Shown in pieces: positions 1-64,000 of a stretch of 64,000 bases of DNA. A program made the position numbers and the translations under genes. A model generated the notes under the pieces. The model did no database searches. It had not been told where the DNA came from and saw only the letters and a program-made list of their open reading frames with translations. Source of the DNA: Asanoa iriomotensis. Lineage in GTDB: Bacteria > Actinomycetota > Actinomycetes > Mycobacteriales > Micromonosporaceae. The stretch is from the NCBI RefSeq assembly GCF_016862515.1, contig NZ_BONC01000019.1, positions 1 through 64,000 of the forward strand, read 5' to 3'. Every line of letters begins with the position of its first letter. Position 1 is the stretch's first letter.

Positions 1-240
1 CGCCAACGTGGACAACGGGACCCGCCCCTTCCCCTGGGTCCCCGCAGCTTGGCCGGGGTCCGGGGCAGAGCCCCCGAGACACGACCACCGAGCTGCCCCA
101 TCCCAGAGCCGCCCAGACGATCTTCGCCAGCAACGGACCGCGTGTGCCCGCCGATCGACACAGCGGGCCGAGCGCCCCCAAGCGCTCGACCCGCCTGTCT
201 GCCGTTTCCGGTGTGCCCGCCGGCAACGGAAGCCGTTCGG
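1..240. other. No gene recognised at left edge
   Basis: I see no credible coding region here on either strand. The open frames that cross it have arginine- and proline-rich translations typical of antisense readings of GC-rich DNA. The only structured element is the hairpin listed at 202-229, which lies just beyond the stop of the minus-strand gene at 241-558. Confidence 0.5.
202..229 (-). terminator. Hairpin downstream of antitoxin-like gene
   Basis: The arms CCGTTTCCGG (202-211) and CCGGCAACGG (220-229) pair with one mismatch around an 8-base loop. The hairpin starts 12 bases past the stop of the minus-strand gene ending at 241, which suits a terminator for that transcript. There is no clear U-tract, as is common in high-GC actinobacteria, so this rests on position and symmetry only. 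Confidence 0.35.
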
Positions 241-558
241 TTACCGGTTGTTGTTGTTCCGGTTGTTGTTGCTGTTGCCGCTGTTGCCGCTGTTCCCGCT
301 CCGGTTGCTCTTCCGGTTCTGGGCCCGGTCGCCACCGCTGCGCGCGGCGTTCTGGGCCTGGTCACCACCGTTGCGGGACGCGTTCTGCGCGCGGTCGCCG
401 CCGTTGCGGGCGGCGTTCTGGGCCCGGTTCGCCTTGTCGGCGACCCGCCCGTCGGTCTTGGTGTCGATCGCGTCGCCGGCCTGTTCGATGCGCCGGTCGC
501 GCTCGTCCTGGTCGTTGGCCGCGTCGGCGGCGTCGCCGAACCTGTCGCTGATAGCCAT
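241..558 (-). CDS. MT0933/Rv0909-like antitoxin family protein with Asn-rich tail
   Basis: The product is 105 residues. The ATG at 558 was chosen over an upstream start because a purine-rich GGAGGGAG stands just before it. Residues 1-45 resemble the small MT0933/Rv0909-like antitoxin family (pattern IEQAGDAID then KTDGRVADKA). After that come three and a half tandem 11-residue units of the form RAQNAARNGGD, and then a tail made almost only of Asn, Ser, Gly and Arg. No toxin gene is adjacent: the upstream gene is ureD, 68 bases away on the same strand. The family link is a recognition by eye, the antitoxin role is only a family label, and the repeats and tail look like a lineage-specific, probably disordered extension. 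Confidence 0.6.
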   Translation of the reverse strand: MAISDRFGDAADAANDQDERDRRIEQAGDAIDTKTDGRVADKANRAQNAARNGGDRAQNASRNGGDQAQNAARSGGDRAQNRKSNRSGNSGNSGNSNNNRNNNNR

Positions 559-626
559 TACGAGCTCCCTCCGGGGAACGGCCGCCCCACGCGACCGCCC
601 ACACCCAACGAAGGTAGACGGGAGCC

Positions 627-1391
627 TCAGTTTTTGCGGCAATTGCCGGGTTTAGCGCTTGGATCAGCCGCCCATGTGTTAACGGTGTCCCCGTCCAGCG
701 CTCGACGCAGCCCGGCCGCGTCCGACGCGGTGGCGCTGATCAAGGCGGCCGGGGCGTTCGCGAGCGGCATGGTCGCCCCGGTCGATGTCGCGGTCGGCCG
801 CGTGGGTGCGTGCGGTCCCACGACGAGCAGGGTGCCGACGGCGCGGGCCCCACCGACGGTGGCCGGGCCAGCGTCGGCGCTCGGGCCGATGGCCAGGTCG
901 TGGCGGAGGATCGTGCGCCCGCCGCAGCGCACGGTCGTGGCAGCGCGCAGGTCCCCCGACGGCTCGTCGTGGCGTCCGGCGATCAGCTCCTCGCGCCAGA
1001 GCAGCTCGGCGCCGTCGCACAGGTCCACGATGGACCGTGTCGTGTGGTCGCAGCCGGTTACGGCGACCGTGGGCTCGGGGAGCCAGGCGAGCGTGCCGTG
1101 CACGGTGGCCGTGATCGTGAGGGTGCTGTGCCTGGGCGGGTGGCTGGGTTGCGCCAGCGACGCGGCGACGGTCCTGACGACGAGGTGGGCGTCCGGGCCC
1201 ACCTCGACGTGGATGCGGAGTTCGTCGCCGCCGAGCGGGCCGGCCGCGCCGCCGACAAGGTGGACCTCGGCGTGGCCGGCGTGGCGGTGGCCGGTGCGGC
1301 GGGGGAGCAGGGGCGGCTCCCCGTACACGGTGGAGAGACGGGTGCCGCCGCGTCCGTCCGCCTCGGCGACGACGCGGGCCTCAGCCCGCAC
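627..1391 (-). CDS. ureD: Urease accessory protein UreD
   Basis: UreD is a scaffold that binds apo-urease and, with UreF and UreG, delivers nickel to the active site in the cytoplasm. The product is 254 residues with a divergent sequence, as usual for actinobacterial UreD; recognisable parts are the early [13 protein letters not shown] stretch, [13 protein letters not shown] and [14 protein letters not shown]. The GTG at 1391 overlaps the ureG stop by 11 bases, which implies translational coupling. A longer reading to 1517 was rejected because its first 42 residues are arginine-rich and lie wholly inside ureG. It is the last gene of the urease operon. Confidence 0.85.
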
Positions 1392-2088
1392 CGGCGCCGT
1401 GGGGTTCGGCGTTCGCCGAATGCGTGTGCGGTGGCGCCGACTCCGCGTGGTCGGCGGCGGCCGGATCCACGCCGTGTGCGACGCGGTCGCGGACCCAGGC
1501 CGTGACCGGCTCCGCACCGGGGTCGCCGACCAGGGTGAGGAAGACGGTCGGCAGGTTCCCTCGGCGGGCGGCGGCGTCGCGGGCCATCACGCCGAGGTCG
1601 GCGCCGACCAGCGGCGCCAGGTCGGTCTTGTTGACGACCAGCAGATCCGCGGTGGTCACCCCGGGCCCACCCTTGCGCGGCACCTTGTCGCCGCCTGCGA
1701 CGTCGACCACGAAGATCTGGTGGTCGACCAGCCCCTTGCTGAACGTAGCCGTGAGGTTGTCGCCGCCGCTCTCCACCAGGATCAGGTCGAGCTCGCCGAG
1801 GTCCTCCTCGAGCTCCTCGACGGCGTCGAGGTTGGCGCTGATGTCGTCGCGGATGGCGGTGTGCGGGCAGCAGCCCGTTTCCACGGCCCGGATCCGGTCG
1901 TCCGGCAGCACACCCGCCCGACGCAGGAAGTCCGCGTCCTCGGTGGTGTAGATGTCGTTGGTCACGACCGCGACCCGCAGCTCACCGGCCAACGCCCGAC
2001 AGAGCGCGGCGACCAGGGCGGTCTTACCGGACCCGACGGGCCCGCCGATGCCGATCCGCACCGCGCGCGCGGGATGCTCAGGACGCAA
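1381..2088 (-). CDS. ureG: Urease accessory GTPase UreG
   Basis: UreG is the SIMIBI-class GTPase that carries nickel and powers its insertion into urease. The product is 235 residues. A P-loop GGPVGSGKT lies near residue 17, followed by [12 protein letters not shown], the nickel-binding CPH in [24 protein letters not shown] and the NKTD guanine-specificity motif. The TTG at 2088 is preferred because GGGAGGT stands 7 bases upstream and the codon overlaps the ureF stop; a GTG at 2061 is the alternative but has no ribosome binding site. The C-terminus carries four histidines within the last 28 residues, a mild metal-binding tail that may matter because no ureE is present. Confidence 0.9.
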
Positions 2089-2824
2089 AGAGACGCACCT
2101 CCCAGGTGGCGTGCTGCTCGGCGCCGATGTCGAGCAGGATGGCGGAGCCGGCGGGCAGGTCGTCCACCGGAAGGTCGGCGCGGTCGGCCGCACGTGCGGC
2201 CAGCCGGTCACACTCGGGCGCCAACTCGGCGACGAGCGCGTGCACGGCATAAGGATCCAGACCCAGCAGGCGTACGGCGGCCGAGGCGGAGCCGGTGATT
2301 CCACCGTAGACAGCGACCAGCGCCGCTTCACGCGGACGGAGCCCGGCCGCCGCGGCGGCGATCCCGACGGCGACCGGGTGATGCGGCTGTTTGCCGGCCG
2401 TAGTCGAGGGCGTGGTGGGCCAGATCCGGGCAGCCGCCCGGAGGAGCGCGCGTCCTTGCGCCCGCGACGCGGCCCGCAGCGCCGGCGATGCTGTGCGGGC
2501 ATCGATCCCGTCGTCCAACTCACGAACGCGGTCCGAGTCGACGCCAGCGAACGCCCGTGGGCCGCCGGGCTCGTCCCCTCGGCGGTCCGGACTGCCGCCT
2601 AGAGCGTCTTGGAGTTGGGGCCCGGTCAGGGCACGGCAGGTCGCTGCGGCGAAGGCCGCGGCCACCTCGCCGGCGGTCGCCGTGCGGCCGACCAGGAACG
2701 ACCGCAGCGTGGCCAGGTCGTGGACCCGGCCCGCGGCGACCGCGGCCTCGACCCCGCCCGAGTGCGCGTGGGCGCCGGCCGGCAGCCGGCCGTCGGCCAG
2801 CACCAGGAGCGTCGACAGCGACAT
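2078..2824 (-). CDS. ureF: Urease accessory protein UreF
   Basis: UreF bridges UreD-bound urease and UreG and helps gate GTP hydrolysis during nickel insertion. The product is 248 residues, largely helical. Family features are the N-terminal [19 protein letters not shown], where actinobacterial UreF members carry the substrate-groove signature, and the [17 protein letters not shown] stretch near residue 175. The ATG at 2824 shares one base with the ureC stop (TGATG). A 60-residue segment around residues 75-135 is rich in Gly, Asp and Arg and looks like a loop insertion relative to shorter homologues. Confidence 0.88.
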
Positions 2825-4518
2825 CAGAACAGGAAGTAGCGCTGGGCCATCGGCAGCTCGACGGCCGGCTCGGGTGGGACGATCTCGCCGTCGATACGGA
2901 CCGTGAACGTGTCCGGGTCGACCTCGATCCGTGGCAGCGCGTCGTTGAGTGGCAGGTCCGCTTTCGTCAGTGCGCGCGTGTCCGCGACCGGCAGCATCCG
3001 GCGGCCCAGCGGCAGGCGGTCGTCCAGCATTGCGTCGATCGCGGCCGGGGCGACGAAGGCGACGCTCGTGCGGGCCGGCACGACTCCGTACGCGCCGAAC
3101 ATCGGTCTTGGCAGCACCGGCTGTGGCGTCGGGATCGAGGCGTTCGCGTCGCCCATCTGCGCCCAGGCGATCATGCCGCCCTTGACGACCAGGTGCGGGC
3201 GCACGCCGAAGAAGGCCGGATCCCACAGCACCAGGTCGGCGAGCTTGCCGGGCTCGACCGAGCCGACCTCGCCGGCGATGCCGTGGGTCACCGCGGGGGC
3301 GATCGTGTACTTGGCGACGTAGCGGCGCGCCCGGAGATTGTCGGACAGGCCGCCGCGGCGCTCCTTCATCACGTGGGCGGTCTGCCACGTGCGCAGCACG
3401 ACCTCGCCGGCCCGGCCCATCGCCTGCGAGTCGGAGCCGATGATCGAGATCGCGCCCATGTCGTGCAGGACGTCCTCCGCCGCCATCGTGCTCGGCCGGA
3501 TGCGGCTCTCGGCGAACGCCAGGTCCTCGGGCACCGTCGGGTTGAGATGGTGGCAGACCATCAGCATGTCGAGGTGCTCGTCGAGCGTGTTCCGCGTGTA
3601 CGGCCGCGTCGGGTTGGTCGAGCTGGGCAGCACGTTGGGCTGCCCGGCGACCGTGATGATGTCGGGCGCGTGGCCGCCGCCGGCACCTTCCGTGTGGTAC
3701 GCGTGGATCGACCGCCCGCCGATCGCGCGCAGCGTGTCCTCGACGTACCCGGCCTCATTGAGGGTGTCGGTGTGGATCGCGACCTGCACCCCGCTGGCGT
3801 CCGCGACCCGCAGGCAGGCGTCGATCGCGGCGGGCGTCGTGCCCCAATCCTCGTGCAGCTTGAACCCGCCCGCGCCGCCGCGCAGCTGCTCCCACATCGC
3901 CTCCTGGCTCGTGGTGTTGCCCTTGCCGAGCAGCAGCACGTTGACCGGCCACGGGTCGACGGCCTCGAGCATCCGCGCGAGGTGCCAGGCGTTGGGCGTC
4001 ACGGTGGTGGCCTTCGTGCCCTCGGCCGGGCCGGTGCCGCCACCGATCACCGTGGTCACGCCGCTCCCGAGCGCGGTCGACAGGATCTGCGGGCAGATGA
4101 GGTGTACGTGGCTGTCGATCGCGCCGGCCGTCAGGATCTTCCCGTTGCCCGCGATCACCTCGGTGCAGGGACCGATGACCAGATCAGGGTGTACGCCGTC
4201 CATCGTGTCCGGATTGCCGGCCTTGCCCAGCGCGACGATCCGCCCGTCCCGAATGCCGACGTCGGCCTTGACCACACCCCAGTGGTCGAGCACCACGGCC
4301 CCGGTGATCACCGTGTCGACGGTGCCGTTGCCCCGGCTGACCGCCGACTGGCCCATCGACTCGCGGATCACCTTGCCACCGCCGAAGACCGCTTCGTCAC
4401 CGTACGAGCAGCGGTCCTCCTCGACCTCGATGAACAGGTTGGTGTCGGCGAGCCGGATGCGGTCGCCGGCGGTGGGCCCGTAGAGCGCGGCGTAGCGGCG
4501 GCGGTCGACCTGGCTCAT
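2824..4518 (-). CDS. ureC: Urease catalytic subunit alpha (UreC)
   Basis: UreC hydrolyses urea to ammonia and carbamate at a di-nickel centre. The product is 564 residues, full length for the family. All expected ligands are visible: H137 and H139 in SHVHL, the lysine that becomes carbamylated at K220 in [11 protein letters not shown]222, H249 in [15 protein letters not shown]275 in [12 protein letters not shown], the flap CHH at 322-324 and D363 in [10 protein letters not shown]. The ATG overlaps the ureB stop as ATGA, so the structural genes are translationally coupled. Nothing suggests loss of function. Confidence 0.97.
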
Positions 4519-4850
4519 GGGCGTTCCCCGTCGAGCGGGCCGGCGGCCTCGCCGCGCAGGCCGTGCACCACCCGGTTGCCGCCGATCGGCACGAGGTCGA
4601 CGGAGCGGTCGATGCCGGGCTCGAAACGCACCGCGGTGCCGGCCGGGACCGCGAGGCGATGCCCCCAGGCGGCCTGGCGGTCGAAGTCGAGCGCCGGGTT
4701 GGCCTCGGCGAAGTGGTAGTGGGAGCCGACCTGGATCGGGCGGTCGCCGGTGTTGCGCACGGTGAGCATCAGCACCGGCTTGCCCGCGTTGATCTCGATC
4801 GGGTCCGCGCCGTGGATGATCTCTCCGGGGATCATGCGCGGCGCCGTCAC
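4515..4850 (-). CDS. ureB: Urease subunit beta (UreB)
   Basis: UreB is the small beta subunit of the bacterial UreABC urease trimer. The product is 111 residues from the GTG at 4850, or 106 from the ATG at 4835 (MIPGEI). I prefer 4850 because its GTG overlaps the ureA stop as GTGA and no Shine-Dalgarno precedes the ATG. The conserved block [18 protein letters not shown] and the GTAVRFEPG segment identify the family. The separate A and B genes follow the usual actinobacterial arrangement. Confidence 0.93.
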
Positions 4851-5149
4851 GAGATCGGGTCGTGGACGGTGACGAGCTTCGTGCCGTCCGGGAAGGTGGC
4901 CTCGACCTGCACCTCGGCGAGCATCTCGGGGACGCCGTCCATCACGTCGGCACGGCCGAGGACCGCGCGCCCTTCGGACATGAGCTCGGCGACGGTACGC
5001 CCGTCGCGCGCGCCCTCCAGCAGGAACGCCGTGATGACGGCGGTGGCCTCCGGATAGTTGAGCCGCAGCCCGCGCTCCCGCCGCTTCCGCGCCACGTCGG
5101 CGGCGACGTGGATGAGCAGGCGTTCCTGCTCGTGCTGGCTGAGGAACAA
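4847..5149 (-). CDS. ureA: Urease subunit gamma (UreA)
   Basis: UreA is the gamma subunit of urease and first gene of the operon. The product is 100 residues, the normal length. Hallmarks are the N-terminal [20 protein letters not shown], the [20 protein letters not shown] helix and the end motif [27 protein letters not shown] lies just before the ATG at 5149. The 108 bases between it and the divergent gene at 5258 must carry the urease promoter; I could not fix a -35/-10 pair with confidence. Confidence 0.95.
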
Positions 5150-5244
5150 GGCTCACCTCCAGGTCCGCAATGGGGCACGATCATGCCACCAGAACGTTAC
5201 GCACCGATTACGCGCCTCGCGGGTAGGGCGCGCGGCGGTGGCCG

Positions 5245-5250
5245 TAGGCT
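5245..5250 (+). promoter_or_regulatory. -10 element of a leaderless transcript
   Basis: TAGGCT fits the actinobacterial TANNNT -10 consensus. It ends exactly 7 bases before the ATG at 5258, so transcription would start at the A of the start codon and give a leaderless mRNA. No Shine-Dalgarno sequence lies in between, which agrees with this reading. Confidence 0.5.
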
Positions 5251-5257
5251 TCCCGAA

Positions 5258-6073
5258 ATGGACCGTCACCATCCGATCTGCCGCACGTGCGGTGTTCAGC
5301 GGGCCCGCGATGCCGACCGCACCGTGTGCCCGATCTGCGCCGACGAGCGGCAGTACGTCGGGTGGGGCGGCCAACGCTGGGTGTCCATCACGGAGTTGCG
5401 CGCGGAGGGCCACCGCGGCGCGGTCCGGGAGGAGGCGCCGGGCCTGTGGGGCGTCGGCGTGGAGCCGAGCGTCGGCATTGGACAGCGCGCCCTGATCGTC
5501 CCGGGCCCTGGCGGCAACGTGCTGTTCGACTGTGTGCCCTATGTGGACGATGCGGTCGTGGCGGCCGTCGAGGCGGTCGGCGGGCTGGCGGCGATCGCCC
5601 TTTCCCATCCGCACTTCTACGGCTCGATGGTGGAGTGGAGCCGGGCGTTCGGGGACATCCCGGTGTACGTCCACGCGTCCGACGCGGAATGGGTTCCGCG
5701 GGCGGGGAACATCGTGCTGTGGGAGGGCGAGCAGCGGGAGATCCTGCCCGCGCGGACGCTGGTGAACGCGGGCATCCACTTTCCCGGCGGCACCGTGCTG
5801 CACTGGCCGGGGCTCGACGGCGCGGGCGCGCTGTGCACCGGCGACATCTTCACGGTCGTGATGGACCGGCGATGGGTGAGCTTCATGTACAGCTACCCGA
5901 ACCTGATCCCGGAGCACCCCGACACGATCGTCCGCGCGGTGTCCCTTGTGGATTCGCTGCCTTACGACACCGTGTACGGCGGCTGGTGGGGGCGGGTCGT
6001 GTCGGGCGGTGCCAAGGAGCGGGTCCGCCGCTCGGCGGACCGCTATCTCGCACACATCGGCCGGCGGACCTGA
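5258..6073 (+). CDS. Zinc-ribbon metallo-beta-lactamase-like hydrolase
   Basis: The product is 271 residues. Residues 8-27 hold two CxxC knuckles (C8/C11 and C24/C27) that form a probable zinc ribbon. The rest has the metallo-beta-lactamase layout, with SHPHFYG at 116-122 in place of the canonical HxHxDH, and a later CTGDIFTVVMD that would supply the bridging aspartate. The metal-binding motif is thus partly degenerate and catalysis is unproven. The ATG was chosen because a -10 box sits 7 bases upstream and because the sequence before it is antisense to ureA. It is transcribed away from the urease operon; no functional link to urease can be shown. Confidence 0.75.
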   Translation: MDRHHPICRTCGVQRARDADRTVCPICADERQYVGWGGQRWVSITELRAEGHRGAVREEAPGLWGVGVEPSVGIGQRALIVPGPGGNVLFDCVPYVDDAVVAAVEAVGGLAAIALSHPHFYGSMVEWSRAFGDIPVYVHASDAEWVPRAGNIVLWEGEQREILPARTLVNAGIHFPGGTVLHWPGLDGAGALCTGDIFTVVMDRRWVSFMYSYPNLIPEHPDTIVRAVSLVDSLPYDTVYGGWWGRVVSGGAKERVRRSADRYLAHIGRRT

Positions 6074-6086
6074 CGCAGCGCGAGGT

Positions 6087-6344
6087 CTAGCGGTTGCGGC
6101 GGCGTTTGGGGGCGCGGCGCCACCAGGTGACGAAGAACGCCGTGCCCGCCGCGATGCCGACCACCGCGCTGATCAGGAGTGACCCGGAACCGCCGGCGCC
6201 GGCGGCGGTGCTGGCGATGAAGATGACCAGCAGCACCGCCATCGCGATGCTGAACGACGCCACGACCGCGGCCGGGGTGGGCATCCGCGAGCGGACGCGG
6301 CGGGCGGCCACCCGCTCGGGCTTGGGGTCATCGGTCGGGGTCAA
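6087..6344 (-). CDS. Small two-helix membrane protein
   Basis: The product is 85 residues from a TTG at 6344, which overlaps the end of the preceding gene. Two hydrophobic segments (AAVVASFSIAMAVLLVIFIA and LLISAVVGIAAGTAFFVTWW) are joined by a short Gly-rich turn, and both ends are strongly basic (RRVRSR and RRAPKRRRNR), so both termini are probably cytoplasmic. No family is recognised. Tight linkage to the WXG100-like genes upstream suggests it belongs to that cassette. The start is uncertain: the ATG of MPTPAAVV is the main alternative. Confidence 0.6.
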   Translation of the reverse strand: MTPTDDPKPERVAARRVRSRMPTPAAVVASFSIAMAVLLVIFIASTAAGAGGSGSLLISAVVGIAAGTAFFVTWWRRAPKRRRNR

Positions 6345-7425
6345 GGCGGCGATCCAGTTCCTCGTCGGACATCTTCTCGTCGGCGCCGTCGAGGCCGCGC
6401 TTTATCTCGTTGGCGCCCGTGTTGGCGAGCTTGTCGGCCGGGCCCATCCAGGTGCGGAAGTCGGTCGCCGACTCGCGCAGTGCCCGGCCGCCGCCGACCC
6501 AGCCGCGCACGAACTGGCCCCGCGCGTTGCGGAGCTGGAACGACGCCTGGACCCGCTTCATGATCCGCGGGTGCATCTTGGTCAGCACCTGGCGGAGGCG
6601 GTTGAGGATCTGGGCGACCCGCTGGATGAAGGTCACGCCGCGGGTGGTGACGATCGCGCCCTGCGCCGTCGTGGCCGCGCCGGCCGCCGCGGTCGACGCG
6701 CCGGCGGTGGGCACGGCGGCGGCCATTGCGGTGGCCCAGGTGATGATCAGCCATTCGACGAACGTGGCGATCAGGCCGATCACGAACGCCTGGGCGACGT
6801 CCATCAGCAGCTTGGCGGTGTTGAGGATGAACACGAGCTGCTGCACGTCACCCTGGATGCCGGCGACGCCGCCGGCGAACTCCTCCATGCGGGCCCGGGC
6901 GGCGTCGGCCGCGACGCCGTGCCAGCCGACCAGGCCCTCGCGGGTGGCTTCGAGGATCTCCTTGGCCAGCGGCTCGAGCGCGTTGCCGACGCGCTCCCAC
7001 TTGGCGATCTCGCCTTCCATCCGCTCCGGGTTGCCGGTCACCAGGCCGAGCAGGTCCTCCAGCGGCTGGACGACGTCGATGAGGAAGGTCAGCCCGGCGG
7101 AGAGCAGCGCGTTGAGCGGGTCGACCGCGTACATCGCGACGTTGATGCCGAGGTCGGCCACGCTGCCGCCGATGTTGAACAGCTCGCCCCAGTCGCTGTC
7201 GCCGCTGAGCATCTTCGCCGTGCCGGACACCGCCTGCGGCAGGCCCGCGACGCCGGCGAAGTCCTTGACCGGGTCGAGCCGCAGCACGTCGTAGCCGCCG
7301 ACGCTGACCGACCCGGCACCGCCGTAGCCGTCCCAGTCGCCGGTGACGTCGACGCCGCCGTCCTTGGTGCCGTAGTCGGTGACGTCGTTGGTGACGTCGC
7401 TGTCCTTGAGCCGTTCGTCGGTCAT
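6328..7425 (-). CDS. Large WXG100-like protein with hydrophobic core
   Basis: The product is 365 residues. The first 60 are acidic and Gly-rich. A helical section then ends in EGLVGWHGVAADAARARMEEF, whose W-H-G turn flanked by helices is the WXG100 signature. It continues into long hydrophobic helices (residues about 210-250, with LLMDVAQAFVIGLIATFVEWLI) and an Ala/Thr-rich stretch. The C-terminal 110 residues are polar and basic and could be a small effector domain, but I recognise no toxin motif. The ATG overlaps the upstream WXG100-like stop as ATGA. Likely exported by, or docked to, a type VII system, though no Ess/Esx components are in the window. Confidence 0.65.
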   Translation of the reverse strand: MTDERLKDSDVTNDVTDYGTKDGGVDVTGDWDGYGGAGSVSVGGYDVLRLDPVKDFAGVAGLPQAVSGTAKMLSGDSDWGELFNIGGSVADLGINVAMYAVDPLNALLSAGLTFLIDVVQPLEDLLGLVTGNPERMEGEIAKWERVGNALEPLAKEILEATREGLVGWHGVAADAARARMEEFAGGVAGIQGDVQQLVFILNTAKLLMDVAQAFVIGLIATFVEWLIITWATAMAAAVPTAGASTAAAGAATTAQGAIVTTRGVTFIQRVAQILNRLRQVLTKMHPRIMKRVQASFQLRNARGQFVRGWVGGGRALRESATDFRTWMGPADKLANTGANEIKRGLDGADEKMSDEELDRRLDPDR

Positions 7426-7751
7426 GGCGCTGCGCCGCCCAGCAGCTCGCGGATGGACTGCAGCGCCTTGTCGATCTCCTGCTCGGTGTCGCGGTAGGCC
7501 TGCGCCGTGCAGTCGAGCGCGTCGACCCGGTCGGCCAGCGCCTCGCCCATCATCGACAGGTGCTCGTAGGTGTCGTCGGCGTACTGCCAGTACCAGGCCG
7601 CGAACGGCGCGCCGATCAGGCCCCAGATGTACCACTCCGGGTTGGCGTCCTCGGCCAGCGTGAGGATGTCGGCCGCCCGCTCGCGGATCTCGGCGAGCCG
7701 GGCACGGCACGTCATGATCTCGTCGACGTCGGTGCGGAAGCCTTCTCCCAC
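7422..7751 (-). CDS. Small WXG100-like protein
   Basis: The product is 109 residues from a GTG at 7751. Two predicted helices flank an aromatic turn (NPEWYIWGLIGAPFAAWYWQY), and the second half, DRVDALDCTAQAYRDTEQEIDKAL, is a regular amphipathic helix with the YxxxD/E pattern seen at the end of type VII substrates. It sits between the YbaB-like gene and the large WXG100-like gene, overlapping the latter by 4 bases. The family call rests on size, helix layout and context rather than a strict WXG. Confidence 0.65.
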   Translation of the reverse strand: MGEGFRTDVDEIMTCRARLAEIRERAADILTLAEDANPEWYIWGLIGAPFAAWYWQYADDTYEHLSMMGEALADRVDALDCTAQAYRDTEQEIDKALQSIRELLGGAAP

Positions 7752-7754
7752 GGC

Positions 7755-8522
7755 TCAGCTCCTGGACTCGTCGGGCGTTTGGTACGCCTCGATCAGCGAA
7801 CGCACGTCCAGCCGCGGACCGGTCAGCCGCTGCACCCGGTCGGCCATCAGCATGGCGGCCTGCGCGGTCGCGGTCATCACCGCGGAGTGCACGAGGCCGG
7901 CGAGCGTGGCCGGGTCGTGCCGGAACTGGTCGGTGCCGATGTGGACGGCCATCAGCTCGCCGCCGGCCCGCACCTGGGCCGCGATGCCACCGTCGGCGGT
8001 GCGCGCGGTCGCGCTCAGCTCGGCCAGTTCGGCGCGCAGCTGTGCGTACCCCCGTAGCTGTTGTTGCGATTCTTCGCTGAGCCGGCGCAGCAGCTCGCCG
8101 GTGCGGCGGCCCTCGGCGTCGACCGCGCCGTCGTCGGGCAGGTCGTCCAGGTTGGGCGGGTCGGGCGCCGGCACCTCGGGCAGCGCGCCACCGAGCAGGC
8201 CGGGTAGCTCCGTGCGGCCGCGACCGATCGTGTCGACGGCCTCGGTCATCGTGCCGGTCGCCTCGGCGGTCGCTTGGCGGGCCGTGTCGACGACGAGCGT
8301 GCCGAGCCGCTCCGGGCTGTAGCGGTAGGCCGCCCGCCCGAAACCCAGCCCGACGATGGCGTTGCCGGGCCCGGCGGTGACCTCGACCGCACCGTCCGGT
8401 GTGGACACGGTGGCGGTTGCGGCGAGGACGGCCTGGCGAAGCGCGTCGACGGTCTGGTTGAGCTCCGCCTGTGGCATGGGCTTGGGTATCGCGGTTTTGC
8501 GTATCGCGTCGAAGGCGCTCAT
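7755..8522 (-). CDS. Tandem YbaB/EbfC-like protein
   Basis: The product is 255 residues and appears to contain two YbaB/EbfC-like domains, about residues 18-100 (AVEVTAGPGNAIVGLGFG) and 150-240 (QLRAELAELSATARTADGGIAAQVRAGGELMAVHIG), joined by a Pro/Asp-rich linker. YbaB proteins bind DNA as dimers; an internal duplication could make a one-chain dimer. In actinobacteria, divergent YbaB-like genes commonly precede WXG100 genes, where they may act as chaperone or secretion partners instead. It heads the minus-strand cassette and ends 3 bases before the next gene. Confidence 0.65.
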   Translation of the reverse strand: MSAFDAIRKTAIPKPMPQAELNQTVDALRQAVLAATATVSTPDGAVEVTAGPGNAIVGLGFGRAAYRYSPERLGTLVVDTARQATAEATGTMTEAVDTIGRGRTELPGLLGGALPEVPAPDPPNLDDLPDDGAVDAEGRRTGELLRRLSEESQQQLRGYAQLRAELAELSATARTADGGIAAQVRAGGELMAVHIGTDQFRHDPATLAGLVHSAVMTATAQAAMLMADRVQRLTGPRLDVRSLIEAYQTPDESRS

Positions 8523-8586
8523 CAGACCCCCAATTCCGAGCGCGCCGGTCGGGCGGACAAGACCCTACACCGATCTCGATGCTTGT

Positions 8587-9774
8587 TCACGTTCCGTGCG
8601 CCCGTTGTGCGGCCTCTCTTTCCGCGAACGCCCGCAGGTCGTGCCGCTGGATCGCGGCGGCCATCAGCTCGGGGAAGACGTCGGGCGTGCACGCGAACGC
8701 GGGCACACCGAGCGCGGCCAGCGCGGCGGCGTTCTCGTGGTCGTAGCTCGGCGCGCCGTCGTCGGACAGCGCGAGCAGCACGACCACCTGCACGCCGGCG
8801 CCGACCAGATCCGCGACCCGGTGCAGCATCTCCTCGCGCACGCCGCCCTCGTAGAGGTCGCTGACCAGCACGAAGATGGTTTCGCGGGGCCGGGTGACGA
8901 GCCGCTGGCTGTAGGCGATGGCGCGGTTGATGTCGGTGCCGCCGCCGAGCTGGGTGCCGAAGAGCACCTCGACCGGGTCGCTGAGGTGGTCGGTCAGGTC
9001 CACGACGGAGGTGTCGAACACGACCAGTGAGGTGCGCAGGGTGCGCAGCGACGCCAGGACCGAGGCGAACACTCCGGAGTAGACGACCGACGACGCCATC
9101 GATCCGGACTGGTCGACACAGAGGATCACGTCCCGTTGTACGGCGTTGCCGCGTCGCCCGTACCCGATCAGGCGCTCCGGCACGATGGTGCGGTAGGCGG
9201 GTTGGTAGTGGCGCAGGTTGGCGCGGATGGTGCGGTTCCAGTCGATGTCGCCGTGTCGCGGGCGTTCGATCCTGGTGGCCCGGTTGAGCGCGCCGGTGAC
9301 CGCGGCGCGCGCCTTTTGCGCGACCCGTTTCTCCAGGTCGTCGACCACCCGGCGGACGACTTGGCGGGCCAGGTCGCGGGTCTTGTCGGGCATCACGGAG
9401 TTGAGCGAGAGCAGGGTGCCGACCAGGTGCACGTCGGGTTCGACGGCGGAGAGCATCTCGGGCTCGAGGAGGAGGCGGGTGAGGTTGAGGCGCTCGATCG
9501 CGTCGGTCTGCATGACGCGGACGACGCTCTGTGGGAAGTACTCGCGGATGTCGCCGAGCCAGCGCGCCACCCGCGGTGCGGACGCGCCCAGGCCGCCGCT
9601 GCGGCGTTTGCCCTCGGCTTCGCCCTGGCCCTCGCCGTCCGGGGCACGGTCGTAGAGCGCGGCCATCGCGGCGTCCATGGCGGCGTCGCGGCCGGCGGGT
9701 TGACCGAGCGACTCGTCGGCGGGTTCACCGAGGGCGAGCCGCCAGCGGCGACGGCGTTCGTCGTCAGTGGTCAT
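8587..9774 (-). CDS. VWA domain protein (CoxE-like), partner of MoxR ATPase
   Basis: The product is 395 residues. The N-terminal 210 residues are helical and charged; the C-terminal half is a von Willebrand A domain with a complete MIDAS: D221, S223 and S225 in DQSGSMASS, T280 in GGGTDIN and D306 in VSDLYEGG. Such proteins bind Mg2+ and a target and usually act with a MoxR AAA ATPase, which is encoded two genes upstream. The ATG overlaps the stop of the DUF5682 gene as ATGA. It is the last gene of the four-gene operon, followed by no related gene. Confidence 0.85.
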   Translation of the reverse strand: MTTDDERRRRWRLALGEPADESLGQPAGRDAAMDAAMAALYDRAPDGEGQGEAEGKRRSGGLGASAPRVARWLGDIREYFPQSVVRVMQTDAIERLNLTRLLLEPEMLSAVEPDVHLVGTLLSLNSVMPDKTRDLARQVVRRVVDDLEKRVAQKARAAVTGALNRATRIERPRHGDIDWNRTIRANLRHYQPAYRTIVPERLIGYGRRGNAVQRDVILCVDQSGSMASSVVYSGVFASVLASLRTLRTSLVVFDTSVVDLTDHLSDPVEVLFGTQLGGGTDINRAIAYSQRLVTRPRETIFVLVSDLYEGGVREEMLHRVADLVGAGVQVVVLLALSDDGAPSYDHENAAALAALGVPAFACTPDVFPELMAAAIQRHDLRAFAEREAAQRAHGT

Positions 9775-12230
9775 TCGATCCTCCGTCCGAGGAGGGCGCT
9801 CAGCGTGGGGAGGGCGAGCCGCGCGGTCTCGTGGTCGAGAACGGCCGTGGTCGTGCGGGTGGCGCCGCCGCCCGCGATGCGTTCGCCGATGCCGCGGCGT
9901 TCGCCGGTCGCGAAGGTGCCGAAGGTGCGGCGGAGCAGGGGGAGCACCTCGGTGAAGGCATCCGGCGGGATGGCGGCGAGCCAGTTGTCGACGAGTTGTA
10001 GCAGCGCCTCGTCGTGCATCAGCAACAGCCCGCCGCCGGCCAGGAAGCCCTCGACCCAGGCGGCGCCGGTCGCGGCGGGAACTCCCGCGGTCAGTGCGCG
10101 GCTGAGCCTGCGGCTCGCGTCGCCGGTGGACAGTCGGCCGGCGTCGTGGAGCAGCCGGGTCAGTCGACCCGCGAGCAGGCCGTGCAGGTCGTCGCGGGTG
10201 GTCAGCGCGACGAGGGTGTCGAGCCACCGCGTGCCTTCGGTCTCGTCGCCGAGCAGGGCGACCGCTCCGTGCACCGCGTCGATGTGGTCGCGCAGGTCGG
10301 CCGCGGCCTCGTCGGACAGCGCCGAGGCGGCTGGTGGCAATGCCGCGTAGATCCGGGCCAGCAGCCCACGCACCACCGCGGCCACGGCGGCGACGTCGGA
10401 GCGGCGGACGTCGCCGTAGCGGACCGTGCGCGCCAGGGCTGGGATCGCGGCCATCAGGTGCGTGACGTCGGCGTCCTCGGCGGCCCGGGCGTCGAGCGCG
10501 CGCAGCACCGCGGGCCGCGCCCCTGGGAGGTCGGCGAGCAGGCACGTCTCCAGCAACGCGGTGACCTCGGCCAGCGTCGTCGCCTTGGCCGCCGCGGTGC
10601 TGACCTGCGCGGTCGCCGCGCCGACCACGGTCGTGCCGTAGCCGCTCGCCTCCACCAGCCGGATCGAGAACTCCGGCTGCCAGCGCAGGGACCACTCCTC
10701 GCGGAACGTACCGGTGCTGCCTCGGCGTTCGGCCGGCTCACCCCACGGCACCTCCAGGCAGCGCAGTTGGTGCAGGAGGTGGCTGCGGGCGAGGTCGGTG
10801 TCCTTGCGGAGGTCGAGGTCGAGGTCACGGTCCAGCGCGGAGGGCTTGAGGCGCGCGGCGCGCTGGCGGGCCTCGAGGTCGCGGGCTAGTGGCACGGTCG
10901 GCACGCCGTCGGGCACCTCGCCGAGCCGCTCACCGACGACGAGCCGCCGGCCGATCAGCTGCAGGCGCAGGTCGTCGCCCTCACAGAGCACGGCACCCGC
11001 GGCATCGGTGACCTCGGCCAGGCCGGCGAGCGGACGCCCCCGCATCGCGGCGAGCGCCTCGGCCAGCCGGGTCGCCTCGATCACGTGCGCCGAGGAGGTG
11101 TCCACGCCCTCGGCACGCAGGACGCCGGCCGCACCGACGAGCCAGCGCGGCACCACCTCGTCCGTGGTGGTGAACAGGTGGTGGTACCAGCCGGGCGAGT
11201 CGACCCCCGCCCCGTAGCCCTGCCACGACGCCAGCCGCCCATAGGTCCACGGCACCCACGTGAACCGCACCTTGCCGCGTCGCTTGACCCCCTTGAGCAG
11301 CGCGGCATCGTGGGCGGCGGTGACCTTGGCGCTGAGTGCCGGCACGTGCCACGCACCACACACGACGGCGATCTCCTTGTGGTTGCGGCGCTCCTGGCGC
11401 AGAACGGTCCGCATGTGCGCCTCGCGCACCAGGTCGTAGGGATCCTCGAGCGCACCGGCCCGGACCTCGGTCATCGCCTCCTCGATCGCCTCGAAGGCAG
11501 GCGCCTGCCGGTGCTCGACGACGTCTTCCCACCAGCGCTCGGGGTCGTCATAGCCGGCCGCGGCCGCCAACTCACCGATCGGATCGACGGGCCGCAACTC
11601 CGGCGCGGGCGGCCCCGGCATGGGCCCGTCATCGTCCCCGGACTCACCGAACCCAGGCGCCTCGACACCTGGCGCGTCCGTTGTAGACCCGCTCGCGGGC
11701 GGCTCATCAGGGTCCGGGTCGATGCCGCCCGTGCCGGGTCGGCTGGTTTCAGGTCCGGGTGCGCTTTCGGGCTGGCCGGCCTCATCTGGGGCCGGTCCGC
11801 TGGCGCCTGGTCTTGTTCTGTCAGCGCCGCCAGGGCCGTCGGTTCCGTCAGTGCCGCCGGAGCGGTCTGCGGCGTCCGGGTCCGGGCTCTCGGGTTCAGC
11901 CTGGCGTTTGCGGCTTGTGGCGCGGTAGGCGAAGGGTAGGTCGAAGAAGCGGACCGGGACGCCGTTGGCGACCGCCCAGCGGATCGCCTGCCATTCCGGT
12001 GAGAAGACCGCGAACGGCCAGAACGCGGCGCGGCGGGGGTTGTCGGCGGCGTAGCCGAGGAGGGCTACCGGCGGCTGGAGGCGGTCGTCGGCCACCCACT
12101 CGATCAGCTCGTCCGCCTCCGGTGGGCCCTCGACGAGCAGGATGTCCGGGCGTTGCTCCTCGAGGGCGCGGAGCACCGCACGGGCGGATCCTGGCCCGTG
12201 GTGGCGGATGCCGTAGTAGCGCTCAGGCAT
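9771..12230 (-). CDS. DUF5682 family protein
   Basis: The product is 819 residues. The N-terminus GIRHHGPGSARAVLRALEE, followed by PDILLVEGPPEADELI (H10, H11, E34), and a later CGAWHVPAL near residue 295 give the GxxH ... E ... GxxH layout of the TraB/TIKI/ChaN-like superfamily, so a metal-dependent hydrolase fold is my inference. Residues about 110-200 are a Pro/Gly/Asp-rich linker that looks like a local expansion. The C-terminal 400 residues are helical and repeat-like. The ATG overlaps the MoxR stop by 8 bases. The family is regularly found with MoxR and VWA genes, but I know of no assigned reaction. Confidence 0.8.
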   Translation of the reverse strand: MPERYYGIRHHGPGSARAVLRALEEQRPDILLVEGPPEADELIEWVADDRLQPPVALLGYAADNPRRAAFWPFAVFSPEWQAIRWAVANGVPVRFFDLPFAYRATSRKRQAEPESPDPDAADRSGGTDGTDGPGGADRTRPGASGPAPDEAGQPESAPGPETSRPGTGGIDPDPDEPPASGSTTDAPGVEAPGFGESGDDDGPMPGPPAPELRPVDPIGELAAAAGYDDPERWWEDVVEHRQAPAFEAIEEAMTEVRAGALEDPYDLVREAHMRTVLRQERRNHKEIAVVCGAWHVPALSAKVTAAHDAALLKGVKRRGKVRFTWVPWTYGRLASWQGYGAGVDSPGWYHHLFTTTDEVVPRWLVGAAGVLRAEGVDTSSAHVIEATRLAEALAAMRGRPLAGLAEVTDAAGAVLCEGDDLRLQLIGRRLVVGERLGEVPDGVPTVPLARDLEARQRAARLKPSALDRDLDLDLRKDTDLARSHLLHQLRCLEVPWGEPAERRGSTGTFREEWSLRWQPEFSIRLVEASGYGTTVVGAATAQVSTAAAKATTLAEVTALLETCLLADLPGARPAVLRALDARAAEDADVTHLMAAIPALARTVRYGDVRRSDVAAVAAVVRGLLARIYAALPPAASALSDEAAADLRDHIDAVHGAVALLGDETEGTRWLDTLVALTTRDDLHGLLAGRLTRLLHDAGRLSTGDASRRLSRALTAGVPAATGAAWVEGFLAGGGLLLMHDEALLQLVDNWLAAIPPDAFTEVLPLLRRTFGTFATGERRGIGERIAGGGATRTTTAVLDHETARLALPTLSALLGRRIE

Positions 12231-13284
12231 CGCGGGCGGCTCGGTAGAAGTCGGCCCAGGCGGGGCGTTCGCGGACGACGGTCTCCAGGTATTCGCGCCA
12301 CACCACGCGGTCGGAGACCGGGTCCTTGACGACCGCGCCGAGGATGCCGGAGGCGACGTCGCCGGCGCGCAGCACGCCGTCGCCGAAGTGCGCGGCCAGG
12401 GCCATGCCGTTGGTGACGACCGAGATGGCTTCGGCGGTCGACATCGTGCCCGTGGGCGACTTGAGCTTGGTGCGGCCGTCCTCGGTCTGGCCGTCGCGTA
12501 GCTCGCGGAACACGGTCACCACCCGCCGGATCTCGTCGAGCGCCGTGGTCGTCTCCGGCAGGTCCAGCGAACGACCCAACTGCGCGACCCGGCGCGTGAC
12601 GATGTCGATCTCCTCGTCGACCGTGGCCGGCACCGGCAGGACCACCGTGTTGAACCGCCGCCGCAGCGCGCTCGACAGCTCGTTGACGCCGCGGTCCCGG
12701 TCGTTGGCGGTCGCGATCACGTTGAAGCCGCGCTGGGCCTGGACCTCGGTGTTCAGCTCGGGGACCGGCAGCGTCTTCTCGGACAGGATCGTGATCAGCG
12801 CGTCCTGCACGTCGGAGGGCACGCGGGTGAGCTCCTCGACGCGGGCGATCGTGCCGTGCTCCATCGCGCGCAGGACCGGGCTCGGCACCAGCGCGGCCGC
12901 CGACGGACCCTCGGAGAGTAGGCGCGCGTAGTTCCACCCGTATCGAATAGCCTCCTCGGGCGTGCCGGCCGTGCCCTGGACGAGCAACGTCGAGTCACCC
13001 GAGATCGCCGCAGCGAGGTGCTCGGACACCCAGGTCTTGGCCGTGCCGGGCACGCCGAGCAGGAGCAGCGCCCGGTCGGTGGCCAGGGTGGCGACGGCGA
13101 CCTCCATGAGGCGGCGGGAGCCGACGTACTTCGGCGTGATCTTGCCGCCGTCGCCCAGCAGGTAGGTGACCACGGCCTGCGGGGACAACCGCCAGCCGGG
13201 CGGGCGCGGCAGCTCGTCCTCGGCGGCCAGCGCGGCCAGCTCCTCGGCGTAGAACTGTTCCGCGTGCGGGCGCAAGGCGGTCAT
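12223..13284 (-). CDS. MoxR-type AAA+ ATPase
   Basis: The product is 353 residues. Walker A is GVPGTAKT at 77-84; sensor 1 is ATAND at 191-195, followed by ALRRRFN at 206-212 with likely arginine fingers. The Walker B position (about 145-151) reads TIARVEE, not hhhhDE, so the first acidic residue is replaced by valine while a glutamate remains. MoxR ATPases remodel or load cofactors into partner proteins, usually with a VWA adaptor, here the gene at 8587-9774. The ATG overlaps the SWIM gene stop as ATGA, and a longer reading to 13446 was rejected because it lies inside that gene. Confidence 0.88.
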   Translation of the reverse strand: MTALRPHAEQFYAEELAALAAEDELPRPPGWRLSPQAVVTYLLGDGGKITPKYVGSRRLMEVAVATLATDRALLLLGVPGTAKTWVSEHLAAAISGDSTLLVQGTAGTPEEAIRYGWNYARLLSEGPSAAALVPSPVLRAMEHGTIARVEELTRVPSDVQDALITILSEKTLPVPELNTEVQAQRGFNVIATANDRDRGVNELSSALRRRFNTVVLPVPATVDEEIDIVTRRVAQLGRSLDLPETTTALDEIRRVVTVFRELRDGQTEDGRTKLKSPTGTMSTAEAISVVTNGMALAAHFGDGVLRAGDVASGILGAVVKDPVSDRVVWREYLETVVRERPAWADFYRAARDA

Positions 13285-16229
13285 GGGAACTCCTCGATCA
13301 TGTCGTGGCGGAAGCCGAGCACGGCGGCGAGCTGTGCGAGGTAGCGGGCGGAACGGCGGCCCTCCGGCAAGCCCTCGAGCGAGCGGATGAGCGACTCGAC
13401 GCGCCCGACGAACGACGTCGGCATGGCCGGCATCGCCAGCCGGCACAGCTCGGAGAGCTGCCAGGCGTTGTCGGGCGCGAGCACCGCCATCGCCCGGAGC
13501 GCGGCCGAGGCGAGCTCGTCGGACCAGTCGTCGGCGCAGAAGTGCAGCAACCGGATGCCGGCGCCGGTTTCCCGCCGCAGGGCCGCGGCGACCCGGCGCC
13601 CGCGCTCGGCGCCCGGCAGGACCTCCAGCAGCGGCCAGGTCAGTCGATCGCCGAGCCCGTCGCCGTTGGCCTCGGCCGGCGTGGCGTCGGCCAGGTCGAG
13701 CAGCACGGCCGCCCAGACCGAGTCACGCTGCGCGGCCGTGGCCCGGGCCAGCCCGCGCAGCAGGACCGGTTGCCAACCGTCGGCGACCGGCAGGGCCACC
13801 ACGCCGGCCGGGTCGCGACCGGTCAATGTGGTCCAGAACGAGAGTGGCGTCGCCGAGACGACCTCTTCGAGCAACCAGGCGCCGAGCCCCACACCGCGCG
13901 GTGGCGACGGGTCGACGTCGTCGCGGAGCATCGCGGCGTCGATGCTCGCCGGCGGTGCGACCGCCAGGGCACCGTCGGCGAAATGGACGCTCGCGGCGGC
14001 GCGGGCCGCCATCCGTTCACCCAGTGCCGAGTGCGGCAGCTTGCGGAGCAGCTCCGCCGCGACCTGCCGGATCTCGCGGCGCCGGTCGTCGAGCGCGTGC
14101 TCGATCAACGCCTCGTCCCGCGCGTCGAGGCCGGTCTCCAGTGCGCCGAGCAACAGCACACGGTCGTGCGGCGACTCGCCGTCGAACGTCTCGGCGAGCA
14201 GGTCGAGCGCCCGCGCGGGATCGGCGGCCCGCAGCGCGACCAGGTAGGCCAACCGCTCGCCGGGCGTGCCGGTCAGCCAGTCCTGCGGATCGGCCGTGTC
14301 CGCCTCACCGCCCACGTCGCGGAAGTAGCGCCACTCGCTCTGCCGCTGGGCCAGCCACTGGCCGCGACGCCCGGCCACCACGCCCAGCGCCGGCCGGACC
14401 GCCGTGTCGCGCCGGCCGAGGTCGAGCAGCGTCGGCAGCGTCTCGGGCGGCACCAGTAGCTGGCGCTTGCCCGCCTCGACCAGCCACTGGCCGAGAACCG
14501 CCCGCTGCGCGGGCCCACCCCAACCGGTCGCACCCTCGGTCAGGAGGATGTCGAGCCGCTCGGCGGCGGGCGGCGGCACGAGCGGCCGCACCTCGTCGGG
14601 CGCCGGCGCGATCGTCGCCCGACCGGCCAGCGGCGTCTCCCCGGCCCGCCGATAGGTGAGCGCCACCGCCACGGCCTCCAGCAAAGCCCGAGCCGAACCA
14701 CCGGACCCGACCCACTGCCCACTGTGGTCACTCTCGACGACCGGAGCGGCGCGATGGAGGTTGCCGGGGACGGCGATCGACAGGCGGTGGCCGTCACCGA
14801 TGTCGAGACGGTCGGCCGACCAGGGGCGCCGGGCCGTGCCGACCAACGCCGCCGACAGCAGATCAGGGGGCAGCTCGGGCGGCCCGCCCGGCGCGACGCG
14901 GGGCTCGCCCGGCAGCGCCGGCACATGGCGGCCGTCGGGCCAGGCGGCGAGTGGCCGAAACCCGTTGTGGCCGTATTCGCCCGCGACCACGACCGGGCGG
15001 GCGCCCGCGGCCGCGAGCAGCCAGAACGGTCGATCGTCGTCGGGGTGCAGCGGCAGCGCGTCGCCGGCCGGGTCGACCAGGCGGCCGTCGTCGGTCGGGG
15101 TGACGTCGGCGAGCAGCATCGGGGTCGACTCACGCCATGGCTCGGCGGCGACCGTGCGGGCGTGCTCCGCCACCGCCGCGCGGACCGGGACCGCGCCGGA
15201 AGGGGCGGCACAGGCCGGCTCCGGCGAGCCGTAGCGGGCCTTGACCAGCGCCCGCCGCGGGAAAGCCGCGGGATAGAAGCAGTGGCCGGCGTCGACCACC
15301 GTGCCGGGCTCGAGGTCGGCGGGCAGCGTCTGCCCGACCGGCGCGAACGCCAGGACCAGCGCGAACCGGCCGGTCTGCTCGCCACGTAGCCAGGTGCGCC
15401 GGCTCGTCAACCGGTCGTCGGCCGTGTCGAAGCGGCCCAGCACCTCCCACCGGTCGCGGACCTCGGGCTCGGCCAGCACGTCGTCGGTCGCCACCGGGTA
15501 GCCGATCCGGGTGCGGACGGTCGCGGCCAGGCCGGGCGGCAGCTCCGGCAACCGGCCGTGGGCGACGATCAGCAGCCGGAGCAGCGCGAACTCGCTGAGC
15601 AGCCGGTCGGCCCAGTTGGCGCCGACGCCGACCACCCAGCCGAGCCGGCGGACCGCCCCCGCGATGCCCGGCGCCTGGGCGTCGACCAGCCGGGCGGCCA
15701 TCGTCTGGAACGGCCGGTAGCCCGCCTGCTCGGTCGCCGCCAGACCCTGCTCGACCTGGTCGGCCAGCCAGCGGTCGAGCTCGACCAGACCCGTCTCGAC
15801 CCGCCCGGCCCGCTGCTGGGCACGCCGCGCGGCGGCCTCCGGGTCGGCGAGGCCCTCGCCGGCCGCTCGGGGAGAGCGGGCCGCACGCTGGGCCCGGGCC
15901 GCCCGCTCGGCCTGCCACTCCGTCGCCCAGTCGGGTGGCGCGTCGCCGTCGGGAACGCCGCCGTTGGCCCAGCGGAGCATCAGCCCGACGGCGTGCTTGC
16001 AGGGGATCTTGCGGCTTGGGCAGCTGCACCGGTAGGCGGGACCGGTCAGATCGACACATACCTGATAAGGACGCGCACCGGAACCCCGGCACAAGCCCCA
16101 GAGCATGTCGTCGAAGCGGCCCTGGCCAGCCCAGTGGGCGGCGGTGATCAGGCCGCGGCCGCTCTTGGCCGCGCCCTGGTCGGGCGCGAGCGAGAGCACC
16201 TTGTCGGGAGACCAGCGTTCGACGGACAC
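13281..16229 (-). CDS. SWIM zinc-finger / DUF5691 fusion protein
   Basis: The product is 982 residues. Near residues 65-90 is a SWIM finger, YRCSCPSRKIPCKHAVGL, with the CxC...CxH ligands; SWIM fingers bind nucleic acid or protein. The section to about residue 440 matches SWIM-family proteins. From about 450 (DLLSAALVGTARRPW, then ALLEAVAVALTYRRAGE) it resembles DUF5691, a domain that I believe is usually a separate gene, so this looks like a fusion. The GTG at 16229 was chosen over a TTG at 16235 because AAGG lies 7 bases upstream. It is the first gene of the operon and is transcribed divergently from aspS. Confidence 0.8.
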   Translation of the reverse strand: MSVERWSPDKVLSLAPDQGAAKSGRGLITAAHWAGQGRFDDMLWGLCRGSGARPYQVCVDLTGPAYRCSCPSRKIPCKHAVGLMLRWANGGVPDGDAPPDWATEWQAERAARAQRAARSPRAAGEGLADPEAAARRAQQRAGRVETGLVELDRWLADQVEQGLAATEQAGYRPFQTMAARLVDAQAPGIAGAVRRLGWVVGVGANWADRLLSEFALLRLLIVAHGRLPELPPGLAATVRTRIGYPVATDDVLAEPEVRDRWEVLGRFDTADDRLTSRRTWLRGEQTGRFALVLAFAPVGQTLPADLEPGTVVDAGHCFYPAAFPRRALVKARYGSPEPACAAPSGAVPVRAAVAEHARTVAAEPWRESTPMLLADVTPTDDGRLVDPAGDALPLHPDDDRPFWLLAAAGARPVVVAGEYGHNGFRPLAAWPDGRHVPALPGEPRVAPGGPPELPPDLLSAALVGTARRPWSADRLDIGDGHRLSIAVPGNLHRAAPVVESDHSGQWVGSGGSARALLEAVAVALTYRRAGETPLAGRATIAPAPDEVRPLVPPPAAERLDILLTEGATGWGGPAQRAVLGQWLVEAGKRQLLVPPETLPTLLDLGRRDTAVRPALGVVAGRRGQWLAQRQSEWRYFRDVGGEADTADPQDWLTGTPGERLAYLVALRAADPARALDLLAETFDGESPHDRVLLLGALETGLDARDEALIEHALDDRRREIRQVAAELLRKLPHSALGERMAARAAASVHFADGALAVAPPASIDAAMLRDDVDPSPPRGVGLGAWLLEEVVSATPLSFWTTLTGRDPAGVVALPVADGWQPVLLRGLARATAAQRDSVWAAVLLDLADATPAEANGDGLGDRLTWPLLEVLPGAERGRRVAAALRRETGAGIRLLHFCADDWSDELASAALRAMAVLAPDNAWQLSELCRLAMPAMPTSFVGRVESLIRSLEGLPEGRRSARYLAQLAAVLGFRHDMIEEFP

Positions 16230-16267
16230 GCGCAAACCTTAGAACTCATGTACGACGAATTTTGGTG

Positions 16268-16308
16268 GCCTGTGGATAACCCCAAGACACCAAACCTTAT
16301 CCACAGGC
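16268..16308. promoter_or_regulatory. Two consensus DnaA boxes in a perfect inverted repeat
   Basis: GCCTGTGGATAA (16268-16279) and TTATCCACAGGC (16297-16308) are perfect 12-base inverted arms around a 17-base spacer. Each arm contains TTATCCACA, the strongest known DnaA box, in opposite orientation. The site lies between the divergent SWIM/DUF5691 operon and aspS, 39 bases from the first start and 86 from the second. DnaA binding and transcriptional control are inferred, not shown. Confidence 0.6.
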
Positions 16309-16393
16309 TGGGGGTGCGGACTTCCGCCGCCAGCCAGCCCTGCGAGAATCGACCGCGCAACGCCGTACCCCATCGTCGAGGAGAACGACAGCC

Positions 16394-18199
16394 GTGATCC
16401 GTACCCATGATGCCGGAAGCCTGCGTGCCACGGACGCCGGCAGCGCGGTGACCCTGGCCGGCTGGGTGGCCCGCCGCCGTGATCATGGTGGGGTCATCTT
16501 CGTCGACCTCCGCGACGGGTCAGGCGTGGTGCAGGTGGTCTTCCGTGAGGAAGACGCGCACCACCTCCGCAACGAGTTCTGCGTCCGCGTCGACGGCGAG
16601 GTCGCCCGGCGGCCGGCCGGCAACGAGAACCCCGAGCTGCCGACCGGCGAGGTCGAGGTCAACGCGACCGTGCTCGAGGTGCTCTCCGAGGCCGCGCCGC
16701 TGCCGCTGCCGGTCGACGACAACATCGACGCGGGTGACGACATCCGGCTCCGCCACCGCTACCTCGACCTGCGCCGCAGCGGGCCGGCCAACGCGCTCAA
16801 GCTGCGCAGCCGGGCCAACCAGATCGCCCGCCGCGTGCTGCACGACCGCGACTTCAACGAGATCGAGACGCCGACCCTGACCCGGTCGACGCCCGAGGGC
16901 GCCCGCGACTTCCTGGTCCCGGTGCGGTTGCAACCCGGCAGCTGGTACGCGCTGCCGCAGTCGCCCCAGCTCTTCAAGCAGCTGCTGATGGTGGCCGGGA
17001 TGGAGCGCTACTACCAGATCGCGCGCTGCTACCGCGACGAGGACTTCCGCGCCGACCGGCAGCCCGAGTTCACCCAGCTCGACATCGAGATGTCGTTCAT
17101 CACCCAGGACGACGTGATCGACCTCGGCGAGGCGATCGTCGGCGCGCTCTGGGAGGAGCTGGCCGGTCACCGCATCGACCGGCCGATCCCGCGGATCACC
17201 TGGCACGACGCGATGGCGCGCTACGGCTCCGACAAGCCCGACCTGCGCTACGGGGTCGAGCTGACCGAGCTGACCGACTACCTGCGCGGCACCGAGTTCC
17301 GGGTGTTCGCCGGCGCGATCGACGCCGGCGGCTACGTCGGCGCGGTGGTCATGCCGGGCGGCGCCGCGCAGAGCCGCAAGGAGCTCGACGGCTGGCAGGA
17401 CTGGGCCAAGGCCCGCGGCGCCCGCGGCCTGGCCTACGTGGTGCTCGACGCGGAGACCGGCGAGGCCCGCGGCCCGGTCGCCAAGAACCTGAACGCCGGA
17501 CACCTCGAGGGGCTCGGCGACGCCGTCGGTGCCAAGCCCGGTGACGCCATCTTCTTCGCGGCGGCCGCCGAGCGGCGCGAGGCGCAGGAGCTGCTGGGCG
17601 CCGCCCGCGTCGAGATCGCCAAGCGGGCCGGCCTGGCCGACCCCGACGCCTGGGCGTTCTGCTGGGTGACCGACGCGCCGATGTTCGAAAAGGACGACGA
17701 GGGCGGCTGGACGGCGGTCCACCACCCGTTCACATCGCCCAACGCGGAGTGGATGGACACCTTCGAGGAGGCGCCGGACCGCGCGCTGGCCTACGCCTAC
17801 GACATCGTCTGCAACGGCAACGAGATCGGCGGCGGCTCCGTCCGTATCCACCGGGCCAGCGTGCAGCGCCGGGTGTTCACCCTGCTCGGCATCTCCGACG
17901 AGGAGGCGGCCGACAAGTTCGGCTTCCTGCTAGAGGCTTTCAAATACGGCCCGCCCCCGCACGGCGGCATCGCGTTCGGCTGGGACCGGGTCTGCATGCT
18001 GCTCGCCGGCGCCGACTCGATCCGCGAGGTCATCGCCTTCCCGAAGACGCGGGGCGGCTACGACCCGCTGACGACCGCACCGACGCCGATCACGGCGCAG
18101 CAGCGGCTCGAGGCCGGCATCGACGCCAAGCCGAAGGCGGCCCAGGCGGCGCACGCCGGCACCGCCGGTGTCGCGGTGCACGTCGAACACACGCCGTGA
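16394..18199 (+). CDS. aspS: Aspartyl-tRNA synthetase
   Basis: AspRS charges tRNA-Asp with aspartate. The product is 601 residues, the bacterial-type length. An N-terminal OB-fold anticodon domain ([19 protein letters not shown]) is followed by a class II core: motif 2 in [21 protein letters not shown] and motif 3 in GGIAFGWDR. An inserted GAD domain lies between. The start is a GTG with GAGGAG placed upstream. The next gene starts 16 bases after the stop. Many actinobacteria use a non-discriminating AspRS with GatCAB, but I cannot decide that from sequence here. Confidence 0.97.
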
Positions 18200-18215
18200 G
18201 CCGGCGGGTGGCCGG

Positions 18216-19049
18216 GTGACGGTGCTGGTCGTCGGCGGCAGCGGCTACCTCGGCGGTGAGGTGTGCCGGCTGGCCGTCGCGGCGGGCTCCGCGGTGATGG
18301 CGACCCATCAGCGGGCGCCCGGCGATGTGCCGGGCGTGCGCTGGGAGCCGCTCGACGTGCGGGACCGGGGCGCGGTGGGCCGGCTGGTCGAGGCCCTGCG
18401 GCCGCGAACGGTGGTCAACACCGTCGGGGTGTACGCCGATTGGGCGGTCACCGCGACCGGTGCCGGGCACGTGGCGGCGGCCGCCGCCCGGGTCGGCGCG
18501 CGGCTGGTGCACGTCTCCAGCGACGCTGTCCACGGTGGACGCACGGAGCCCTACCGGGAGGAGGACGAACCGACCCCGGTCTACGCGTACGGCGCGTCGA
18601 AGGCCGCCGCTGAGACGGCGGTGCGGGTGGTCGCGCCGGAGGCGGCGCTGGTGCGGTGCTCGGTGATCATCGGGCCGGACGCGCGGGCGAGGCAGGTGGC
18701 GTTCTGTCTCGACGCGCTGGCGCCGGGATCCGAGCTGCGGCTCTTCACCGACGAGGTCCGCACGCCGGTCGGCGTCGGCGACCTGGCCGCGGCGGTGCTG
18801 GAGCTGGCGGCGGGGGACTACGCGGGCGTGCTCAACGTCTCCGGTCCGGAGCCGCTGACCCGGCTTCAGCTCGGGCAGTTGGTCGCTCGTGCCCACGGTC
18901 GCGACCCGGCGGCCCTGCACGGGGCGACGCTCGCCGAGTTGGGTCTGCACCGCCCGGCCACGGTGGTCCTCGACACGACCCGCGCCCGCGACGTCCTGAA
19001 GACCCGCCTTCGCCCGCCGTCCGAGATCCTGACCGACGCACCGCGCTGA
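18216..19049 (+). CDS. NAD(P)-dependent sugar reductase (RmlD/SDR-like)
   Basis: The product is 277 residues. It begins with the Rossmann motif GGSGYLGGEV, contains HVSSDAVHGG, and has the SDR catalytic pair in YAYGASKAAAE (YxxxK). The order matches extended SDRs of the dTDP-4-dehydrorhamnose reductase type. The substrate is unknown; no sugar nucleotide gene is adjacent. The GTG at 18216 was chosen because it opens directly before the nucleotide-binding strand; an in-frame start at 18168 would overlap the aspS end. It probably shares the aspS transcript. Confidence 0.75.
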   Translation: MTVLVVGGSGYLGGEVCRLAVAAGSAVMATHQRAPGDVPGVRWEPLDVRDRGAVGRLVEALRPRTVVNTVGVYADWAVTATGAGHVAAAAARVGARLVHVSSDAVHGGRTEPYREEDEPTPVYAYGASKAAAETAVRVVAPEAALVRCSVIIGPDARARQVAFCLDALAPGSELRLFTDEVRTPVGVGDLAAAVLELAAGDYAGVLNVSGPEPLTRLQLGQLVARAHGRDPAALHGATLAELGLHRPATVVLDTTRARDVLKTRLRPPSEILTDAPR

Positions 19050-19382
19050 GCGCCGGGATCGCCTCGTCAGCTGACGAGCTGATCCGCGGAGTCATCGCCC
19101 CGCGAGCCGCCCGCATGCGGTCCGTCGGCCAGCAAGCCAACGGACGAAACGGGCCTCGGACAACCGCGAGCCGCCCGTATGGGGCGGGACCTCGGCGGCC
19201 GGCGGATGCATCCGGACCATCACCACCACACCTCGACAGCGAGTGAGCTGCAGGAGGCGGAGAAGCGCCGCTTCGTCGACGTGCCGGTCGCGACTGCGGC
19301 TGCACGCCTCGTCGAGACCCGGTGGGACGAAACCGGCCGACGTGCCCGGCCTCGAGCGAGACGCCCGCGTGCGGACCGGCTA
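19050..19382. other. Intergenic region between convergent genes
   Basis: I see no gene here. It holds a perfect 16-base palindrome at 19063-19078 (CTCGTCAGCTGACGAG) and a diverged direct repeat of about 18 bases centred near 19110 and 19173 (CGCGAGCCGCCCG followed by YATG). An open frame starting near 19179 has a short His run but otherwise antisense-type composition, and was not called. Confidence 0.5.
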
Positions 19383-20150
19383 GGCGAGGCCGACCGTGGT
19401 CCGGGGGATCGAGGACGTGTAGCCCAGCGACTCGTAGATCCGGTTCGCCACCGCGTTGTCGCTCATCACGCCCAGGGCGGCGGTCCCGTGCTCCGCGACG
19501 AGATGCCGGGTCAGCGCCGCAGTCAGCGCCGTGCCCAGCCCGCGGCCGCGGGCGTCCGGGTGCACCGCGATGCCGGCCAGGAACCCGACCCCGCCGCGGC
19601 TGCGGTCGGCCGCGCACGCGACGACCTGATCGCCGTCGCGGATCGCCCACCACGCGCGGATGCGCGGGTCGCCGGGGCGGGTCGTGGTCGCCGGGAAAGC
19701 TATGTCGAGCAACGACGAGATCCCGGCGTCGTCGTCGGTCGGGGCCGCGCGCTCCTCGCCGTCGCGGTGCGGCGGTGGCGACGTCGTCCAGCGGAAGTCC
19801 CATTCGTCGCGGACCCGGGTCGCTACCGGTGGCTCACCGGCCAAGCGGGGTAGGTGCCACCAGCGCGCCGCGTCCGGCCGCGCCTCGCCCGCGAGCCGGG
19901 CCGCCGTCGCGGCGGCGACCGCGCCGTCGCCGAGTGCGCACACCGTCGAGCCGCCGCGCGTGATCCAGACCACAGTGGACCCGTCACGGAAACCGGTGCC
20001 GGTGGGTTCGACGGTCAGGCGGGCGTACGGGTGGGCTCCCGTCGCCACCAGCACCGCGTCCCGGCCGGCGAGGGGTTCAACCAAGCCCGCAACGTACGCG
20101 ATCGATCGTCGAGATTGCCCGCTGACCCAATTGGGTATTGAGCCCGCCAC
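19380..20150 (-). CDS. GNAT family N-acetyltransferase
   Basis: The product is 256 residues. The C-terminal part is a GNAT fold with the acetyl-CoA loop in [15 protein letters not shown] and the closing strand AVANRIYESLGYT. The N-terminal 130 residues are poorly conserved and may form a second, degenerate domain. The acceptor is unknown. The start is a GTG at 20150 with no obvious ribosome binding site, so a later start is possible. It runs divergently from the small membrane protein gene at 20195. Confidence 0.75.
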   Translation of the reverse strand: MAGSIPNWVSGQSRRSIAYVAGLVEPLAGRDAVLVATGAHPYARLTVEPTGTGFRDGSTVVWITRGGSTVCALGDGAVAAATAARLAGEARPDAARWWHLPRLAGEPPVATRVRDEWDFRWTTSPPPHRDGEERAAPTDDDAGISSLLDIAFPATTTRPGDPRIRAWWAIRDGDQVVACAADRSRGGVGFLAGIAVHPDARGRGLGTALTAALTRHLVAEHGTAALGVMSDNAVANRIYESLGYTSSIPRTTVGLA

Positions 20151-20194
20151 CTCGCTCGAACCCCTCGGGCGGAGCCCAAATCAGGAGGATAGAG

Positions 20195-20410
20195 ATGCTC
20201 GCCATCGCCGCGGCCATCGTCTTCGGCTTTGCCCTGTTGCTCGACCTGTTCGACACCGACCTGGGCGCGCCGGACCTGTTCAACTGGAACACGCTCGTGC
20301 TGATCGGCCTCACCCTGCTCGCTCTCTACCTCGCGGGCATCGGCAGCGGCCCGCGCAACGGCACCGGCAGTGGCCGGCGCTTCTACGGCCGCCGCCCGGG
20401 CCGCGGCTGA
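20195..20410 (+). CDS. Small two-helix membrane protein
   Basis: The product is 71 residues with two hydrophobic helices (residues 1-20 and about 32-52) joined by a short acidic loop (DLFDTDLGAPDLFNW) and a basic Gly/Arg-rich cytoplasmic tail. The ATG has an excellent AGGAGGAT 7 bases upstream; the longer frame to 20138 overlaps the divergent promoter region and was rejected. Similar short proteins are widespread in actinobacteria without assigned function. Confidence 0.75.
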   Translation: MLAIAAAIVFGFALLLDLFDTDLGAPDLFNWNTLVLIGLTLLALYLAGIGSGPRNGTGSGRRFYGRRPGRG

Positions 20411-20554
20411 CGCCAGCCTGCGGCCAGGTCGTGTCTCGTGGGATCAGCGCGCCGGGCCGGACGCCGTCTGGACCTCGCCGGCGCACCACGCTGACCCACC
20501 AGACCCGACCTGACGCCGCGGGCCATGGGCGCCGGCCCAGGTCCAGGTGATCTC

Positions 20555-20597
20555 GCGAAGAACCCCGCGCCGCTCGTACCGGTGCAGGGTTCTTCGC
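20555..20597 (+). terminator. Terminator-like hairpin before rarA
   Basis: GCGAAGAACCC (20555-20565) and GGGTTCTTCGC (20587-20597) form a perfect 11-base stem around a 21-base loop. It lies 145 bases past the small membrane protein stop and 40 bases before rarA. There is no strong U-tract, but the stem and position suit a transcription boundary. Confidence 0.55.
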
Positions 20598-20623
20598 ATT
20601 TCCGGCACCTGTCACCCGGCCGG

Positions 20624-20629
20624 TAGTGT
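20624..20629 (+). promoter_or_regulatory. -10 element of leaderless rarA transcript
   Basis: TAGTGT matches TANNNT and ends 7 bases before the ATG at 20637, with no Shine-Dalgarno between them. This geometry predicts transcription starting at the A of the ATG. Confidence 0.5.
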
Positions 20630-20636
20630 CTTCCTG

Positions 20637-22520
20637 ATGGAGCCCGACGCCCTGTTCTCGGTCGCCGACGGCGGCGGGGTGCGCACCGCACCCGCGCACA
20701 CCGCCGGCACTGACGGCTTCGCGACGCCGGGTGCCGACGCGCCGCTGCCGGTGCGGATGCGGCCCCGGACGATCGACGAACTGGTCGGGCAGGGACACCT
20801 GCTCGCGCCCGGTGCGCCGCTGCGACAACTGGTCAGCGGGTCGACGCCCCTCTCGGTGATCCTGTGGGGGCCGCCCGGCAGCGGGAAGACGACGATCGCG
20901 CACCTCGTCGCCCAGGCGAGTGACCGCAAGTTCGTGGCGATGTCGGCCCTCAACGCGGGCGTCAAGGACGTCCGTGCCGTGATCGACACCGCGCGGCGGC
21001 AACGGCGGGCGGGCGGGCCGCCGACCGTGCTGTTCATCGACGAGGTGCACCGCTTCTCCAAGACCCAGCAGGACTCGCTGCTCGCGGCCGTCGAGGACCG
21101 CACGGTGACGCTGCTGGCGGCGACGACCGAGAACCCGTACTTCTCGGTGATTTCGCCGCTTTTGTCCCGTTGTGTGTTGTTGACCCTTCAGCCGCTCGAC
21201 GAGGCGGCGGTGCGCGGTCTCGTGCGGCGCGCAGTCACCGACGAGCGCGGCCTCGGCGGCGAGGTCACTCTCACCCAAGAAGCAGAAGATCATCTGGTAC
21301 GCCTCGCGTCAGGCGACGTCCGCAAGGCCCTGACCGCGCTGGAGGCGGCCGCCGGCTCGGCGCTGGCCCGCGGCGCCACCGAGATCGACCTGGCGACCGC
21401 GGAGCAGGCGGTCGACGTCGCGGCGGTGCGGTACGACCGGGACGGCGACGAGCACTACGACGTGGTCAGCGCGTTCATCAAGAGCATGCGGGGCTCCGAT
21501 GTGGACGCCGCACTGCACTACCTGGCGCGGATGCTGGTGGCCGGCGAGGACGCCCGGTTCATCGCCCGGCGCATCGTGATCTTCGCCAGCGAGGACGTCG
21601 GCATGGCCGACCCGACCGCGCTGGTGGTGGCGACGGCGGCGGCGCACGCGGTGGAGTACGTCGGGCTGCCCGAGGTCCAGCTCAACCTGGCCCAGGCCGT
21701 GATCCACATGGCTACGGCGCCCAAGTCCAACAGCGCGACGACGGCGATCGGCGCGGCGTTGGCCGATGTGCGGGCCGGCAAGGGCGGCGCGGTGCCGCGG
21801 CCGTTGCGGGACGCGCACTACCAGGGCGCGCGGGGGCTCGGGCACGGCAAGGGCTACCAATATCCCCACGACGACCCACGCGGCGTGCTCACCCAGCAGT
21901 ACCCGCCGGACGGTCTGGTCGGCGTCGACTACTACCAGCCGGGCGACCACGGCGACGAGCGCGCGGTGGCGATGCGGCTGCCGACGATCCGGCGAATCGT
22001 CCGCGGCGAGCGCAACCGGCGAGCCACGACCCCGGACGAGGGTGTGGGGTCACGGCCGGGCGGCGCCGGCGGTCCTGCCGAGCGGCCGAGCGGCGGTCCC
22101 GGGGGCAGCGGTCCCGCGCCGCGGTCGGGCGGTTCTGCGGACAGCGATGGTCCCTCGGCGCGGTCCGTCAACGGTGCTGATAACGGTCTTGCGGCGCGGC
22201 CCACGGGTGGCGACGGTCCTGCGGCGCCGGTCAACGGTCTCGGGACGCGGCCTGTGGACGACGACGGTCCCGCGGCGCGGCCAGCGGGTCAGGACGGTCC
22301 GGCGGCGGGCGACGGTTCCGCGGTGGGCGACGATGGTTCCGCAACGCGGCCGGTAGCTGGCGGCCGTGCGGATGGTGCGGAAACGGTCGCCCCGCCGGAG
22401 GCGCGATCTGGCGATAGCGGGGTCGCGGAGGAGCGGTCGGTGGGTGACGCTGTTTCGGCGGAGCGCGGCGGCCGGCGGTCGGCCGGGGCGCGGCGTGACG
22501 ACGAAGGCGAGGTTGGGTGA
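20637..22520 (+). CDS. rarA: Replication-associated recombination protein RarA/MgsA with long disordered tail
   Basis: RarA is an AAA+ clamp-loader-like ATPase that acts at stalled replication forks. Residues 1-440 are typical: Walker [10 protein letters not shown], Walker [10 protein letters not shown], sensor 1 TTEN, and the C-terminal tetramerisation region with [17 protein letters not shown]. The product is 627 residues, though, against roughly 440-480 for the family. From about residue 465 the tail is a Gly/Pro/Ala/Asp-rich, repeat-like sequence (recurring DGPAARP), encoded by short imperfect DNA repeats. The tail is in frame and probably disordered, and its role is unknown. Confidence 0.9.
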
Positions 22521-22626
22521 ACCGGGGTTGCGGGCTGTGTCGCGATCTCGATCCCTGCACCAGCGCGCTGCCCGAACGGCGAGGCATCCGGCGGTGCGGT
22601 GACGCTACGAGCAGTGAGGTGAACGC

Positions 22627-25600
22627 GTGAGCGACGATCGGCGCGATCCGCCGGCGCGAGGCCGGCGATGGGGCCGGGGTCGCGACGACGGCGACGAGGT
22701 CGATGCGACCCGCGGTGAGGACCTCGGCTGGTTGGCCGACCTGCGCACAGCCAAGGAAGAACGCGCGGACATCGGTCCGGGCGGCGATGGCGCGGCGCCA
22801 CCGCCTCCACCGCCAGCGGCTCCCGGGCCCGACGGGCCGGCGTTCGGTGGCGGTCCGGCCGCGGCCGCCGGCAACCAGCCGCCGGGGCGTGGTGCCGCAC
22901 CAGGCGGGCCGGCACGATTCGGCGGCGAAGGATCCCGGCGCGGCGAGCCCGCCGGTGAGCCTCCACAACATGGACAGTTCGGTGGCGACGGTGCCGAGCC
23001 CGGCGCACCGGGACGGCCCGGGCGGGGACGTCCGGCCGACGGCGGGCGCGGCCCGGGCGGTGCACCCGGCGAGCCGCCGGCCCGCTTCGGTGGTCCGCCG
23101 GCGGGCGGGCCGCCCGTCACCCCCGGCGGCGTGCCCGCGAACGGACCACGCGGTGCGGCCGGACCTGTGCCACCCGGCGGCCCGCGTGGCGGTGCCGTGC
23201 CAGAGCCACCCGGCGGAGCCCGCGGTGGCGCCGCGGTGCCACCCGGTGGCCCGCGTGGCGGTGCCGCGCCAGAGCCACCCGCCGGAGCCCGCGGTGGCGC
23301 CGCGGTGCCACCCGGTGGCCCGCGCGGCGGTGCCGCGCCCGGCGACCCCGCCGGGCGACCACAGCGAGGTGGACCGGCCGGGCGGCCCCAGGACGCGACG
23401 GGCCAGTTCGGTCCGGCCGGCCCGGGCATGCCGCCCGGCGATCCGGCTGGGCGGCCGCCACGGCGCGGCGGCCCGGCAGACCGGGCCGAGGATGCGACCG
23501 GGCAGTTCGGCGCGGGCCGTCCGGGCATGCCGCCTGGCGACCCGGCCGGGCGACCACGGCGGGGTGGCCCGGCCGAGCGGCCCGAGGACGGGACGGGGCA
23601 GTTCGGTCCGGCCGGCCCGGGCATGCCGCCCGGCGATCCGGCTGGACGACCGCGGCGTGGCGGACCGGCTGACCGGGCCGAGGGCGCGACGGGACAGTTC
23701 GGTTCAGGCCCGGCTGTGCCGTCCGGCGATCCGGCGGGACGCCCGCCACGGCGGGGTGGCCCGGCAGGTCGGGCCCCGGATGCGACAGGGCAGTTCGGTG
23801 CGGGCCAGCCGGGTATGCCGCCTGGTGACCAGGCTGGGCGCTCACGGCGGGGTGCTCCGGGCGATCGGGCCGACGAGGGGACCGGGCAGTTCGCTGCGGG
23901 TCGTCGTCCCGCTGCGCCAGGTGGTCAGGAGACCACCGGGCAGTGGGCCACGCGCGACCAGCGTCCCGAAGCTACTGGCGGGCTGCCCGCCGCTCCTGTT
24001 TCCGGCCCGCGTGGCCGGGGAGGGTCGGCGCGCAGCCGGTTCTCGGCGCCGCCGGACCAACAGCCGACCAACGTGCCGCAGTCCGGCAACGCGCCGCAGG
24101 TGCCGTCCGCCGCGCCGGGTGAGCCCGGCCCGGGCTGGCGCGGTGGGCGCGGCCCGGGCGGGCCCGGTGGTGCGCCCGCTGCCGAACCACCGCAGAGCCG
24201 GCGTGACGCAGAGCCCGCCACCGGTGCGGTGACGCCGCCGAACGGCGGTGGCCGCCGACGGGCGCCCGAGCCTGATGCGGAGCCCGCGGGCACGCAGACG
24301 TCCGAGTGGGCACGCCGTGAGCAGGGCCGCCCACCCGTCGCCGGTGCGCCGACCTCGGGCGCCGGGCCGGCTCGCAACCGGTTCGCGGGCGGCGCCGGCA
24401 CGCCGGCACCCGCGCAGCGGGAGGACACGTCGGGCTGGAGCACGACCGGAGCCGTGCCGCCCGTCCGCGGTGGCGGACCGACGGCGACCGGCGGGATGCC
24501 GCCCGTGATCGCGCCACCGGTGGTGCCCGGGCGCGATGCCGGGCCGCCACGCCAGGGTCGCCGGGCCGCACCCGAGGCGCCGGCGAACGGCCCCGAGAGC
24601 TTCGGCGACCGTCCGGGTCGCGGCAGTGCCGCGGCGCCGGGGCAGCCCGCCGAGGGCGCAGCCGGCCGACCGGGCCGCGGAGGCGTGCCGGGTCAGGAAG
24701 TCCCGCCGCGCGACGGTGCGCCCGGGCGTCCGGACGCGTTCGGCGGCCGCGGCCGACCCAATGGCGTCGCGGAGGGCGGCGCCGCCATTCCCGCGCAGGC
24801 TGAGGGCTACGGCGGGCGTCGCCGTGCCGGTGGCCCGGACGAGCCGGGCGATGGCGCTGCAGGCCAGATATCGGACGGTCGTGGACGGCGGGGCGCCCGC
24901 GGCGGTTTCCCGGCCACCGACGAGGCTGCGGCTATGCCTGGCCGGCCGGATGGCGGCCGTAGGCGGCCCGGTGGTCCAGATCCAGATCTGCCGCCCGGCG
25001 AGGGCCCTCCGGGGTCGGGCCAGGCGTTGGCCGGCCGGCCCGGTGGTCCGGCCGGTCGTGGTGTTCCAGGCGCTATGCCAGATGGTCGCGGGCCTGGCGG
25101 CCGGAGCGGACCTGACGGCCTTGGCGGACCTGGCGGCGGACCGGGCGGGCGCGGCGGCCCCGACGGACCTGGCGGCGGCGGACCGGGCGGGCGCGGCGGC
25201 CCCGACGGACCTGGCGGCGGCGCACCCGGCCGGCGCGGCGGACCCGGCGGCCCTGGCGGTAGCGGCGGGCCCGGCGACACCGGTGGCATTGGCGGACGGG
25301 GCAGTCGCGGCATACCCGACCAGGACGCGCCCGGCGACGGCACGGGCACCACGCGAGCGGCGGGCGCGCGTAGTCGCTTCCGCGGCGACGCGGCGGACGC
25401 GGACCTCGCGGGCCGCCGAGCCGCAGGCGGACCGGACACCGGCACTGCTCCGGGCGGGCGCCACGGCACCGCCGACGAGGTGACGGGGGCGGCGTCAGGT
25501 GGCGTGCCACGCCAAGGCGGAGGCGCGGACCGACCAGGTCGACACGGCGGTTCTGCCGGCGACCCGCTCAACAGCACCGGCGACGTGACGGGCAGCGGGC

Positions 25601-27153
25601 GCCGGAGACGGGCCTCGGACAGCGACACCGGTGGGCTCGGCGCCAGGGGTCGGTTCAGCGACGGCGACCGCGCCGGACGGGCGCCCGACGCGCCAGGCGG
25701 CAGGCGAGCCGCACCGGACGACCCGCAGGGCCCCGTCTCAGGACCACCGGACGCCACGGCCGGACCTTCGCGCTTGCGCGTACCCGGCGGTCTCGAACGA
25801 CCCACCGCGGACGGACCCGCACCGGCCGGACCCGGCAGCCCGAATGGGCCAAGCACTCCGAGCGGCCGCGGCGGACCGGCCGGCAGCGCGGCGGTGCGCC
25901 CGCCGCGCGGACCCGACCAGCCCGGCCCCGGCGGTCCGGGCGGACCACCCGGACGCGGCGCGCGCCCACCCGGCCGCGGCGGCCCGGACGCGACCGGCAC
26001 CGTCCGCCCGCCGGCCGCACCGCCGGCCGGCCCGGCCGGCATGCCCACCGGACCAGGAGCGGGACCAGGCCCTCAGCCACCAGCCGCACGCGGCGCGAGC
26101 CGCCCAGGCGGCCGCGCACCGGACGCCGCCACCGGCACCGCCCGCCCCCCGACGGGCCCCAACCAGCCGGGCCCCGGCGGCCTCGGCACACAAGGGGGCC
26201 CCGGACCGGGACCATCGGGACCGCCCGGGCAAGCCCCGGGCACCCGCGGCCGCGCCGGCGTGCCAGGACCAGGCGACCTGCCGGGCCCGGACGCGCCGCC
26301 CGCCAGCGGCACCGTCGTCATGCCCCCGGTCAGGGCAGCCGCGACCCCGGCCGCAGGCGTAGCCCGCCCGCCGGCCGCACCCCCGGACCAGCCGGGCCCG
26401 GTCGACGGCACAGGACCGGTCCGGCGCTCGGCCTCGGTCCCGGTCAACCCCGAGGCCAGCCAACCCATCGCCGGGGCGCCAGCCGCGCCGAATGCCGACA
26501 CCGCGACGAAGCGGGGCATGGTCACCCCGGCCCAACTCCGCGAACAGATGCGTGAGCCGAGAAACGTCCGCCTGGGCGTGCTCGTACTCGGCATCCTGCT
26601 CGTTCTCGTCGCTCTTCCGATCTACTCCTGGTCCAAGGCCGAGTCGCGCGACCCCGTCTTCGTCTCGCTCGACAGCCTCGGCGTGCCCGACTGGGCCAAC
26701 ACCGAACCCCAGGACCAGACCGACGGCAACCGCTGGTGTCTCGAGGAGTGCCGCTTCCGGGAGCGCACCACCCACTCGAGCCAGGGGCCGGAGGAAACCG
26801 CTAAGGCGTACCACGATGCCTTGGTCGCGGATGGCTGGCAGAGTTGGAAGCCGGCCAAGTGCCCCGAGAGCAAGGTCGACGGCAGCTACACCTGCTGGAC
26901 GCGGGACGAGCTGACCATGGATCTCTGGGTACGCGCCCCGGCCTGCGGCAACGTGCCCATCGGCGTCGAACCGGCGCCCGGCGCCACCGCGGCTCCGCCG
27001 GCCCTGGATCCGGAGGACTGCAAGGGTTCCGACGTGTCCATCAAGGTCCGCAACGCGATCGCCGACGAGCGCACCGGACCACAGCCCGCGACCGACCCGG
27101 GACAGGTCGGCGAGACACCTTTCGGGTTGCCGCCGACGGCCGCACCGTCCTGA
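22627..27153 (+). CDS. Giant Pro/Gly-rich single-pass membrane protein
   Basis: The product is 1508 residues. After a charged N-terminus (residues 1-60), some 1250 residues are almost only Gly, Pro, Arg, Ala and Asp, with internal tandem repeats. One membrane helix follows at about 1314-1338 (LGVLVLGILLVLVALPIYSW), with a basic flank on its N-side, so the repeat region should be cytoplasmic. The last 170 residues form a compact external domain with six cysteines (WCLEEC, KCPES, TCWTR, ACGNV, DCKGS), possibly three disulfides. The GTG is preceded by GAGGTGA. No family is recognised. Automatic annotation could mislabel it as IF-2-like because of composition. Confidence 0.75.
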   Translation: MSDDRRDPPARGRRWGRGRDDGDEVDATRGEDLGWLADLRTAKEERADIGPGGDGAAPPPPPPAAPGPDGPAFGGGPAAAAGNQPPGRGAAPGGPARFGGEGSRRGEPAGEPPQHGQFGGDGAEPGAPGRPGRGRPADGGRGPGGAPGEPPARFGGPPAGGPPVTPGGVPANGPRGAAGPVPPGGPRGGAVPEPPGGARGGAAVPPGGPRGGAAPEPPAGARGGAAVPPGGPRGGAAPGDPAGRPQRGGPAGRPQDATGQFGPAGPGMPPGDPAGRPPRRGGPADRAEDATGQFGAGRPGMPPGDPAGRPRRGGPAERPEDGTGQFGPAGPGMPPGDPAGRPRRGGPADRAEGATGQFGSGPAVPSGDPAGRPPRRGGPAGRAPDATGQFGAGQPGMPPGDQAGRSRRGAPGDRADEGTGQFAAGRRPAAPGGQETTGQWATRDQRPEATGGLPAAPVSGPRGRGGSARSRFSAPPDQQPTNVPQSGNAPQVPSAAPGEPGPGWRGGRGPGGPGGAPAAEPPQSRRDAEPATGAVTPPNGGGRRRAPEPDAEPAGTQTSEWARREQGRPPVAGAPTSGAGPARNRFAGGAGTPAPAQREDTSGWSTTGAVPPVRGGGPTATGGMPPVIAPPVVPGRDAGPPRQGRRAAPEAPANGPESFGDRPGRGSAAAPGQPAEGAAGRPGRGGVPGQEVPPRDGAPGRPDAFGGRGRPNGVAEGGAAIPAQAEGYGGRRRAGGPDEPGDGAAGQISDGRGRRGARGGFPATDEAAAMPGRPDGGRRRPGGPDPDLPPGEGPPGSGQALAGRPGGPAGRGVPGAMPDGRGPGGRSGPDGLGGPGGGPGGRGGPDGPGGGGPGGRGGPDGPGGGAPGRRGGPGGPGGSGGPGDTGGIGGRGSRGIPDQDAPGDGTGTTRAAGARSRFRGDAADADLAGRRAAGGPDTGTAPGGRHGTADEVTGAASGGVPRQGGGADRPGRHGGSAGDPLNSTGDVTGSGRRRRASDSDTGGLGARGRFSDGDRAGRAPDAPGGRRAAPDDPQGPVSGPPDATAGPSRLRVPGGLERPTADGPAPAGPGSPNGPSTPSGRGGPAGSAAVRPPRGPDQPGPGGPGGPPGRGARPPGRGGPDATGTVRPPAAPPAGPAGMPTGPGAGPGPQPPAARGASRPGGRAPDAATGTARPPTGPNQPGPGGLGTQGGPGPGPSGPPGQAPGTRGRAGVPGPGDLPGPDAPPASGTVVMPPVRAAATPAAGVARPPAAPPDQPGPVDGTGPVRRSASVPVNPEASQPIAGAPAAPNADTATKRGMVTPAQLREQMREPRNVRLGVLVLGILLVLVALPIYSWSKAESRDPVFVSLDSLGVPDWANTEPQDQTDGNRWCLEECRFRERTTHSSQGPEETAKAYHDALVADGWQSWKPAKCPESKVDGSYTCWTRDELTMDLWVRAPACGNVPIGVEPAPGATAAPPALDPEDCKGSDVSIKVRNAIADERTGPQPATDPGQVGETPFGLPPTAAPS
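23167..23340 (+). repeat. Tandem 69-base coding repeat
   Basis: Within the giant gene, two units of 23 codons (VPPGGPRGG, AVPEPP or AAPEPP, then GARGGAA) lie head to tail at 23167-23235 and 23236-23304, followed by a half unit. The unit length is a multiple of three, so copy number changes keep the frame. Confidence 0.7.
23392..23874 (+). repeat. Five tandem 96-99-base coding repeats
   Basis: Five head-to-tail units of 32-33 codons follow the pattern DATGQFG...GMPPGDPAGRP..RRGGPADRAE, with two decayed copies after 23875 (EGTGQFAAG and ETTGQWATRD). Units differ by a few substitutions and one codon in length, which indicates expansion by slippage or unequal recombination followed by drift. Confidence 0.8.
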
Positions 27154-27173
27154 GCCGAGCAGCGTTACGGACG

Positions 27174-27179
27174 GTAGGG
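27174..27179 (+). promoter_or_regulatory. -10 element upstream of DUF948 gene
   Basis: TAGGGT matches TANNNT. Transcription would begin near 27187 and give a 5' leader of about 35 bases with a strong GGAGGAGG Shine-Dalgarno sequence. It suggests that the DUF948 and DUF6167 genes, and perhaps alaS, have their own promoter despite the close upstream gene. Confidence 0.4.
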
Positions 27180-27221
27180 TCTGCACGTTGGCGCACGGGG
27201 TACGTCGTGGAGGAGGTTCGG

Positions 27222-27686
27222 GTGGACGGTGGAGAAGTCGCGTGGCTCGTCGTGGCGGGCGCGTTCCTGATGCTGGTGCTGGTGCTCGCTGTGCCGATCC
27301 TGCGACTCCGTAAGACGATCGACGCGGCCACCAACGCGATCAACGATCTCAACGACCGCACAGCGCCGATCCTGGCCAACGCGAACACCACGATCGAGGG
27401 CGTCAACGTGGCGCTGAGCCAGGTGCACACCTCCCTCGACGGCGTCAACATCCAGCTCGCCAAGATCGACACGATGACCGGCCACGCCCAGAACGTGACC
27501 GCCAACGTCGCCAACCTCGCCACTGTGGTCTCGGCAGCCGCGGCCAACCCGCTGGTCAAGGTCGCCGCTTTCGGGTACGGCGTGCGCAAGGCCACCGCCG
27601 CCCGCCGCAACGCGGAGGAGGAGCGAGAGGTGCGCACCACCCTCAAGCAGCAGCGCCGCGCCGCGAAGCGGGCCACCACCCGCTGA
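27222..27686 (+). CDS. DUF948 domain membrane-anchored protein
   Basis: The product is 154 residues. One N-terminal membrane helix (VAWLVVAGAFLMLVLVLAVPIL) is followed by a long amphipathic helical region with regular Asn/Thr/Leu heptads, typical of DUF948, and a basic C-terminus. Members are often found near alaS in actinobacteria; the function is unknown. The GTG at 27222 was chosen because GGAGGAGG lies 5 bases upstream. The DUF6167 gene follows after 34 bases. Confidence 0.8.
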   Translation: MDGGEVAWLVVAGAFLMLVLVLAVPILRLRKTIDAATNAINDLNDRTAPILANANTTIEGVNVALSQVHTSLDGVNIQLAKIDTMTGHAQNVTANVANLATVVSAAAANPLVKVAAFGYGVRKATAARRNAEEEREVRTTLKQQRRAAKRATTR

Positions 27687-27720
27687 CCCGACCCGCGCGC
27701 GGCGAGGAAGGATAGGACCC

Positions 27721-28038
27721 ATGAAGCGGTTGCTCTGGCTCGGCGTCGGCCTCGCGGTGGGCGCCCTGGTCGTGCGCAAGCTGACCCAGAAGGCCAACGA
27801 GTTCACCCCGGCCGGCATCGCCGGTTCGGTGAGCCAGTCCGCCGGCGGCCTCGTCGAGTCGGTCCGCGCCTTCGTCGACGACGTACGCGTCAACATGGCG
27901 GAGCGCGAACAGCAGATCCACGAGGCGTTCGCCAACGGCGAGACCTTCCACGACGAGTTCGAGGACCTGCGGGGTGACGACCTCGAGGTCGAGTTCGACG
28001 AGCCGATCAACGGCCCACGACAGCGCCACAACTCCTAA
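27721..28038 (+). CDS. DUF6167 family protein
   Basis: The product is 105 residues. A short N-terminal hydrophobic segment (MKRLLWLGVGLAVGALVVRK) is followed by a charged helical region rich in acidic residues (EDLRGDDLEVEFDEP). This small protein is regularly encoded between a DUF948 gene and alaS in actinobacteria. It is probably membrane-associated with the acidic part in the cytoplasm. AGGAAGGATAGG precedes the ATG. Confidence 0.8.
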   Translation: MKRLLWLGVGLAVGALVVRKLTQKANEFTPAGIAGSVSQSAGGLVESVRAFVDDVRVNMAEREQQIHEAFANGETFHDEFEDLRGDDLEVEFDEPINGPRQRHNS

Positions 28039-28065
28039 GCCACCACAAACCGGGGAAGGCACCTG

Positions 28066-30747
28066 ATGAAGACGGCGGAGATCAAGCGGCGGTTCCTCGC
28101 GCACTTCGAGGCCAACGGCCATGCCGTGGTCCCGAGCGCCCCGCTGCCCGCCATCGACGACCCGAACCTGCTGTTCATCAACGCCGGCATGGTGCAGTTC
28201 GTGCCCTACTTCCTGGGCCAGCGCACCCCGCCGTGGGAGCGGGCGACGAGCGTCCAGAAGTGCATCCGCACGCCGGACATCGACGAGGTCGGCAAGACCA
28301 GCCGGCACGGCACGTTCTTCCAGATGAACGGCAACTTCTCGTTCGGCGACTACTTCAAGGCCGGCGCGATCCCGCTGGCCTGGGAGCTGGCCACCAAGCC
28401 GGTCGGTGAGGGCGGGTTCGGGCTCGACCCGGAGCGCATCTGGGCCACGGTCTACCTCGACGACGACGAGGCGATCGAGATCTGGAAGCAGACCGGCATC
28501 CCGGCCGAGCGGCTGGTCCGCCGGGGCAAGAAGGACAACTACTGGTCGATGGGCATCCCGGGCCCGGCCGGCCCGTGCTCGGAGCTCTACTACGACCGCG
28601 GTCCCGCCTACGGCCCCGACGGCGGCCCCGAGGTCGACGAGGACCGCTTCCTCGAGTTCTGGAATCTCGTGTTCATGCAGCACGAGATCACGAACGTGAA
28701 GAGCAAGGAGGTCTTCGACGTCGTCGGGGAGCTCCCGGCCAAGAACATCGACACCGGCATGGGCCTCGAGCGGATCGCGTCCCTGCTGCAGGGCGTCGAC
28801 AACCTCTACGAGATCGACGAGGTCAAGCCGATCCTCGACCGGGCGGCCGAGCTGACCGGCAAGCGCTACGGCGCCGGCACCAGCCACGTCGCGGCCGAGT
28901 CGCACCCCGACGACGTGCGGCTGCGGGTGATCGCCGACCACGTGCGCACCTCGCTGATGCTGATCGGCGACGGCGTGACCCCGTCCAACGAGGGCCGCGG
29001 CTACGTGCTCCGGCGGATCATGCGCCGGGCGATCCGGTCGATGCGGCTGCTCGGCTGGCAGGAGCGCTCGCTGCCGGAGCTGCTGCCGATCGCCCGGGAC
29101 TGCATGGCGCCCTCCTACCCGGAGCTGGCCGAGGACTTCGGCCGGATCGCCGACTACGCGTACGCGGAGGAGGAGGCGTTTCTGTCGACGCTGCGCGCCG
29201 GCACGACGATCCTGGACACGGCGGTCACGGAGACCAAGGAGGCCGGTGGCACGACGCTCTCCGGCGACAAGGCCTTCCAGCTCCACGACACGTACGGTTT
29301 CCCGATCGACCTGACTCTGGAGATCGCAGCCGAGCAGGGGCTGCAGGTCGACGCCGACGGCTTCCGCCGGCTGATGGCCGAGCAGCGCTCCCGCGCCAAG
29401 GCCGACGCCCAGGCGCGCAAGACCGGCCACGTCGACCTGTCCGCGTACCGCGCGGTGCTCGACGCGGGCGGCCCGGTCGAGTTCACCGGGTACGCCGAGG
29501 TCAACCGCGAGTCGCGGGTCCGCGCCCTGCTCGACGGGGGCGGCGGCGCGCTGGAGGTGGCCGGCGAGGGCGACACCATCGAGCTGGTCCTCGACGCGAC
29601 CCCGTTCTACGCCGAGGGCGGTGGCCAGCAGCCCGACCTGGGTCTGATCACGGTCGGCGGCGGCCAGGTCGAGGTGTTCGACGTGCAGTCGCCCGTGCCA
29701 GGGCTGATCGTGCACCGCGCCAAGGTCGTCCGTGGCGAGCTGCGGGCCGGCGAGGCCGGCTTCGCGGAGATCGACGTCGCGCGGCGCAAGGCGATCTCGC
29801 GCTCGCACACCGCGACCCACCTGGTGCACCAGACGATGCGCAACTTCCTGGGCGAGTCGGCGACCCAGGCGGGCTCGCTCAACGCACCGGGCCGGCTGCG
29901 GTTCGACTTCAACACCCCGGCGGCCGTCCCGCCGAGCGTGCTCAACGACGTCGAGCAGCAGATCAACGAGGTGCTGCTCGGCGACCTCGAGGTGCACGCC
30001 TTCATCACCTCGCAGGCCGAAGCCCGCCGGCTCGGCGCCATGGCGCTGTTCGGCGAGAAGTACGGCGACGAGGTGCGGGTCGTCGAGGTCGGCGACTACG
30101 CCCGCGAGCTGTGCGGCGGCACCCACGTGGCCCGGTCCGGGCAGCTCGGCCTGGTCAAGATCCTGTCGGAGGCGTCGATCGGTTCCGGCGTACGCCGGGT
30201 CGAGGCGCTGGTCGGCATCGACGCGTTCCAGCACCTCGCCCGCGAGCACCTGCTGGTGGCCCGGCTCGCCGAGCTCTACCGGGTGCCGGGCGAGCAGGTC
30301 GCCGAGCGCGTCGCGCAGACGATCAGCCAGCTCCGCGACGCGGAGAAGGAGCTCGAGAAGCTCCGCGGCCAGCTCGTCCTGGGCGGCGCTGCGGCGCTGG
30401 CGGCCGGTGCGGTCGACATCCGCGGCGTCGCGTTCGTGGGCACCGAGGCGCCCGAGGGTGCCGGCGGCAACGATGTGCGTACCCTCGCGCAAGAGATCCG
30501 CGGCAAGATCGACCAGGCGCGGCCCGCGGTCGTCGCGGTGGCGGCGCGGTCGGGCGGCAAGGCTTCTCTGGTCGTGGCGACCAACGGTGCCGCCAAGTCG
30601 CGGGGCCTGTCGGCGGCAGATCTGGTCAAGGGCGCGCTCTCCGGGCGCGGCGGCGGCAACGCCGACCTGGCCCAGGGTGGCGGCGTGCCGGCTTCAGAGG
30701 CCGTTAACCTCCTGGCCGCCGTCGAGAAAGCTATTGACGGAGCGTGA
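28066..30747 (+). CDS. alaS: Alanyl-tRNA synthetase
   Basis: AlaRS attaches alanine to tRNA-Ala and edits mischarged serine and glycine. The product is 893 residues, full length. The catalytic core starts with [19 protein letters not shown] and includes [13 protein letters not shown]; the editing domain has the zinc ligands in [10 protein letters not shown] and [10 protein letters not shown]; the C-terminal DHHA1-type oligomerisation region is Gly-rich ([14 protein letters not shown]). GGGAAGG precedes the ATG. The stop overlaps the ruvX start. Confidence 0.97.
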
Positions 30748-31210
30748 CGCGCTGAGCGCTTTTCGCCGGGGTGTACGACTCGGTGTCGATGTGGGTAACG
30801 TGCGTGTCGGGGTCGCCCAAAGCGACCCCGACGGCATTCTCGCCACGCCGCTGGTGACGTTGCGTCGTGACATGGATGCCGGAGAAGACGCTATTCCTGC
30901 AGATATCGCCGAACTTGCGCGACTTGTCGAGGAGCACGCGATCATCGAGGTGGTGGTCGGTCTGCCCGTCACGCTGGGTGGCAAGGACGGACCTGCGGCG
31001 ACCGGTGCCAGGGCTTATGCTCACCGCCTGGCGACGGTCATCGATCCGGTCCCCGTGCGGCTGGCGGACGAGCGGCTGTCGACGGTCGTGGCGACCCGTA
31101 GGCTGGCCGAGCGTGGCGTGCGGGGAAAGCGGCAACGTGCGGTGGTCGACCAGGCGGCCGCGGTGGAGATACTGCAGGGCTGGCTGGACGCGCAGCGGAG
31201 GCGAACGTGA
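30734..31210 (+). CDS. ruvX: Putative Holliday junction resolvase / pre-16S rRNA nuclease RuvX (YqgF)
   Basis: The product is 158 residues of RNase H-like fold: [17 protein letters not shown] carries the first catalytic Asp, [11 protein letters not shown] the central strand with G-L-P, and [11 protein letters not shown] the conserved D-E-R-L-S/T. The family matures 16S rRNA and was proposed to cut Holliday junctions. The TTG at 30734 overlaps the end of alaS by 14 bases. The stop overlaps mltG as GTGA, making an alaS-ruvX-mltG-aroE run. Confidence 0.92.
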
Positions 31211-32418
31211 CGATCGACGATCTTGACCTCGCGTTCGAGGACAGGGCCGACAAAGGCCGACATCGACGCGGCTACCGCAAGGCGGCGGCGAGCGGCAAGA
31301 AACCGAAGCGCAAGGGCAACGGCGGCAAGACCGCCATAGCGTTCTTCATGGCGCTGATCCTGCTGGGTGGCCTCGGCGCCGGAGCCTGGTACGGCTTCGA
31401 CCGGATCCAGGGCTACTTCACCACCCCGGACTACGACGGCGCGGGCACCGCCGAGAAGGTCAACGTCGAGGTCAAGCAGGCACAGACCGCGACCGACATC
31501 GCGAACACCCTGGTCCAGGTCGATGTCGTGAAGAGCGCGAAGGCCTTCGTCGACGCGGCCGACGCGGACGTCCGCAGCAAGAACATCCAGCCCGGCGTCT
31601 ACGGCCTCAACAAGCAGATGAGTGCCAAGTCCGCGCTCGCCATCCTCGTCGACCCGAAAAACAAGATCGTCAACGGCGTGACGATCCCCGAGGGCCTGAC
31701 CATGCTCTCCACCTTCAAACGCCTGTCCGAGCAGACCAAGATTCCCGTCAAGGACTTCCAGGCCGCGGCGAAGAACGTCGACAGCTTCGACATCCCGCCT
31801 TACTGGTTCGAACGACGCGACGGCAAGAAGGTGACGAAGTCGCTCGAGGGCTTCCTCTTCCCGGACACGTACGAGATGCCGCCGAAGCCCACGGCCAAGC
31901 AGGTCCTCGACCTCATGGTCAACCGCTTCCTGACCGTGACCGGCGACCTCAAGTTCGCGGACGGCGTCCAGAAGAACCGCGGCGGGATCTCGCCCTACGA
32001 GGCCCTGATCGTCGCGTCCCTGGCCCAGGCCGAGGCAGGCAACAAGGACGACCTGGGCAAGATCGCGCGGGTCGCCTACAACCGGGTGTACGTCAAGGAC
32101 ATGCCGCTGCAGTTCGACGTCACGCTGAACTACGGCCTCGAGGTCGCCGGCAAGCGGACCAAGGCGTCCAAGGACATGACGCAGTCGGACTACGCGGACG
32201 AGACCAACAAATACAACACCCACCTCTTCAAGGGCCTGACACCGACGCCGATCGACAACCCGGGCAAGCAGGCGCTCGAGGGCGCGATGGACCCGCCGGC
32301 CGGCGGCTGGTTGTTCTTCGTGGCGATCGACGCACAGGGCCACTCGGCCTTCGCGGAGACGGACGCACAACACGAGGCCAACAAGGTCAAGGCACGCGAG
32401 GCCGGGATCATCAATTGA
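31207..32418 (+). CDS. mltG: Endolytic murein transglycosylase MltG
   Basis: MltG cuts nascent peptidoglycan glycan strands at the outer face of the membrane. The product is 403 residues: a basic cytoplasmic N-terminus, one membrane helix ([21 protein letters not shown], about residues 39-59), a LysM-like part and the YceG catalytic domain with GFLFPDTYE. The active-site segment reads ASLAQAEAG, where E. coli has ASIVEKET, so one of the two acidic positions is Gln. The second Glu is kept. The operon with ruvX and aroE is usual for actinobacteria. Confidence 0.92.
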
Positions 32419-33224
32419 CGCGTGCGGCAGTCCTGGGCAGGCCCATCGCCCACTCGTTGTCCCCGGTGATCCACAACGCGGGCTACGCGGCCCTGGGCCT
32501 GACAGACTGGTCGTACACCGCGATCGAATGCGACGAGGCCGGCCTGTCGGCCTTCGTCGCGGGCCTGGGCCCGGAGTGGGCGGGCCTGTCGCTGACGATG
32601 CCGCTGAAAGAGGTGGCGCTGTCGGTCGCGACGTCGGTGGCTCCGGTGGCAGCGACGGTCGGCGCGGCCAACACCCTCGTCCGCCGCCCGGACGGCTGGC
32701 ACGCCACGAACACCGACGTCGAGGGCATGATCGCCCTGTTGTCTGGCGCGGGCGTGACCGCGGGCGCCCGCTTCACGGTCCTGGGCGCGGGCGGCACGGC
32801 CCGCGCGGCCGTGGCCGCCGCCGCACACCTGGCCGCAGACTCGCTGACGGTCGTCGCCCGCCGCCAGTTGGCGATAGAGGAACTGGCGGCCGCGGCCGCG
32901 GACTTCAACCTCCCACTGCGACCCACCCTGTGGCCGGACGCCTTGACCACCCTCGACGCCGACGTAGTCATCTCGACGGTCCCGAAGGGCATCGCGGACC
33001 CACTGGCGATCAACGCCGGCTGGCACCCGACGACGATCGTCTTCGACGCCCTCTACGACCCGTGGCCAACACCGCTAGCCGAGTCTGCTGCGCGCGCCGG
33101 CTGCCGCATCCTCTCGGGCCTGGATCTCCTGCTGGCCCAGGCCTTGGGCCAGTTCCGCCTCTTCACGGGCGCCGAACCCCCGGTCGAAGCCATGCGCGAC
33201 GCCTTGTCCGCGGCCCGTTCCTGA
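32415..33224 (+). CDS. aroE: Shikimate dehydrogenase
   Basis: AroE reduces 3-dehydroshikimate to shikimate with NADPH. The product is 269 residues. Shikimate-binding residues are in HSLSPVIHN and SLTMPLK (catalytic Lys); NTD lies in ATNTDVEG; the cofactor loop is GAGGTARA. The C-terminal LDLLLAQALGQFRLFTG is typical. The TTG start shares its last two bases with the mltG TGA, so expression depends on coupling. It is followed by a 454-base gap before aroC. Confidence 0.93.
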   Translation: MTRAAVLGRPIAHSLSPVIHNAGYAALGLTDWSYTAIECDEAGLSAFVAGLGPEWAGLSLTMPLKEVALSVATSVAPVAATVGAANTLVRRPDGWHATNTDVEGMIALLSGAGVTAGARFTVLGAGGTARAAVAAAAHLAADSLTVVARRQLAIEELAAAAADFNLPLRPTLWPDALTTLDADVVISTVPKGIADPLAINAGWHPTTIVFDALYDPWPTPLAESAARAGCRILSGLDLLLAQALGQFRLFTGAEPPVEAMRDALSAARS

Positions 33225-33678
33225 AGATTCGGGCTCGGGTCCGCCTGGGTCCGGACCGGTGCTCCGCCAGACGCCCGCTTCGCGATGTGTTCCGGTCGAT
33301 GCCACGACCGGTTACCCACCTTGGTCAGGGTCTGGCAGTCGCTTGCTCGCGCTTTAGGGCAGGAGCGGCCAGCGCTTCGGCGGTGATCGTGTGCAGTAGG
33401 TCAAGTCCGCGCCGGGGTGCTCGATGATCGAGTGCACTCGGTCGGTAGAGCTGCCGGTGTGTCGCGCAGACCGGCCGCACGTGATCATCGGCATGGGCCG
33501 GACACAAACTGATCAGGCGCACACGATCACGGCCAGCGGGTCGGGCTTGGTCGTGCCGGACGGCTGGCCGCCCGCACCGCGCGGCTGCGTGTAGGAGGCG
33601 CCGGCCCCGCGGAGTCCGGGTTTTGGGACCGGGTGCCCGGATGCTGGTGGTCGCCGGCCCGCGTGTCAGACTTGGGCC
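33225..33678. other. Intergenic region with decayed repeat, aroE to aroC
   Basis: I find no gene in this 454-base gap. Bases 33380-33533 resemble, on the minus strand, the intergenic element at 59143-59293 and are listed separately. A short interrupted palindrome (CTCGAT-G-ATCGAG) sits near 33421-33433. The aroC promoter should be in the last 100 bases; CAGACT stands 6 bases before the aroC GTG as a possible -10. Confidence 0.5.
33380..33533 (-). repeat. Dispersed intergenic repeat, copy B
   Basis: Read on the minus strand from 33488, the sequence starts ATGATCACGTGCGGC, includes GCGACAC and later GTGCACTCGATC. These landmarks recur in the same order and nearly the same spacing in copy A at 59143-59251. 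Both copies also contain further TGATCA motifs on either side. No open reading frame is maintained between the copies, so it looks like a decayed noncoding element or relic. Confidence 0.5.
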
Positions 33679-34857
33679 GTGTTGCGCTGGTTGACCGCAG
33701 GGGAATCGCATGGGCCGGCGTTGGTGGCGGTGCTCGAAGGGGTGCCGGCCGGCGTCGAGGTGACCAGTGCCGAGATTGGGCGGCAGCTCGGTCGGCGGCG
33801 GCTCGGGTATGGGCGTGGTGCGCGCATGTCCTTTGAGCAGGACGTTGTCGAGATTCTTGGTGGTGTGCGGCACGGCGTGACCCTGGGTAGCCCCGTTGCG
33901 GTCAAGGTGGGCAACTCCGAGTGGCCCAAATGGGAGACCGTCATGGCGGCCGATCCCGTTGATCCTGAGCTGTTGGCCAAGCAGGCCCGCAACGCCCCGT
34001 TGACCCGGCCGCGGCCGGGGCATGCCGACCTCGCGGGCATGCAGAAGTACGGCTACACCGACGCCCGGCCGATTCTCGAGCGGGCCAGTGCGCGGGAGAC
34101 CGCGGCGCGGGTCGCCGTCGGCACTGTGGCGCGGGAGCTGGTGCGGCAGGCGCTCGGCATCGAGATCGTGTCGCATGTCGTCGAGCTCGGGAGCGTCGCC
34201 GCCAAACCCGGGCTTCATCCGCGGCCCGAGGATGCCGAGCGGATCGATGCCGATCCTCTCCGGTGTCTTGATCCTGACGCCAGTGCGCGGATGGTGGCCG
34301 AGGTCGACGCCGCCAAGAAGGACGCGGACACGTTGGGTGGCATCGTCGAGGTGCTCGCCTACGGCGTGCCGCCGGGGCTCGGCAGCCACGTCCAGTGGGA
34401 CCGCAAGCTCGACGCCCGGCTGGCCACCGCGTTGATGTCGATCCAGGCCATCAAGGGTGTGGAGATCGGCGACGCCTGGAACCAGGCGCGGTCGCGTGGC
34501 TCCAGCGCGCACGACGAGATCATCCCGACCGCCAACGGGGTCAAGCGGGTCACCGACCGGGCCGGCGGCCTGGAGGGTGGGATCACGACCGGCGAGCCTT
34601 TGCGGGTACGCGCCGCGATGAAGCCGATCTCCTCGCTCAACCGGGCACTGTCCACGGTGGACGTGGCGACCGGCGAGCCCGCCACCGCCATCAACCAGCG
34701 GTCCGATGTGGCCGCGGTGCCGGCCGCCGCGATCGTGGCCGAGTCCATGGTCGCGTTGGTGCTCGCCGAAGCCGCCACCGAGAAGTTCGGCGGCGACTCC
34801 GTGGTGGAGATCCGCCGCAACCTCGCCGGCTACCTCGACAACCTGGTGATCCGGTGA
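33679..34857 (+). CDS. aroC: Chorismate synthase
   Basis: AroC converts EPSP to chorismate with reduced FMN. The product is 392 residues. It begins GTG-TTG ([15 protein letters not shown]), followed by the signature [25 protein letters not shown] and [22 protein letters not shown] and [12 protein letters not shown] complete the active site. Its stop overlaps the aroK start as GTGA. Codon use is less biased toward C than in neighbours (more CGG/GTG/GAT), but not enough to claim transfer. Confidence 0.96.
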
Positions 34858-35363
34858 CCGGGCAGCCGCGGGCCATCCTGGTCGGCGCGCCCGGCGCCGG
34901 CAAGACCAGCACCGGGCAGGCGTTGGCCGCGCGGCTCGGCGTGCCCTTCCGCGACACCGACGCCGACATCGAGGCGACCGCCGGCAAGCCGATCCCCGAG
35001 ATCTTCGTCGACGAGGGCGAGCAGCACTTCCGCGCCCTCGAACGTGCCGCCGTGGCGGCCGCGGTCGGTGACTTCGACGGTGTGCTCGCCCTCGGCGGTG
35101 GCGCGATCATGGCCGAGGAGAACCGCGCCGCGCTCGCCGGGCACCAGGTCGTGCATCTGGTGGTGAGCCTCGGCGAGGCGGTCAAGCGGGTCGGGCTCCA
35201 CTCGGGGCGCCCGCTGCTGGAGATCAACCCGCGGGCGACCTTGAAGTTCCTCCTCGACCAGCGGATCCCGCTCTACGAGTCGGTCGCGACGCTCACGGTC
35301 GAGACCGACGGGCGCTCGCCGGACGAGGTGGCCGAGGAGATCGCCGCGCTGCTCAAGCCCTGA
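34854..35363 (+). CDS. aroK: Shikimate kinase
   Basis: AroK phosphorylates shikimate with ATP. The product is 169 residues: Walker [10 protein letters not shown] near residue 11, shikimate-binding DTDADIE, and the GGGAIM loop. The lid region [12 protein letters not shown] is present. The GTG overlaps the aroC stop. Its stop overlaps by 11 bases the end of the convergent hydrolase gene. In many relatives aroB follows directly; here aroB is 4.4 kb away. Confidence 0.94.
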
Positions 35364-36030
35364 GCAGCTCGGCCAGCCCTGCCGGCTCCGACAGCATCGG
35401 CCAGTGGCCCGTGGGCAGCGACCGGATCACCATGTCGTCGTCGACCGCCGCGAAGAACGGGTGGCCGGCGGCGCGCATCGCCGCGATCTGCTCCAGCGAG
35501 AACGTGCAGGCGATCATCGAGGCCGGCGGTGTGAGGGTGCCCCCGCGGCGCAGCGGTTGGGCGACCGACCCGAACGGGTGAGTCGTCGCCCGCTTCCTCA
35601 GCAGCGCCAGATCCTCCTCGTCGAGGCCCGCCAGCAGCACCGGATCCGACGCCTGGTCCCAGGGGCGCGACGGCACCGGATCGGTCGACTCCGGCGGTGG
35701 GCCCATGTCGAGCTGGCGGGTGCCGTCGGGGAGCGGACCACTGTCCACATAGATCACGCGTGACACCGGGATGCGCGCGGCGGCCGCCGTCACCGGCAAT
35801 CCGGCGTAGCTGTGTCCAACCAGGACGACGTTGTCGTGTCCGCGCGCCGCGGCGATGATGTCGGCGACGTGCTGCTCCAGGTCGGCGTCGCCCTCGCCGA
35901 CCCGCTCGCCCACGCCGGCCAGCGTCACGGTGACGGCCTTGTCGCCGGCGGCGCGAAGCCGCTCGGCCACGCCGTCCCACACCCAACCGCCGAGCCACAT
36001 GCCCGGCACCAGAACGAAGGTCTCTGTCAT
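35353..36030 (-). CDS. Alpha/beta-hydrolase
   Basis: The product is 225 residues of alpha/beta-hydrolase fold. It has FVLVPGMWLGGWVWD with the oxyanion-hole region, the nucleophile elbow GHSYAG near residue 73, and a late GHWP with the catalytic His. The substrate is unknown; relatives include small esterases and salicylate esterase-like enzymes. It is transcribed divergently from the WYL regulator at 36087, and a perfect inverted repeat lies in the 56-base gap, so it is the probable target of that regulator. Confidence 0.8.
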   Translation of the reverse strand: MTETFVLVPGMWLGGWVWDGVAERLRAAGDKAVTVTLAGVGERVGEGDADLEQHVADIIAAARGHDNVVLVGHSYAGLPVTAAAARIPVSRVIYVDSGPLPDGTRQLDMGPPPESTDPVPSRPWDQASDPVLLAGLDEEDLALLRKRATTHPFGSVAQPLRRGGTLTPPASMIACTFSLEQIAAMRAAGHPFFAAVDDDMVIRSLPTGHWPMLSEPAGLAELLRA

Positions 36031-36049
36031 GGCTGGAGCGTAAAGTGGC

Positions 36050-36072
36050 ATCCGGACACTATCGGTCCGGAT
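36050..36072. promoter_or_regulatory. Operator-like inverted repeat for WYL regulator
   Basis: ATCCGGAC (36050-36057) and GTCCGGAT (36065-36072) are perfect 8-base arms around ACTATCG. The site is 19 bases upstream of the hydrolase start and 14 upstream of the regulator start, so one bound dimer could repress both. Binding by the adjacent regulator is inferred from position. Confidence 0.6.
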
Positions 36073-36086
36073 AAGGAGAGTGACGG

Positions 36087-37043
36087 GTGTCACATCCGGC
36101 TTCCCGGGTGCTGGGCATGCTCGAGCTCCTGCAGACCCACCACCACCTGACCGGCGCCGACCTCGGCGCCCGGCTCGGCGTCGACGAGCGGACGGTCCGC
36201 CGCTATGCCACGACACTCGCGGACCTCGGGATCCCGGTGGCCGCCGCCCGGGGTCGCTACGGCGGCTACCGGCTGAGCCCCGGCTACAAGCTGCCGCCGC
36301 TGATGCTCACCGACGACGAGGCCGCCGCGGTCGTGCTGGGGCTGATCGCGGCCGAGCACCTCGGGCTGACCACCGAGGCCCCGGCGACCGGGCCGACGCT
36401 CGCGAAGATCCGTCGGGTCCTGCCGACGAACCTGGCCGAGCGCCTGGCGGGCGTACAAGAGAGCCTTGGTTTCACGATCGATCGGAGTGCGACCGCGGCG
36501 CGGCCGGCGACCACGACGCTGCTGGCGCTCGGCGCCGCCGCCCGGGCCACCCGGCGGGTGACCATCACCTACCGGTCCTGGCAGGGTGCCGTCTCGTTGC
36601 GCGAGGTCGACCCTTATGGACTGGTCTTCCACGCCGGACGGTGGTACCTGACCGGGTTCGACCACAAGCGCGCCGAGATCCGCACCTTCCGGCTCGACCG
36701 GATCGCCGCTGTCGACACCGGCGAGGAGACGTTCGTCGTGCCGGAGGGGTTCGACGCGGTCGGGCACGTCACCCGTTCGTTGGCCGGGGTGCCCTACACG
36801 TGGGAGGTCGAGGTGCTGTTCGAGGCCGAGGTCGGCCAGGTGCGTCGCCGGGTGCCCGCGACTGTCGCGGAAATCACCGAGACCGGTGACGGCGTCCTGA
36901 TGCGTACGCGGGCGCAAAGCCTGCCTGGAGTGGCACAGATGTTGGCCGGATTCGGGTGGCCGTTCACGATCGTGTCCCCCGTGGAGCTGCGGGAGGCGGT
37001 GCGGGAGCACGCGGAGCGACTGATCCAGCACGCGGCGCGGTGA
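36087..37043 (+). CDS. YafY-type HTH/WYL transcriptional regulator
   Basis: The product is 318 residues. The N-terminal winged helix-turn-helix (RVLGMLELLQTHHHLTGADLGARLGVDERTVRRY) is followed by the WYL domain, with DPYGLVFHAGRWYLTGFD in place of a strict W-Y-L, and a C-terminal WCX-like extension. WYL regulators sense nucleotides or small ligands. The GTG has AAGGAGAG upstream. It is paired with the divergent hydrolase, the usual layout of a local repressor-target pair. Confidence 0.85.
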   Translation: MSHPASRVLGMLELLQTHHHLTGADLGARLGVDERTVRRYATTLADLGIPVAAARGRYGGYRLSPGYKLPPLMLTDDEAAAVVLGLIAAEHLGLTTEAPATGPTLAKIRRVLPTNLAERLAGVQESLGFTIDRSATAARPATTTLLALGAAARATRRVTITYRSWQGAVSLREVDPYGLVFHAGRWYLTGFDHKRAEIRTFRLDRIAAVDTGEETFVVPEGFDAVGHVTRSLAGVPYTWEVEVLFEAEVGQVRRRVPATVAEITETGDGVLMRTRAQSLPGVAQMLAGFGWPFTIVSPVELREAVREHAERLIQHAAR

Positions 37044-37187
37044 ATCTCCACAGAGGACTACCTTGGCGGGCTTGGGATCGAGCAAACGGGCGATCGGCCG
37101 CTGCTAGGGCGGGTGTTAAAATCTTTTGAGATTGGCGTAAACCGGGTGTGTCCGACAAATCGGGCAATTCTCTGAGGATCGAGGCGC

Positions 37188-38141
37188 ATGGGCAACCAGC
37201 GGTCCATCACTGTCAACGGTGACCTGGGAAGTGGCAAGAGCACCGTCTCGGTAGGGCTTTCGGAGCGCCTGCACCTGCGCCGGATCAGCGTCGGCGATCT
37301 CTACCGTGAGATGGCCCGCGAGCGGGGGATGACCGCCCTGCAGCTCAACCTGCACGCGGAGCTCGACGACGTGATCGACGGGACCGTCGACTCGATGCAG
37401 CGCGAGATCGCCGAATCGGGTCAGCGGGTCATCATGGACAGCCGCCTGGCCTGGTTCTTCTTCACCGAGGGCTTCAAGATTCACCTGATCACCGACCCGA
37501 CCGTGGCGGCCCGCCGGGTGCTCGGGCGGCCGGCCAACGAGGTCGAGAACTACGCCACGCTGGAAGAGGCCAAGGACCAGCTGCGCAGCCGCAGCGAGAG
37601 CGAGCGCCAGCGGTTCCTCACCCGGTACCACGCCGACAAGCACGCGCTGCGCAACTACGACCTGGTGCTGGACACCACCCGGGCCCGGCCCGAGGAGGTC
37701 GTCGAGATGGCGGTCGCCGCGGTCGAGGGCCGACTGGGCGCCGAGATCCTCGCCGGCAGCCCGCCGCTGCTGCTGCTCGACCCCGCGCGCATCTACCCGA
37801 CGGGTGACATCGGCGCGCTGCGCGGGATGTCCGACGACGACGCCGCCGGGCTCGCGGGGCCGGACGCTCTCGAGCCGATCTCCATCGGGTACGCGGACTC
37901 GCGGTTCTTCGTCGTCGACGGTCACCGCCGGCTGAGCGCGGCGCTGCGGGCGGGGTTCCGGCTGGTCGCGGGCACGCTGCTGGCACAGGACAACGACCCG
38001 GTGGTCGGCGGGCTGACGGCCCGCGAGTTCTTCGCCTCGACGGTGACGATGAGCAAGGTGTACGACTGGCAGGAAGCGCACGGCACCGAGCTGGAGATGC
38101 CGGCACACGCCCTGGGCGACCCGGCGCCGGCGCACAACTGA
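37188..38141 (+). CDS. NMP-kinase-like P-loop protein with ParB-like C-terminal motif
   Basis: The product is 317 residues. Residues 1-180 resemble cytidylate kinase: Walker A GDLGSGKST (11-19), ISVGDLYREMARERG, VIMDSRLAWFF and TDPTVAARR. The C-terminal 130 residues are not part of that family; VDGHRRLSAAL at 243-253 recalls the ParB/Srx superfamily GHRR box. A fusion of nucleotide kinase with a ParB-like module is my inference. The ATG has GAGGATCGAGG upstream. The 5' region (37110-37180) is unusually AT-rich and includes TAAAAT at 37117-37122. Confidence 0.65.
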   Translation: MGNQRSITVNGDLGSGKSTVSVGLSERLHLRRISVGDLYREMARERGMTALQLNLHAELDDVIDGTVDSMQREIAESGQRVIMDSRLAWFFFTEGFKIHLITDPTVAARRVLGRPANEVENYATLEEAKDQLRSRSESERQRFLTRYHADKHALRNYDLVLDTTRARPEEVVEMAVAAVEGRLGAEILAGSPPLLLLDPARIYPTGDIGALRGMSDDDAAGLAGPDALEPISIGYADSRFFVVDGHRRLSAALRAGFRLVAGTLLAQDNDPVVGGLTAREFFASTVTMSKVYDWQEAHGTELEMPAHALGDPAPAHN

Positions 38142-38161
38142 TTCCTGTCGTACGCGACATC

Positions 38162-38167
38162 TAAGGT
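38162..38167 (+). promoter_or_regulatory. -10 element of leaderless dinB-like transcript
   Basis: TAAGGT fits TANNNT and ends 7 bases before the ATG at 38175. An inverted repeat TGTCG-TACG-CGACA lies just upstream at 38146-38159 and could be an operator. The AAGG part could alternatively serve as a Shine-Dalgarno sequence. Confidence 0.4.
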
Positions 38168-38174
38168 GCTTGGC

Positions 38175-38657
38175 ATGACTGAGCGTGCCGACCTGCTGGC
38201 CTCCCTGCAGCGTCACCGTGGGTTCTTGCTGTTCACCGTGCGCGGGCTGAGCGACGAACAGGCGCGCCTGACCCCGACCGCGAGCGCGCTGTGCCTGGGC
38301 GGGCTGCTACGCCACGTCGCCACGACCGAGCGCAGCTGGTGCGCGTTCGCGGCCGGCGGCGCCGAGGGCATGTCGCAGGTCGAGGTCGACTGGGCGACCG
38401 GTTTCGCCATGCCCGCGGGCGCGACGCTGGCCGACATGATCGCCGACTTCGAGGCGGCCGGGGCCGACACAGACGCGCTGGTGGAGAAGCTCGACCTCGA
38501 CGCGGCACACGAGCTACCCAAGGCGCCCTGGTTCGAGCCGGGCGCCTCCTGGTCGGTCCGCCGCGTGTTCCTGCACCTGATCGCCGAGATCTCCCAGCAC
38601 GCGGGCCACGCCGACATCATCCGCGAGACCATCGACGGCCAGAAGACCATGGGCTGA
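38175..38657 (+). CDS. DinB/DUF664 family protein
   Basis: The product is 160 residues, a four-helix DinB-like bundle. Metal-binding histidines are expected in LGGLLRHVATTERSW and in HLIAEISQHAGHADIIRE, both present. Members include bacillithiol- or mycothiol-dependent transferases, and the function here is unknown. An in-frame GTG at 38166 is possible but the ATG fits promoter spacing better. The stop TGA is directly followed by the GTG of the next gene. Confidence 0.82.
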   Translation: MTERADLLASLQRHRGFLLFTVRGLSDEQARLTPTASALCLGGLLRHVATTERSWCAFAAGGAEGMSQVEVDWATGFAMPAGATLADMIADFEAAGADTDALVEKLDLDAAHELPKAPWFEPGASWSVRRVFLHLIAEISQHAGHADIIRETIDGQKTMG

Positions 38658-39815
38658 GTGGAGCGCGAGGTCTTCGCGGCGCGGTTCGCGGCTGCCGCCG
38701 AGCGGGCCCGTGCGGTGGCTCGACCAATGGTCATCGAGGAGCTGCCTGAGCCGTTGACCTTCCGTCTGCGGCTCAACCAGTCCTATGACGTCGGTCCGCC
38801 ACGGGTCGGCGAGGTGCGCTTTCCGGAGGACGGCTCTCCCGATCGTGCGGCGGCGCTGCACCGGTGTGACGCCGACACGGTCGTCGCCGAGCTGTGGCGG
38901 GCCGGCCGGGTGCCGGAGTGGGTCAACCTGGCCGTCGTCAGCGAAGACGGCGGGTCGACGGTGGTGGAGGTGCTGTCCTGCGGTCGGTTCAGGCCGGACG
39001 ACGCCGTGCTGCACGTGCTCAGTCCGGTGTTGCCGCCGGAGCGTGACGGCCGGCCGTTCAGCATCCATCAACGCTTCGAGTGCTGGGACCAGGCCGACGT
39101 CGACCAGTTGGCCGACGTCGGCGATCAGGTGTGGTCGCTCGACGTCGTGGGCGGCTCGCTGCCAGGCCTGCCCGACCTGCCCAACCTCGAGATCCTCGCG
39201 CACCATGCGGGCGTGCGTTCCCTGGCCGGCTTCGGCCGGTTCCCACGGTTGCGCCTCCTGCGGCTCGCTGCGGCGGACGAGTTCGTCGTGGACGCCACGG
39301 GCGGTCCGGTGCCCGCGCTCACCAACCTCCGGATCACCAATCTGCCTGACCGGCCATGGGGCCACGAGTCCCTGGCCGACCTCGCACCGACGCTGGCCGA
39401 GCTGGACCTGCACGGCGTTGCGACGCTCTGGCTGGGGCCGTTCGCGCCGTCGATCCGCAGGATCACCCTGGCCGCCGCCACCGTTGCCGGGCCGGTCGCC
39501 TTTAAGCCCGGTCTCGACAGCCTGGCCATCCATCTCGACGGGGCGACCGACGCCGAGCTCGCCGCGCTCCTCGCCGGCGTGGTGCGGCCCGACTCGCTGA
39601 GTCTGCGCGGCACACGCCTGTGCGACGAGACCCTGGCCGCCGCCGCGCGCTGCGAGCCGCGCCGCCTCGACCTGGTCGGCACGGGCGTCGACGCGGCGAC
39701 GCTGGAGCGATTCAGGGCTGTGCACCCCGGACTCGTCGCCTATCCACGGTCGGCGGGCGAGCGGACGACGACCGGCGCCGGCTACGACGCGTATATGCTC
39801 GGCGCCGATGACTGA
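38658..39815 (+). CDS. Leucine-rich-repeat-like hypothetical protein
   Basis: The product is 385 residues. The first 120 residues form an unrecognised alpha/beta part. From about 155 to 340 there are irregular Leu-rich units (LPDLPNLEILAHHAG, FPRLRLLRLAAADE, LTNLRITNLPD, LAELDLHGVATL, DSLSLRGTRL) of 20-25 residues, consistent with a short LRR solenoid. No signal peptide or membrane helix is seen, so it is probably cytoplasmic. The GTG starts at the base after the DinB stop, and its own end overlaps the aroB ATG by 8 bases, so aroB expression runs through this gene. Confidence 0.7.
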   Translation: MEREVFAARFAAAAERARAVARPMVIEELPEPLTFRLRLNQSYDVGPPRVGEVRFPEDGSPDRAAALHRCDADTVVAELWRAGRVPEWVNLAVVSEDGGSTVVEVLSCGRFRPDDAVLHVLSPVLPPERDGRPFSIHQRFECWDQADVDQLADVGDQVWSLDVVGGSLPGLPDLPNLEILAHHAGVRSLAGFGRFPRLRLLRLAAADEFVVDATGGPVPALTNLRITNLPDRPWGHESLADLAPTLAELDLHGVATLWLGPFAPSIRRITLAAATVAGPVAFKPGLDSLAIHLDGATDAELAALLAGVVRPDSLSLRGTRLCDETLAAAARCEPRRLDLVGTGVDAATLERFRAVHPGLVAYPRSAGERTTTGAGYDAYMLGADD

Positions 39816-40884
39816 GATCACCCGCATTCCGGTCGGTGGTGAGCAGGCCTACGACGTGGTCGTCGGGCGCGGGCTCACCGACCAGATCGCCGCGCTGTTG
39901 CCAGGCGCCGATCGGGTCGCCGTGCTCGCCTCCGCGCCGCTGACGGCGCGCGCCGACGACGTCTCGGCCGCGTTGGCCGCTGACGGGCGCGTCGTGACGC
40001 GCATCGAGCTTCCGGACGCGGAAAGCGGCAAGACGATCGAGACCGCCGCCGCGTGCTGGGACCGGCTCGGTGCGGCCGGGTTCACCCGATCCGACGCGGT
40101 GGTGGCGGTGGGCGGCGGTGCCGCGACCGACCTCGGTGGATACGTCGCCGCGGCGTGGCTGCGCGGCGTGCGCTGGGTGCCGGTGCCGACATCGCTGCTC
40201 GGCATGGTCGACGCGGCGGTCGGCGGCAAGACCGGCATCAACACCGCGGCGGGCAAGAACCTGGTCGGCGCATTCCACCCGCCGGCGGGGGTGCTCTGCG
40301 ATCTGGACACGCTCGACTCGCTGCCGCCCGCGGACCTGACCGCCGGCCTGGCCGAGGTGGTCAAGTGCGGCTTCATCGCGGAGCCGGCGATCCTCGACCT
40401 GATCGAGCGGGATCCGCGTCTGGCCGCGGACCCGGCGGGCCCTGCGGTGCGTACTCTCATCGAGCTCGCGATCCGGGTGAAGGCCGACGTGGTCGGCGGC
40501 GACCTCAAGGAGTCGGGCCGGCGCGAGATCCTGAACTACGGGCACACCCTGGCGCACGCGATCGAGAAGGTCGAGCACTACACCTGGCGGCACGGCGACG
40601 CGGTCGCGGTCGGGCTGGTCTACGCGGCCGAGCTCAGCCACCGCGCCGGCCGCCTGGACGCCGCCACCACGGCCCGGCACCGCACGATCCTGACGGAGCT
40701 GGGCCTGCCGACGACCTACGCCGCCGAGGCGTGGCCGGACCTGCTGGCCACGATGCGCGTCGACAAGAAGGCCCGCGGCTCGCGCCTGCGCTTCATCGTC
40801 CTGGACTCCCTGGCCGAGACGGACGTCCTCGACGGCCCGACCGACGACCTGCTCGCGGACGCCTTCACCGCCGTCGCTGCCTGA
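39808..40884 (+). CDS. aroB: 3-dehydroquinate synthase
   Basis: AroB makes 3-dehydroquinate from DAHP using NAD+ and a divalent metal. The product is 358 residues. The NAD-binding GGGAATDLGGYVAA and VPTSLLGMVDAAVGGKTGIN are canonical, as are the metal ligands in LAEVVKCG and GHTLAHAIE. It is separated from aroK by five unrelated genes. No aroQ follows, although in many actinobacteria aroQ lies between aroB and efp. Confidence 0.96.
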   Translation: MTEITRIPVGGEQAYDVVVGRGLTDQIAALLPGADRVAVLASAPLTARADDVSAALAADGRVVTRIELPDAESGKTIETAAACWDRLGAAGFTRSDAVVAVGGGAATDLGGYVAAAWLRGVRWVPVPTSLLGMVDAAVGGKTGINTAAGKNLVGAFHPPAGVLCDLDTLDSLPPADLTAGLAEVVKCGFIAEPAILDLIERDPRLAADPAGPAVRTLIELAIRVKADVVGGDLKESGRREILNYGHTLAHAIEKVEHYTWRHGDAVAVGLVYAAELSHRAGRLDAATTARHRTILTELGLPTTYAAEAWPDLLATMRVDKKARGSRLRFIVLDSLAETDVLDGPTDDLLADAFTAVAA

Positions 40885-41088
40885 TCAGGGAGCGGGACCG
40901 CAATCGCGCGCCTTGGTCGTGCGGGGCGAAAGGACCTGGGTGGCGATGGTCCGAGTAAGAGCGCGGGCTTCCTCATCGCCGCTTCGGTGTTTGCTGGTGC
41001 TGTTTCGAGCCCGTCGCGTGCTGTTCATGGCCCTGTCCAGCCGAGGCCGCGTCGGGAGTGGACCGCGCGCCAGCACGGGCTTTGGCGC
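40885..41088. other. Intergenic region between convergent genes
   Basis: No gene is recognised between the aroB stop and the convergent gene ending at 41089. I saw no strong terminator stem. Confidence 0.45.
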
Positions 41089-41409
41089 TCACGCTGGGTT
41101 GTTGGACTCCAGCACGAGACGGGCCACCGTGCGGCAGGTCGCGAAGTAGGCGTGGTCCGGCTCCTGCGTCAGCAGCGGGAGCACGCGGTCCAGGTCGTCG
41201 AGGCAGCTGGCGAGGATCTGCCAGCGTTTGGTGTCCAGCGCGCCGCCGTTCGCCAGCCAGGTGTGGACGCATCCGGCGACGTTCGCGTCGAGCAGGATCA
41301 TGCTGACGCCGGCCACGTCCGCGGGGCGCATTTCACGCGGATACGGCATCGCGCGATATCGCGCGTAAAGGTGTCGCACTTCGTCCACGCGGTCGAGGTC
41401 GGCGGTCAC
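41089..41409 (-). CDS. Conserved hypothetical protein
   Basis: The product is 106 residues from a GTG at 41409. It is predicted helical and cytoplasmic, with a distinctive core LDANVAGCVHTWLANGG and CLDDLDRVLPLL. Similar short proteins are common in actinobacteria without a known function. Its start lies exactly at the edge of a duplicated segment (see the pseudogene fragment at 41418-41524), so its upstream region is derived from the tail of a mannosyltransferase gene. Confidence 0.65.
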   Translation of the reverse strand: MTADLDRVDEVRHLYARYRAMPYPREMRPADVAGVSMILLDANVAGCVHTWLANGGALDTKRWQILASCLDDLDRVLPLLTQEPDHAYFATCRTVARLVLESNNPA

Positions 41410-41417
41410 CTACACGA

Positions 41418-41524
41418 TTATCGGGCCGCCAACTCCGCGGTCGGTGCCCTGGCCGGCGCGAGCGGTTCGGCCGACTCCGGCACGCGGATCCGGAGGAGGC
41501 CAGTAAGGGCCAGATCGATCCATA
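41418..41524 (-). pseudogene. Fragment of GT87 mannosyltransferase C-terminus
   Basis: The minus-strand reading gives VWIDLALTGLLRIRVPESAEP...APTAELAAR then TAA. This matches, with few changes and one short deletion, the last 40 residues of the intact gene at 41585-42709 (VWIALALLALLPISAPEPAEP...PTADLVAR then TAA). The match continues past both stops (TAATCGTG). Upstream of the fragment the frame is closed by TGA. It is a duplicated tail left from a lost or rearranged second copy. Confidence 0.8.
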
Positions 41525-41584
41525 CGTCCGCCCTTCGTCATACTGCGCTCGTGCGCGGCAGGACGGGCGCGTTCACCTTCACGA

Positions 41585-42709
41585 TTATCGGGCGACCAAG
41601 TCCGCGGTCGGCGGTTGGGACGGCGCGAGCGGTTGGGTGGGCTCGGCCGGCTCCGGCGCGCTGATCGGGAGCAAGGCCAGTAGGGCCAGGGCGATCCAGA
41701 CATACAGGTTGCTGCCCAGGACCGCCGCGAGGGATGGGCCGCCGTCTGCCCACAGCCAGACCGCGCTCGTGCACAGCAGGACGTAGGCCGCGATCACCCA
41801 CAGGCGCGCGCGGCCCGTGCGCCACGCCAGGTAGAGGGCCGGCAGGAGCCAGACCAGGTGGTGGACCCAGGTCACCGGGCTGATCAGGCAGGTGGTCACC
41901 CCGGTCAGGGCGAAGCCCGTGACGTGGTCGCCAGCTGACGCCGCGCGGCGGGCTCGGAAGATCCACAATGCACAGATGGCCAGGACCGCCAGGGCCCAGC
42001 ACCAACCGGGCAGGCCCGCGCGGGCGATGACGCCGCGTAGGGACTGGTTCGAGACGTAGGCCAGGTCGCCCACCCGGCCCGTGTTCCACAGGGCCTCGGT
42101 CCAGAAGGTGCGGGACGCGGTGGGGGAGATGGCGGCGGCCAGGAGGGTGGCGGCCGCGACCGTCGTCACTGACAAGAGAAGAGCCTGCCAGCGGCGGGCC
42201 AGGGCCAGGTAGACGACGAACAGGCCCGGCGTCAGCTTGACCGCCGTCGCCACGCCGATGCCCACGCCCGCGCGGGGGCCGCGGCGCAGGTCCCACCAGA
42301 CCAGCGCCAGCAGCACCAGGTTGACCTGGCCGAAGCTGACCGTGTCGCGGACGGGGGCCAGGAAGACGCACAGCAGCGCCACCAGCAGCCACGGGCGCAG
42401 GCCCGGGCCGATCAGCCAGCGGATCACCAGGCCGCCGGCGATCACGTTGACCACGATGCTCACCGCGATCACCGTGTGCCACGGAAGCGGGGCCAGCGGC
42501 GTCATCAGCACCGCCGCGAACGGGGGATAGGTGAACCCGTACACCGTGCCCGGCCGCAGGTAGCTGTATAGCTCGCCACCGGAGAGCCAGTGCTGCACCG
42601 CTCCGTAGTAGACGCCCACGTCGAAGAAGCCGCGGCGGCCCGGCACGACGATGACCCACAGCACCGCGAGCACGGCCAGGACCCACAGAGTCCGGCGGGA
42701 CGCGGTCAT
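41585..42709 (-). CDS. GT87-family alpha-mannosyltransferase, polytopic membrane protein
   Basis: The product is 374 residues with about nine hydrophobic helices. The first external loop, GFFDVGVYYGAVQHWLSGG, carries the conserved Asp of GT-C enzymes, followed by YGFTYPPFAAVLMTPLA. GT87 enzymes use polyprenyl-phosphate mannose to extend phosphatidylinositol mannosides or lipomannan in actinobacteria. The ATG overlaps the mptB stop as ATGA, so both are translated together. The last 25 residues are Pro-rich. A second, broken copy of the gene end lies just downstream. Confidence 0.82.
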   Translation of the reverse strand: MTASRRTLWVLAVLAVLWVIVVPGRRGFFDVGVYYGAVQHWLSGGELYSYLRPGTVYGFTYPPFAAVLMTPLAPLPWHTVIAVSIVVNVIAGGLVIRWLIGPGLRPWLLVALLCVFLAPVRDTVSFGQVNLVLLALVWWDLRRGPRAGVGIGVATAVKLTPGLFVVYLALARRWQALLLSVTTVAAATLLAAAISPTASRTFWTEALWNTGRVGDLAYVSNQSLRGVIARAGLPGWCWALAVLAICALWIFRARRAASAGDHVTGFALTGVTTCLISPVTWVHHLVWLLPALYLAWRTGRARLWVIAAYVLLCTSAVWLWADGGPSLAAVLGSNLYVWIALALLALLPISAPEPAEPTQPLAPSQPPTADLVAR

Positions 42710-44139
42710 CGGGCCAGCCCCGGCGCCAGGTCGTCGTCCGGCTGCGTCGCGAAGGCGGTCATCACCAGCAGCGCCACCGCCAGGCAACCGCCGATCACCG
42801 CGAAGCCCAGCGTGCCCGGGTTCGGTGCGAAACCGTCCGGCAGCACCACCATGGCCAGCACCGCGGACGCTGCCGCGGCGACGCGGGCCGCGCGGCCGAA
42901 CGGGGCCGCGGCCGCCAGCGGCACGACCGCCCAGAGCAGGTACCACGGGCGGACCGCCGGGCCGAACACCACGACACCGCCGAGCACCAGGCCCACGCCC
43001 TGCACCGGGCCGACCGTGCGGCGCCGGTGCCAGACCAGCAGGGCCGCCGCCACCGCCGCGCACATGCCGGCCAGGCGCCAGCCCGTCAGCGGCGCGGTGC
43101 CCAGGGACGCGTCCAGCGCCGCCAGCAGCGACTCCGTCGCCCGGCCGAGGGCGCTGGTCAGCGACCAACTGTCCGCCGTGACCGGCGTACGCAGCGCGCC
43201 CACCCAGCCGAATCCGGTGCCGGCGAGCCAGGTCACGCCGACGGCCGTGCCCACCGCCACCAGAGCGGTGGCACCGATGGCCCGCCACTGTGGGACGCCC
43301 CGCCCGGCCCAGATCAGCGCCACCGCGGCCAGCCCGACCGCGACCGGCACCTTGATCAAGGCGGCGAACGTGATCGCCACCGCGCCGAGGGCGGGTCGAC
43401 CGGAGAACGCCGCCAACAGGCCGGCGGCCAGCAGGCCGAGCAGCAGCGCGTCGTTGTGCGCCCCGCCGATCAGATGGAGCAGCACCAGCGGGTTGAGCAC
43501 CGCGAGCCACACCGCCGCCGACGGCGCGACACCGCACCGGCGGGCCAGCGGCGGCAGGCAGACCGCGAGCAGCACGACCCCGCCAAGCGCGACCAGCCGC
43601 ATCAGCAGCACGCCGAGCGTCACGTGCCCGCCGACCAGCGCGGCCACTACCGTGGCCAGCAACAGGAAGCCCGGACCGTACGGCGTCGCCGTGTGCTGCC
43701 AGATCGCCGGCACCTCGGCGCCGAACGGTCCACCGAGGTCCGCCGGCCCGGAGCGGTAGACGTCGAGGCCCGCGCCGACCATCGCGCCCTGTGACAGGTA
43801 GCTGTAGACGTCGCGGCTGAACACCGGCGGCGCGACCAGCAGCGGCGCGGCCCACATCAGCATCGTCGCCAGCAGTTCCTCGACCCGCGGCGGCCGCTGG
43901 CGCACCAGCTTGCCCAGGCGCCACCAGGCGACCACCAGCAGCACGAGCCCGAAGTAGGCGACCGTCACGCCCAGGTTGAACAGGTCGACCGGGAGGTCCG
44001 GCCGCGACAGTGGTCCCGACGACGGCCCGGCGCCGGCACCCAACCCGCCGAGGGCGACGCACATCGTGCCGGCCACACCCCAGGCACGGCACCGCCCCAG
44101 TTGGCCGGCGCCGTGGCTGGCGAGAACCGGCGCGGACAC
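42706..44139 (-). CDS. mptB: Alpha-1,6-mannosyltransferase MptB-like
   Basis: The product is 477 residues with 11-13 hydrophobic segments. The signature SRDVYSYLSQGAMVGAGLDVY is that of the MptA/MptB family, which builds the alpha-1,6 mannan backbone of lipomannan from polyprenyl-phosphomannose; LNPLVLLHLIGGAHNDALLLGL and RPWYLLW are further family marks. I chose the GTG at 44139 over a TTG at 44205 because the latter would cover the efp promoter. MptA and MptB are hard to tell apart from sequence alone. Confidence 0.82.
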   Translation of the reverse strand: MSAPVLASHGAGQLGRCRAWGVAGTMCVALGGLGAGAGPSSGPLSRPDLPVDLFNLGVTVAYFGLVLLVVAWWRLGKLVRQRPPRVEELLATMLMWAAPLLVAPPVFSRDVYSYLSQGAMVGAGLDVYRSGPADLGGPFGAEVPAIWQHTATPYGPGFLLLATVVAALVGGHVTLGVLLMRLVALGGVVLLAVCLPPLARRCGVAPSAAVWLAVLNPLVLLHLIGGAHNDALLLGLLAAGLLAAFSGRPALGAVAITFAALIKVPVAVGLAAVALIWAGRGVPQWRAIGATALVAVGTAVGVTWLAGTGFGWVGALRTPVTADSWSLTSALGRATESLLAALDASLGTAPLTGWRLAGMCAAVAAALLVWHRRRTVGPVQGVGLVLGGVVVFGPAVRPWYLLWAVVPLAAAAPFGRAARVAAAASAVLAMVVLPDGFAPNPGTLGFAVIGGCLAVALLVMTAFATQPDDDLAPGLAR

Positions 44140-44169
44140 CCGAAGAAGATGGCATCCGTTGATGGCCGG

Positions 44170-44175
44170 TAGACT
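44170..44175 (+). promoter_or_regulatory. -10 element for efp-nusB
   Basis: TAGACT matches TANNNT; a start near 44182 would give a 30-base leader with AAGGCAGGAA before the efp ATG. A 5-base inverted repeat (AGACT-CGCAT-AGTCT) overlaps it. No good -35 was found. Confidence 0.4.
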
Positions 44176-44213
44176 CGCATAGTCTGTCCGCTGAGTGAAG
44201 ATCAAGGCAGGAA

Positions 44214-44771
44214 ATGGCCACCACCAACGACCTGAAGAACGGCCTGGTCCTCAACCTCGACGGCGAGCTCTGGTCCGTCGTTGAGTTCCAGCACGTCAAG
44301 CCCGGTAAGGGTGGAGCGTTCGTGCGCACCACGCTCAAGAACGTGCTGTCCGGGAAGGTCGTCGACAAGACCTTCAACGCGGGGACCAAGGTCGATACCG
44401 CGACCGTCGACAAGCGCACGATGCAATACCTCTACGCCGATGGCGAAGATTTCGTCTTCATGGATCTCGACACCTACGACCAGATCCACGTCAGTGGCGG
44501 CACGGTCGGCGAGGCGTCGAACTACCTCCTCCCCGAGGCCGAGGCGATCGTCGCGACCCACGAGGGCGTCCCGCTCTACGTCGAGCTGCCGACCAGCGTC
44601 GTGCTCGAGGTCACCTACACCGAGCCGGGCCTGCAGGGCGACCGCTCGACCGGCGGCAACAAGCCGGCCACCGTCGAGACCGGCGCGACCGTCCAGGTCC
44701 CGCTGTTCATCACCACCGGTGAGAAGATCAAGGTCGACACCCGCGACGGCCGTTACCTCGGCCGCGCCTGA
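44214..44771 (+). CDS. efp: Elongation factor P
   Basis: EF-P relieves ribosome stalling at polyproline stretches, relevant here given the very Pro-rich proteins in this genome. The product is 185 residues with the three-barrel layout. The tip lysine is K32 in [10 protein letters not shown]. No modification gene (epmA, earP or ymfI) is in the window, and actinobacterial EF-P is reported to work with an unmodified lysine loop. The stop overlaps the nusB ATG (TGATG). Confidence 0.96.
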
Positions 44772-45205
44772 TGGCGGAGGGCCCCAAGACCTCGATGCCC
44801 GCGCGCCGCAAGGCGCGTAAAAGGGCCCTCGACGTGCTGTTCGAAGCCGATCTGCGGGACCGGCCGCCGACCGACGTCCTCACGGACTACGTCGCGCGGC
44901 TGGAACGCCCGTTGCCCGGCCACCTCGACTACGCCACCGGCCTGGTCAACGGCGTTGCCGCGCACCTCGACCGGATCGACGAGCTGATCGCCAGCTACGC
45001 CGAGGGCTGGACGATCGACCGCATGCCCGTGGTCGACCGCAACCTGGCCCGGATCGCGGTCTACGAGCTGCTCTACGTCGACGAGATCGACGACGCCGTG
45101 GCGATAACGGAGGCGGTCGAGCTGGCCCGGCAGATGTCGACCGACGACAGCCCGCGGTTCCTCAACGGCCTGATCGGCCGGATCGCCGAGTACGCGCCGC
45201 GCTGA
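44771..45205 (+). CDS. nusB: Transcription antitermination factor NusB
   Basis: NusB binds boxA RNA with NusE (S10) to support rRNA transcription. The product is 144 residues, all helical. Hallmarks are RRKARKRALDVLFEAD at the start, DRMPVVDRNLARIAVYELLY and a C-terminal RFLNGLIGRIAE. It follows efp with a one-base overlap. It ends at a strong bidirectional terminator shared with bldD. Confidence 0.95.
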   Translation: MAEGPKTSMPARRKARKRALDVLFEADLRDRPPTDVLTDYVARLERPLPGHLDYATGLVNGVAAHLDRIDELIASYAEGWTIDRMPVVDRNLARIAVYELLYVDEIDDAVAITEAVELARQMSTDDSPRFLNGLIGRIAEYAPR

Positions 45206-45236
45206 CGGCCGAAAACGAAAACAACGACTAAAGCCA

Positions 45237-45282
45237 ACAAGGGCCCCTTCCCACCGCGAAAGCGGCGGACAGGGGCCCTTGT
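45237..45282. terminator. Bidirectional terminator between nusB and bldD
   Basis: ACAAGGGCCCC (45237-45247) and GGGGCCCTTGT (45272-45282) are perfect 11-base arms. Inside lies a second stem, CCGC-GAAA-GCGG (45254-45265), with a GNRA tetraloop. It sits between the convergent stops of nusB and bldD. The left arm with its flanks also resembles the palindromic element inside pyrD. Confidence 0.8.
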
Positions 45283-45295
45283 GGTGACCCAGTTG

Positions 45296-45784
45296 TCAGC
45301 TGGCGAAGAACGCCCGCGGGTCCGCGACGAGGACGCCGTGCTCGTTCAGCCGCTCGATCAGACCCGACGGTGACGAGTCGTAGACGATCGCCAGCGCGCG
45401 AAGGTCGTCCGCGCGGATGGAGAGCACCCGGCCGTTGTAGTCGCCGCGCTGCTGCTGGATGGCGCGCGCGTAACGGGCTACGTAGGCGAGCTCCTCCGAG
45501 GCCTCGTCGTAGAGACGCTCGAGGTCGAGCACGATCTTGTTGGTGGGCTCGTGACGGACACCACTGCCGTCGGGCAGCAGTTCCGAGACCGGAACCCGGT
45601 AGAAGTCGGCGAGCTCGGCAAGGCGGGAGACCGTGACGGCCCGGTCGCCGCGCTCGTAGGAGCCGACGACGACCGCCTTCCAACGGCCGTTCGACTTCTC
45701 CTCCACACCTTGCAGAGACAGGCCCTGCTGTTGGCGGATGGAGCGCAGACGCGCGCCCAACGACTTGGCGTACTCAGAAGCCAT
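45296..45784 (-). CDS. bldD: Developmental regulator BldD
   Basis: BldD is the c-di-GMP-responsive master repressor of sporulation genes in differentiating actinobacteria. The product is 162 residues. Residues 4-68 are an XRE-type helix-turn-helix nearly as in Streptomyces (GRWKAVVVGSYERGDRAVTV). The c-di-GMP signature RxD-X8-RxxD is complete: R113 and D115, then R124 and D127 in RGDYNGRVLSIRADD. The ATG at 45784 has GGGAGAG upstream. Its presence implies a mycelial or sporulating life style. Confidence 0.96.
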   Translation of the reverse strand: MASEYAKSLGARLRSIRQQQGLSLQGVEEKSNGRWKAVVVGSYERGDRAVTVSRLAELADFYRVPVSELLPDGSGVRHEPTNKIVLDLERLYDEASEELAYVARYARAIQQQRGDYNGRVLSIRADDLRALAIVYDSSPSGLIERLNEHGVLVADPRAFFAS

Positions 45785-45842
45785 TGACGACTCTCCCAGT
45801 GCTGGTACCCGGGGTTCTCCCCAGCGATCGCTACGGAGCGTG

Positions 45843-45871
45843 ACGGTACGGGGAATGAGAGAACTGGTCAA
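45843..45871 (-). promoter_or_regulatory. bldD promoter (-35/-10)
   Basis: On the minus strand, TTGACC (45871-45866) and TACCGT (45848-45843) are separated by exactly 17 bases, close to a housekeeping sigma promoter. Transcription would begin near 45836, giving a leader of about 52 bases. Confidence 0.6.
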
Positions 45872-45892
45872 GTGCTCATTACCCATCACTTG
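45869..45892. promoter_or_regulatory. Candidate BldD autoregulatory box
   Basis: CAAGTG (45869-45874) and CACTTG (45887-45892) are perfect arms with a 12-base spacer, overlapping the bldD -35 element. The halves resemble the AGTGA...TCACT-type BldD consensus, and BldD is known to repress its own gene in Streptomyces. The assignment is inferred. Confidence 0.45.
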
Positions 45893-45995
45893 GGAGGACT
45901 GTCTTCTCTTGTCCGAATTTTCCTGCACCATGCATCAACGACTCGCCACGTTGTTACGCACGGCACGCTGCGCATACCCACGCTGTCCCCGCTGG

Positions 45996-46001
45996 TAACG
46001 T
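45996..46001 (+). promoter_or_regulatory. -10 element of the pyr operon
   Basis: TAACGT matches TANNNT; transcription from about 46008 would give a 59-base leader containing the PyrR hairpin. No convincing -35 was found. Confidence 0.4.
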
Positions 46002-46034
46002 GATCGACGGTTCGCCGAAGACATCCTTTAACGA

Positions 46035-46062
46035 CCCGTCCCGTGAGGCGGGGAAGGAGGTC
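46035..46062 (+). promoter_or_regulatory. PyrR-binding hairpin overlapping the pyrR Shine-Dalgarno
   Basis: Bases 46039-46049 read TCCCGTGAGGC, matching the core UCCNGNGAGGY of the PyrR RNA consensus. A lower stem CCCG (46035-46038) pairs with CGGG (46049-46052), which runs into the Shine-Dalgarno GGGAAGGAGG (46051-46060). There is no terminator stem before the GTG at 46067. PyrR binding would therefore block translation initiation, as described for mycobacteria, rather than attenuate transcription. Confidence 0.7.
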
Positions 46063-46066
46063 CGCC

Positions 46067-46657
46067 GTGGCCTATCCACAGGCCGCTTCATCCTCGACGA
46101 CGTCCGGTTCGCCACCGTCTGTGAAGGTCATCCTCACTGAGACTGATCTGCAGCGGGTCGTCGACCGCATCGCGCACCAGATCCTCGAGAAGACCGACGG
46201 CGCCGAGGGCACCGTCCTGCTCGGCATCCCGACGCGCGGGGTCCCGCTCGCCCATCGACTGGCCGCCCGGATCGCCGCTTTCGAAGACGTCAACGTACCC
46301 GTCGGTGTGCTCGATGTCACTCTTTACCGCGACGACCTCCGCCTCAAGGCCACCCGGGCGCTGGGCCCGACCGACCTGCCGCCGGGCGGCATCGACGGCC
46401 GGCGGGTCATCCTCGTCGACGACGTCCTGTTCTCCGGCCGCACGGTCCGTGCCGCCCTCGACGCCCTCTCCGACCTCGGCCGGCCCAGCTCGGTGCAGCT
46501 CGCCGTGATCGTCGACCGCGGCCACCGGGAGTTGCCGATCCGCGCCGACTACGTCGGCAAGAACATCCCGACCGCGCGCACGGAGATCGTGAAGGTCACG
46601 CTCGCCGAGATCGACGGCAACGACGAGGTGCGCCTGATCGGCGAGGAGGCCAAATGA
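46067..46657 (+). CDS. pyrR: Pyrimidine operon regulator / uracil phosphoribosyltransferase PyrR
   Basis: PyrR senses UMP/UTP and binds pyr mRNA; it also has weak UPRTase activity. The product is 196 residues. The PRPP motif [13 protein letters not shown] is intact, with RIAHQILEK and [12 protein letters not shown] earlier. The first 25 residues are a Ser-rich extension. The GTG at 46067 has a strong GGAAGGAGG; an upstream GTG at 46043 lies inside the regulatory hairpin and was rejected. The stop overlaps pyrB as ATGA. Confidence 0.95.
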
Positions 46658-47574
46658 TCAAGCACCTGCTCTCCGCGGCCGACCTCGACGCGCAGCACGC
46701 CACGCTGGTCCTCGACACCGCCGCCGAACTGGCCAACCTGTCCAGCCGCGAGGTCAAGAAGCTGCCGACGCTGCGCGGCCGCACGGTGGTCAACCTCTTC
46801 TACGAGGACTCCACGCGTACGCGCATCTCGTTCGAGGCGGCCGCGAAGCGGCTCTCCGCCGACGTCATCAACTTCTCGGCCAAGGGCTCCAGCGTCTCCA
46901 AGGGCGAGAGCCTCAAGGACACCGCGCTGACCCTGCAGGCGATGGGCGCCGACGCCGTCGTCGTGCGCCACCCGGCCTCCGGCGCGCCGCACCGGCTGGC
47001 CCAGTGGGTCGACGGCTCCGTGGTCAACGCCGGCGACGGCACCCACGAGCACCCGACCCAGGCGCTGCTCGACGCGTACACGATGCGCTCGCGGTTGGGT
47101 CGGCTCGCCGGCCTGCACGTCGCGATCGTCGGCGACGTGCTGCACAGCCGGGTCGCCCGCTCCAACGTCCTGCTGCTGACCACGCTCGGTGCCAAGGTCA
47201 CCGTGGTCGGCCCGCCGACGCTGATCCCGGTCGACGTCGGCCCGGCGCTCTCGCCGGACCTGCGGGTCTCCTACGACCTCGACGCGGTGCTGCCCGACGT
47301 CGACGTGGTGATGATGCTGCGGGTCCAGCGCGAACGGATGAACGACTCCTACTTCCCGTCGACCAGGGAATACGCGCGCCGCTACGGGCTCGACGCGGCC
47401 CGGATGCGGCGGCTGCCCGAGCACGCGATCGTCATGCACCCCGGCCCGATGGTTCGCGGCATGGAGATCACTCCGGAGGTGGCCGACTCGGCCCGCTCCA
47501 CGATCGTCGAACAGGTCGCCAACGGCGTCTCCGTCCGGATGGCCGTCCTCTACCTGCTCCTGGGGGGCAAATGA
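46654..47574 (+). CDS. pyrB: Aspartate carbamoyltransferase catalytic subunit
   Basis: PyrB makes carbamoyl-aspartate from carbamoyl phosphate and aspartate. The product is 306 residues. The carbamoyl phosphate site STRTRISFE, the KGES loop and HPTQALLD are intact, and [12 protein letters not shown] near the end is the aspartate-domain signature. No pyrI regulatory subunit is present. Both ends overlap neighbours by 4 bases. Confidence 0.97.
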
Positions 47575-48845
47575 GCAGCACGTTCCTGGTCAAGGGGGTC
47601 AGCGTCCTGGGCGCCGAGCCGACCGACCTGCTGATCCGTGACGGCGTCGTCGCGGAGGTCGGCGGCGACGCCCGCGGCGCCCAGGTGGTCGACGCCGCCG
47701 GCCTGGTCGCGCTGCCCGGCCTGGTCGACCTGCACACCCACCTGCGCGAGCCCGGCCGCGAGGACGCCGAGACCGTCGAGTCCGGCTCGCGGGCCGCGGC
47801 GCTGGGCGGATACACCGCTGTCTGCGCGATGGCCAACACCTCGCCGGTCGCCGACACGGCGGGCGTGGTCGAGCAGGTCTGGCGGCTCGGCCGCGAGGCG
47901 GGCCTGGTCGACGTGCAGCCGATCGGCGCGGTGACCGTCGGTCTCGCCGGCCAGCACCTGGCCGAGTTGGGCGCGATGGCCACCTCCGCGGCGAAGGTTC
48001 GGATCTTCTCCGACGACGGGCACTGCGTGTCCGACGCGCGGCTGATGCGGCGGGCGCTGGAATACGTGAAGGCGTTCGACGGCGTGATCGCCCAGCACGC
48101 CGAGGAGCCCCGGCTGACCGAGGGCGCCCAGATGCACGAGGGCGAGGTCTCCGCGCGGCTCGGGCTGACCGGCTGGCCGGCGGTGGCCGAGGAGGCGATC
48201 ATCGCCCGTGACGCCCTGCTCGCCGGGCACGTCGGCGCCCGCCTGCACGTCTGTCACGTGAGCACGGCCGGTTCGGTCGACGTGATCCGGCAGGCCAAGG
48301 CCGCGGGTGTACGCGTGACCGCCGAGGTGACGCCCCACCACCTGCTGCTGACCGACGAGCGGGCCACCTCGTACGACCCGGTGTTCAAGGTGAACCCGCC
48401 GCTGCGCACCAAGACCGACGTGGCGGCACTGCGGTCGGCGCTGGCCGAGGGCCTGATCGACATCGTGGCCACCGACCACGCACCGCACGCGGTGGAGGAC
48501 AAGGAATGCGAGTGGGCGTACGCGCGCCCCGGCATGATCGGCCTCGAGACCGCGCTGTCGATCGTGCTCGACGTGCTCGGCCCCGACTGGGAGCTGATCG
48601 CGGAGCGGATGTCGCGCACACCGGCCCGGATCGCCGGGCTGACCGAGCACGGCCGCACGCCGGCGCCCGGTGAGCCGGCGACGTTCACGCTGTTCGACCC
48701 CGCCGCCCGCTGGGAGGTCGACCCGACCGGGTCGGCGTCCCGCTCGCGCAACACCCCGTACGCGGGGATGACCCTGCCCGGCCGAATCGTCGCGACGTTC
48801 CTGCGCGGCGAGCCGACGGTGCTGGACGGAAAGGCAGTCAAATGA
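47571..48845 (+). CDS. pyrC: Dihydroorotase
   Basis: PyrC cyclises carbamoyl-aspartate to dihydroorotate. The product is 424 residues, the class I length. Metal ligands are visible in [10 protein letters not shown], in CHVSTAGS and in [20 protein letters not shown] is also typical. The ATG overlaps the pyrB stop; the stop overlaps carA as ATGA. Confidence 0.96.
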
Positions 48846-49952
48846 GGCGCCCCGCGCTGCTCGTCCTGGAGGACGGGCGGACGTTCCACGGCGAGTCCTA
48901 CGGCAGCGTGGGCGAGACGTTCGGCGAGGCGGTGTTCACCACCGCGATGACCGGCTACCAGGAGACGCTGACCGACCCGTCGTACCACCGGCAGGTCGTC
49001 GTGCAGACCGCACCGCACATCGGCAACACCGGCGTCAACGACGAGGACGACGAGTCGGCCCGGATCTGGGTCGCCGGTTACGTCGTGCGCGACCCGGCCC
49101 GGCTCGCCTCCAACTGGCGGCGCACCGGCGACCTGGAGGACCGGCTGGCCGCCGAGGGCGTGGTCGGCATCTCGGGCGTCGACACCCGGGCGCTGACCCG
49201 GCACCTACGCGACCGGGGAGCGATGCGCGTCGGCGTCTCCAGCGTCACCGACGACCCGGCGGTGCTCCTGCGCAAGGTGCGCGAGGCGCCCGAGATGGTG
49301 GGCGCGGACCTGTCGGCCCAGGTGACCACGGCTGCGCCGTACACCGTGAACGCGGTTGGCACCCATGAGTTCACCGTCGCGGCGGTCGACCTCGGCATCA
49401 AGCGCAACGTCGCCCGGCGCCTGGCCGCACGCGGCGTGACCACCCACGTGATGCCGGCCGGCTCGACCATCGACGACCTGCTCGCCACCGGCGCCGACGC
49501 GATCTTCTTCTCGCCGGGCCCGGGCGACCCGGCCACCGCGGACGGTCCGGTGGAGTTGGCCCGCGAGGTGATGCGCCGGCGGATCCCGCTGTTCGGCATC
49601 TGCTTCGGCTCGCAGATCCTCGGGCGGGCGCTCGGCTTCGGCACCTACAAGCTGGGCTTCGGGCACCGGGGCAGCAACCAGCCGGTGCTCGACCGGGCCA
49701 CCGGCAAGGTCGAGGTGACGTCGCACAACCACGGGTTCGCGGTCGACGCGCCCCTGGAAGGCAGTGTCTCGACCGACTTCGGCGACGTCGCGGTGTCGCA
49801 CGTCTGCCTCAACGACAACGTTGTCGAGGGTCTGCGGGCGCACGACGTCCCGGCTTTCACAGTCCAGTACCACCCGGAAGCGGCAGCCGGTCCGCACGAC
49901 GCGGACTATCTGTTCGACCGCTTCCGGGAGCTCATCGCGGGGGAGAGGGTCA

Positions 49953-49960
<8 letters not shown>
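48842..49960 (+). CDS. carA: Carbamoyl phosphate synthase small subunit
   Basis: CarA is the glutaminase that feeds ammonia to CarB. The product is 372 residues. The N-terminal CPSase domain starts [16 protein letters not shown]. The class I amidotransferase triad is present: Cys in [13 protein letters not shown] and His/Glu in [12 protein letters not shown]. The stop overlaps the carB GTG by 8 bases. Confidence 0.96.
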
Positions 49961-53274
<3,314 letters not shown>

Positions 53275-53285
<11 letters not shown>

Positions 53286-54309
53286 GCGGGTCGTCCGCCC
53301 GGCCCTGTTCCGTATCGGTTCGGGCGACGCCGAGACCGCGCACGAGTGGACGCTGACGCGGCTGGCGGGCCTCCCGCCGGCCGCGTGGCGGCTGCTGGCT
53401 TCGCGGTATACGGTGCGCAACCCGCGCACGGTCTTCGGGCTGGAGTTCCCGAACCCGGTCGGGCTCGCGGCGGGCGTCGACAAGAACGGCGTCGCGCTGG
53501 CGGCCTGGCCGGCCCTGGGCTTCGGCTTCGTCGAGGTGGGCACGGTGACGGCGCACGCACAGCCGGGCAACCCGAAACCGCGCCTGTTCCGCCTGCGCGA
53601 CAGCGAAGCGATCGTCAACCGCATGGGCTTCAACAACGAGGGCGCCGCGGCGCTCGCGCGGCGATTGGAACGGTCCGTTGTTACTCGGAAAGCGTTAACA
53701 ACGGACCGTTCCTTTCCCTTGGGCATCTCGTTGGGGAAGTCCAAGGTGACGCCGCTCGAGGAGGCGGTCGAGGACTACCTGGCGTCCTACACGTTGCTGC
53801 GGGACCACGGGGACTACTTCGCCGTCAACGTGTCCTCGCCCAACACGCCTGGGTTGCGGAGTCTGCAGGATCGCGACTCGATCGACGCGTTGTTGAGTGC
53901 GTTGGTGGGGGAGAAGCCCATCCTCGTGAAGATCGCGCCCGACCTGACCGAGGCCGCGATCGCCGAACTGCTGGAGGTCTGTCTCGCCCGCGGTGCCGCC
54001 GGGGTGATCGCCACCAACACCACCCTCGCCCGAGACGGTCTCGCGGGCGCCGATCGGGTCGCGGGGGAGGAGGCCGGCGGGCTGTCCGGTGCGCCGCTGA
54101 CCGGGCGGGCGCGCGATGTCGTGCGGTTCGTGCACGACGAGACCGGCGGGCGGCTGCCCGTGATCGGGGTCGGCGGGCTCATGTCGCCCGACGATGCCGC
54201 ACGGATGTTCGATGCCGGCGCCAGTCTGGTGCAGGTCTACACCGGGTTCATCTATCACGGGCCCGCGCTGGTCCGGCGGATCGCGTCTTTGAAGAAAGGA
54301 CAATCGTGA
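53275..54309 (+). CDS. pyrD: Quinone-dependent dihydroorotate dehydrogenase
   Basis: PyrD class 2 oxidises dihydroorotate at the inner face of the membrane with quinone as acceptor. The product is 344 residues. The N-terminal membrane-associating helices, [18 protein letters not shown] with the catalytic Ser, KIAPDL and GGLMSPDDA are intact. Residues about 131-146 are encoded by a 46-base palindromic element (53667-53712) that includes a TTA codon for Leu141, a codon nearly absent in such genomes. The insert falls in a variable loop before [10 protein letters not shown], so the enzyme should still fold. Both ends overlap neighbours. Confidence 0.95.
53667..53712. repeat. Palindromic element inserted in frame within pyrD
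   Basis: GGAACGGTCCGTTGTTA (53667-53683) and its exact reverse complement (53696-53712) form 17-base arms around a 12-base loop. Each arm is itself nearly palindromic (AACGG-T-CCGTT). It is translated as part of PyrD and carries the TTA codon at 53695-53697. The right arm shares 13 of 17 bases with 45235-45251 near the nusB terminator, and the differences keep the inner palindrome. Confidence 0.8.
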
Positions 54310-55151
54310 CTAAAGCCTTTGGAGCGCGCCTGTACGAGGCGCTCGGCACGCGTGGTCCGCTGTGCGTGGGGATCGATCCTCATCCAAGTCTGCTGACCGC
54401 CTGGGGGCTGGCCGACGACGCCACCGGGCTGGCTGAGTTCTGCGAGATCGTTATCGAAGCGCTCGGCGACCGGGTCGCGGTGGTCAAACCGCAGTCCGCG
54501 TTTTTCGAGCGACACGGCTCCCGAGGGGTCGCCGTGCTTGAGTCGGCTATCCGACAGTTGCGCGATGCCGGCGCCCTGGTGTTGCTCGACGTGAAGCGTG
54601 GCGACATCGGGTCGACGGTCGCCGCGTACGCGACCGCATATCTCGATCCGGCGAGCCCGCTGCGTGCTGACGCGATCACGGCGAGCCCCTTCCTCGGCGT
54701 CGGATCGCTGCGCCCGATGTTCGACGCGGCGACCGCTCACGACGGCGGCGTCTTCGTCCTCGCGCTCACCTCGAACCCCGAGGGAGCCGCCGTGCAGCGC
54801 GCCGTCGGTCCCGGCGGCAGGACCGTCGCGCAGACCGTGATCGACGAGATTTCCCAGCTCAACGATGGTGTGGAGCCGCTCGGCAGCTTCGGCTTGGTGG
54901 TCGGCGCGACGATCGGCGATACCGGCCACGATCTCTCCCGGGTCAACGGCCCGATCCTCGCCCCGGGGTTGGGCGCGCAGGGTGGGAACGCTTCCGACCT
55001 GCGTACCGTCTTCGGTAATGATCTTGATTGGGTGGTTCCGTCCTACTCGCGGGAGATCCTGGCTCGGGGGCCCTCGGTGTCCGATTTGCGCACTGCGGCG
55101 GCCGACGTCCTGGCCCAGTGCCGGGCCGTTCTGGGCCCCCGAACGAGGTGA
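54306..55151 (+). CDS. pyrF: Orotidine-5'-phosphate decarboxylase, type 2
   Basis: PyrF makes UMP from OMP, the last step of the operon. The product is 281 residues, the long mycobacterial type. [12 protein letters not shown] opens the barrel, KPQSAFFER follows, and the catalytic Asp/Lys pair lies in [12 protein letters not shown]. The GTG overlaps the pyrD stop as GTGA. It is the last gene of the pyrimidine run; mihF begins 168 bases later. Confidence 0.95.
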
Positions 55152-55319
55152 CCCGCGGGATCAAGATTTCGTGATCAAGGCGCGCCGACGTTGCCGAAAA
55201 CCAATCGGGCCGCTAGTTTTCCCCGCGCTGGGAACCACATGCCCCTTTGGTTCACGGCCACCCCACGTTTCACGACCGCGGCGGAAATTCCCGATCGCGG
55301 TAGGACCTGAGGAGAACTG

Positions 55320-55637
55320 GTGCCGCTCCCGTCACTGAGCCCCGAACAGCGCGCGGCAGCGCTGGAAAAGGCAGCGGAGATCCGCAAAGCCCGTGCTGCG
55401 CTGAAGGAGCAGCTGAAGCAGGGCAAGACCACCCTCGCCGCCGTGCTCGACCGGGCCGAGTCTGACGACGTCGTCGGCAAGCTCAAGGTTTCGGCCGTCC
55501 TGCAGGCGATGCCGGGCATCGGCAAGATCCGGGCGACCCAGATCATGGAGAAGCTCAAGATCGCCGACAGCCGCCGGCTGCGCGGTCTGGGCGACCAGCA
55601 GCGCAAGGCGCTCCTTGGAGAGTTCGCCGGCAACTGA
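55320..55637 (+). CDS. mihF: Actinobacterial integration host factor mIHF
   Basis: mIHF is an essential nucleoid protein in actinobacteria. The product is 105 residues. The helix-two-turn-helix DNA-binding part contains LQAMPGIGKIRATQIMEKLKI, the family signature, followed by RRLRGLGDQQRKALL. The GTG has TGAGGAGA upstream. The order pyrF-mihF-gmk-rpoZ is typical of actinobacteria. Confidence 0.96.
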   Translation: MPLPSLSPEQRAAALEKAAEIRKARAALKEQLKQGKTTLAAVLDRAESDDVVGKLKVSAVLQAMPGIGKIRATQIMEKLKIADSRRLRGLGDQQRKALLGEFAGN

Positions 55638-55662
55638 CCCGCCACGCGGGTAGAACGAAGCT

Positions 55663-56190
55663 GTGACCATGCATGACGAGGCGCGCCCGGCGGCTCGGCT
55701 CACGGTCCTGACCGGTCCTTCCGAGGCCGGGCGGGCAGCCGTGATCCGGCTGGTCCGGGCGCGTTCGCCGTGGGTGCGGATGCCCGTCATGGTCACCACC
55801 CGCCGGCGGCGCGACCCCGAGGTCGACGGCACGCACTACACGTTCGTCGACGAGGCCGCGTTCGACCGGCTGGTCGAGGAGCAGGGTTTGATCGAGTCCG
55901 CGGCGATCGGGCAGCACCGGTACGGCACGCCCCGCCGTCCCGTGGAGGCCTGGCTCGCCGCGGGCGAGCCGGTCCTGCTCTCCATCGACCCCCGCGGCGC
56001 CGAACTGGTCAGCCAGACCGTCCCGGATGTCCGGATGGTGCTCCTGCTCGCCCCGGACGACCGGGTCGCGGCCGGGGTGGGCATCGCCGCGGCGATCATC
56101 AACCACGCCGCCGAGCGCGCGGCTGATGAGCTGGTAGGATTGCTCGGTTCGCCATTCCTGACCCCGGCCCGACCGCCGCGCGGCGGTTGA
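55663..56190 (+). CDS. Degenerate guanylate kinase homologue
   Basis: The product is 175 residues at the normal gmk position between mihF and rpoZ. It keeps the Gmk outline: TVLTGPSxxxxR, VTTRRRRDPEVDGTHYTFVDEAAF and HRYGTPRRPVEAWLAAGEPVLL. But the P-loop reads GPSEAGRAA (18-26) where GPSGVGKST is expected, so the phosphate-binding Lys and Ser/Thr are Arg and Ala. The lid helix with its arginine-rich R-L-x-x-R-G segment and part of the C-terminus are missing. I infer an inactive or repurposed homologue. As guanylate kinase is normally essential, a working copy should exist elsewhere in the genome. The frame is intact, so it is not called a pseudogene. Confidence 0.75.
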   Translation: MTMHDEARPAARLTVLTGPSEAGRAAVIRLVRARSPWVRMPVMVTTRRRRDPEVDGTHYTFVDEAAFDRLVEEQGLIESAAIGQHRYGTPRRPVEAWLAAGEPVLLSIDPRGAELVSQTVPDVRMVLLLAPDDRVAAGVGIAAAIINHAAERAADELVGLLGSPFLTPARPPRGG

Positions 56191-56211
56191 GAACGCAGAG
56201 GTTTGTTTTCC

Positions 56212-56475
56212 GTGGGATCCATCGCCAACCCTGAAGGCATCACCAACCCGCCGATCGACGAGCTGCTCGAGAAGACCACGTCGAAGTACGCCCTGGTCAT
56301 CTTCGCGGCCAAGCGCGCCCGCCAGGTCAACGCCTACTACAGCCAGCTCGGCGAAGGCCTCCTGGAATACGTCGGCCCGCTGGTGGAGACCACGCCGCAG
56401 GAGAAGCCGCTCTCGATCGCGATGCGCGAGATCAACGCCGGCCTGCTCACGGCCGAGCCGACCGACAACCCCTGA
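56212..56475 (+). CDS. rpoZ: RNA polymerase omega subunit
   Basis: Omega aids assembly of RNA polymerase. The product is 87 residues. [31 protein letters not shown] is the family core, and [16 protein letters not shown] the end. The GTG at 56212 is preferred over an in-frame TTG at 56203, because AGAGG lies at a workable distance only from the GTG. coaBC begins 4 bases after the stop. Confidence 0.95.
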
Positions 56476-56479
56476 GGTC

Positions 56480-57688
56480 ATGACGGCCCGGGTCGTGCTC
56501 GGCGTCGGTGGCGGGATCGCCGCCTACAAGGCCGCCGAGCTGCTCCGCCTGTTCACCGAGTCGGGGCACCGGGTGAGGGTCATCCCGACCGCGTCCGCAC
56601 TGCGCTTCGTCGGCGCACCGACCTGGGCCGCGCTGTCCCGTGAGCCGGTCGCCGACGACGTGTGGGCCGACGCGCACGAGGTGCCACACGTGCGCCTCGG
56701 CAAGGAGGCCGACCTGGTCGTGGTGGCACCGGCCACCGCCGACCTGATCGCCAAGGCCGCACACGGCCTGGCCGACGACCTGCTCACCAACACGCTGCTC
56801 ACCGCTCGCTGCCCGGTCGTGCTGGCGCCGGCGATGCACACCGAGATGTGGGAGCACCCCGCCACGCAGGCCAACGTGGCGCTGCTGCGCTCCCGCGGCG
56901 TGCTGGTCATCGAGCCCGCGAGCGGCCGGCTGACGGGCTCCGACACCGGCAAGGGCCGGCTGCCGGACCCGACCGAGATCTTCGCGTACGCCCGCCGGGC
57001 GCTGCGTCGCGGCGCCGCGGCCGACCTGGCCGGCCGGCACGTCGTGGTGACCGCAGGCGGCACCCGCGAGCCGCTCGACCCGGTGCGCTTCCTCGGCAAC
57101 CGCTCGTCCGGCAAACAGGGCTACGCGTTCGCCCGCACCGCCGCCGCCCGCGGCGCACGGGTCACTCTGGTCAGCGCCAACCCCACCCTCCCCGCGCCGG
57201 CCGGCGTCGACGTCGTCGTGGTCGGCACCACCGAGGAGCTGCGCAAGGCGACCGTCGAGGCGGCCGCCGGCGCCGACGCCGTGGTGATGGCCGCGGCACC
57301 CGCCGACTTCCGCCCGGCGTCCTACGCCGCGGAAAAGATCAAGAAGGTGCCGGGCGCCGAGCCCGCCCCGATCGCCCTGGCGCTCAACCCCGACATCGCC
57401 GCCGAGCTGGGCGGACGCAAGCCCGCCAGCCAGGTGCTGGTCGTCTTCGCGGCCGAGACCGTGGGGAGCGACGAAGCGCTGGCAAACGCGCGGAAAAAAC
57501 TTGCTGTCAAGAAAGCCGACCTGATCGTGGTCAACCAGGTGGGCGCCGATAAGGTCTTCGGGTCTGACGCCAACGCCGCGACGGTGTTGGGGGCCGACGG
57601 CACGGAAACGGATTTTCCGCAGCAACCTAAGGAAGACCTGGCCGACGCCGTCTGGGATCTGGTAACAAAACGCTTGAGCACGTCTTGA
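56480..57688 (+). CDS. coaBC: Bifunctional phosphopantothenoylcysteine decarboxylase/synthetase
   Basis: CoaBC makes 4'-phosphopantetheine in two steps of CoA synthesis. The product is 402 residues. The flavin decarboxylase half (1-180) has [14 protein letters not shown] and PAMHTEMW where E. coli has PAMNxxMW, and [13 protein letters not shown] where E. coli has a catalytic Cys. The synthetase half has [21 protein letters not shown] and the KIKK lysines. The substitutions are probably the actinobacterial form. The gene is tightly linked to rpoZ. Confidence 0.94.
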
Positions 57689-57764
57689 CCGAGGGCGGAG
57701 CCGCTGGAGGCAAAATGGCGGCACGGCGCACCCTGGGCCGGACCCGAGATTTGTGAGGAGCACC

Positions 57765-58961
<1,197 letters not shown>

Positions 58962-58975
58962 GCCGCATCTCTTGA

Positions 58976-59010
58976 GAAAGCGGGCCCGCTTCGTCGGCGG
59001 GCCCGCTTTC
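58976..59010 (+). terminator. Strong intrinsic terminator after metK
   Basis: GAAAGCGGGCCCGC (58976-58989) and GCGGGCCCGCTTTC (58997-59010) form a perfect 14-base stem around a 7-base loop, 15 bases past the metK stop, followed by a short T-rich run (GTTTCG). Confidence 0.9.
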
Positions 59011-59410
59011 GTTTCGCGTGACGATGCGACCGGAAGCTTGTCGATGATCGGTCGTGAGCTGGTGCCCTATGCGCCATCGACGGGCGGGCGCCCCGGCGGG
59101 TGATCCCGCAGAGGTGGCTGCCGGGGCTTCACGCCCTTTCCTCTCTTGATCATGTGTTCCGTATCGGGTGTCGCATTTGCGGGGTCACGATCGAGTGCAA
59201 TGGATCGGTGGCAGCCAGGGCGTGTCGCACGGGTCCGCCGCACCTGATCATGAGCCGATGGCTCTGACAGCTTGACCTGCCGCACTTGATCATGGCGACC
59301 ACGGCTTCTTCCGGTGGACGGGGTCCCGACCTGTGCCGGGTCTGAGTCGAACGCCGCAGGGCGCAGATCAGGGAACGGCCCGCCCGGCGCGGCGGTGTAA
59401 GGATGGTGCG
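59011..59410. other. Intergenic region between metK and priA
   Basis: This 400-base stretch contains no recognised gene. It holds the dispersed repeat copy A (59143-59293). The priA promoter should lie in the last 100 bases. Confidence 0.5.
59143..59293 (-). repeat. Dispersed intergenic repeat, copy A
   Basis: On the minus strand two units begin ATGATCA(A/G)GTGCGGC at 59293 and 59251, and another TGATCA lies at 59148-59153. The second unit continues with GCGACAC and TGCACTCGATC, the same landmarks and order as copy B near 33404-33488. An open frame can be read (MIRCGGPVRHALAATDPLHSI), but copy B does not keep it, so I treat it as noncoding. Confidence 0.5.
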
Positions 59411-61381
59411 GTGGCGACCCGGAGCAACCGTGCGGAGCGGCAGCCCGCACCCGAGCTGCCGGTCGCGCGCGTCTGTGTCGACGTGCCGCTGCCCCACCTC
59501 GACCGGCCGTTCGACTACCTGGTGCCGGCGGAGCTGCACGAGACCGCCCAGCCGGGCACCCGGGTCAAGGTGCGGTTCGCCGGCCAGCTCGTCGACGGTT
59601 GGCTGCTCGAGCGCGCGGCGGAGTCGGCGGTGGCCAAGCTCGCCTACCTGGAACGGCTGGTCTCGCCCGAGCGCGTGCTGACCCCGGAGATCGCCGGTCT
59701 GGCGCGGGCGGTCGCCGACCGCTACGCCGGCGGCCTCGCCGACGTGCTCCGGCTCGCCGTGCCACCGCGCCACGCCCGCGCGGAGGGCGCGGCGATCCTT
59801 CCGCAGGACGACACGCCAACTGTCGACGCGCGGCCGCCGGGGTGGGCGGACTATCAGGCCGGGGAAGGGTTTCTTCGGGCGCTCGCCGAGCGCAAGGGCC
59901 CCCGCGCCGTCTGGTCGGCGCTGCCCGGTGAGGACTGGCCGGCCCGGATCGCCGAGGCCGCCGCCGCCACTCTCGCCGCGGGCCAGGGCGTGGTCGCGGT
60001 CGTGCCGGACGCGCGGGACCTCGACCGTCTCGATGCCGCGCTTACCGAGGTCCTCGGCAAGGACCGGCACGTCACCCTGGCCGCCGGGCTCGGGCCGGCC
60101 AAGCGCTACCGCGCCTTTCTTGCCGCCAGCCGGGGCCTCGTCAAGGTGGTCGCCGGCACCCGGGCCGCCGCCTTCGCACCCGTGGCCGACCTCGGCCTCG
60201 TGGTGATCTGGGACGACGGCGACGACCTGCACGCCGAGCCGCGGGCGCCCTATCCGCACGCCCGGGAGGTGCTGCTCACCCGCGCGCAGCGGGCCGGAGC
60301 CGCCACCCTGGTCGCCGGCTACGCCCGCACCGCGGAGGCGCAGCTCCTGCTGGAGACCGGCTGGGCGCGCGAGGTGGCCGCCGACCGGGCGACCACGCGG
60401 CGGCGTACCCCCGCCATCACCCCCACCGGAGACGACCCGCAGCTCGCCCGCGATCCCGGCGCCGCCACGGCGCGGCTGCCCAGCCTGGCCTGGGACGCCG
60501 CCCGCGCGGCCCTCAAGGCCGACGCGCCGGTGCTGGTCCAGGTGCCCCGCCGCGGCTACCTCCCGTCGGTCTCGTGCGTCACCTGCCGCGCACCGGCCCG
60601 CTGCGTCACCTGCCAGGGGCCGCTCGCGCTCCGCTCGTCGCACGCCGTGCCCGCCTGCCGGTGGTGCGGCCGCGTCGCCGGCGACCACGTCTGCCCGCAC
60701 TGCGGCGGCCGCGGCCTGCGGGCCTCGGTCACCGGCGCCCGCCGCACCGCCGAGGAGCTCGGCCGCGCGTTCCCGGAGATCCCGATCCGCACGTCCGGGC
60801 GCGACGAGGTGCTCACCGAGGTGCCGGCCGCGGCCGCGGTGGTGGTGGCCACGCCGGGCGCCGAACCCGTGGCCGAGGGCGGCTACGGCGCGGTGCTGCT
60901 GCTCGACACCTGGGCCCTGCTCACCCGGGCCGACCTGCGCGCCGGTGAGGAGGCCCTGCGGCGCTGGATGACGGCAGCCGCCCTGGCCAAACCCGGCGGC
61001 GCGGGGGGCCGCGTCGTGGTCGTCGCCGACGGCGGCGTTCCGGTCATCCAGGCGTTGCTGCGCTGGGATCCCGGTTGGTACGCCTCCCGCGAGCTGGCCG
61101 AGCGCCGCGAGCTGCGGTTCCCACCGGCGGCAAGGATGACCAGCCTGACCGGCCCGGCACCCGCCGTGGCCGATCTGCTGCGGGCCGTGCACCTGCCGCC
61201 GGACGCCGAACTGCTGGGTCCGGTGCCGGCCGACCAGGACCAGGAGCGGTATCTCGTGCGCGCCCCGCGGGGCCGGGCGGCCGAGGTCGCCGCTGCCCTG
61301 CACGCCGCGTCCGGGGTCCGCAGCGCCCGCAAGGCGCCCGACGCCGTGCGGGTCCAGGTCGATGCGACAGACCTCTTCTGA
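59411..61381 (+). CDS. priA: Replication restart protein PriA, actinobacterial type
   Basis: PriA reloads the replisome at broken forks. The product is 656 residues. The N-terminal DNA 3'-end binding domain (PHLDRPFDYLVP) and the zinc knuckles (CVTCRAPARCVTC; CRWCGRVAGDHVCPHC) are present. The Walker A and other helicase motifs are absent (no GxGKT; the DEAH position reads IWDDGDD). This is the known actinobacterial form, thought to lack helicase activity. The GTG at 59411 has AAGGAT upstream. Confidence 0.92.
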   Translation: MATRSNRAERQPAPELPVARVCVDVPLPHLDRPFDYLVPAELHETAQPGTRVKVRFAGQLVDGWLLERAAESAVAKLAYLERLVSPERVLTPEIAGLARAVADRYAGGLADVLRLAVPPRHARAEGAAILPQDDTPTVDARPPGWADYQAGEGFLRALAERKGPRAVWSALPGEDWPARIAEAAAATLAAGQGVVAVVPDARDLDRLDAALTEVLGKDRHVTLAAGLGPAKRYRAFLAASRGLVKVVAGTRAAAFAPVADLGLVVIWDDGDDLHAEPRAPYPHAREVLLTRAQRAGAATLVAGYARTAEAQLLLETGWAREVAADRATTRRRTPAITPTGDDPQLARDPGAATARLPSLAWDAARAALKADAPVLVQVPRRGYLPSVSCVTCRAPARCVTCQGPLALRSSHAVPACRWCGRVAGDHVCPHCGGRGLRASVTGARRTAEELGRAFPEIPIRTSGRDEVLTEVPAAAAVVVATPGAEPVAEGGYGAVLLLDTWALLTRADLRAGEEALRRWMTAAALAKPGGAGGRVVVVADGGVPVIQALLRWDPGWYASRELAERRELRFPPAARMTSLTGPAPAVADLLRAVHLPPDAELLGPVPADQDQERYLVRAPRGRAAEVAAALHAASGVRSARKAPDAVRVQVDATDLF

Positions 61382-61410
61382 CGCCACACAGGCACCGCTG
61401 ACCAGCACCG

Positions 61411-61416
61411 TAGACT
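61411..61416 (+). promoter_or_regulatory. -10 element for def-fmt-rsmB
   Basis: TAGACT matches TANNNT and lies 30 bases past the priA stop. A start near 61423 gives a leader of about 48 bases with CGAGGAG before the def GTG. Confidence 0.45.
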
Positions 61417-61470
61417 TGTCGGGATTGCGCCCGCGTGCCCCGCGCGGGCGAACCGAACGAGGAGTTCCAC

Positions 61471-62034
61471 GTGACCGTCCAGCCCATCCGTCTGTTCGGC
61501 GACCCGGTGCTACGTACACCCGCGGACCCGGTCGTCGACTTCGACGCTGAGCTGCGCAAACTGGTCGCCGACCTGGTGGAGACGATGCAGGAGCAGTCGG
61601 GGGCGGGGCTCGCCGCACCACAGCTCGGCGTCGGTCTGCGGGTGTTCGCCTTCGACGTCGACGACGTGGTCGGTCACATCGTCAACCCGCAGGTCAGCTT
61701 CCCCGACGACGAGGAGCAGGACGGTCCCGAGGGTTGCCTGTCGATCCCGGGGATCTACGTCGACACGAAGCGCCGGATGAACGCCGTCGCCACGGGCTTC
61801 AACCAGTTCGGCGACCCGATCAAGCTGGTCGGCACGGGGCTGATGGCGCGCTGCGTGCAGCACGAGACCGACCACCTCGACGGGGTGCTCTTCCTCGATC
61901 GGCTCGACGCGGGCGCCCGCAAGGAAGCGATGAAGGAGATCCGACAGGCCGAGTGGTACGACGCCGGCGCGCCGCCGGTCGTCAAGACCAGCCCGCACGG
62001 CGGTGCGGCGTTCGGCCTGGGCGGGGTGCGCTGA
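61471..62034 (+). CDS. def: Peptide deformylase
   Basis: Def removes the formyl group from new proteins. The product is 187 residues. All three motifs are present: [19 protein letters not shown] and QHETDHLDG. The GTG at 61471 has ACGAGGAG upstream. The C-terminal 25 residues are a Gly/Pro-rich extension seen in actinobacterial type I enzymes. The stop overlaps fmt as TGATG. Confidence 0.96.
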
Positions 62035-62960
62035 TGCGCCTGGTCTTCGCCGGCACTCCGGCGGTCGCGCTGCCCGCGCTGGACGCGATCGCGGCCTCCT
62101 CGCACGAACTGCTCGCCGTGGTCACCCGCCCCGACGCGCCCGCCGGCCGGGGCCGCCACCTGGTGCGCTCGCCCGCCGGCGCCTGGGCCGACGAGCACGG
62201 CGTCGAGGTGCTCACGCCGGCCAAGCCCCGCGAGCCGGAGTTCCAGGACCGGCTGCGCGCGCTCGCGCCCGACTGCGTGCCGGTGGTCGCCTACGGCGCC
62301 CTGGTGCCGCCGCCCGCGCTGGAGATCCCGCGGCACGGCTGGGTCAACCTGCACTTCTCGCTGCTGCCGGCCTGGCGTGGCGCCGCACCCGTGCAGCACG
62401 CGGTGCTGCACGGTGACGAGATCACCGGGGCGAGCGTGTTCGAGTTGGAGGCGGGCCTGGACACGGGCCCGGTGTACGGCACGCTGACCGACGAGATCCG
62501 GCCCACCGACACGTCCGGCGACCTGCTGGAGCGGCTCGCCGGGTCCGGCGCCGGCCTGCTGGTCGCGGTGCTCGACGCGATCGAGGCCGGCACCGCGCGG
62601 GCCGAGCCGCAGCCGGTCGACGGGGTGAGCCTCGCGCCGAAGCTGACCGTCGAGGACGCGATGGTGCGCTGGGACGAGCCGGCGTTCGCCGTCGACCGCC
62701 GGATCCGGGCCTGCACTCCCGCGCCCGGCGCGTGGACCACGTTCCGGGACGATCGGGTCAAGCTGGGCCCGGTCAGGCCCGTCGCCAATGCGCCCGCCCT
62801 GAAGCCCGGCGACCTGCTGGCCGACCGCACCGGCGTGTACGTCGGCACCGCCACGACGCCGGTCGCGCTCGGCGAGGTGCGGGCCGCGGGCAAGCGGGCC
62901 ATGCCAGCCGCGGACTGGGCCCGCGGGGTCCGGGTCGAGTCGAGCGAGCGGTTCGCGTGA
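62034..62960 (+). CDS. fmt: Methionyl-tRNA formyltransferase
   Basis: Fmt formylates initiator Met-tRNA with 10-formyl-THF. The product is 308 residues. [16 protein letters not shown] opens the Rossmann fold, and the formyl-THF site is [17 protein letters not shown] (HxSLLPxxRGxAPV). [18 protein letters not shown] links to the C-terminal tRNA-binding barrel. It is coupled at both ends to def and rsmB. Confidence 0.96.
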
Positions 62961-64000
62961 CCGCCCACGCCCGCGGCGGGCAGCAGAGCCGCCGCCCGGC
63001 CGGACGCCGGCCGGCCGTCGACCCCGCGCGCTTCGCCGCCTACGAGGCGGTGGCGGCCGTGCACCGCGATGACGCGTACGCCAACCTGGTCCTGCCGTCG
63101 ATCCTGCGGGAGCGGGACGTGCGCGGCCGCGACGCGGCGTTCGCCACGGAGCTGACCTACGGCGCCCTGCGCTCGCTCGGCACGCTCGACGCGGTGCTGG
63201 CGGTCGCGGCCGGCCGCGAGGTCGAGCGGATCGACCCGCCGGCCCGCGACGCGCTGCGATTGGGCGCCTACCAGATCCTCTACATGCGGGTCCCGGCGCA
63301 CGCGGCCGTGTCGTCCACCGTCGACCTGGTGCGCGTGGTCGCGCCCGGCGCCACCGGCTTCGCCAACGCCGTGCTCCGCGAGATCACCACCCGCGACCTG
63401 GACACGTGGGTCGGGGAGCTGGCGCCGGACTACGAGACCGACCCGGTCGGCAACCTGGCACTCGCCTACAGCCATCCACAGTGGATCGTGCGGGCGTTCC
63501 AGGAGGCCCTTGGCGGTGATCTGGACGAGACCGCGCGGCTGCTGATCGAGGACAACCAGGCACCGGGCGTGCACCTGTGCGCCCGCCCGGGCCGCGTCGA
63601 CGCGGTCGAGCTGGCCGACGAGGTGGGCGGCGCGCCGGGCGCGTTCTCGCCGTACACCGTCTACCTGCCCGGCGGCGCACCCGGCGACCTGGCCGCGATC
63701 CGCGACGGCCGCGCGCACGTGCAGGACGAGGGCTCCCAGCTCGTCGCGGCCGCGCTGGTCGAGGCCCCGGTCGAGGGTTCGGACGCGCGCTGGCTGGACC
63801 TGTGCGCAGGCCCCGGCGGCAAGGCGGGCCTGCTGGCCGCGATCGCCGCACAGCGCGGCGCCCACCTGACCGCGGTCGAGGTGACCGCGCACCGCGCGGA
63901 CCTGGTCTCGCAGGCGGTGCGGGGCTTCCCGGCGACGGTGCTGCACACCGACGGCCGGACCGTCGGCCGCGACGCCGACCTGCCCGAGCAGGGGTTCGAC
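62957..64000 (+). CDS. rsmB: 16S rRNA (cytosine-5) methyltransferase RsmB, partial
   Basis: RsmB methylates C967 of 16S rRNA. The first 348 residues are in the window and the frame is open at the right edge. A basic N-terminus is followed by the NusB-like RNA-binding domain ([33 protein letters not shown]) and the start of the SAM domain with [15 protein letters not shown]. The GTG overlaps the fmt stop as GTGA. The catalytic cysteines lie beyond the window. Confidence 0.93.

Follow-up and report, generated by a model that had tools for sequence, protein, structure and literature searches.

A putatively terminator-like small palindromic repeat of Asanoa, with in-frame copies inside genes and lineage dialects of its core

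Short repeats that resemble the one considered here have been described in other bacteria. SPRITE of Streptococcus pneumoniae, in the passages of PMC3049150 devoted to it, is an interspersed terminator-like hairpin, found near gene 3′ ends and enriched between convergent genes. It differs from the Asanoa repeat in its AT-richness, its long U-rich tract and its AAAA/TTTT ends, and those passages mention neither of two Asanoa features, copies inside genes and lineage dialects. The Rickettsia palindromic elements, according to parts of PMC10969869, also lie in frame in unrelated genes. However, they are about 150 bp long, form ten families and are found within genes in nearly half of cases, whereas the Asanoa elements are most often 45–46 nt long, lie mostly at gene ends and belong to another host lineage. 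The REPs with a GTAG or CGTC tag, together with their RAYTs, appear in passages of PMC3733652 as short palindromic repeats that are mainly extragenic, with some copies in genes; the palindromic element of R. conorii is there classed among the CGTC-tagged palindromes. Finally, the dialects of the DNA uptake sequence (DUS) of Neisseriaceae combine, in passages of PMC3630211, a short repeat, genome-wide lineage differences and terminator-associated inverted pairs. A DUS is roughly a 10-mer, present in thousands of copies and bound by the protein ComP, in contrast to the compound two-core hairpin and the roughly 100 exact cores of Asanoa.

The family described here is a small palindromic repeat, terminator-like to judge from its placement, that has copies inside genes and is set apart by lineage dialects switched nearly genome-wide. 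The titles and abstracts of the best-ranked literature matches, such as the first 15 of 362 or 10 of 695, few of them from subscription journals, gave no description of this family in Micromonosporaceae.

How does the Asanoa locus compare? The window, the whole stretch that was analysed, comprises 64,000 nucleotides of Asanoa iriomotensis (G000). Its features are as follows, CGG and GGG denoting the two dialects of the core.

53275..54309, + strand: pyrD, quinone-dependent dihydroorotate dehydrogenase, the host gene
53667..53712, + strand: palindromic repeat of 46 nt in the CGG dialect, read in frame within pyrD
53667..53679, + strand: left core GGAACGGTCCGTT, nearly palindromic in itself
53684..53695, + strand: 12-nt linker CTCGGAAAGCGT
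53695..53697, + strand: TTA codon (Leu141) from the element
53700..53712, − strand: right core, inverted copy
45237..45282, + strand: probable diverged, unswitched (GGG-type) relative of 46 nt, cores ACAAGGGCCCCTTCCC..., recognized by arms and length

The arms of the pyrD element (53667–53683 and 53696–53712) are 17 nt long and 100% complementary across a gap of 12 nt, as the earlier note had read them: 46 bases with perfect 17-base arms, in frame in pyrD. At up to three mismatches the 17-mer arm occurs at two places only in the window, both of them these arms; shuffled sequences gave a mean of 0.08 matches and reached two in 2 of 100. The RNA hairpin was computed at −32.3 kcal/mol with a z of −7.05, and as good a fold was found in none of 200 shuffles. 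For the elements folded, z was −7 and −14 for two perfect hairpins and −3 to −6 for four others. A chance palindrome is ruled out by the arm search against shuffles, by the 134 places that the family occupies in the genome and by its 118 exact cores there (see below). Within the linker, CGGAAAGCGT is common to the pyrD copy of A. hainanensis and GGAAAGCG to several other copies.

The element takes up codons 131–146 of the 344 of pyrD, whose product is a dihydroorotate dehydrogenase of the quinone type. Codon 141 is the sole TTA of this gene, and pyrD is the sole gene with a TTA among the 56 called in the window (gene calls, here and at the other loci, come from our own gene-calling script). 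The loop of PyrD is nine residues longer than in the best solved relatives, 8ofw and 4xq6. In the AlphaFold2 model (mean pLDDT 89.8), residues 131–150 are placed as the less certain end of helix 124–141 and the loop preceding strand 149–153, with block pLDDT values of 70 and 71 in the insert region. The earlier note was right that the element brings in the TTA of Leu141; the insert is modelled as helix end plus loop, with a local pLDDT of about 70.

How widespread is this palindrome? The pattern AACGGTCCGTTNTTA, at up to one mismatch, was found at 134 places in the A. iriomotensis genome against none for the control, and the interspersed repeat, for further copies of which the earlier note had suggested a search, is real. 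Its unit is the core palindrome GGAACGG-W-CCGTTCC, in pairs usually 30–31 bp apart. Elements are simple hairpins of 40–46 nt (commonest length 45–46 nt), pairs of cores enclosing CTTTCCGCATA or a similar sequence, or nested forms of up to about 130 nt. We examined 59 copies drawn from part of the 134 places, so that the genome holds at least 59; one of them (L050) is a single-core fragment, and two further copies (L204, L211) lie beyond the 59. The hairpin at 45237–45282 in the window lies 13 nt past the end of the reverse ORF 45296–45931 and downstream of forward genes; by its arms and length it is probably an unswitched, diverged member of the family.

In a sample of 250 genomes of Micromonosporaceae a related pattern occurred in 51 genomes and in 10 of 44 genera, patchily, with 1 to 145 matches; since the reversed-pattern control gave 1–5 matches in 6 of the 250, genomes with a single match prove nothing. 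Neither dialect was found in 293 genomes of the same class outside Micromonosporaceae, in a class sample whose controls gave one match each in 5 of 296 genomes. An element-based scan matched A. ishikariensis, A. hainanensis, A. siamensis and two Micromonospora. The repeat family has so far been found in Micromonosporaceae only. Carriage by viruses was rejected, the exact pattern having no match in viral_contigs. At the gathering score, Rfam gave no family match at the element from six sources; at another place in the window (4077–4366), 5_ureB_sRNA (RF02514) reached 48.5 bits, the gathering score being 40, which may just reflect a urease gene.

Where do the copies lie? The earlier reader, working without tools, missed both the gene-end home of the family and its lineage-wise change of sequence. 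Among the 59 A. iriomotensis copies, convergent genes flank 34, tandem genes 18 and divergent genes none, and 7 are inside genes; the remaining gene pairs at these loci number 34 convergent, 206 tandem and 67 divergent. Convergent placement thus applies to 34 of the 52 copies outside genes, compared with 34 among the 307 remaining pairs (odds ratio 15, p 3e-16). The 63 copies of A. ishikariensis (G001) are 41 convergent, 15 tandem and 5 inside genes, with 41 of 58 intergenic copies convergent against 133 of 829 pairs (p 2e-18). Copies in Asanoa G004 (19) are 15 convergent, 3 tandem and 1 inside; those in G146, of another genus (12), are 7 convergent, 2 tandem and 2 inside; those at the named loci (19) are 9 convergent, 6 tandem, 1 inside and 1 at an edge. 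Divergent placement accounts for the remainder: 2 of 63, 1 of 12 and 2 of 19 in A. ishikariensis, G146 and the named loci, respectively. The distance from stop codon to element in A. iriomotensis has a median of 7 bp, and 75 of 86 distances fall within −20 to 12 bp.

Short palindromes that are paired, inverted and mostly at gene ends would also fit a REP/BIME family moved by a RAYT, a Y1 transposase. However, a search of the six Asanoa with the Pfam Y1 family (PF01797) found no match in five of them, including all three genomes with the CGG dialect; the sole match, in A. ishikariensis (L117, G001:C6:310197-310409), scores above the family cut-off but is partial and has an internal stop. Nor does the Asanoa family carry a regular tag. 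GTAG stands near none of 122 element ends in A. iriomotensis and 1 of 48 in G004, and CGTC near 3 of 122, 6 of 126 in G001 and 2 of 18 in G003 (A. hainanensis). We regard mobilization of this kind as extremely improbable; an enzyme unrelated to the Pfam Y1 family may be at work.

A stable GC hairpin just past the stop codon, a trait of intrinsic terminators, was found for most copies, the pyrD copy not being one of them; the U-runs 3′ of the hairpins are short. In A. ishikariensis the element is replaced at two sites (L082 and L085) by another GC hairpin of about −33 kcal/mol, in which no family core was found at up to two mismatches. One arm of the replacement hairpin at L085 has GAAGGGCC in common with the GGG core, and this hairpin could be a remote derivative of the GGG form. 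Sites empty in relatives, for which the earlier note had suggested looking at pyrD, turned up for other copies, a trait of MITEs. At L051 A. iriomotensis reads cccgtTAAGGAACGG, the element supplying the stop codon, and A. ishikariensis reads cccgtTAG without an element. At L053 (2998–3042) the C-terminus of an ATPase-like gene is replaced and its stop supplied by the element, which A. hainanensis (L175) lacks. The third such site is in ccdA, empty in four of the six Asanoa. No target-site duplication was evident in the alignments of ccdA, L051 and L053, the flanks of which have diverged. The family most likely consists of spreading hairpins, whose terminator-like role is suggested by where they sit, how they fold and the different hairpins that can take their place.

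What of the copies inside genes? All seven are in frame. Their hosts are pyrD; an IniR/LuxR-like regulator; a membrane protein with DsbD_TM, which we take to be CcdA-like; a cobaltochelatase-like protein; a member of the 5-oxoprolinase/urea amidolyase family; a GlmL-family protein; and an 875-residue protein with weak laminin-G matches only. The ccdA copy is common to A. iriomotensis and G004; the other four Asanoa lack the element and a few more codons (25 residues), the frame being unbroken. In G015, a genome of another genus, this CcdA-like loop likewise contains an element, of GGG type and read in the same frame. In the IniR-like gene the arms read TDRS..NNGPF or RDPS..NKGPL, and A. iriomotensis, G004 and A. 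ishikariensis keep gene, frame and a near-identical linker; the element is translated as TDRSYAETVNNGPFL in A. iriomotensis, as RDPSYAESVNKGPLL in A. ishikariensis and as 15 residues at the same place in G004. A. hainanensis has a remnant only at this site, and G002 and G005 have no element. The glmL copy, common to A. iriomotensis and A. ishikariensis with gene and frame kept, is absent from G002, G003 and G005; the motif search recovered no glmL stretch from G004. The pyrD, IniR-like and glmL copies are thus each missing in some Asanoa; copies inside genes come and go.

In pyrD itself A. hainanensis has the same element, with the same site, frame and linker, which rules out a copy unique to A. 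iriomotensis. A. ishikariensis has a shortened element, and its TTA lies outside the remnant. The other three Asanoa have longer, GC-rich loops without the element and no TTA in the stretch checked. Among 20 listed relatives from other genera the loop is shorter in 19 and is longer and unrelated in one (G014). Long GC-rich low-complexity inserts were also seen in the same protein loop of several element-less relatives (L012, L039 and L040 for pyrD, L249 for glmL, L257/L258 for the IniR-like gene).

Do these copies have a function in translation? In five of the seven a TTA lies inside the element, and the sixth case, L080, has one in the codon immediately preceding the element; these six hosts have no other TTA, and TTA from other sources is rare, being found in 8 of 417 called genes of A. 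iriomotensis. A mobile coding element like those of Rickettsia, the TTA of which would tie pyrD and the other hosts to the tRNA bldA, accords with these counts and with in-frame copies in seven genes, the parallel that the earlier note had drawn (7 of the 59 copies examined). But 52 of the 59 are intergenic, and the element's TTA is present in pyrD of A. iriomotensis and A. hainanensis alone, two of the six Asanoa. We consider this reading highly improbable. Since the TTA of pyrD is not conserved across the genus, we see no sign of a regulatory link; the proposed tie of pyrimidine synthesis to bldA, for which the rarity of TTA is the whole ground, is not supported.

The core exists in two dialects: GGAACGGNCCGTT in a clade of three species, GGAAGGGNCCCTT in the other three Asanoa and in other genera. 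The comparison to trust is that of exact-pattern counts. The CGG form, GGAACGGNCCGTTNNTAAC, occurs 118 times in A. iriomotensis, 59 in G005 and 90 in G004, and not at all in the other 147 genomes of the family sample; its reversed-pattern control gave no match in A. iriomotensis and five in one genome (G084). The GGG form, GGAAGGGNCCCTTNNTAAC, occurs once in A. iriomotensis, once in G005 and five times in G004, against 75 in G001, 5 in G002 and 3 in G003, and also in 25 genomes of other genera. The A. siamensis loci have the CGG dialect. A. iriomotensis, G004 and G005 group together with support of 96/97 (3211 columns from one 4-kb region around pyrD); since the three CGG-dialect species are one clade, a single switch suffices.

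The change was nearly complete. One surviving GGG copy lies at an apparently orthologous place in A. iriomotensis and G005, with the same 10-nt flank. Mixed cores were found in A. iriomotensis, G004 and G001, and in all six terminal mixed cores the outer half has the CGG form. In a 173-nt cluster of G004 (L209, 2455–2627) the two dialects stand next to each other. A second dialect position is the centre base of the core. It is A or T in 131 of 133 A. iriomotensis cores, whereas 46 of the 132 cores of G001 have C or G there, two tallies that are biased by copies having been found with CGG patterns; C or G also occurs in many G004 terminal cores and in 17 of 17 of G146.

Dialects that differ by species, together with inverted pairs where convergent genes end, bring to mind a recognition sequence of the uptake type, maintained by a trans-acting receptor; passages of PMC3630211 report dialects for DUS, and inverted pairs at terminators. 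Yet an Asanoa genome has at most 118 exact cores, against the thousands given there for DUS dialects, and we think this reading very unlikely.

Did the copies change where they stand, or were they replaced? At 22 A. iriomotensis sites comparison was possible with the A. ishikariensis or A. hainanensis DNA fetched, and at 15 both sides have an element; this is not a rate, the G001 and G003 stretches having been chosen for holding elements. Some orthologous copies keep site and linker while the core is mainly different, with amino-acid changes in pyrD, the IniR-like gene and glmL. The alternative is that the dialects arose by re-amplification: one form would have been lost wholesale, and a new variant would have multiplied and settled at the gene-end sites that its predecessor had favoured. 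At five of the 14 pairs with both flanks (L043, L048, L083, L087, L089) the orthologue is no closer than at least 28 of the 70 other elements, so that re-insertion at favoured sites is possible there, and at L087 (2978–3023, against L164) the linker appears inverted between A. iriomotensis and A. ishikariensis. On the other hand, the A. ishikariensis orthologue ranks first of 71 elements at L049 and L081, and at L090 and L092 the orthologue ranks second, these best-ranked pairs being long elements the rank of which is driven by common architecture. Mixed cores exist, and neither gene nor frame differs for the IniR-like and glmL copies, the former also keeping nearly all of its linker. Re-amplification seems to us unlikely. 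Change in place at several sites, coding ones included, is in our judgement shown; the strongest case is a coding one, the IniR-like gene.

How might such a change proceed? The arms covary within elements: the inner dinucleotide is equal in 21 of 42, against a shuffle mean of 11.1 (p 0.0002), as expected if template switching in the hairpin copies changes between arms. Template switching is a route by which quasi-palindromes are corrected. We consider it probable that the whole is explained by a spreading, terminator-like repeat of gene ends, with an in-frame minority and an in-place dialect switch in one Asanoa clade. At gene ends the transcribed hairpin would end or protect transcripts from both sides, and new copies there would therefore be tolerated or useful. 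Inside genes the survivors would be copies that fell in a stop-free frame within dispensable loops. A change in half a core would pass across the palindrome by template switching, and could spread through the genome by conversion between copies or by selection by a sequence-reading factor.

Candidates for the driver of the roughly 100 joint core changes are conversion, turnover at favoured sites or a core-reading factor. That coding copies, too, changed in place speaks for a driver acting on nucleic acid and not on the gene product. It is possible, and we put it forward tentatively, that a Micromonosporaceae factor recognizes the 15-bp palindrome GGAASGGNCCSTTCC where genes end, that it shifted its specificity a single time, in the ancestor of the three Asanoa, and that about 100 sites followed base for base, pyrD with its altered protein among them. 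If so, the copies inside genes would be working sites of that system and not debris.

Whatever the driver, pyrD shows how an essential enzyme can gain a loop encoded by a palindrome, as well as a TTA codon of a rare kind. The switch in a single clade, for which orthologous copies exist in either dialect, some of them coding, makes the old question of why repeats stay alike directly testable between conversion, turnover and a shared reader. If terminator-like hairpins spread as repeats and stay uniform, then the gene ends of these genomes would be a co-evolving set rather than independent sites.
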